Shown here piece by piece: positions 1 through 36,722 of a DNA stretch of 36,722 nucleotides. Where the stretch lies: assembly GCA_016214005.1 (NCBI GenBank), contig JACRPK010000013.1, forward strand, positions 1 through 36,722, read 5' to 3'. The stretch is from Candidatus Wolfebacteria bacterium. Lineage in GTDB: Bacteria > Patescibacteriota > Minisyncoccia > UBA6257 > UBA9933. Positions within the stretch are counted from its first letter, which is position 1; every line of letters begins with the position of its first letter. A program made the position numbers and the translations under genes. The notes under the pieces were generated by a model that searched no databases, was not told the origin of the DNA, and was given only the letters and a program-made list of their open reading frames with translations.

Positions 1-89
1 ATCTCTCTATATGAATATCTTTTATCGAGCAAAATGGCTATCTCTAACCTTTCCGCTTTCGCGATATGGCTGTATTTTTTATTGTTCAT
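1..89 (-). mobile_element. IS30-like transposase, N-terminal fragment, runs off the left edge
   Basis: Reverse strand from ATG at 89..87 reads MNNKKYSHIAKAERLEIAILLDKRYSYRE..., resembling the N-terminal HTH region of IS30-family transposases. IR-like motif cttcaaagttcaat at 121-134. Confidence 0.72.
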
Positions 90-157
90 ATGACGATATT
101 TTATATCGCCAAGTGTTCGGCTTCAAAGTTCAATTTCGGTTTTTCCAAGAGAAGATA

Positions 158-238
158 TTAGAAAAAACTTAAAGAAGCGATTGTCATTAAGGCAATCAGT
201 ATTATAAGTATTTTTGCGACTAATTTTTTTATTTTCAT
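158..238 (-). CDS. 26-aa single-TM small peptide, ATGA-overlapped with tpiA stop
   Basis: MKIKKLVAKILIILIALMTIASLSFF*. ATG 238..236 overlaps the tpiA TGA 237..235; hydrophobic. Could be a truncated larger gene. Confidence 0.4.
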   Translation of the reverse strand: MKIKKLVAKILIILIALMTIASLSFF

Positions 239-1029
239 AATTTAATTATATTTTTAATTTCTTTTGGTTGCAAACTGGCGCTACCGATTAAAAATCCGTC
301 TATTTCATTGCATTGCATGCATTGCAAAAAATTTTTAATGTTTTTTGAATCAACGGAACCGCCATATAATACGCGAGGATTTAGAATATAAAATATAGAA
401 TTTAGGGTTTTCTTTATGAGTTTTATTATTTCAATGGCATCTTTGGGGGAATCTGAATTGCCAGTGCCGATTGCCCAGATTGGCTCGTAGGCGATAATGA
501 GACGAGAATTTAGAATATAGGATAAACCCTTGCGGGAAGTTGTCTTTGACAACAGAGAATTTAGGGGTAAATTTTTTAAATCTTTTTGCAATTGCGATTT
601 TATAAAGTTTTCAACGGCTTTTTTGCCTTGTTTGCGAGTTTTTAAATTTTCGCCAACGCATAAAATTATTTTTAATCCAGTTTTAAGCGCCGCCAGAATT
701 TTTTTATTTATCATTTCGTCAGTTTCATTTAAATTTTGCCGGCGTTCGGAATGCCCGATAATCACATATTCAGCCCCTAAATTTTTAAGCATTTTCGGCG
801 AAATTTCTCCGGTAAAAGCGCCTGAATTTTCCCAAAAAACATCTTGGCTTCCCAATTTTAAATTTTTAGTTTTTAAGTCTTTCAGCTCATATAGATAAAT
901 AAACGGCGGACAGACAATAATTTCTTTTTTAGAAGATGAATACAAAAGTAAATAAGAGTTAAAAAGTTTTTTAGCTTCGCCAAGCGATTGCGGATTCATT
1001 TTCCAATTAAAAGCGATGATTTTTTTCAT
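235..1029 (-). CDS. tpiA: Triosephosphate isomerase
   Basis: NWKMN, GAEYVIIGHSERR, IIAYEPIWAIGTG and VLYGGSV motifs. Confidence 0.97.
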   Translation of the reverse strand: MKKIIAFNWKMNPQSLGEAKKLFNSYLLLYSSSKKEIIVCPPFIYLYELKDLKTKNLKLGSQDVFWENSGAFTGEISPKMLKNLGAEYVIIGHSERRQNLNETDEMINKKILAALKTGLKIILCVGENLKTRKQGKKAVENFIKSQLQKDLKNLPLNSLLSKTTSRKGLSYILNSRLIIAYEPIWAIGTGNSDSPKDAIEIIKLIKKTLNSIFYILNPRVLYGGSVDSKNIKNFLQCMQCNEIDGFLIGSASLQPKEIKNIIKL

Positions 1030-1051
1030 AATTTATATTATTATAGCAATT

Positions 1052-2980
1052 ATGTTAAATGGCAACAATATCAGAAATTTTGTAATCATCAGCCACATCG
1101 ATCATGGCAAATCCACTTTGGCGGACAGGTTTTTGGAAATCACAAAAACAATCGAGTCGCGGCAAATGCAGCCGCAGTTTTTGGATTCTTTGGAATCGGA
1201 AAGAGAAAGGGGGATTACCATAAAAATGGCTCCTGTTCGCATGTCCTATATTCTAAATTCTAAATCTTATATTCTAAACATGATTGACACGCCCGGTCAT
1301 AGCGATTTTTCTTATGAGGTTTCTCGGGCTTTGGCAGCTGTTGAAGGCGCGATTTTATTGGTTGATATTACCCAGGGGATTCAGGCGCAAACTTTGGCGA
1401 AATTTTATGCGGCTAGAAAATCCGGATTAAAAATTATCGGCGCGGTTAATAAAGTCGATTTAATAAGCAATGAAGAACAATTAGCCAAAAGAATAAAAGA
1501 GCTTTCCGATTTAATCGGCTGTGAGCCGCAGGAAATCCATAGAATTTCCGGTAAAACAGGACAAGGAGTAGAGGAACTTTTAGAAGCAATTATAAATAAA
1601 ATTCCAACACCAAACGAAGATATATTTTCTTTTTCTCTGAAACCTGCGCAGGCGAGCGGGCATGGTTTTTTGCGCGAAGCGCAAAAAGAGCGAGCCGAGG
1701 AACAAGCGAGCTCGCCACGCTGGGGCGAGCGAAGCGGGTTGAAGGAAAAAGAAAATATATCAAGAGCCCTTATATTTGATTCATTTTACGACGACCACAA
1801 AGGCATTATTGCTTCGGTTCGCGTTTTTGGCGGCGAGTTTAACAGCGCCGAAGACGCGCGCTTAATCGCGGCTGGTGAAAAATTTAAAATAAAAGAGATA
1901 GGCCATTTTTCTCCGAAATTAAAGCCGGTTCAAAAATTATCAACCGGCGAAATCGGTTATATTGCCACAGGATTAAAAGATCCGGAAAAAATTAAAATCG
2001 GAGACACCATTATTAATTTTAAATTTCCAATTTCCAATTTCCAAAATTTAGCGCTTGCGGGCTACGATGAGCCGAAGCCTGTGGTGTTTGTTTCTTTTTA
2101 TTCGGAAGAAAGCAATCAATATGACGATTTAAAAAAAGCCTTCGGAAGATTAAAGCTTAATGATTCGGCCTTAAAATTTGAAGCTGATTTTAACGAAGTT
2201 TTAGGAAGGGGATTTAAAGTTGGATTTCTGGGAAAACTTCATTTTGAAATCACGGCTGAACGCTTGGAAAAAGAATTTAATATAAAAACAATCAATAGTT
2301 TTCCTTCGGTGGCGTATAAAATTAACGAAAAAGGAAAAGATAAAATTATCGAAACTCCGTCAGATTTACAAGATGACATAAAAGATATTTGGGAGCCGAT
2401 GATAAAATTAGAAATTATCGCGCCTAATCAATATCTTGGCGTTATTTTGCAGCTTAAAGAAACTTTCAGGATGGAAAATATTGAGACAAACAGCCTTGGT
2501 TCCGAAGGAAGAATTTTAATAACCGCAAAAATGCCGTTGGCTGAACTTGTTTCTGATTTTGACGATCGTTTGAAATCTGTTTCTGAAGGATTTGCTTCGT
2601 TTAATTATGAGCTTTCTGATTATCAAAAAGCGGAATTGGAAAAAATGCAGATTTTGGTGGCCAATTCTCCTGTTGCCGGGCTTGTGCGCGTTGTGCCGAG
2701 AAAAAAAATTGAACACGAATCAAGGAAAATGGTTGAAAAATTAAAAGATATTTTGCCGCGCCAGCAATTTGTTCAGGCGATTCAAGCGATGGCAGGCGGC
2801 AGGATTGTGGCGCGGGAAACTATTCCGGCGATGAAAAAAGATGTGACTGGTTATTTATATGGCGGGGACAGGACGCGCAAAATGAAACTTTGGAAAAAAC
2901 AGAAAGAAGGCAAGAAAAAATTGCTTGCGATGGCAAGCGTGCGCATCCCGGCCGAAGTTTTTAAAAAAATAATCCAATAG
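1052..2980 (+). CDS. lepA: Elongation factor 4 (LepA)
   Basis: ISHIDHGKSTLADR, DTPGHSDFSYEVSRALAAVEGAILLVD, NKVDL and C-terminal KKDVTGYLYGGDRTRKMKLWKKQKEGKKK. Start moved from 1016 to ATG 1052. Confidence 0.97.
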   Translation: MLNGNNIRNFVIISHIDHGKSTLADRFLEITKTIESRQMQPQFLDSLESERERGITIKMAPVRMSYILNSKSYILNMIDTPGHSDFSYEVSRALAAVEGAILLVDITQGIQAQTLAKFYAARKSGLKIIGAVNKVDLISNEEQLAKRIKELSDLIGCEPQEIHRISGKTGQGVEELLEAIINKIPTPNEDIFSFSLKPAQASGHGFLREAQKERAEEQASSPRWGERSGLKEKENISRALIFDSFYDDHKGIIASVRVFGGEFNSAEDARLIAAGEKFKIKEIGHFSPKLKPVQKLSTGEIGYIATGLKDPEKIKIGDTIINFKFPISNFQNLALAGYDEPKPVVFVSFYSEESNQYDDLKKAFGRLKLNDSALKFEADFNEVLGRGFKVGFLGKLHFEITAERLEKEFNIKTINSFPSVAYKINEKGKDKIIETPSDLQDDIKDIWEPMIKLEIIAPNQYLGVILQLKETFRMENIETNSLGSEGRILITAKMPLAELVSDFDDRLKSVSEGFASFNYELSDYQKAELEKMQILVANSPVAGLVRVVPRKKIEHESRKMVEKLKDILPRQQFVQAIQAMAGGRIVARETIPAMKKDVTGYLYGGDRTRKMKLWKKQKEGKKKLLAMASVRIPAEVFKKIIQ

Positions 2981-2997
2981 CGTATAATGAGAATATC

Positions 2998-3068
2998 GCG
3001 GGATTAGTATAGTGGCAGTACGCGACCTTCCCAAGGTTGAGGCGCCAGTTCGATTCTGGTATCCCGCT
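2998..3068 (+). tRNA. tRNA-Gly (anticodon CCC)
   Basis: Acceptor gcgggat/atcccgc, anticodon arm cgacc-ttcccaa-ggttg, T arm ccagttcgattctgg. CCA not encoded. Confidence 0.92.
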
Positions 3069-3110
3069 TAGAATTTATAAAAAGGTCGGCAAATTTAAAA
3101 AATAAATATT

Positions 3111-3317
3111 ATGACAAACAATAATTATGATTTGGTGAAAATGCTTTTTGCTGTTTTAGATGACGCCTATAGAATTGACAAGTATTATTTAAAAGACGCT
3201 GAAATTTGTCCGCATTGCAAAGAAATTTTTGAAAAAATGAAAAAAGACATAGAGAGCCATTCTCAAATGCTCCAATTGGAAATTTCCAGGCACGTTAAAG
3301 AAAATAATTTTAATTAG
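3111..3317 (+). CDS. Small hypothetical protein with one CPHC motif
   Basis: 68-aa ORF with DAEICPHCKEIFEKMKKD, followed by a terminator. Confidence 0.6.
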   Translation: MTNNNYDLVKMLFAVLDDAYRIDKYYLKDAEICPHCKEIFEKMKKDIESHSQMLQLEISRHVKENNFN

Positions 3318-3346
3318 GATTTGACTTTATTGACTCCTTTTCGTTT

Positions 3347-3378
3347 TAAGGCGGGGCATGAGCCCCGCTTTTATTTTT
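3347..3378 (+). terminator. Rho-independent terminator
   Basis: aaggcggggc-atga-gccccgctttttatttttt: GC-rich stem followed by a T tract. Confidence 0.88.
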
Positions 3379-3402
3379 TGTATTTTTTATTATGATTAAA
3401 TA

Positions 3403-4572
3403 ATGAAATTTTTAAGAAATTTACCAAAAGAAAAAATTTTCGGAAAAACTTGCCTTTTGCGGGTGGATTTAAATATAGCTGAAAAAGAAGCAAAAAATTC
3501 CCCGCGAATTTTGGGAATTTTGCCGACAATTAAATTTTTAATTAAAAATGGAGCGAAGGTTATTCTTTTGGGCCATCGCGGCCGGCCGAACGGATTTGAT
3601 AAAAAACAAAGTTTGAAGCCATTCGTTAAAATTTTATCTAATTTATTAAATAAAAAAATTTATTTTATTGATTTTGATAAAAATTTAAATTTTACCAATG
3701 GCAAAGACAAAGATAGAAAAAAAAATGTTGCTACCGCAAGTAGTAGCATTTTTTTGTTAGAAAATTTGCGGTTTTTAAGGGGCGAATTGAAAAATGATTT
3801 AAAATTGGCAAAACAATTATCATCGTTCGGGGATTTTTATGTAAATGACGCTTTTTCCGGAAGTCATCGGGCAAATGTTTCTGTTTCGGCAATCACGAAA
3901 TTTTTGCCGAGCTATGCGGGATTTTTAATGGAAAAAGAAATAAAAAATCTTTCAATAATTATGAAAAACCCCAAAAAACCGCTTACTATTATTTTGGGCG
4001 GAGCGAAAATCTCTAGTAAATTGGGATTGATAAATAATTTTATGAGCAAGGCAGATTATTTTTTAATTGGCGGCGGTATTGCCAATACTTTTTTCGCGGC
4101 TCAAAATTTGCCGATAGGAGATTCTATAAATGAAAAATCAATGGAAAAAGAAGCAGGGAAGCTGTTTAAAAATAACCTGCCTATCGGGCAGGCAGGTCTG
4201 TCTGCCGGCAGGGCAGGAAATATAATTTTGCCGATAGATGTCGTTATCTCAAAAAGAAAAATTTTAGATATCGGGCAAAATACGATAAATTTATATTCGC
4301 AAATAATTAAAAAATCCAAAACTATAATTTGGAACGGACCGATGGGATATTTTGAAGATAAAAAATTCGCTAAAGGTTCGCAAGGAATTGCGCGGGCGAT
4401 TTTAAAAAGCAGAGCGTTTGCAGTTGTCGGCGGCGGAGAAACAGCTTCTTTATTCAAATTACAAACTGCTGATTATAAACTGCGGACTAATATATTTATT
4501 TCCACTGGTGGTGGCGCTATGTTAGAATATTTGGCAGGGAAAAAACTGCCCGGTATTGAAGTCTTACAATAA
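3403..4572 (+). CDS. pgk: Phosphoglycerate kinase
   Basis: LLRVDLN, LLGHRGRP, LLENLRF, FYVNDAFSGSHR, ILGGAKISSK, WNGPMGYFE, ISTGGGAMLEYLAGKKLPGIEVL. Confidence 0.97.
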   Translation: MKFLRNLPKEKIFGKTCLLRVDLNIAEKEAKNSPRILGILPTIKFLIKNGAKVILLGHRGRPNGFDKKQSLKPFVKILSNLLNKKIYFIDFDKNLNFTNGKDKDRKKNVATASSSIFLLENLRFLRGELKNDLKLAKQLSSFGDFYVNDAFSGSHRANVSVSAITKFLPSYAGFLMEKEIKNLSIIMKNPKKPLTIILGGAKISSKLGLINNFMSKADYFLIGGGIANTFFAAQNLPIGDSINEKSMEKEAGKLFKNNLPIGQAGLSAGRAGNIILPIDVVISKRKILDIGQNTINLYSQIIKKSKTIIWNGPMGYFEDKKFAKGSQGIARAILKSRAFAVVGGGETASLFKLQTADYKLRTNIFISTGGGAMLEYLAGKKLPGIEVLQ

Positions 4573-4579
4573 AAAAGAG

Positions 4580-5422
4580 ATGAAAAAAATTTTAGTTTTA
4601 TATCATAAAAATTGTCCGGATGGGTTCGGCGGAGCTTATGCGGCTTGGAAAAAATTCGGCAACAAAGCCGATTATATCGGCATTGAGCGCTATATGCCGT
4701 TGGAAAATTTAATTGGCAGAAAGGAAATTTATATGATTGATTTTTGCTATTCTCTTAATGAAACAAAAAAGATTATTGAAAACGGGAAAAATATTACGAT
4801 TATTGATCATCATGTTTCTGCTGAAAAAGCCGTAAAAATTTGCCCAAAACATTCTTATAGCGTTAACCATTCTGGCGCAGTTTTAGCCTGGAAATATTTT
4901 TATCCGGACAAACCAATGCCGCGTCTTTTAAAACACATTGAAGATATTGATATTTGGAAATTCAGAACGCCCCATACTAAAGAAATTTCTCCGGTTTTGG
5001 AACTTATTGAATTTGATTTTAAAAAATGGGATAAATTTGCCAAGGAGCTGGAAAATCCGGCAAAAAGAAAAAAACATATTGAATCCGGAAAAACGATTTT
5101 AAAATACAGGGAGATGCTTATTAAAAGAATAGTTAAAAATATTGAAGAAGTCAGATTTGAAAAACATAAAGCGTTTGCCATAAATTCGCCGATATTTCAA
5201 TCTGAAATAGGAAATTTCATCATTAAAAATAAAAAAGCGATTGGGATAATTTGGTCTCGTAAAAAGGGGAAAATTAATGTTTCGCTTCGCGCTGATAAAA
5301 AAATAAATGTCGCGAAAATCGCAGAAAAATATGGCGGCGGCGGCCATAAAGCTGCGGCCGGGCTTGCCTTTAAAACAAAAATTAAATTTCTATGGAAGGA
5401 AATAACGGAAAGAAAAAAATAA
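4580..5422 (+). CDS. DHH-family phosphoesterase (DHHA1 C-terminus)
   Basis: YHKNCPDGFGGAYAAW, TIIDHHVSAEKA, NHSGAVLAWKYF, GGGGHKAAAGLAF. Start taken at ATG 4580. Confidence 0.88.
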   Translation: MKKILVLYHKNCPDGFGGAYAAWKKFGNKADYIGIERYMPLENLIGRKEIYMIDFCYSLNETKKIIENGKNITIIDHHVSAEKAVKICPKHSYSVNHSGAVLAWKYFYPDKPMPRLLKHIEDIDIWKFRTPHTKEISPVLELIEFDFKKWDKFAKELENPAKRKKHIESGKTILKYREMLIKRIVKNIEEVRFEKHKAFAINSPIFQSEIGNFIIKNKKAIGIIWSRKKGKINVSLRADKKINVAKIAEKYGGGGHKAAAGLAFKTKIKFLWKEITERKK

Positions 5423-5426
5423 ATTT

Positions 5427-5846
5427 ATGAACAAAATAATAATTTATTGCGACGGCGGAAGCAGGGGGAATCCCGGGCCGGCGGCTATTGGAATTTATAT
5501 TGAAACTTTAAACAAAGAATATTCAAAATTTTTAGGCAAAGCCACAAACAATGAAGCTGAATATTCAGCGCCTATTTTTGCGCTTAAAAAATTAAAAAGC
5601 TTGATTGGCGGCGAAAAATCGGAAAAAGCGGAAATTGAAATAAAAATGGACAGTGAACTGGTTGTCAAACAATTAAACGCGGAATATAAGATCAAAGAAG
5701 AATCACTTGTCCCATTTTTTATTGAAATTTGGAATTTAAAGCAGGATTTTAAAAAAGTAATTTTTAGCCATATTCCGCGCGAACAAAATAAAAAAGCCGA
5801 TTGGCTTGTTAATAAAGAGTTTGATAGTCAAAAAGGGTTATTTTAA
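5427..5846 (+). CDS. Ribonuclease H-like protein (RNase HI family)
   Basis: IIYCDGGSRGNPGPAAIG, TNNEAEYSAPIFAL, MDSELVVKQLN, HIPREQNKKADWLVN. Confidence 0.92.
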   Translation: MNKIIIYCDGGSRGNPGPAAIGIYIETLNKEYSKFLGKATNNEAEYSAPIFALKKLKSLIGGEKSEKAEIEIKMDSELVVKQLNAEYKIKEESLVPFFIEIWNLKQDFKKVIFSHIPREQNKKADWLVNKEFDSQKGLF

Positions 5847-6565
5847 GCCCTTGCCAAAACCAGGGCGATTATTTTTTTGGCGTTATTTTGTTTTAAAATT
5901 TTTGCGGCTTCGTTCATTGTGGCGCCAGTGGTAAAAACATCGTCAATCAAAATAATATTTTTACCGTTTACATTATATCCATCTTTAATTTTAAAACAAT
6001 TTTCCATATTTTTTATCCTTTGCTCGCTGTTTTTCAATTTTGCCTGGGGCTCGTTATTTTTAATTCTTTTTAAGGCGTCTAAAAATTCAAGATTTAATTT
6101 TTTAGAGACATATTCTCCCAGGAGATTTGCCTGATTGAATCCTCTTCGCCTTTCGCGATATTTGTGAAGGGGAATGGAAATAATAATAAATCTCGAAAAA
6201 TTAAAATTTAAAATATTTAGATAATTTAAAATTAAGTCTCCTAAAAATGGAGTTAAATTTTCAAAGCTTTGATATTTAAAATAATGGATCAGATTTTTAA
6301 AAATTTCATCGTCGTAATTTCCGGCAGCTGCCAATAAATATTGAGAATTCGGGTGGTTGCAGATTTTTTTATTGTGAGCCAAGCGAAGCCGGCAAGCCGG
6401 ACAAAATAAAGAAGAATTCAATTTTATTTTATCGCGGCAATCGGCGCATAAAAAAATTTCTTTATCATTATTTTTATCGGTGATTAATTTTTGACAATTT
6501 AAACAAATCGGCGGAAATAAAATGTCAAAAATAATATTTTTTACTTTTATTAAAAATAAAATCAT
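5843..6565 (-). CDS. comF: ComF-family phosphoribosyltransferase-like protein
   Basis: Zinc-finger-like CxxC pairs, RRRGFNQANLLGEYVSKKL and PRPP-loop IILIDDVFTTGATMNEAAKIL. Confidence 0.9.
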   Translation of the reverse strand: MILFLIKVKNIIFDILFPPICLNCQKLITDKNNDKEIFLCADCRDKIKLNSSLFCPACRLRLAHNKKICNHPNSQYLLAAAGNYDDEIFKNLIHYFKYQSFENLTPFLGDLILNYLNILNFNFSRFIIISIPLHKYRERRRGFNQANLLGEYVSKKLNLEFLDALKRIKNNEPQAKLKNSEQRIKNMENCFKIKDGYNVNGKNIILIDDVFTTGATMNEAAKILKQNNAKKIIALVLARA

Positions 6566-6581
6566 GGTATTATTTTAACAT

Positions 6582-7652
6582 ATGTTTGAATCAATAAAGT
6601 CTTTTTTAGGCGCTGGACCTGTTTTGGGGGTTGATATCGGCACAACAGCCATAAAAATTGTTGAAATCGTTCCAGGGTCTTCAGAAAAAAAACCGGAATT
6701 AAAAAATTATGGCGTTTTAACGACTTACGGCCATTTGGATCGGCCAAACAGCGCCATTCAGGCAAATGCTTTAAAAATCGCCGAAAAAGAAACAGCAGAT
6801 TTATTAAAAAAAATAATTAATGAAGCGAAATTTTCCGCCAAAAACGCCATAGCTTCGATTTCTCCTTTTTCTGTTTTTATTACTTTGCTTGAAATGCCGG
6901 TGATGCCGGAAGCGGATTTGAAAAAAACAATGTCTTTTCAGATCCGCCAGCATATTCCTTTGCCGCTTTCAGAAGTCGCGGTTGAATGGACAAAAGTGGG
7001 GGAACGCGAAAGCGATGAAGGCGTTAAACAGCAAATTCTTTTGATTTCCATTCCCAATGAAATCATTCGGCGCTATCAAAATATTTTTAAGCTGGCGGGA
7101 TTGAATTTAAAATTTTTAGAAGTTGAAAGTTTAAGTTTGGCAAGAGCGTTAGTGGGCAATGATCAGGCCGCGACTTTAATCGCTGATATCGGTGGTCGTT
7201 CAACGAATATAATTATCATTGATCGGGGATTTTTAAAAGCAAATACTACAACCGATTTTGCCGGAGCGTCTTTAACATCGGCTATTGCCAACGGGCTTGG
7301 CATAAATGTTCGCCGCGCCGAAGAACTTAAAAAATCAAAGGGTCTTAAGGCCGGAGCCGGTCAGGAAGAGTTATCCACATTGCCTCTGCCATATCTTGAT
7401 GCTATAATAGGAGAAATTCAGCGGGTTAAAAATAATTTTGAAAGAACGCAGGGCGCGAAAATAGAAAAAATAATTCTTTGCGGCGGCGGCGCGAATTTAA
7501 TAGGAATATCAGAATACGTTGAAAAGCAGATCGGAATTGCCGCAGATTCGGGAAATGCTTTTGCCAATTTGAATTATCCGCCGACAGTTGAAATTTTAGC
7601 AAAAGAATTAGGCTCGGAACTTGCTGTGGCAATCGGATTAGCAATAAAATAA
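6582..7652 (+). CDS. pilM: Type IV pilus assembly protein PilM
   Basis: VLGVDIGTTAIKIVEI, LIADIGGRSTNIIIID, IILCGGGANLIGI; actin-like ATPase fold. Confidence 0.93.
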   Translation: MFESIKSFLGAGPVLGVDIGTTAIKIVEIVPGSSEKKPELKNYGVLTTYGHLDRPNSAIQANALKIAEKETADLLKKIINEAKFSAKNAIASISPFSVFITLLEMPVMPEADLKKTMSFQIRQHIPLPLSEVAVEWTKVGERESDEGVKQQILLISIPNEIIRRYQNIFKLAGLNLKFLEVESLSLARALVGNDQAATLIADIGGRSTNIIIIDRGFLKANTTTDFAGASLTSAIANGLGINVRRAEELKKSKGLKAGAGQEELSTLPLPYLDAIIGEIQRVKNNFERTQGAKIEKIILCGGGANLIGISEYVEKQIGIAADSGNAFANLNYPPTVEILAKELGSELAVAIGLAIK

Positions 7653-7653
7653 A

Positions 7654-8199
7654 ATGGCAACACAAACACAGGGAACAATGTCTTCAAAAAATTTGGGAAT
7701 TTCAGCGGAATTCCCATGGAGGCTTTTAAGCTTTTCAGCGATTATTTTCGGCTTCGCTCTTTTCATATATTTAGGAATGGTTTTTGGCTATGAGCCGTAT
7801 TTGAATTCGCAGGCAGGCAATTTAAACCAAAAAATTTCCGCTCTTAACCAATCAATTGACGAAAATCAGCAAAAGCAAATAATCGGTTTTTATTCGCAGC
7901 TCGTCAATATTCAAGATCTTTTAAAAACTCACAAGCCGATTTCTTCAATTTTTGATTTAATTGAAAAAAATACTTATCAAAGCGTGAGCTATTCTAATTT
8001 AAGGATGAGTGTGGCTGATAAAGAAATTCGGATTGACGGCTCGGCTCCAGATTACGAAACTTTGATAAAAGAAGTGGCTCTTTGGAATAAAACTCCGGAA
8101 ATCAATCGCGTGGTTTTGGAAAATATAATTTCTCAGGAATCGCCGCTGATTAAAAATAAGGTTGAAGTAAAATTCAGCGCAAGATTAATTTTAAATTAA
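7654..8199 (+). CDS. pilN: PilN-like pilus assembly protein
   Basis: Single N-terminal TM plus coiled region, directly after pilM. Confidence 0.7.
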   Translation: MATQTQGTMSSKNLGISAEFPWRLLSFSAIIFGFALFIYLGMVFGYEPYLNSQAGNLNQKISALNQSIDENQQKQIIGFYSQLVNIQDLLKTHKPISSIFDLIEKNTYQSVSYSNLRMSVADKEIRIDGSAPDYETLIKEVALWNKTPEINRVVLENIISQESPLIKNKVEVKFSARLILN

Positions 8200-8200
8200 T

Positions 8201-8752
8201 ATGACAGCTTCATCAAAAAGAACATTAAGTATTTTATTGGCATTATCACTTTTTACTGCCGCGATTTTTATTTATGTTTTTTTGATCAAGCCGGTTTATT
8301 CAGATGTTGTTAATTTAAGGACAAAAGTTTCCAATTTAAGCCAGACGCTCAATAATTACACTTTATTAAACAATGATTTTCAGACATTATTTTCCGAATA
8401 TCAAAATTTAGGTGATTTGGAAAATCAGCTTTCAATGGTTTTGCCTAAAAAATTGAGCGCTGATTATGCGATTGCTCAAATAACCGGATTGGCGAAATCA
8501 AGCGGTTTGGATGTTAAAACATTGTCTCTTAAAGAAATGACAATTAAGCCGTCTTCGGTCGGTCTTGCAAAAGGAGTCGGAACATTACGGATAGACAGCC
8601 GCATGGCAGGAAGTTACGACGCTTTTAAGTCGTTTATTAAAAAACTTGAGTCTAATATTATGATTTCCGATATTTCAAATTTTGGAATTATTTTAGGGGC
8701 GGGCGAATTAACTTTTAATTTGTCAATTGACACATATTATCAAACAGAATAA
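8201..8752 (+). CDS. pilO: PilO-like pilus assembly protein
   Basis: N-terminal TM, coiled coil and ferredoxin-like C-terminus, in the PilO position. Confidence 0.7.
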   Translation: MTASSKRTLSILLALSLFTAAIFIYVFLIKPVYSDVVNLRTKVSNLSQTLNNYTLLNNDFQTLFSEYQNLGDLENQLSMVLPKKLSADYAIAQITGLAKSSGLDVKTLSLKEMTIKPSSVGLAKGVGTLRIDSRMAGSYDAFKSFIKKLESNIMISDISNFGIILGAGELTFNLSIDTYYQTE

Positions 8753-8764
8753 TCAAACAAAAAT

Positions 8765-9052
8765 ATGGCTATTTTAATAGAACAAGAAAAACAAAAAACA
8801 AATTGGTTCAGCATCATTGTCGCCGGATCGATTATTTTAATATTGGTGATTACCGCTTATTATTTATTTTTTGTTAATCCGGCTTCAATTGAAATAGTTG
8901 TGCCATCGCGCTTAAAACTTTTAAAAGAAACCGGTCAAATTAAACTTATCAATCCGACTGAAATTATTGATAGCGCTGATTTTAAGAGTCTTAAGGTTCA
9001 GGTGGCGCCGATAACGCCGGATTCCGCTTTTAATCCAAATCCGTTCAGATAA
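8765..9052 (+). CDS. Small single-TM protein of the pilus operon
   Basis: 95 aa with TM WFSIIVAGSIILILVITAYYLFFV, between pilO and pilB. Confidence 0.65.
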   Translation: MAILIEQEKQKTNWFSIIVAGSIILILVITAYYLFFVNPASIEIVVPSRLKLLKETGQIKLINPTEIIDSADFKSLKVQVAPITPDSAFNPNPFR

Positions 9053-9060
9053 ATAAAATT

Positions 9061-10782
9061 ATGGAAAATAAAATTTTACTTCAAGAACTTGTCAAACAAG
9101 GATTAATTAACGATGACCAATCGAGGAAACTTTTAAACGATGCCGCTATTTCAAAAAAAGGAGTTGATGAAATAATTTACGATCGTCGCATCATCGATGA
9201 AGAAAAATTATCTTTGGCAAAAAGTTTAATTTTAGGAGTGCCTTATAAAAAAATAAAACCCGAAGAAATTACTGATGAAACTTTAAAATTTATTTCCGAA
9301 GAAGCGGTTAGAAATTATAAAGTTGTGCCGATCGGAAAAACAGGAGATATGTTGGTTGTTGGAATGGTTAACCCGGATAATAATACTGCTCAAGAAGCTT
9401 TAAAATTTATTGCCAAGCAGCTTCGTTTAAATTTGGGAGTTTATTTAATTTCGCCGTCTGTTTGGGAAATTATTTTAAGAAGATATTCTCCGTATCGCAG
9501 CGAAATTGATTCTGCTGTTAAGGCTTTAAAGATTGATACCCTTAAAAAAACATCTGCTCTGGCTCAGCTTGAAGAAGGTGGAGTTGCCGAAGAAGCGCCG
9601 ATTATTAAAATTGTGGCAACAACTTTAAAGGAAGCGGTTTGGCAAAAAGCCTCTGATATTCATATTGAGCCGCAAAGGGATAAAATGCGCATCAGGTTTA
9701 GAATTAATGGCGAACTTCAGGAAATTTCTTCAATGCCAATTGAGCTTCACCAGCCGATAGTATCGCGAATAAAAGTGCTTTCTAATTTAAAAATTGATGA
9801 AACTCGCGTACCTCAAGACGGGCGTTTTCGCACTTTGCTTTTTGGCCGCGATATTGATTATCGCGTTGCCACTTTCCCGACTCCGGCTGGAGAAAAAGTG
9901 GCTATCAGAGTTTTAGATCCGCAAGTCGGGCTTAAAGGATTAGAACAGCTTGGGCTTGTTGGAAAAAATTTTGAACTTATTAAAGAAGCAACTCAAAAAC
10001 CTTACGGCATGATTTTGATTACCGGTCCGACTGGATCCGGAAAAAGCACGACCCTTTATGCTATTATGCAGGCGATCAACAGCGAAGATATAAATATTGT
10101 GAGTTTAGAAGATCCGGTTGAATATTTCATTGATGGGTTAAATCAATCTCAAGTTAAACCGGAAATTGGTTATGATTTTGCTTCCGGACTTCGCCAAATT
10201 CTTCGTCAGGATCCGGATGTTATTATGGTCGGTGAAATTAGAGACGTTGAAACTGCTGCTTTGGCAGTTCATGCCGCTTTAACCGGCCATATTGTTTTGT
10301 CTACTCTTCACACAAATAACGCCATTGGCGTTGTTCCGCGTTTGGTTGATATGAAAATAGAGCCGTTTTTAATTCCAGCATCGCTTAATTTAATGGTAGC
10401 CCAAAGATTGGTTCCAAAACTTTGCCAATCTTGCAAACAGGCCGAAGATGCTTTACCAGAAATTCAAACGATAGTTAAAAAAGAAATTTCAAAATTTCCT
10501 AAAGAAATCAGCGATAAATTTTCTGTTCCTTATAAAATTTATCATTCAAAAGGTTGCAATGTCTGCAAAAATAAAGGCGTGAGCGGGCGCGTGGCTTTGT
10601 TTGAAATTCTGGAAATGACGCAGGAGCTTAAAGAAATTGTTTCTAAAACTCCTGACGAATTAAAAATTTTAGAAGAAGCCCGCCGCCAAAAAATGATAAG
10701 TCTTCGTCAGGATGGAGTTTTAAAGGCTTTGGAAGGACTTATTTCAATTGAAGAAGTATTGAGAGAAACAACAGAAATGTGA
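9061..10782 (+). CDS. pilB: Type IV pilus assembly ATPase PilB/GspE
   Basis: GPTGSGKSTTLYA Walker A, LRQDPDVIMVGEIRD Walker B, STLHTNNA, CxxC pairs. Confidence 0.96.
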   Translation: MENKILLQELVKQGLINDDQSRKLLNDAAISKKGVDEIIYDRRIIDEEKLSLAKSLILGVPYKKIKPEEITDETLKFISEEAVRNYKVVPIGKTGDMLVVGMVNPDNNTAQEALKFIAKQLRLNLGVYLISPSVWEIILRRYSPYRSEIDSAVKALKIDTLKKTSALAQLEEGGVAEEAPIIKIVATTLKEAVWQKASDIHIEPQRDKMRIRFRINGELQEISSMPIELHQPIVSRIKVLSNLKIDETRVPQDGRFRTLLFGRDIDYRVATFPTPAGEKVAIRVLDPQVGLKGLEQLGLVGKNFELIKEATQKPYGMILITGPTGSGKSTTLYAIMQAINSEDINIVSLEDPVEYFIDGLNQSQVKPEIGYDFASGLRQILRQDPDVIMVGEIRDVETAALAVHAALTGHIVLSTLHTNNAIGVVPRLVDMKIEPFLIPASLNLMVAQRLVPKLCQSCKQAEDALPEIQTIVKKEISKFPKEISDKFSVPYKIYHSKGCNVCKNKGVSGRVALFEILEMTQELKEIVSKTPDELKILEEARRQKMISLRQDGVLKALEGLISIEEVLRETTEM

Positions 10783-10796
10783 TATAATTTTAAAAT

Positions 10797-11867
10797 ATGG
10801 ACTACACACAAAAACTTAATGAATTGCTATTGATCGCCGCGCAGCAAAACGCTTCAGATTTGCATTTAGCGGTCGGCAGAAAGCCCACCCTTAGAATTGA
10901 CGGCAATTTATTGCCGCTTGCTAAAGAATCTATTTTAATTTCGGAAACTGCTCATGGTTTGATTTTTGCGCTGATGACTTCAGAACAACAGGAAAAATTC
11001 ATAAAAGAAAAAGAAATTGATTTTGCTTACGCTTTTGAAGATAAGGCGAGATTCAGAATCAATGTTTTTAATCAAAGAGGATATCCGGCAGCCGCGTTGC
11101 GTTTGATTCCTGCGCAAATTAAAACAATAGAAGAATTAAAATTACCGCCGATTCTTCATGATTTTACAAAAATTTCCCAAGGGTTTATTTTGGCGGTCGG
11201 ACCGGCCGGACATGGTAAATCAACAACCTTAGCCGCTATAATTGATGAAATTAATCATAATTATACTGATCATATCATCACTATTGAAGATCCGATTGAA
11301 TATACTTTTGCTCAGGATAAAAGCATAGTTTCCCAAAGAGAAGTTGGTATTGATTCTTTGGATTTTCTTACGGCTTTAAAATCTGTTTTGCGTCAGGATC
11401 CTGATGTTATTATGGTTGGTGAGATGAGGGATGCGGAATCTATCGCTACGGCTTTAAAAGCCGCCGAAACAGGACACTTGGTTTTTTCAACTTTGCACAC
11501 CAACTCCGCTTCACAAACAATTGATAGAATTATTGATAGTTTTCCGGCTGAACAGCAAAATCAAATCGCTTCTCAATTGGCAAGCGTACTCGTTGGCATA
11601 GTTTCCGAGCGCTTGGTTCCGAGAATTGAAGGCGGTCGCGTCCCGGCTTGCGAGATTCTAATGAGTACTCCTGCTGTGAGAAATCTTATTCGCGAAAGAA
11701 AAGCATATCAAATTGACTTAGTAATTGAAACAAGTTCGCAGGAAGGCATGATAACTTTAAATCATTCATTGGTAAATTTGGTAAGAACAGGAGAAATTTC
11801 GCTTGACCAGGCGGAAATGTATTCATTAAATCCGTCAGAATTAAGAATATTATTGGAAAGAAGTTAA
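10797..11867 (+). CDS. pilT: Type IV pilus twitching ATPase PilT
   Basis: ASDLHLAVG, VGPAGHGKSTTLAA, LRQDPDVIMVGEMRD, STLHTNSA. Confidence 0.95.
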   Translation: MDYTQKLNELLLIAAQQNASDLHLAVGRKPTLRIDGNLLPLAKESILISETAHGLIFALMTSEQQEKFIKEKEIDFAYAFEDKARFRINVFNQRGYPAAALRLIPAQIKTIEELKLPPILHDFTKISQGFILAVGPAGHGKSTTLAAIIDEINHNYTDHIITIEDPIEYTFAQDKSIVSQREVGIDSLDFLTALKSVLRQDPDVIMVGEMRDAESIATALKAAETGHLVFSTLHTNSASQTIDRIIDSFPAEQQNQIASQLASVLVGIVSERLVPRIEGGRVPACEILMSTPAVRNLIRERKAYQIDLVIETSSQEGMITLNHSLVNLVRTGEISLDQAEMYSLNPSELRILLERS

Positions 11868-13085
11868 ATGAAATACCAATACACAGCCAGAACTAAAGAA
11901 GGAGAATTACAGGTTGGTTCGGTTGAAGCGCCTGATAAAGACGCGGCTATTAATATTTTAACCAGTCATGAACTTTTTGTTTTAAGTATTGAAGGTGAAG
12001 AAGAAAAATCTTGGCTTGAACAAATTGGCCAGATTTTTAAACGAGTTAAAACTTCGGACATAATGTTTTTCACCAGGCAGTTTTCCACTCTTTTGGAATC
12101 AAAAGTTTCAATCGGCGACAGCTTGCGCGGTCTTTATAAACAAACAAAAAATCCGGTTTTAAAAGAAATAATTTTTGAAGTTTCCGCCGATATTGACGCT
12201 GGCTTGTCTCTGTCGCAGGCGTTGGAGCGGCAAAAACAATATTTTTCCGATTTTTACGTTAATATGATAAAGTCGGCGGAAATTACCGGTCGGCTTGAAG
12301 AGTCTATGATTTTTTTGGCGGATTATCTTGAAAAAGAAGGAATGTGGAAATCAAAAATCAGGAACGCTATGACTTATCCGATTTTCGTCATTGTTTTGTT
12401 TTTGGCGGTTGGAGTTATTTTAATGACAGTTGTTTTTCCGAAATTAATTCCGATTTTTACAGAAAGCGGAGTGGAACTTCCTGTTTACACGAAAATAATT
12501 TTCGGCATCGGAACTTTTTTGGCAAATTGGTGGTGGTTTGTTATTATTGTGACAATCGGCTTGATAATATTTTTGATCAATTATTTTAAAACCGCCGAGG
12601 GACAGGCGGTTGCCAGTGAATTATTTATGCGGACGCCGATTTTGGGGAATTTGTTCAGAAGAATTTATGTGGCGCGATTTTCTGAATCATTGGGAGTTCT
12701 TTTGAAAGGCGGCATTCCATTGGCTCAAGCGATTGAAATTACCAGTCAAAATATCGGCAATGTGGTTTATCGCGATGCTTTGGGAATGGCTGCTGAAAGA
12801 GTGAGGGCAGGAGAATCTTTTTCTGCTATTTTATCTCAAAGCGAATATTATTTTCCGGCTTTAGTCGGACAAATGGTGGCGATTGGCGAATCAACCGGCC
12901 GTTTGGATGAAATTCTCGGGCGAATTGCCGTATTTTATACTCGAGAAGTTGATAATGTGTTGAATAATTTGGTAGAATTAATTCAGCCGATGCTAATGGT
13001 CGTTATCGGCATATTCGTCGGACTGCTATTTGCGGCTGTTCTAGTTCCGATATATAATTTAGCGCAAGGATTTAAAAAAATATAA
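11868..13085 (+). CDS. pilC: Type IV pilus inner-membrane platform PilC/GspF
   Basis: Two GspF repeats (FTRQFSTLLESKVSIGDSL; FSESLGVLLKGGIPLAQAIEI) with TM segments. Confidence 0.95.
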   Translation: MKYQYTARTKEGELQVGSVEAPDKDAAINILTSHELFVLSIEGEEEKSWLEQIGQIFKRVKTSDIMFFTRQFSTLLESKVSIGDSLRGLYKQTKNPVLKEIIFEVSADIDAGLSLSQALERQKQYFSDFYVNMIKSAEITGRLEESMIFLADYLEKEGMWKSKIRNAMTYPIFVIVLFLAVGVILMTVVFPKLIPIFTESGVELPVYTKIIFGIGTFLANWWWFVIIVTIGLIIFLINYFKTAEGQAVASELFMRTPILGNLFRRIYVARFSESLGVLLKGGIPLAQAIEITSQNIGNVVYRDALGMAAERVRAGESFSAILSQSEYYFPALVGQMVAIGESTGRLDEILGRIAVFYTREVDNVLNNLVELIQPMLMVVIGIFVGLLFAAVLVPIYNLAQGFKKI

Positions 13086-13089
13086 AAAT

Positions 13090-13554
13090 ATGAAAAAGGG
13101 TTTTACTTTGATTGAAATGCTTATTGTTGTGGCAATTATCGCGATTTTGTCGTCTGTTTTTTTAGTCGGTTTAAGAGGTTTTAGAAGCAGCGCCTATGAT
13201 GCAAGGCGTCTGGCTGATTTGCAAAAAATTCAAAGTTATTTAGAGATTTATTATACAAAATACAGGTGTTATCCATCTTCGCAAACTCCGGGGTGTTCGA
13301 CCGGAGCTGACACAAGCGTTTCTTGGGCAGATTTGGGAACCGCTCTTAATGCTGCTGGCGTTGTCAATAATCTTCCAAACGATCCGATTCCGGGCGGGAC
13401 TTATTCTTATGGAATTTCAGCTGATAGACAAAGTTATGTATTGGGCGCGCCTCTTACTGCCGGACATTCCGCTTATAATGAGCCAACTACAATTGCGGCT
13501 ACCACTTATGGAGTGAGTTGCGCAAAAGATTCTATTTTCTGCATTAAATTTTAA
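13090..13554 (+). CDS. Type IV pilin-like protein
   Basis: Prepilin N-terminus MKKGFTLIEMLIVVAIIAILSSV. Confidence 0.92.
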   Translation: MKKGFTLIEMLIVVAIIAILSSVFLVGLRGFRSSAYDARRLADLQKIQSYLEIYYTKYRCYPSSQTPGCSTGADTSVSWADLGTALNAAGVVNNLPNDPIPGGTYSYGISADRQSYVLGAPLTAGHSAYNEPTTIAATTYGVSCAKDSIFCIKF

Positions 13555-13557
13555 ATT

Positions 13558-14436
13558 ATGTATTTTTTCCTTTTTGTTTTTGGCTTGGCAATAGGCAGTT
13601 TTTTAAATGTCGTTTCAATGCGTTTTAAGCCAAAGCAGGAGATTTTTGATTTTAAATCTTTGAATCTTCTTTGTGGCGGCAGATCGCGCTGTCCGCATTG
13701 TCATAAAATTCTTAAATGGTATGAACTGGCGCCGATATTCAGTTTTTTATTTCAAAAAGGGAAATGTTTGTCTTGCGGGCACAAGTTGTCTTTTCAATAT
13801 TTGATTGTTGAAATTTTAACAGGTTTAATTTTTGTTTTTGTTCCTTTATCTCTTGTTAAATTCTTTCCCTATATTCTATATTCTAAATTCTATATTCTAA
13901 TAGCAATTTTATGGCTTTTAATTTTTACTTTATTTCTTCTTCTTTCAATTATTGATTTTCGTCATTATATTATTCCTGATTTGATTAATTTATCATTGGC
14001 AATTTTGGGAATTATTTTAATATTTTTTGAATCTCAAGATTATTCAATTTTTAATTCATTTATCGGTCATTATGCTTTGCTTTTCGGCTCATTTGGAAAT
14101 ATTTGGGTTGATCATTTTTTTGCCGCTTTTATTAGTATGGCTTTATATGGGATTATTATAATTTTAAGCCGCGGCAAGGGAATGGGTTGGGGAGATTTTA
14201 AACTTATCGCCGCTATCGGACTTATTTTTGGCTGGCCGGATACTTTAATAATAGCGCTTTTAGCTTTTATAATCGGATCATTATTTGTTATCCCGCTTCT
14301 TATAAGGGGAAAGAAAAAAATGAAAGATGCGGTGCCATTCGGACCGTTTATAATAATTGCGGCAGCTGTTGTGTTTTTCTTTGGTTTTCAAATGACTGAC
14401 GCATATTTCAAATTTTTTAATTTATTTGTAAAATAA
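13558..14436 (+). CDS. pilD: Prepilin peptidase PilD-like
   Basis: GSFLNVVSMR, CPHC...CLSCG zinc site, IIDFRHYIIPD and GMGWGDFKLIAAIG aspartates, multiple TMs. Confidence 0.94.
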   Translation: MYFFLFVFGLAIGSFLNVVSMRFKPKQEIFDFKSLNLLCGGRSRCPHCHKILKWYELAPIFSFLFQKGKCLSCGHKLSFQYLIVEILTGLIFVFVPLSLVKFFPYILYSKFYILIAILWLLIFTLFLLLSIIDFRHYIIPDLINLSLAILGIILIFFESQDYSIFNSFIGHYALLFGSFGNIWVDHFFAAFISMALYGIIIILSRGKGMGWGDFKLIAAIGLIFGWPDTLIIALLAFIIGSLFVIPLLIRGKKKMKDAVPFGPFIIIAAAVVFFFGFQMTDAYFKFFNLFVK

Positions 14437-14440
14437 AATT

Positions 14441-15043
14441 ATGAAAGGCTTCACCGTTATTGAGCTTATTATTACAATCGCCATATCGTCAGTTTTAATG
14501 TCTTTGATGCTCGTTTCAAATTATTCTATTCGCGAACAATATTCGCTGTTTCAAGACCAATACCGCTTATATAGTTTATTCAATGAAGTAAAAAATTTTT
14601 CTTTAGCGGCATATGCAAGAGATCCGAATACTGTTTGTGGCTATGGCATAAGTTTTCAGGCGCCGCGGGATATTATTATTTATAGAGATTTCAAAGATAA
14701 TCAAGCGGATTTGTGTTCTTTTTTTCCTCATAATTTTCAATATTCAGAGCTTAGTTCAATGAAAAATGATGAAATTTTAGATGAAAAAAACAGCCAAATT
14801 ATTGATAAAACAAAACAATCTTACAGCTTTAAATTAAGCGAAACTGCAAATTTTGATTTTGGCGGAAGTGTAAGCAGGATTGATGTTTTATTTGTCGCTC
14901 CAAACCCTTCTATTTTTATTGTAAAAAACGGGAATAACAGCAATATGGTAAATAATATTGCTGTCAGAATAAAAACTACAAGAGGCAACAATAGCATGGG
15001 CATAAGCATTAATAATTTCGGGCAAATTTCAATGATTCAATAA
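14441..15043 (+). CDS. Pseudopilin / prepilin-type N-terminal methylation protein
   Basis: MKGFTVIELIITIAISSVLMSLML. Confidence 0.85.
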   Translation: MKGFTVIELIITIAISSVLMSLMLVSNYSIREQYSLFQDQYRLYSLFNEVKNFSLAAYARDPNTVCGYGISFQAPRDIIIYRDFKDNQADLCSFFPHNFQYSELSSMKNDEILDEKNSQIIDKTKQSYSFKLSETANFDFGGSVSRIDVLFVAPNPSIFIVKNGNNSNMVNNIAVRIKTTRGNNSMGISINNFGQISMIQ

Positions 15044-15086
15044 TAGTTTCAGCGACAAACCGCAACGAAAGTATATTCTATTATGA

Positions 15087-17198
<2,112 letters not shown>

Positions 17199-17202
17199 AA
17201 AT

Positions 17203-17313
17203 ATGAAAAAAGTTTTTATTATTTTCACTAAAAATGGGTTTAAAACAACAAGAAAAGATAAAAATAAATTTAAAGTACTTTTTGATATTGGAGGAGAAAT
17301 AAATAATTTTTAA
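17203..17313 (+). CDS. Possible 36-aa small ORF between ligA and the Cas2-like unit
   Basis: ATG 17203 to TAA 17313: MKKVFIIFTKNGFKTTRKDKNKFKVLFDIGGEINNF. No homology recognised. Confidence 0.2.
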   Translation: MKKVFIIFTKNGFKTTRKDKNKFKVLFDIGGEINNF

Positions 17314-17357
17314 AAACCTTAAAACATTTTTTTTGAAGATTTAAAGAGGATTACATA

Positions 17358-17389
17358 ATGACATTTTATGCGACCGCGCAACTTGTCAT
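17358..17389 (+). repeat. Left 32-nt inverted repeat of the Cas2-like unit
   Basis: atgacattttatgcgaccgcgcaacttgtcat. 29/32 identical to the reverse complement of 18039-18070. Internal dyads ATGACA...TGTCAT and TGCG-accg-CGCA. Confidence 0.95.
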
Positions 17390-17963
17390 TAATAAATATT
17401 TTTTATATCATTATTTTATGAGCTTATCTAATATTTTATTAGCGCTTTTAACCAATTATTCCGGTGGCTATAAGACGATGGGTCAAAGATTAAGGACGGT
17501 AACATCCACTTATCCTTTTCCATTGAATTATAAAAAATATATTTTAACCCAAGATAAAGTAATTGATAAAATTAAAGAAATTAAAGAGCAAACATTGAGA
17601 AGAACATTATCGCGCTTGAAGAAGAGGGGATTGATTGAGAATAAAAATAACATTTGGAAAATTACTCAAGAAGGAAGAAATTATTTAAAAGAAAAATCTT
17701 TTTTAATTGCCCCTCATTTTGGATATTTAAAAATAAAAAATACAAAAAAAGATATGATAGTTATTTTTGATATTCCAGAAATTAGAAAAAAACAAAGAAA
17801 TTGGCTAAGAAAAAACTTAACAGCATTAGGTTTTATAATGTTGCAGGAAAGTGTTTGGTTTGGTCCATCTCCGTTGCCAAAAGAATTCATTGAATATTTG
17901 AATGAAACAAATCTTTTGCAATATTTAAAATTTTTTAAAGTTGCCGAGGATGATATTATTTAA
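17358..17963 (+). CDS. PaaX-like winged-HTH protein with C-terminal Cas2-like domain
   Basis: wHTH-like TLRRTLSRLKKRGLIENKNNIWKITQEGRNYLKE, then Cas2/PaaX-C-like KDMIVIFDIPEIRKKQRNWLRKNLTALGFIMLQESVWFGPSPLPKEF. Alternative start ATG 17418. Confidence 0.8.
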   Translation: MTFYATAQLVINKYFLYHYFMSLSNILLALLTNYSGGYKTMGQRLRTVTSTYPFPLNYKKYILTQDKVIDKIKEIKEQTLRRTLSRLKKRGLIENKNNIWKITQEGRNYLKEKSFLIAPHFGYLKIKNTKKDMIVIFDIPEIRKKQRNWLRKNLTALGFIMLQESVWFGPSPLPKEFIEYLNETNLLQYLKFFKVAEDDII

Positions 17964-18038
17964 TTTTGAATTTTAATTTATTAATTTAGTTATTAATTAA
18001 GAGTTTTAAAAGATTTTTATATAATAGTTTTAATAATG

Positions 18039-18070
18039 ATGACAAGTTATGTGGTCGCATAAAATGTCAT
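18039..18070 (-). repeat. Right 32-nt inverted repeat of the Cas2-like unit
   Basis: atgacaagttatgtggtcgcataaaatgtcat. Reverse complement atgacattttatgcgaccacataacttgtcat matches the left copy at 29/32. Confidence 0.95.
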
Positions 18071-18121
18071 CATTTAAAATTGGAACATAGTTTGTTATTA
18101 TTTTTATATAAATTATGAATT

Positions 18122-19123
18122 ATGAAAGATATAAAAAATAAAATTATTTTTTCCGCGGCGCAGCCGAGCGGGAATCTTCATTTGGGCAATTATTTGGGAG
18201 CCATAAAGCAGTGGATTGATTTGCAGAATAATTATAAAAGTATTTTTTCTATTGTTGATTATCACGCTATAACCATTTATCAAGAGCCGCAAAAACTTCG
18301 CGAAAAAATTTTAGAAACAGCGATGATTTATTTGGCGGCCGGTATTGATCCGAAAAAATCAATAATTTTTGTCCAGTCTGATGTTCGCGAGCATACTGAA
18401 TTGGCCTGGATTTTAAATACGATTTCAAAAATTTCAGAGCTTGAATTGATGACTCAATATAAAGATAAGGTGAAAAAACTCCGCAGCAATGTGAGTGTCG
18501 GCCTTTTTGATTATCCGGTTTTAATGGCAGCCGATATTTTGCTTTACAAAACCGATTTTGTGCCGGTTGGCGAAGATCAAAAACAGCATATTGAATTTGC
18601 AAGAATGCTTGCTCGAAGATTTAATAATTTATACGGCGAAATTTTTATTGAGCCGAAAGAAATAATTATAAAAGAAGGCGCGCGCATTATGGGACTTGAT
18701 GATCCGGAAAAGAAAATGTCAAAATCAGCCGAAAATCAAAATAATTATATTGCGCTTATTGACGAGCCAAGTTTAATAAAAGAAAAAATAAAAAAAGCAG
18801 TGACTGATTCCGGAAAAGAAATTGTTTATGATCTTGAAAAGAAAAAAGGCATTGCCAATCTTTTGACGATTTATTCATTGGTAAGCAGCAAAACAATTAA
18901 ACAGCTTGAAAAAGAATACAAGGGGAAAAATTACGGCGAATTTAAAAAAGATTTGGGCGAAGCGATTGTTTATTTTTTAGATCCGCTTCAGAAAAATTTG
19001 AAAAAGCTCAAAGAAAATCCGGCTAATGTAAAAAAAATTTTAAAAAACGGAGCGGAACAAGCAAAAATAATCGCTTCAAAAAATCTGGAAGAAGCTAAAA
19101 ATAAAATAGGAATTAATTATTAA
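18122..19123 (+). CDS. trpS: Tryptophanyl-tRNA synthetase
   Basis: FSAAQPSGNLHLGNYLGAIKQW (HIGH-type) and KKMSKSAENQNNYIAL (KMSKS). Confidence 0.96.
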   Translation: MKDIKNKIIFSAAQPSGNLHLGNYLGAIKQWIDLQNNYKSIFSIVDYHAITIYQEPQKLREKILETAMIYLAAGIDPKKSIIFVQSDVREHTELAWILNTISKISELELMTQYKDKVKKLRSNVSVGLFDYPVLMAADILLYKTDFVPVGEDQKQHIEFARMLARRFNNLYGEIFIEPKEIIIKEGARIMGLDDPEKKMSKSAENQNNYIALIDEPSLIKEKIKKAVTDSGKEIVYDLEKKKGIANLLTIYSLVSSKTIKQLEKEYKGKNYGEFKKDLGEAIVYFLDPLQKNLKKLKENPANVKKILKNGAEQAKIIASKNLEEAKNKIGINY

Positions 19124-19133
19124 ATAATATTAT

Positions 19134-19532
19134 ATGAAAAATATCATTAAATTTTTTGACAAATTAGAAGATAAAATCAGAGCAAGACTAAGCCGCAAAC
19201 CGATAATTTACGCAATAATTGGCGGAGTGGGAATCGTGCTTTTTTGGCGCGGCGTTTGGCATTTAGCCGATGAAATCGGTTTAAGCGCGCTTTTTTCAAT
19301 TATAATAAGTATGATTATGCTTTTGTCGACCGGACTTTTTGTTTCTTTTTTTATCGGCCATCATATAATTCTTTCCGGTATCAAAAGAGAGAAAAAAATA
19401 GAAGAAAGGGAAGAGTCGGAAATCAAAACTGAAATGGACATTTTACAAGTTGAGGCGGGTATTTTAGAAGAATTAAAAAATAAATTGATAAAAATAGAAA
19501 AAGATATTGAAGAGATAAAATTAAAAAAATAA
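19134..19532 (+). CDS. Hypothetical membrane protein
   Basis: 132 aa, two TMs and an acidic/basic coiled tail. Confidence 0.6.
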   Translation: MKNIIKFFDKLEDKIRARLSRKPIIYAIIGGVGIVLFWRGVWHLADEIGLSALFSIIISMIMLLSTGLFVSFFIGHHIILSGIKREKKIEEREESEIKTEMDILQVEAGILEELKNKLIKIEKDIEEIKLKK

Positions 19533-19834
19533 TGAGAGAGATAATCAATAAAAAAAATTTAGAAAAATTGGCGCATCTTTCGCGGATAGAAATTGACAAG
19601 GGAAAGGAGGAAAAACTTTTGAAAGATCTTGGCGAAATTATCAATTATTTTGAAGAATTAAAAGGGGTTGATACTTCAAAAACAGAACCGATGAACGGCG
19701 GAGTTTTGTTTTCAAATGCTATTCGCTATGATGAGAGCGAGACAAAATGCGAGTCTCAAAATGCTGATTTAATTTCCGCATTTTCAGATAAAAAAGACAA
19801 TTATTTGAAAGTGCCGGGAGTATTTGGAGAATAA
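19532..19834 (+). CDS. gatC: Asp/Glu-tRNA amidotransferase subunit C
   Basis: LEKLAHLSRIEIDKGKEEKLLKDLGEIINYFEELKGVDTSKTEPM. Confidence 0.93.
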   Translation: MREIINKKNLEKLAHLSRIEIDKGKEEKLLKDLGEIINYFEELKGVDTSKTEPMNGGVLFSNAIRYDESETKCESQNADLISAFSDKKDNYLKVPGVFGE

Positions 19835-19856
19835 TCGCTAATAATGCGAATTAATT

Positions 19857-21308
19857 ATGAATATAAAAGATTTAACAATAAAAAAAATTAATGAGGGGCT
19901 TAAAAATAAAAAATTTTCCGCTTCTGAAATTACGAAGGCGTTTTTTGAAAATATAAAAAAAAATGATGAGATAATCGGCGCTTATTTGAATTTAACCGAA
20001 AATCTGGCATATTCTCAGGCTGATCAAATTGATATTATGATTGCGGAGGGAAAAGACATAGGCGCTTTTTCCGGCGCGCCTTTGGCAATTAAAGATAATA
20101 TTTTAATAAACGGCGAGATGGCGACAGCGGCTTCTAAAATTTTGGAAAATTATAAAGCGAGTTATGATGCAACGGTTATCCAAAAATTAAAAAAAGCCGG
20201 AGCGATTTTTCTTGGCAAGACCAATATGGATGAATTTGCCATGGGGGCGTCAGGAGAAAATTCCGCTTTTAAGGCGACAAAAAATCCGCGCGATATAGCT
20301 AGGGTTTCGGGCGGATCTTCAAGCGGTTCCGCTGCTGCTGTTGCTGCCGATATGGCTGTTGCGGCATTGGGGTCTGACACCGGAGGATCAATTCGCATGC
20401 CGGCTAATTTTTGCGGAGTTGTCGGGCTGAAGCCGACCTACGGCGCTGTGTCGCGCTTTGGATTGATAGCAATGGCATCAAGTTTGGACCAAATCGGGCC
20501 GATTGCCAAAAACGTTGAAGATGCGGCAATTTTATTTAAAGAAATTTGCGGCAAAGATAATTTTGATTTAACCAGCATTAATCCGTTAATTGGCGAATAT
20601 GGAGATGAAATTATAAATCCGGATTTTAATAAAATTAAAAAATTGAAGATTGGTTTGCCGAAAGAATATTTTATTTCAGGACTTTCAAAAGAAACAGAAG
20701 GCGCAATTAACGATGTAATTGAAAAATTCAAGAATTTAAAAATTGAATTTTGCGAAGTAAGCTTGCCTCATACAAAATATGCCGTTCCCGCTTATTATAT
20801 AATTGTTCCCGCTGAAGTAAGCGCTAACCTGGCGCGTTTTGACGGAATCAGATACGCGCAGAATAATAATCAGCAATCTAATTTATTACACACATATTTA
20901 AAAAATCGCGGAGAAAAATTTGGCGACGAAGTTAAGAGAAGAATAATTTTGGGGACTTTTGTTTTGTCTTCCGGATATTACGATGCTTATTATGCCAAAG
21001 CGCAGAAAGTGAGAAGATTAATAAAGGAAGATTTTGATAAAGTTTTTGATCCGTCAGCTGACGGAGTTGACGTGATTTTAACTCCGGTTTCTCCGAAGCC
21101 GGCTTTTAAAATAGGCGAAAAAGCGAGCGATCCGCTGCAAATGTATCTTGAAGATATTTTTACTTCACCGGTAAATTTAGCAGGATTGCCGGCAATTTCA
21201 ATCCCCGCAAAAACCGATAGTTTGCCGATTGGTTTTCAGCTTATCGGCAAACATTTTCGCGAGGCTGATATTTTGGGCATGGGAAGATTATACGAAAATA
21301 ATTTGTAG
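19857..21308 (+). CDS. gatA: Asp/Glu-tRNA amidotransferase subunit A
   Basis: Amidase signature: SGGSSSGSAAAVAADMAVAALGSDTGGSIRMPANFCGVVGLKPTYG. Confidence 0.97.
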   Translation: MNIKDLTIKKINEGLKNKKFSASEITKAFFENIKKNDEIIGAYLNLTENLAYSQADQIDIMIAEGKDIGAFSGAPLAIKDNILINGEMATAASKILENYKASYDATVIQKLKKAGAIFLGKTNMDEFAMGASGENSAFKATKNPRDIARVSGGSSSGSAAAVAADMAVAALGSDTGGSIRMPANFCGVVGLKPTYGAVSRFGLIAMASSLDQIGPIAKNVEDAAILFKEICGKDNFDLTSINPLIGEYGDEIINPDFNKIKKLKIGLPKEYFISGLSKETEGAINDVIEKFKNLKIEFCEVSLPHTKYAVPAYYIIVPAEVSANLARFDGIRYAQNNNQQSNLLHTYLKNRGEKFGDEVKRRIILGTFVLSSGYYDAYYAKAQKVRRLIKEDFDKVFDPSADGVDVILTPVSPKPAFKIGEKASDPLQMYLEDIFTSPVNLAGLPAISIPAKTDSLPIGFQLIGKHFREADILGMGRLYENNL

Positions 21309-21317
21309 TTTTTTAAT

Positions 21318-22364
21318 ATGTATAAATTTTATACGACCTCGGAAAGCGCATGGGCAGCAATGTTAAAAGATATCAAGGCGGCAAAAAAATCTATTTATTT
21401 GGAGATGTATATTTTCGTTGATAATACTTCTGGTTATAATTTTTTTGAAATTTTAAAACAAAAAGCAGATGAAGGGGTAAAAGTTAAAATAATTATTGAT
21501 TCATTTGGCAGTTCAGAATTAAGCCAAAAAATGATAGACGAATTGAGGAAAGTCGGAGCAGAGGTTCTATTTTTTAGTTATTGGTTTGAAAGAATTCATA
21601 AAAAAATTTTAATTATTGATGAAAATATAGTTTTTTTGGGTGGCGTAAATATCCATAAATTTTTCAGAAAATGGAATGATTTGCAGATTCGTCTTGAAGG
21701 GAGTATCGCTAAATACAGCCTTCGGTCATTTGCCAGAATTTATAATCTTTGAGGAGGGAAAGACCAGGCAATTAGCGTTTATAAAAAATCAACAATTTTG
21801 GGAAAAACTAAATTATTTTTTTTAGAACATCAGCCAAGACGAGGCAGAATGTTTTTTAAAAATCTTTATAAAAAGAAAATCGGAGACGCTCAAAAAAGCG
21901 TTGAGATAGTGACAACTTATCTTTTCCCAAGTAGGTGGTTTATCGCGGCTCTCCACCAGGCGATTTTGCGCGGCATTGAAATAAAAATAATTATGCCTAA
22001 AAAAACCGATCGCTGGATTTCCGATCGCGCCAATTATTTTTATATTGATAAATTAAACCGTATGGGAATAAAATTTTATCTGCAAAAAGAAATGAATCAC
22101 GCCAAGGTGATGGTGATAGACGGCAGAGAAGGTTTGATCGGTTCTCAAAATATAGATTTGTTATCTTTGCAATATAATGTTGAGGCTGGAGTTTTTTTTA
22201 GCAATAAAAAAATGGTTGATGATTTGAAAAAAATAATTGATAAGTGGCTGACTGATTGTGAAATTTTTGATCCGCAAACATATAAAAAAAGGTGGTTTGA
22301 TTATATTTTTGCCGTTGCGCTTAAATTTTTGAAAATAATTACATTCCCTTGGAACATTTTATAA
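21318..22364 (+). pseudogene. PLD-superfamily (cardiolipin synthase-like) protein interrupted by one in-frame TGA at 21750-21752
   Basis: First HKD HKKILIIDENIVFLGGVN in 21318-21752; second HAKVMVIDGREGLIGSQN in 21798-22364. Both are in the same frame and joined by RIYNL*GGKDQAISVYKKSTILGK. Confidence 0.75.
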
Positions 22365-22391
22365 ATTTTGCAAATTGATTATAATTAAATT

Positions 22392-23657
22392 ATGAAATTT
22401 TTTGCGGATTTTCATATTCATTCAAAATATAGCCGCGCTACGAGCAAGATTATGATTCTAGAAGAATTTGACCGCGTTGCGGATGATAAGGGGATTTTAT
22501 TGATGGGGACAGGCGATTTTACTCATCCAGAGTGGTTTAAGGAGATTAAAAATAAATTAGAGCCGGTTGAACCCGGACTTTTTAAATTAAAAGAAGAATT
22601 CAAACGAAAAACTTTAAAAGGGACTATGGCTGAAACGCGTTTTATGCTTACGGCTGAAATTTCAGGCATTTATTCAAAAAACGGCAAAGTCAGGCGCGTT
22701 CATAATATTATTTTTTCGCCGGATATTGAAACTGCTGAAAAAATTAACGAAAAACTTTCTTTAATCGGCAATTTAAGTTCCGATGGCCGACCGATATTAG
22801 GCCTTGATAGTGAAAAACTTGCGGAAATTGTTTTTAATATCAATCAAGAAGCAGTAATAGTTCCGGCTCATATCTGGACACCATGGTTTTCAATGTTTGG
22901 TTCGATGAGCGGTTTTGACTCAATTGAAGAATGTTTTGGTAAATATGCGAAAAATATTTTTGCCATTGAAACCGGCCTTTCAAGCGATCCGCAAATGAAC
23001 AGGCGGCTTTCAAAATTTGACAATATCGCCTTAATTTCCAATTCTGATTCCCATAGTTTGGCAAAAATCGGCAGAGAGGCGAATATTTTTGATGTTGAAC
23101 TTTCTTATGCCAATATTATCGGAGCCATAAAATTTCAAAATAGGAAAAAATTTTTGGGAACTATAGAATTTTTTCCGGAGGAGGGGAAATATCATTTTGA
23201 CGGTCATCGCGATTGCGGAGTTTGGTTCTCTCCGGAAGAAACAAAACAACGTAAAAATATTTGTCCGAAATGCGGCAGGCATTTGACAATCGGAGTGATG
23301 AGCAGGGTTAACGATTTATCCGACAGAAAAGTTGAATTTAAAATTAGCGGCAGCAAAAAAGAAATCAATGGCGAATCATATTTTAATTTGATTCCGCTTT
23401 CGGAAATTATTGCAGAAGCTTTTGAGGTTGGCGAAAATACAAAGCGAGTCAAAAAAGAATATGAAAATTTGATAAAAAATTTCGGCAATGAATTGAAAAT
23501 TTTATTGGAAATAAGCGAGAGCGAATTGAAATCCATTGCTGATAATCGCGTTGCCGAAGGAATTAAAAGGGTTCGCGAAGGCAAAGTGAAAATTCGGCCT
23601 GGCTATGACGGCGAATACGGGGAAATCAGTATTTTTAACGATAAAGAGCGAAAATAA
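22392..23657 (+). CDS. PHP-domain endonuclease Q (EndoQ)-like protein
   Basis: FFADFHIHSKYSRATSK, GTGDFTHPEW, VPAHIWTPWFSMFGSMSGFDS, SNSDSHS, CPKCGRHLTIGVMSRVNDLSDR. Confidence 0.85.
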   Translation: MKFFADFHIHSKYSRATSKIMILEEFDRVADDKGILLMGTGDFTHPEWFKEIKNKLEPVEPGLFKLKEEFKRKTLKGTMAETRFMLTAEISGIYSKNGKVRRVHNIIFSPDIETAEKINEKLSLIGNLSSDGRPILGLDSEKLAEIVFNINQEAVIVPAHIWTPWFSMFGSMSGFDSIEECFGKYAKNIFAIETGLSSDPQMNRRLSKFDNIALISNSDSHSLAKIGREANIFDVELSYANIIGAIKFQNRKKFLGTIEFFPEEGKYHFDGHRDCGVWFSPEETKQRKNICPKCGRHLTIGVMSRVNDLSDRKVEFKISGSKKEINGESYFNLIPLSEIIAEAFEVGENTKRVKKEYENLIKNFGNELKILLEISESELKSIADNRVAEGIKRVREGKVKIRPGYDGEYGEISIFNDKERK

Positions 23658-23707
23658 TTATAGGGTTGATTTTTTAAAATTTGCACACTATAATATAAAA
23701 ATAAATT

Positions 23708-23729
23708 AAATCCGCATAAGGCGGATTTT
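23708..23729 (+). terminator. Putative rho-independent terminator before nusA
   Basis: aaatccgc-ataag-gcggattttg stem-loop with a short T run. Confidence 0.7.
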
Positions 23730-23759
23730 GTTAAATCATGATATAATAAAATAAAAAAT

Positions 23760-24971
23760 ATGGATTTAAAAACATTAAATAGAGCAATTGAGCAATTATC
23801 AGAAGAAAAGGGCATTTCAAAAGATGCCGTGATTTTAGCGATTGAATCTTCGATTGCCGCTGCTTATAAAAAAGAATATTGCAAAAAAGGAGAAATGGTA
23901 AAAGCTGTTTTTGATCCCAAAAGCGGAGATTTAAAATTTTCAAAAGTTAAATTAGTTGTTGATGAATCAACGGTGACAATAAAAAAAGAAAGTGAAGAAG
24001 GTGAAGAAATTAAAAAAGAAGTTTCTCAAATTCAGCCAGAAGAAGAGCAACTTCCGGTTTATAATCCTGATCGCCATATTTTAATTGAAGAAGCAAAAGA
24101 TGTGAAATCAGATGTTCAGCTTGGCGAGGAATTGGAATTTCCGCTTGAACTTCACGAAGATTTTGGCCGTATTGCCGCCCAGGCCGCCAAACAGGTGATT
24201 TTGTCAAAAATCAGGGAAGCGGAAAGAGAATCTGTTTTAAAAGAATATCGCGGCAAAGAAGGGGAATTAGTGAGTGGAATGATTCAGCGAATTGAACGCG
24301 GTAATGTTTTTGTTGATCTCGGCCGCGCGGTCGGCGTTATGTTTTTTAATGAAACAATTCCCAGCGAATATTATAAAATCGGCGAAAGATTGAAATTTTA
24401 TCTCTTGGCGGTTCAAGACGAGGCGAAACTTCCGGGAATTATTCTTTCAAGATCTCATCCGAAATTTGTGAGCAAATTATTTGAAATGGAAGTGCCGGAA
24501 ATCAATGATAAAGTAGTTGAAATAAAAGCTATTGCTCGCGAAGCCGGCAATCGCACTAAAATTGCCGTGGCTTCAAGCGTTGATGGAATTGATCCGATTG
24601 GCGCTTGCGTTGGCCAGCGCGGCACAAGGGTAATGGCGGTAACCAATGAATTGGGCAATGAAAGAATTGATATTATTGAATGGCATGACGATCCGGCGAA
24701 ATTTATTTCAGCGTCTTTGTCTCCGGCGAAAGCGAAAGCTGTTGAAATTTTGCCGAAGCGCGAAGCCAAGGTTTTTGTGCCGGAAGATCAGGTGAGCTTG
24801 GCAATAGGCAAAGCCGGACAAAATGTGAGGCTTGCCGCTCGGCTTACTGGCTGGAAAATAGACGTCAGATCATTGTCTAATCCGGATGAAGTTTTAAATG
24901 CTGGTATTGCCGAAGCAATTCCGGAAATTGCGCCAGAGACAGAAGTTAATAAATTAGAAACGAGTAATTAG
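23760..24971 (+). CDS. nusA: Transcription termination/antitermination factor NusA
   Basis: S1 segment SGMIQRIERGNVFVDLG and KH segments DPIGACVGQRGTRV..., LAIGKAGQNVRLAARLTGWKIDV. Confidence 0.96.
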   Translation: MDLKTLNRAIEQLSEEKGISKDAVILAIESSIAAAYKKEYCKKGEMVKAVFDPKSGDLKFSKVKLVVDESTVTIKKESEEGEEIKKEVSQIQPEEEQLPVYNPDRHILIEEAKDVKSDVQLGEELEFPLELHEDFGRIAAQAAKQVILSKIREAERESVLKEYRGKEGELVSGMIQRIERGNVFVDLGRAVGVMFFNETIPSEYYKIGERLKFYLLAVQDEAKLPGIILSRSHPKFVSKLFEMEVPEINDKVVEIKAIAREAGNRTKIAVASSVDGIDPIGACVGQRGTRVMAVTNELGNERIDIIEWHDDPAKFISASLSPAKAKAVEILPKREAKVFVPEDQVSLAIGKAGQNVRLAARLTGWKIDVRSLSNPDEVLNAGIAEAIPEIAPETEVNKLETSN

Positions 24972-25038
24972 GAAATAAAATTCAAAAAAATAATATATTT
25001 CTATTTACTATTTTTTAATTTCTATTTATTATTTTAAT

Positions 25039-25566
25039 ATGGATTTATCAAAAATCACAATTGGCAAAAAAGCTCCGGAGACGGTCAATGTTATTATTGA
25101 AATTCCGAAAGACAGCCAGAACAAATATGAAATAGACAAAGAATCTGGCGCTATTATTCTGGATAGAGTTTTATATTCGCCGATGCATTATCCGGCTGAT
25201 TACGGATTCATTCCTCAGACTCATTGTGATGACGGCGATCCACTGGATGCAATAGTTTTGGGGAACGATCCGCTTTTTCCGGGATGTCTTGTTGAAGTTC
25301 GCCCTATCGGACTTCTTAAAATGATTGACGGCGGAGAAAATGATTATAAAATTTTAGCTGTTCAGGTTAAAAATCCTCGTTTTGAAAATATCAAAGATAT
25401 TAACGATATTAAAATCACTCATGAACACTCTTTAAAAGAAATCGCTCATTTCTTTTCGGCTTATAAAGAACTCGAGGGGAAAAAAGTTGAAATTCTCGGC
25501 TGGGAAGGGGTTGAAAAAGCAAAAGAAGAAATCATTGAAACGCAAAAAGCGTATAAGAATTTATAA
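25039..25566 (+). CDS. ppa: Inorganic pyrophosphatase
   Basis: [25 protein letters not shown] signature. Confidence 0.96.
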
Positions 25567-25570
25567 TATT

Positions 25571-26161
25571 ATGAATTTAGTTCCAACAGTTATAGAAAAA
25601 TCACAATATGGAGAGCGCGCTTATGATATTTATTCACGTCTTTTGAAAGACAGAATTATCTTTTTGGGTGGTCCGGTAAATGATCAAATCGCCAATAGCA
25701 TCATCGCGCAAATGCTTTTTTTGGAACATGAAGATCCAAGCAAGGATATCAAATTTTATATTAACAGCCCTGGCGGAGTTGTTTCAGCCGGACTTGCTAT
25801 TTATGATACGATGCAGCATATCAAGCCCGATGTTTCAACGATTTGCGTCGGTTTAGCCGCTTCAATGGGCGCAGTACTTTTGGCTGCCGGAAAAAAGGGA
25901 AAAAGATTCGCTTTGCCGAATTCTGAAATTTTGCTTCATCAAGTTATGGGCGGAGTTGAGGGACAGGCGGTTGAAGTTGAAATTGCCGCTCGCCAAATTC
26001 TTAAAATAAAAGAGAGACTTAACCAAATTTTAGTGAAACATACCGGCCAGCCAATGACAAAAATTGATAAAGATACTGACAGAGATTTTTATCTTACAGC
26101 AGCGGAAGCGAAAGATTATGGAGTAATTGATGAAATTATAAAAGGTAAAAATAATAAATAA
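25571..26161 (+). CDS. clpP: ATP-dependent Clp protease proteolytic subunit
   Basis: [47 protein letters not shown]. Start ATG 25571. Confidence 0.96.
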
Positions 26162-27363
26162 TGCCCAAAAGAACAATTGTTATAATTATTAGCGTAATTG
26201 TTATATTGGCCATTGCGATTGGCATAGGTATTTATTTTGCCGTCAAAACTACTCAGCAAGTTCCCGGAGTTTTGTCGCCTTCAACTGGCCTTGGCGGATT
26301 AGTTCGGCCGCCGGTAAAGCTTACTATAAAACCAAAACTTGAAATTTTAAGCGATCAGCCTGCTTTATTTTATTGGACAGCCGGAGATGCGATTTATTCG
26401 GTAGATTCTTCAACCGGCAATCAAAAAACTTCCACTTCAACAGCTCAATCAGCGACTTCTACCCAGGCGATCTCAGAAAAACAAATTCTTTATTTTAACG
26501 AAAAAGGACAAATTTTACGCGTTAAAGACAAAGAAGATGAAATTGTGAGCGGCCGACAAATCAGCGATATTCAAAATATTAAATTTTCAAAAGATGGCAG
26601 TATGGCGATTGTTAAATATGGAATCGCAGACTCTTTTAAATTTGAAATTTTTAATGTTGCCACAAAAGTTTGGCAGGCTTTGGATAATATAACAGCAGTT
26701 GATTTTTCTCCTAATAATTTGCAAATCGCATATTTTGAAAATGCTAAAAATTCAACTGCGAACAATTTAGTAATTAAAGATTTAACCGGCAAACAAAAAG
26801 CGACAATAATTTTAACTTTTAATCAAAAAGATTTTGATCTGAAATGGGTTGATACCGATAAAATTCTTTTGGTTTCCAAACCTTCGGCAAATTATCAAAA
26901 CGAAATTTGGGCGGCAAGCGTTAAAAATAAAACTCTTACTTTATTTTCTCGCGACACCGGTTTAATAATCAATTGGGCGAAAGATTTGAGCTATGGATTA
27001 AAATTTACTTCTAACGAAATGGGTGTCGGGGAATTGAATTTATTAGATAAAAACGGAACAATAAAAGCAAATTTAAATTTTAAAACAATGCCGGAAAAAT
27101 GCGCCGTGACAATAAGTAAAATTTATTGCGCTGTGCCTTATGATAAAACAAGCGTCAAAGAGCCGTTTTTGCCCGATGATTATTTAAAAAGGGCGGTTTA
27201 TTTCAGCGATTTTATTTATGAAATAGATATCAACAGCAATACTTTAAAAACTTTATTAGACCAAACAGAGCCGGCCTTGGATGCCTTTAATCTTTCTTTG
27301 TTTGGCAATCAAATTTTGTTTATTAACCGATATGACAATAAAATTTACGGCTTAAATTTATAA
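26161..27363 (+). CDS. Membrane-anchored, possibly beta-propeller (TolB/WD40-like) protein
   Basis: N-terminal TM, then repeated motifs such as IKFSKDGSMAIVKY and VDFSPNNLQIAYFEN. Confidence 0.6.
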   Translation: MPKRTIVIIISVIVILAIAIGIGIYFAVKTTQQVPGVLSPSTGLGGLVRPPVKLTIKPKLEILSDQPALFYWTAGDAIYSVDSSTGNQKTSTSTAQSATSTQAISEKQILYFNEKGQILRVKDKEDEIVSGRQISDIQNIKFSKDGSMAIVKYGIADSFKFEIFNVATKVWQALDNITAVDFSPNNLQIAYFENAKNSTANNLVIKDLTGKQKATIILTFNQKDFDLKWVDTDKILLVSKPSANYQNEIWAASVKNKTLTLFSRDTGLIINWAKDLSYGLKFTSNEMGVGELNLLDKNGTIKANLNFKTMPEKCAVTISKIYCAVPYDKTSVKEPFLPDDYLKRAVYFSDFIYEIDINSNTLKTLLDQTEPALDAFNLSLFGNQILFINRYDNKIYGLNL

Positions 27364-27366
27364 GAT

Positions 27367-27954
27367 ATGGAATTTAAAGAAGAAAAAACTTTGGTTTTAA
27401 TAAAGCCTGACGGAATAAAAAGGGGATTGATTGGTGAAATTATCGGGCGTATTGAGCAACGCGGGCTTAAAGTTATTGCCTTAAAAATGTTTCAGGCGAC
27501 AGCCGAGCAAATTGACAACCATTATCCAAAAAATTCTGAGTGGATAAAACGCATCGGCCAAAAATCTCTCGGCAATTATGAAAAATACGGAATTGATCCG
27601 ATTAAAGCGTTGGGGACAAGTGATTCGGAAGAAATCGGCAAAATGGTTCGTCTATGGCTTATTGATTTTATGATTTCCGGACCGATGGTCAAAATGGTTG
27701 TTCAGGGAGTTCATAGCGTTGATATGACAAGAAAGCTTTGCGGCAACACTTTGCCAAATTTGGCGGAATTAGGTTCCATCCGCGGAGATTATTCTGTTGA
27801 CAGCGCGGCATTGGCAAATTCCCAAAAACGGGCTATACATAATATCATTCACGCTTCAGAAACTCCGGAAGAAGCAAAACATGAATTAAATTATTGGTTT
27901 TCTTCGGAAGAAATCCATGAATATAAAAGAGCCGAAGAGGACACAATGTTTTAA
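27367..27954 (+). CDS. ndk: Nucleoside diphosphate kinase
   Basis: EKTLVLIKPDGIKRGLIGEIIGRIEQRGLKV; SIRGDYSVDSA...RAIHNIIHASETPEEAKHEL. Residues between are longer than in standard Ndk. Confidence 0.92.
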   Translation: MEFKEEKTLVLIKPDGIKRGLIGEIIGRIEQRGLKVIALKMFQATAEQIDNHYPKNSEWIKRIGQKSLGNYEKYGIDPIKALGTSDSEEIGKMVRLWLIDFMISGPMVKMVVQGVHSVDMTRKLCGNTLPNLAELGSIRGDYSVDSAALANSQKRAIHNIIHASETPEEAKHELNYWFSSEEIHEYKRAEEDTMF

Positions 27955-27962
27955 TTAAATTT

Positions 27963-28463
27963 ATGAACAAAAAAACTATTTATACAATTTTTAGCGCTGG
28001 CGCAGCAATTATTTTTTTAGCGATTCTTATTTTTATTGCCGGTCCCAAAAATGGAAATGCAAATAAAATAGCCGATAAAATCAGCGCTATTTCAACCCAA
28101 GAAAAACTTTTTGATTTTGGTTCAATTTCAATGGCAGCCGGAAAAGTTTCTCATATTTTTAAAATAAAAAATTCCATCAGCCAATCAATGAATATTAAAA
28201 AAATCTCAACTTCCTGTATGTGCACTTCAGCAACGCTTATAATTAACGGAGAAAAAACCGGTCCGTTTGGAATGCCCATGCACGGAATTACCCCCGAAGT
28301 AAATAAAAGTTTGGCAGCCGGCGAAGAAGCGGAAATTGAAGTAATTTTTGATCCGGCTGCTCATGGCCCGTCAGGAATTGGAGAAATTAAAAGAAGCGTT
28401 TTTGTAGAAGATTCTTTTGGCGGTAATTTAGAACTTCAATTTTACGCCAATGTTAAACCATAA
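27963..28463 (+). CDS. DUF1573-type secreted protein
   Basis: N-terminal TM; FDFGSISMAAGKVSHIFKIKN...KKISTSCMCTSATL. Confidence 0.8.
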   Translation: MNKKTIYTIFSAGAAIIFLAILIFIAGPKNGNANKIADKISAISTQEKLFDFGSISMAAGKVSHIFKIKNSISQSMNIKKISTSCMCTSATLIINGEKTGPFGMPMHGITPEVNKSLAAGEEAEIEVIFDPAAHGPSGIGEIKRSVFVEDSFGGNLELQFYANVKP

Positions 28464-28478
28464 AATAGTTTATATTAT

Positions 28479-29261
28479 ATGAGCAAGAAGTTTTTAATTT
28501 TAATAACAATCTTCGTTGCGATATTTGCCGGTGTTTTATTGTTAAAAACCGGCAGCTTTGGCACTCAAGCGGTTTGGCAAATCAGCAACGGCGGGAAATG
28601 GCTTTTGCCGCTTGTTTCCGTTGCCGCGATTATAGACAGCATTAACCCCTGCGCTTTTTCAATTTTGATTTTGACAATTGCTTTTCTTTTTACTCTCGGC
28701 CGAAGCCATTCCAATATTTTAAAAGTCGGCGCTTTTTATATTTTGGGAATTTTTTTGGTTTATGTTTTAATCGGTTTGGGAATTTTACAGACTCTTCAAT
28801 TTTTTAATGTTCCTCATTTTATGGCAAGATTGGGGGCGACTTTATTGATTTTATGGGGATTAGTTGAATTATTAAACGAATTTTTTCCGAATTTTCCGAT
28901 AAAATTAAAAATACCGCAAGCCAGCCATAGAACAATGGCGCAACTGATGGAAAAGGGCTCAATCCCAACAGCTTTTGGTCTTGGCGCCCTTGTCGGACTT
29001 TGCGAATTTCCTTGCACCGGCGGGCCGTATTTGATGGTTTTAGGTCTTTTACACGATCAAGCAACGTATGCAAGAGGGCTGGCTTATTTGTTTTATTATA
29101 ATTTAATTTTTATTTTGCCGCTTATAATTATTCTTTTAATCGCTAGCGATGAAAAGTTCTTGCGAAGAGTTCAGCAATGGAAAACAGAAAAATCAAGGGA
29201 AATGAGATTCATCAGTAGCTTGGCAATGATACTTTTGGGTATGTTAATTTTTATTTTATAA
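28479..29261 (+). CDS. CcdA/DsbD-type transmembrane thiol-disulfide transporter-like protein
   Basis: DSINPCAFSILILTIAFLFTLGR and ALVGLCEFPCTGGPYLMVLGLL, multiple TMs. Confidence 0.85.
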   Translation: MSKKFLILITIFVAIFAGVLLLKTGSFGTQAVWQISNGGKWLLPLVSVAAIIDSINPCAFSILILTIAFLFTLGRSHSNILKVGAFYILGIFLVYVLIGLGILQTLQFFNVPHFMARLGATLLILWGLVELLNEFFPNFPIKLKIPQASHRTMAQLMEKGSIPTAFGLGALVGLCEFPCTGGPYLMVLGLLHDQATYARGLAYLFYYNLIFILPLIIILLIASDEKFLRRVQQWKTEKSREMRFISSLAMILLGMLIFIL

Positions 29262-29274
29262 TTTAAATAAATTT

Positions 29275-29799
29275 ATGGATGAACAGAAATTCAAGCAACT
29301 TATAGAAAAAGTTCAAAATCTTAAAAAGGCCAATAAATTTGATTTATCTACTGACGAAGATTTAAGCATTGCCGTAATGAATTTAATCAGCCTTGAAGAA
29401 CATTTCTTTTTTACGGCTGAAAAAACTCAAAAAGAAGAATATTTTGATTTTATCAAAGAAATCCGCGAAATGCGCAAGACTTTGATGAAAAAAATGATTG
29501 AAGAATATGAAGGCGAAGTTTGGTGCATTGCCAAACATTTGCTTGCGGCTTCAATGAGATTGATGGAAGTAGCGACAAAATTACAAACCGATAAAAAAGA
29601 TGAAGAAGCCAAAGATATGTTCAAAAAATCTTATCATCTTTACGCTATGTTTTGGGCTGTCAGGCTAAAAATGGTTGATTTATCAAATGTTAAAAAAATA
29701 AACGATGATCAATTAAATGTCCATGATAGCGGCGACATGAAAAAGCCGTGGAGCGTTGAAGATATTGTCAATAAATTGGTAAATTGCTGCGATGAATAA
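29275..29799 (+). CDS. Hypothetical helical protein
   Basis: 174-aa intact ORF, alpha-helical composition. Confidence 0.6.
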   Translation: MDEQKFKQLIEKVQNLKKANKFDLSTDEDLSIAVMNLISLEEHFFFTAEKTQKEEYFDFIKEIREMRKTLMKKMIEEYEGEVWCIAKHLLAASMRLMEVATKLQTDKKDEEAKDMFKKSYHLYAMFWAVRLKMVDLSNVKKINDDQLNVHDSGDMKKPWSVEDIVNKLVNCCDE

Positions 29800-30169
29800 A
29801 GAAACAAAAATTTTAATTGCAATTTCAGTTTTAATTTTAGCCGGAATTATTTCTTTGGCTATTTTTGCAAACAAAAATGAAAAGCCTAATTTGGGCCCCG
29901 GTCAGTTTGATTCTTTTGCCAAATGTTTGGCGCAAAAACAAATTACGATGTATGGCGCTTATTGGTGCGCCCATTGCCAAAATGAGAAAAAGGCTTTTGG
30001 GAATTCTTTTCAATATGTGCCTTATGTGGAATGCACCAAAGAAACAAAACTTTGCTTGGAAAAGGGCGTTGAGGGTTATCCGACTTGGATTTTTCCGGAT
30101 GGCAGAAAGTTAGTCGGCGAGCAGGGGATAGAAAAATTGTCAAAAGAAAGCGGCTGCGCGTTGCCATAA
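29792..30169 (+). CDS. Thioredoxin-like secreted/anchored protein
   Basis: N-terminal TM; MYGAYWCAHCQNEKKAFG (CxxC), VEGYPTWIFPDGRKLVGEQG, as in Trx domains associated with VKOR proteins. Confidence 0.85.
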   Translation: MNKETKILIAISVLILAGIISLAIFANKNEKPNLGPGQFDSFAKCLAQKQITMYGAYWCAHCQNEKKAFGNSFQYVPYVECTKETKLCLEKGVEGYPTWIFPDGRKLVGEQGIEKLSKESGCALP

Positions 30170-30172
30170 CTA

Positions 30173-30200
30173 TTGACAAATATTTTCAGTTTGCTAATAT
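30173..30200 (+). promoter_or_regulatory. Sigma70-like promoter of rplJL
   Basis: TTGACA (30173-30178), 16-bp gap, TAATAT (30195-30200). Confidence 0.6.
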
Positions 30201-30209
30201 AAAATAAAT

Positions 30210-30280
30210 ATCCGCAGACAGCAGGCATTTGCTAACTAATAAAATAAGCCCTGCCGAGGAATACTAATTTTTCTGCGGCA
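30210..30280 (+). ncRNA. Ribosomal protein L10 leader
   Basis: atCCGCAGacaGCAGGC...GCCCTGCcgagg...ttCTGCGGca immediately upstream of rplJ; matches the L10-leader motif layout. Confidence 0.82.
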
Positions 30281-30313
30281 TATAAGGCCGTTTTATTTTT
30301 AAATAATAAAATT

Positions 30314-30820
30314 ATGTTAACTAAAGCTCAAAAATCGCAACATATAGAAGAAAGCAAAAAACTTATTAAAGACAGCAAATTTTTAACTTTTATTGATTTT
30401 TCCGGAACCGCGGTAGAAGACATTAAGAAATTACGTTTGGCTTTGCGCGAAGTTGGCGCAAAAATGAAAGTTTTTAAGAAAAAACTTTTGCGCGTGGCCT
30501 TGAAAGATATTGGCATAGATTTTAATCCTGAACAATTTGATTTACAGCTTGGAACGATTTTTTCTGATAAAGATATTTCAGAAATTGCCGGACCGGTTTA
30601 TAAATTCTCAAAAGGATTAAAAGATGCTCAATTTAAAATTTTGGGAAGCTATGATCTTTCGGCAAAAAATTTTCTTGATGCCGAAGCTGTTAAAAAAATC
30701 GGTCAGTTACCCTCAAGAGAAGTTTTACTTGGGCAATTGGTTGGAATGCTTGCGTCGCCGATTAGAATGTTTTTGTATGTGTTAGATCAAAAATCGAAAC
30801 AAACGGTCGAAAATAAATAA
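30314..30820 (+). CDS. rplJ: 50S ribosomal protein L10
   Basis: [38 protein letters not shown], upstream of rplL. Confidence 0.93.
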
Positions 30821-30837
30821 AAATAAAACATAAAAAT

Positions 30838-31209
30838 ATGGAAAAATTTAAAGATATCATAGAAAAAGTTGAGAAATTAACAGTTGTTGAACTCGCCGAA
30901 TTGATTAAAGCTTTGGAAGAAAAATTCGGAGTTTCAGCGGCAGCAATGGCTGTCGGCGGAGGCGCCGGAGCGGGAGCCGGAGAAGCGGCTGTGGAAAAAA
31001 CTTCATTTGATGTAGTTTTAAAATCAGCCGGAGACCAGAAAATCAATGCCATTAAAGTTGTTAAAGAAGCAACTGGCCTTGGTTTGAAAGAAGCCAAGGA
31101 TTTAGTTGAAGCGGCTCCGAAACCGGTAAAAACCGGACTTAAGAAAGAAGAAGCCGAAGAACTTGTTAAAAAACTCACAGAAGCTGGCGCAGTGGCCGAA
31201 CGCCAATAA
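30838..31209 (+). CDS. rplL: 50S ribosomal protein L7/L12
   Basis: C-terminal domain [45 protein letters not shown]. Confidence 0.97.
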
Positions 31210-31225
31210 TATTTTGTTTATGTTT

Positions 31226-31256
31226 AAAAAACGCCTTGAAATAGGCGTTTTTTGTT
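31226..31256 (+). terminator. Rho-independent terminator after rplL
   Basis: aaaaacgcc-ttgaaata-ggcgttttttgtttt. Confidence 0.9.
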
Positions 31257-31304
31257 TTATAATTAATATTTACGTGTTTCCGTTCATCCCCCACTCTTTA
31301 CTGC

Positions 31305-31376
31305 GCGTTCTTAGCTCAATGGTAGAGCGCTTCGTTCACATCGAAGAGGTTGCTGGTTCGATTCCAGCAGGACGCA
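31305..31376 (+). tRNA. tRNA-Val (anticodon CAC)
   Basis: Acceptor gcgttct/aggacgc (one wobble), anticodon arm cttcg-ttcacat-cgaag, T arm gctggttcgattccagc. Confidence 0.9.
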
Positions 31377-31399
31377 TTAAAAAAAGAGTGAGGGAGAAA

Positions 31400-31430
31400 G
31401 GTCGCAGGTCCGATCCCTGCAAAGCGCACA
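31400..31430 (+). pseudogene. tRNA 3'-half remnant (T arm plus acceptor strand)
   Basis: ggtc-gcagg-tccgatc-cctgc-aaagcgcaca has T-arm layout, but no complete 5' half directly precedes it. Confidence 0.5.
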
Positions 31431-31433
31431 TTT

Positions 31434-32072
31434 ATGATTAAAAAATTTATTATTGGTATTGATGAGGTGGGCAGGGGATCATTGGCCGGACCGGTGGTTG
31501 TGGCAGCGCTGGCGTTGCCTGAAAAATTTAAAATCAAAAAATCTGATTTAAAAAAGTTTAAATTAACAAAACTCCGCGATTCTAAAAAACTTTCTCTGTC
31601 TCAAAGAGAAGCTTGGTTTAATTATATTAAAAAACAGATGCTATCTCATGGGATAGCATCTGTTTCTCCGAAAATTATTGATAAAATCAATATTTCTCAA
31701 GCCGCGAATCTAGCTGCCACCAAAGCGTTTAAAAAATTAATTAAAAATTATAAATTCCTGCCTGCCGGTAGGCATGGAAAAATTAAAAATTGTTTGATTT
31801 TTTTAGACGGCGGATTATATTTGAATATCGAAAATCAATCCGCCGGCTGGCGGACTAAAACGATAATTAAGGGCGATGAAAAAATTCCGGCGATTTCGTT
31901 GGCTTCAATTGTTGCCAAAGTTTATCGCGATAAATTGATGAAAAAACTTCATAAAAAATATTCGCAGTATGATTTTATAAACAATGTCGGTTATGGAACA
32001 AAAAAACATATTAAAGCGATAAAAAAAATCGGCTATTCGTCGATTCACAGAAAAAGTTTTAAAATTAAATAA
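31434..32072 (+). CDS. rnhB: Ribonuclease HII
   Basis: IIGIDEVGRGSLAGPVVVAA, DSKKLS, SLASIVAKVYRDKLM. Confidence 0.95.
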   Translation: MIKKFIIGIDEVGRGSLAGPVVVAALALPEKFKIKKSDLKKFKLTKLRDSKKLSLSQREAWFNYIKKQMLSHGIASVSPKIIDKINISQAANLAATKAFKKLIKNYKFLPAGRHGKIKNCLIFLDGGLYLNIENQSAGWRTKTIIKGDEKIPAISLASIVAKVYRDKLMKKLHKKYSQYDFINNVGYGTKKHIKAIKKIGYSSIHRKSFKIK

Positions 32073-33606
32073 GCAGTTTAAGCAAACTTTCTCCGGTCAT
32101 TTCTTTTGATTTTGGGAGATTCATAATTTCTAAAATTGTCGGCGCCACATCAGCCAATATCCCTATCGTTGATTTTTCGGCCTCTTTTATTTCTATCGGG
32201 TTTTTTTTCTTCTCAAATTCTTTGGCCACTAAGTGTATCGGAACCGGGCTTGGATCGTGTTTTGTTTCCGGCTCGCCAGTGATAGGGTTGAAAAGCCTTT
32301 CAATGTTTCCGTGGTCAGAAGTGATTATCAGATACGCATTTTTATCCAATATGGTTTTAGTGATTTTATCTATTTGTTGATCAATAACTTCAACGGCTTT
32401 AAGCGAAGCGTCGTAATTTCCGGTATGGGCAATAATATCCGGGTTAGCGTAATTAGCGACAATGAAGTCATAAGTGCCTTCATTTATTGCCTCAACAACG
32501 CGGCTGGTTATTTCATTGGCCATCATTTCGGGATGGCTGGCATGGCTTAATTCTTTTCTTGATGGGATTAAAACGCGATATTCATTTTTAAAAGGCGCTT
32601 CATTTTCGCCGTTGAAAAAGTAAGTGATATGAGCGTATTTTTCTGTTTCCGCGATTTTAAATTGGGTTTTATCGGAATCCGCCAAAATTTTGCTCAGCGG
32701 ATTGGCAATAATTTCTTTTGAATATGCTACTGGCACATTGAACTCGTCGCTGTAGCTTATCATTGTTGATATAAAAAGATTATTAAATTTTTTAATCGGG
32801 AATTGGTTGAAATTTTTATCAACGAAAACTTTTGTAAGTTGCCGCATTCTGTCTTCGCGGAAATTAAAAAATATCACAGCATCATTTTCTTTGATTATTT
32901 TTTGAGAATTAATAATCGCCGGAGGAATATATTCGTCATTGTATCCTTGACTATGTGTATTTTTTATATAGTTTTCAAAATCTTTTGTTTCGGTTCCTTC
33001 GTTTGTAATAACATCGTAATATTTTTGCGTTCTTTCCCAATGATTGTCGCGATCCATGGCAAAATAACGGCCAGAAATGCTGGCGATATTTTCTTTTGTT
33101 TTTTGGGGAAAACGGCTTAAAAGATTAATCGAAGAAGTCGGCGGGCTATCGCGGCCGTCGGTTATCAAATGAATATTTAATTTTTCCACTTTTTCCATTT
33201 CAGCAAATTCTATCAAAGCCTCCAGATGCTCAAAAGCCGCATGAACAACGCCATCGGAAATAAGCCCGATTAAATTAACCGCGGAATTATTTTTTTTGGC
33301 GTGATCAAAAGCCTTTAAAATTGTTTCATTTTTAAAAAAACTTTTATCTCTGATGGCTAAGCTGATGCGCGGATAATTTTGATAAACAACTTTGCCCGAG
33401 CCGATATTTAAATGGCCGACTTCGCTGTTTCCTTCTTCGCCCCATGGAAGTCCGACGGCAATGCCAGAAGCTTGCAAGCTGGCAAAGGGAAAATTTTCTT
33501 TTAGATAATTGATTGACGGAGGATTAATAACATGGATAGGATTTGATTGATCGTTTCGGCCAATGCCCCAGCCATCTAAAATAATTAAAACAAGAGTTCG
33601 TTTCAT
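32065..33606 (-). CDS. gpmI: 2,3-bisphosphoglycerate-independent phosphoglycerate mutase
   Basis: LVLIILDGWGIG, GNSEVGHLNIGSGKVVYQ, HLITDGRDSPP, YANPDIIAHTGNYDA, ITSDHGNIE. Confidence 0.97.
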   Translation of the reverse strand: MKRTLVLIILDGWGIGRNDQSNPIHVINPPSINYLKENFPFASLQASGIAVGLPWGEEGNSEVGHLNIGSGKVVYQNYPRISLAIRDKSFFKNETILKAFDHAKKNNSAVNLIGLISDGVVHAAFEHLEALIEFAEMEKVEKLNIHLITDGRDSPPTSSINLLSRFPQKTKENIASISGRYFAMDRDNHWERTQKYYDVITNEGTETKDFENYIKNTHSQGYNDEYIPPAIINSQKIIKENDAVIFFNFREDRMRQLTKVFVDKNFNQFPIKKFNNLFISTMISYSDEFNVPVAYSKEIIANPLSKILADSDKTQFKIAETEKYAHITYFFNGENEAPFKNEYRVLIPSRKELSHASHPEMMANEITSRVVEAINEGTYDFIVANYANPDIIAHTGNYDASLKAVEVIDQQIDKITKTILDKNAYLIITSDHGNIERLFNPITGEPETKHDPSPVPIHLVAKEFEKKKNPIEIKEAEKSTIGILADVAPTILEIMNLPKSKEMTGESLLKLLI

Positions 33607-33623
33607 AATTTTTATTTTAGCTC

Positions 33624-33998
33624 ATAAAATCTTTTCCTGCCAGCTATTTCAAAACATAACAAAACAAATCATCTTTTAGAAACAGAATAATTTTGCTCCA
33701 GCGGCAAAATTTCCTGCCTACCGGCAGGCAGGTCTTCCCCCTCGGGTTGGCAATTCCGCTTCGCGGGAACCAAGCTTGCCAGCCCTGCGGGATGTTCTTC
33801 AAGATAATTTGTTTTGTTTTTAAAAATTAAGTAAAAATCTTTTTCATAGCGAATATCGCCGGAAAATGCCATAAAATTCATCAGTTTATAGCGTAAAATG
33901 AGCCAGGCCCCCGAGCAAAGGCGAATTGGGTGGCGAATAGCGTAATAAACTGATAGAATTTTAGCATTTGAAGGCGCATGAGCGAGAAAAAGATTTTG
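33624..33998. repeat. MITE-like intergenic element with inverted ends and internal hairpins
   Basis: ataaaatcttttcctgccagc (33624-33644) versus gcatgagcgagaaaaagattttgtg (33976-34000), imperfect inverted ends; internal palindromes at 33713-33732 and 33753-33768. Confidence 0.5.
33872..33963. repeat. Long intergenic stem-loop
   Basis: taaaattcatcagtttat (33872-33889) versus ataaactgatagaatttta (33945-33963): complementary apart from one indel. Confidence 0.85.
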
Positions 33999-34044
33999 TG
34001 ATAATAATTTGCAATTTTATAAGCGGTTTGGCATTATATTTCTC

Positions 34045-34953
34045 ATGACTTTATACACTCAAAAAGATTCAAATATTAGAAAAACTTGGCTGCTTTTTAC
34101 GATTTTTTTGGTAATTATTATCGGCATTGGCTGGTTTTTCGGTCAAGTTTATAATAATCCGTCAATTTTATATTTTGCGGTGATTTTCAGCGTTTTGATG
34201 AATATCGTCGCTTATTGGTATAGCGATAAAATTGTTTTGAAAATGGCAAACGCGCAGGCTATTGAAAAAAAAGATTTTCCAGAACTTTATAATATTGTTG
34301 AAAATCTAGCCATCACCGCAGGTTTGCCGTTGCCTAAAATTTATATTGTCAATGAATCTCAGCCTAACGCTTTTGCCACCGGCAGAAATCCCGAACATGC
34401 GGTTGTAGCAGTAACATCCGGCCTTCTTAAAAAATTAAACAAGGCCGAACTTGAAGGAGTGATTGCTCACGAGCTTTCTCACATCGGCAACCGCGATATG
34501 CTTTTATCAACGGTTATAGTAGTTTTGGTCGGGTTTATTTCCATAATTTCAGATATGTTTTTAAGATCAAGTTTTTGGGGCGGTTTTGGCGGTAGGAGAG
34601 ATAAAGAAGGAAGCGGACAAATTCAGGCCATTATGGCTGTTTTAGGCATAATTATGGCAATTTTAGCGCCTATTGCCGCGACTTTAATGCAATTGGCGAT
34701 TTCCCGCAAAAGAGAATTTTTGGCCGATGCTTCGGGCGCGCTTCTTACTCGTTATCCCGAGGGTTTGGCAATGGCGCTTGAAAAAATATCTTCTGATAAT
34801 TCAACAATGCGAGTTGCCAATAATACTACGGCCCACCTCTGGCTTGATGATCCGTTCAAAAATAATAAAAAAGTTTCATGGTTTCATAAAATATTTATGA
34901 CCCATCCGCCAATAGAAGAAAGGTTGGCGGCATTAAGAGGATTGAAAGTATAA
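34045..34953 (+). CDS. htpX: Zinc metalloprotease HtpX-like (M48)
   Basis: GVIAHELSHIGNRDMLLST, SRKREFLADASGALLTRYPEGLA, THPPIEERLAALR. Start ATG 34045. Confidence 0.95.
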   Translation: MTLYTQKDSNIRKTWLLFTIFLVIIIGIGWFFGQVYNNPSILYFAVIFSVLMNIVAYWYSDKIVLKMANAQAIEKKDFPELYNIVENLAITAGLPLPKIYIVNESQPNAFATGRNPEHAVVAVTSGLLKKLNKAELEGVIAHELSHIGNRDMLLSTVIVVLVGFISIISDMFLRSSFWGGFGGRRDKEGSGQIQAIMAVLGIIMAILAPIAATLMQLAISRKREFLADASGALLTRYPEGLAMALEKISSDNSTMRVANNTTAHLWLDDPFKNNKKVSWFHKIFMTHPPIEERLAALRGLKV

Positions 34954-34969
34954 GATTAAATTTTCTTCC

Positions 34970-35064
34970 AATAAAATCTTTTTCCGCAAGATATTTCAAA
35001 GCCCAGCAAAACAATAAAGAAAATCTTTTCATAGAGACTTTGGCTGGCGAGAAAAGATTTTATT
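34970..35064. repeat. Short MITE-like inverted-repeat unit
   Basis: aataaaatctttt (34970-34982) and aaaagattttatt (35052-35064): perfect 13-bp inverted ends related to the 33624-33998 element. Confidence 0.7.
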
Positions 35065-35082
35065 TGATAAAATATCATAGAT

Positions 35083-35319
35083 ATGAAACAAAAATTAAAA
35101 AGAAATTTGTCGAGAATTAAAATTGAAGGCTTAAAAGAAAAAATCAAACCTAGCGCCAGTTTCGGCGTAATCACTACGGAAATCAAAAAATTGCTTCGAA
35201 TAAGCCTTCATGATTTAATAGAGCTTGCCGATAAAACGATGTATTTTGCGAAAAAGAAAGAGGGGAAGGGGTTTATTGCCGTTTACGATGAAAAGTTGGC
35301 TGATAAAAAACAGAAATAA
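35083..35319 (+). pseudogene. C-terminal remnant of a GGDEF-domain protein
   Basis: KPSASFGVITTEIKK...DLIELADKTMYFAKKKEGKGFIAVYDEK resembles the SxGva...ADkAlYxAK end of GGDEF domains; no GG(D/E)EF motif. Confidence 0.65.
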
Positions 35320-35326
35320 TTTTAAT

Positions 35327-35414
35327 GGAAGGGTGCAGGAGCGGTTTAACTGGCAGTCCTGGAAAGACTGTGTACCGAAAGGTACCGCGAGTTCGAATCT
35401 CGCCCCTTCCGCCA
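35327..35414 (+). tRNA. tRNA-Ser (anticodon GGA), CCA encoded
   Basis: Acceptor ggaaggg/cccttcc, anticodon arm cagtc-ctggaaa-gactg, long variable arm gtaccgaaaggtac, T arm gcgagttcgaatctcgc, 3' gcca. Confidence 0.94.
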
Positions 35415-35421
35415 AAATTGA

Positions 35422-35484
35422 AAATCGGAATTGGAAAAAATAGCCCAAGCGTTGGGAATATCAAGCGACGAGTTTTTGAAATAA
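35422..35484 (+). pseudogene. XRE-type HTH C-terminal remnant
   Basis: In-frame KSELEKIAQALGISSDEFLK*, beginning just after a TGA; resembles the final HTH_3 helices. Confidence 0.5.
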
Positions 35485-35486
35485 TT

Positions 35487-35861
35487 ATGGCAACGATTAC
35501 AAGCATTGGAGAAAATACACTTTCGGCAAAGCTAAAAACAATATTGCCAAACTGCGATCGGATAGACGCGCTCGTTGGCTATTTTTATTTCTCGGGTTTT
35601 CGCGATTTGCATAATGAATTGAAAGATAAGACCATCCGTATTCTTGTCGGAATGGACATAGACAAGAAGATTATTGAAAAAATATCGTCGTTCGATGACC
35701 TTAATCTCGACGACCACGCGGTCTGTCAAGCACAAGAGTTACCACGAACACCACCGAAGCCACAGAGTGAACACAAAGCAACACCGAACTGCGGATTTTG
35801 TCCGAAATACATTCAAACTTCGTCCAATACACACCGCCAGTTAGGAAATTTAATAAAATAA
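35487..35861 (+). pseudogene. Truncated N-terminus of a PLD-domain helicase-like protein
   Basis: MATITSIGENTLSAKLKTILPNCDRIDALVGYFYFSGFRDLHNELKDKTIRILVGMDIDKKI resembles the PLD-like start of SF2 helicase proteins; after about residue 75 it becomes a Pro/Thr-rich non-homologous tail. Confidence 0.55.
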
Positions 35862-35865
35862 TTTA

Positions 35866-36552
35866 ATGCAATCAAAAAAAAATATACCATTTATTATAGG
35901 AGTAGCAACATTTATTGCATTTTTTATTTATTCAAAGCATAGTTTGTCACTGCCAGCCACCAACACATTGCGGCAAAAATTGCTTGCTATTGAAAATACT
36001 ATTCCAACTGAAGCGGGGAAAAAGAATTTTCTTGCGCAAAGCAATAATCTTACTCAAAAAGTTGACGCTGAGCTGATTGATCTTGATAGCCAAATTATAT
36101 CGTGCGATATGGATATAGATGGCATTATTTCTGGTGCAGGGACTATGAAAGGCAGTTGCATAGATTCAAGTTTAATATCAGCGCAAAGCGTGAAGGGAAA
36201 ATTTATGGGCGGGCAATGTTGCAGCGCGTTGATGAATACGAAAGAGTATCACGAGAATTTGAAAAAATTGCAGGCGTATAAAAATATGCCCGATATTCCG
36301 CTTGACCCAATGCATACGTCGATAAAGATAGTGAAAAATTGGATTGATTACGACAAAAACACAACCCTTACGCTTGCGGAACAAAAAATTTATGACGATG
36401 CTTACGCAATCTCAAAAGAGAAGCCTTGTTGTTGCAAATGCTGGCACTACTACACCAACGAGGGTATCGCCAAAAAAATGACAAAAGACGATATATTCAA
36501 CGCTCAGCAAATTGCAAACTATTGGGATGCATCTGATATTTGTGGGGCATAA
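35866..36552 (+). CDS. Cysteine-rich secreted/anchored hypothetical protein
   Basis: N-terminal TM; GGQCCSALMNTKEYHENL and KEKPCCCKCWHYYTNEGIAKKM. Confidence 0.75.
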   Translation: MQSKKNIPFIIGVATFIAFFIYSKHSLSLPATNTLRQKLLAIENTIPTEAGKKNFLAQSNNLTQKVDAELIDLDSQIISCDMDIDGIISGAGTMKGSCIDSSLISAQSVKGKFMGGQCCSALMNTKEYHENLKKLQAYKNMPDIPLDPMHTSIKIVKNWIDYDKNTTLTLAEQKIYDDAYAISKEKPCCCKCWHYYTNEGIAKKMTKDDIFNAQQIANYWDASDICGA

Positions 36553-36588
36553 ATTATTTTCTGAGGAAGTAGAGTTTTTGGCGTGCAT

Positions 36589-36722
36589 TCAAGTTTGAAC
36601 TGCACCAGATATCATCCCAAGAACGAATACCTCGTGCGGAGTAAGGTAGCCGAGGCGTTTGCGCGGTCGATGATTGAGATTTCTCTCCACGCGCGACACC
36701 TCTTTGTGAGTAATCATAGCGA
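36589..36722 (-). mobile_element. IS30-family transposase, C-terminal fragment, runs off the right edge
   Basis: Reverse strand: AMITHKEVSRVERNLNHRPRKRLGYLTPHEVFVLGMISGAVQT*, with the characteristic NHRPRKRLGYLTPHEVF. Confidence 0.92.

Follow-up and report, generated by a model that had tools for sequence, protein, structure and literature searches.

A Cas2-like winged-helix protein family of Patescibacteria flanked by gene-specific palindromes: a possible counterpart of RAYT/REP partnerships

The window, by which we mean the whole stretch of DNA analysed, comprises 36,722 nucleotides (positions 1-36,722 of the forward strand of contig JACRPK010000013.1, assembly GCA_016214005.1) from the 639-kb genome of a Candidatus Wolfebacteria bacterium. 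Between ligA and trpS it carries a small unit in which two palindromic repeats enclose a single gene. The features of the locus are as follows.

15099-17198, forward strand: ligA, left neighbour of the unit, conserved in four genomes
17351-17394, no strand: left palindrome, core CGACCG, outer arms ATGACA/TGTCAT at 17358-17389; the pair is single-copy in the genome
17418-17963, forward strand: gene of the winged-helix plus Cas2-like (PaaX_M) family, encoding 181 aa from the start that homologues indicate
18034-18077, no strand: right palindrome, centre TGGTCG, outer arms ATGACA/TGTCAT at 18039-18070, inverted relative to the left one
18122-19123, forward strand: trpS, right neighbour of the unit; of the four genomes that share the ligA site, this one alone has trpS there
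19532 and 19857: gatC and gatA, downstream of trpS

An earlier note, made from the letters of the window, had reported near-identical 32-nt inverted repeats that bracket one gene between ligA and trpS. On direct reading, 17358-17389 and the reverse complement of 18039-18070 are indeed identical at 29 of 32 positions, and a repeat search lengthens the pair to 44-nt arms (84% complementary), which form the longest inverted pair in the region; only one gene lies between them, as had been said. An in-frame ATG at 17358, inside the left palindrome, is a possible upstream start of the ORF, but nearly all close homologues begin at the Met equivalent to 17418, which places both repeats outside the gene. 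The note proposed terminal repeats of the unit, and here its picture had to be changed: each window repeat is itself an imperfect palindrome (ATGACA, spacer, core, spacer, TGTCAT), and across the family the two palindromes are direct repeats in some units and inverted ones in others, which is not the case for usual terminal inverted repeats. The window pair is inverted and the pairs at L005, L084 and L204 are near-perfect direct repeats. Folding of the two window palindromes as single-stranded DNA gave z = -3.7 and -8.0 against shuffles. An 18-nt piece of the repeat occurs exactly twice in the window (0.04 copies expected from shuffles). In the 639-kb genome the 18-nt piece has no further copy with 3 mismatches allowed, and a relaxed palindromic pattern found no solitary palindromes there. 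Also, the 20 neighbouring proteins that we checked include no cas1 product and no transposase, and no CRISPR array was seen near them, in agreement with the note; no Rfam family matches the window stretch.

The window protein consists of a winged helix and a PaaX_M Cas2-like domain (PaaX_M E = 4e-15), and searches of Pfam, NCBIfam and PHROGs returned PaaX_M, Cas2 and winged-helix matches only. Its predicted structure (mean pLDDT 85) has E. coli PaaX (8a39) as the top structural match and Cas2 proteins next, all with modest E-values. The domain and structural matches uphold the description of a minimal unit with a Cas2-like/PaaX-like protein. It may be noted that the protein passes the NCBIfam Cas2 cut-off (32 against 24.5 bits, the model covering residues 113-147), so that automatic annotation may call it Cas2; many of the lone Cas2 genes annotated in Patescibacteria may in fact belong to this family. 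PaaX_M is present in all 29 aligned members and the NCBIfam Cas2 model matches 19 of them (E up to 0.001). Invariant in the 29 sequences are G71, G86, F117, D118, P120, E121, R127, L130, R131, L134, Q143, S145, W147 and P154, which in the Cas2-like domain gives the motifs FD-x-PE, R, R and Q-x-S-x-W. D118, the conserved strand-1 Asp of Cas2, is thus kept throughout; neither of two PaaX proteins compared, from E. coli and from a Rhodococcus, has it or Q143, and in the E. coli protein most of the other invariant residues of the family are missing as well. Homologues were found in 110 of 200 related genomes, with up to 13 per genome, and in 120 of 380 genomes of an even sample of Patescibacteria. 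In viral and phage collections no relative was found, and the plasmid collection gave only Rhodococcus PaaX regulators.

To describe the repeats across the family we searched without bias for the two segments before and after the gene that match each other best, and 28 of the first 30 homologues have a matched pair of 20-47-nt repeats centred on CGATCG, CGACCG or CGGTCG. Palindromes with a CGRYCG core lie on both sides of the gene in 63 of 92 non-redundant homologues and on at least one side in 75, and 10 of 12 re-examined misses (same order) turned out to have pairs that are weaker and quasi-palindromic, again with this type of core. More distant classes have CGGCCG or CGATAG centres, and some members lack a clear palindrome. 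At the same loci, both-sided palindromes were found around none of 374 unrelated ORFs away from the family as opposed to 59 of 86 family genes; 11 'far' control matches proved to be redundant copies of family members, which had dropped out of the family set at de-duplication. Chance repeats were rejected on this control. An assembly artefact was rejected since the same pattern is seen in many independent genomes, a methylation site since core variants lack GATC, and a terminator pair since the palindromes shown have no T-run. The median distance is 44 bp from the left palindrome centre to the start and 43 bp from the stop to the right palindrome. In 38 of 69 cases the right-hand palindrome lies between convergent genes, so the repeats are more than the promoter operators which the earlier note had considered. 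No common sequence was found outside the palindromes over 63 pairs, nor any GTAG-type tag.

On dividing the palindromes by position, the core C-G pairs are constant in 63 of 63 pairs. The outer pairs (10-16 positions away from the centre) agree between the two ends of the unit in 392 of 418 comparisons, whereas the spacer pairs (positions 4-9) are identical at both ends in 273 of 378, broken at one end in 68 and changed on both strands with pairing kept in 27. Therefore the outer arms, matched at both ends while the spacers vary, are the gene-specific label. Protein distance follows outer-arm distance (Mantel r = 0.24, p = 0.0005, values in which some effects of host relatedness may remain) and shows no significant correlation with the innermost palindrome positions. 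One Jorgensenbacteria genome has five paralogues with five different palindromes, which means that the label belongs to the gene and not to the genome. With the counts of matched pairs given above and arms that co-vary with the protein, the expectation that each homologue would have its own cognate repeat pair was borne out. Quasipalindrome template switching is an established mechanism able to give symmetrical arm changes, and the spacer symmetry could come partly from template switching at the palindromes.

Comparison of related genomes showed units both missing and retained, where context genes are simple ORF calls. Two units of G018 are absent from G009, whose flanks are contiguous at ~85% identity, and one of these interrupts a closely spaced iscU-nifU-type junction (genes named by eye). 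G059 and G076 lack a unit that G103 has, giving three polymorphic sites between related species in all. The whole-unit presence and absence that the earlier note had looked to relatives for is thus found, the units being present or absent whole, with both palindromes. Neither of the empty G009 sites has a palindrome, and the inserted stretches are ~75-110 bp longer than palindrome-to-palindrome. As in the inspection by eye before, the polymorphic sites gave no clear target-site duplication; what seemed a 15-bp overlap at one of the G009 sites vanished once the sequences were aligned. Outgroups of the iscU site do not share its gene order and give no polarity between gain and loss. The empty site for the G103 unit on contig 19 of G059 (L218) contains a different, MITE-like insert of ~120 bp with inverted ends AATCCCGTTAGAAACG...CGTTTCTAACGGGAT. 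As regards retention, one unit lies at the same place in all four species of genus g2, and the site behind ligA is common to G000, G015, G004 and the NZBZ01 genome. All four ligA-site units have both palindromes, so that homologues in syntenic positions keep their flanking repeats, and each pair has been rebuilt on a new arm common to its two ends: ATGACA, TTAACA, TCAACA and GTACAC. No unit stands behind ligA in G012 and G021. The ligA-site unit of the window is old. The closest copies within one genome reach a per-genome maximum of 33-56% identity, and hence no recent transposition was caught, although identical copies may be collapsed since the genomes are mostly metagenome assemblies.

Palindromes of the family type also occur away from the genes. 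On contig 1 of G012 (277 kb), 18 of the 35 strongest palindromes have a CGATCG centre; two units account for 4 of these, the remaining 14 being solitary. Among the solitary ones, 12 match the three resident units, which have three different palindromes, and 2 match none. In same-strand gaps, 10 of 12 solitary palindromes of G012 lie closer to the preceding stop than to the next start. Copies of one G012 palindrome type often have a one-sided extension, GGTTATCCACA, which contains the DnaA-box-like TTATCCACA; extended palindromes of contig 1 are found, for example, at 86762, 112612, 131848, 138567, 220180 and 220920 (L159-L172). In genus g2 one solitary type is present at non-orthologous sites in three species, namely behind trpS, before a PHP gene near recA, and behind smc, where it adjoins a palindrome of the second resident type. 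Between G020 and G021 two solitary palindromes lie at orthologous positions with symmetric differences on both arms, and another is missing from the sister species; the smc-rpsP site and a second solitary site of this pair lie in repeat-rich intergenic DNA with no clean empty site. The likeness to RAYT/REP suggested in the earlier note therefore stands in part, as solitary palindromes are dispersed in G012 and genus g2 and there are none in the window genome. G020 and G021 also have many other dispersed intergenic repeats, of the TGTCATCCCGAG...GCGAAG type (L126, L134, L138), with up to 141 matches for one 10-kb query. In G021 two family-type palindromes lie around a HAD-like nucleotidase gene (HAD by eye; contig 3, 210153-210908, L132:2996-3751), which may be a composite unit or one with a passenger, or simply two solitary palindromes that happen to lie there.

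Taken as a whole, gene and repeats have the look of a partnership not described before, one that may be spreading itself. A search of the open-access literature, with preprints outside its scope, found no Cas2/PaaX-palindrome system in Patescibacteria. Judged from sequence comparison, the protein most likely recognises its own palindromes and drives their spread or turnover, and with moderate confidence we favour the reading that in the unit a small DNA-binding protein and its own palindromes form a self-contained partnership, which works on RAYT/REP logic with a Cas2-like protein. Association, specificity, co-divergence, dispersal and presence/absence are the steps of this reading that rest on the data. 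For the remainder, a dimer would use its winged helices to read the outer arms, and its Cas2-like domain would act at the palindrome, perhaps in its hairpin or cruciform form during replication; the palindromes, and occasionally the whole unit, might thereby be copied or moved. The window copy would then be an old, settled member without solitary palindromes. We put forward more tentatively, as somewhat short of probable on the present genome comparisons, that the family may form a new class of palindrome-mobilising enzyme, in which a Cas2 fold without Cas1 would recognise and process cognate CGRYCG palindromes and in this way spread its own gene, as well as solitary palindromes, through the genomes of Patescibacteria. 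Against mobility it may be said that there are no near-identical copies within a genome, that the inserted stretches overrun the palindromes and show no clear duplication, that gain and loss are not told apart at the polymorphic sites, that the window genome is devoid of solitary palindromes, that several units stay at fixed sites across genera or species as if vertically inherited, and that the closest fold is that of PaaX, a repressor.

The main rival is a non-mobile regulator with paired operators. Here a stably inherited PaaX-type autoregulator would bind as a dimer to operators on both sides of its gene, possibly with looping, and the solitary palindromes would be operators of its regulon. 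The best fold match to E. coli PaaX, PaaX_M in 29 of 29 members, the left palindrome centre with its median distance of 44 bp to the start, and units that several genera or species retain in one place are all in its favour. It also fits the co-evolution of arms and protein, yet it fits poorly the right palindrome, which is conserved too and so often lies between convergent genes, and the solitary copies, which shift between non-orthologous sites in sister species and in same-strand gaps of G012 are mostly closer to the end of the gene before them than to the start of the gene after. Moreover, presence or absence concerns the entire unit, both palindromes included, and the spacers differ between ends yet often stay paired. 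For these reasons we consider the autoregulator rather unlikely, and less so than the two readings that follow.

A homing-type nuclease that cuts the cognate palindrome, with the flanking copies arising by repair-driven spread and not by transposase-like strand transfer, would suit the Cas2-like FD-x-PE motif kept by the family and missing in whole or part from the E. coli and Rhodococcus PaaX proteins. The match of 19 of 29 members to the NCBIfam Cas2 model and the pairs that are often near-identical direct repeats point the same way. This is nevertheless improbable in our estimate, as the two empty G009 sites have no palindrome as a possible target and a fold like that of Cas2 does not by itself prove activity. 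Least probable are immobile, protein-bound structural elements of RNA or DNA (terminators, mRNA-end hairpins or chromosome-organising sites) that owe their symmetry to template-switch mutation. The hairpins are strong, the symmetrical change at orthologous solitary palindromes can come from quasipalindrome template switching, and the DnaA-box-like TTATCCACA lies beside several palindromes of one subfamily. However, gene-specific arms that diverge together with the protein need a recognition role, the window stretch has no Rfam match, and the palindromes shown lack the T-run typical of an intrinsic terminator.

If the reading as a palindrome-mobilising enzyme is true, the RAYT/REP way of life would have been invented independently, and the Cas2 fold would have a possible non-CRISPR role in DNA mobility. 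Patescibacteria are a very large and mostly uncultured part of the bacteria. The family is found in about a third of the genomes sampled, where automatic pipelines probably often label it CRISPR Cas2, and it would be a hidden genome-shaping system there. The family offers a direct test of whether the Cas2 fold acts on DNA without Cas1, and its natural series of protein-site pairs could serve to read out a DNA-recognition code. Also, lone Cas2 calls in Patescibacteria genomes are not evidence for CRISPR.

Of the known systems, a conventional insertion sequence differs in that the palindromes here occur in either orientation, no clear duplication accompanies them and copies within a genome are at most 56% identical. 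HIP1 of cyanobacteria, GCGATCGC, shares the CGATCG centre and is an 8-mer that occurs in high numbers and is linked to methyltransferases (PMC4390886), whereas the centre of the family lies within palindromes of 32-50 nt with gene-specific arms, and its variants CGACCG, CGGCCG and CGATAG break GATC. With Cas2 (TIGR01573, PF09827) the window protein shares the fold and passes the NCBIfam cut-off, but only the first part of the Cas2 model is matched, a winged helix is added and no cas1 or CRISPR array was seen nearby. PaaX (PF07848/PF20803, TIGR02277) has the same order of winged helix and Cas2-like PaaX_M and gives the top structural match (8a39). Unlike PaaX, the window protein has 181 aa and no PaaX C-terminal part (292-316 aa in the two PaaX compared), scores 25.7 bits with TIGR02277 against a cut-off of 264.55, and of the PaaX domains has only PaaX_M above cut-off. 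No catabolic operon adjoins the window unit, which is flanked by its pair of palindromes, and the family keeps FD-x-PE and Q-x-S-x-W, which E. coli PaaX is missing. The signature of RAYT/REP consists of cognate flanking palindromes, co-evolution, dispersed solitary copies and a low-copy diverged gene (PMC2817692). Compared with the RAYT/REP/BIME/REPIN systems (PMC2817692, PMC3116915), the family protein, a winged helix plus a Cas2-like domain, is unrelated to the IS200/IS605-type Y1/HUH transposase; its palindromes are CGRYCG-centred with no general tag, one subfamily having GGTTATCCACA; solitary copies number about ten and not hundreds, the pairs are direct or inverted, and the hosts are Patescibacteria. 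Like those systems, it has a single low-copy, diverged gene with two flanking palindromes that co-evolve with the protein, in some genomes cognate solitary palindromes in intergenic DNA, and different families side by side.
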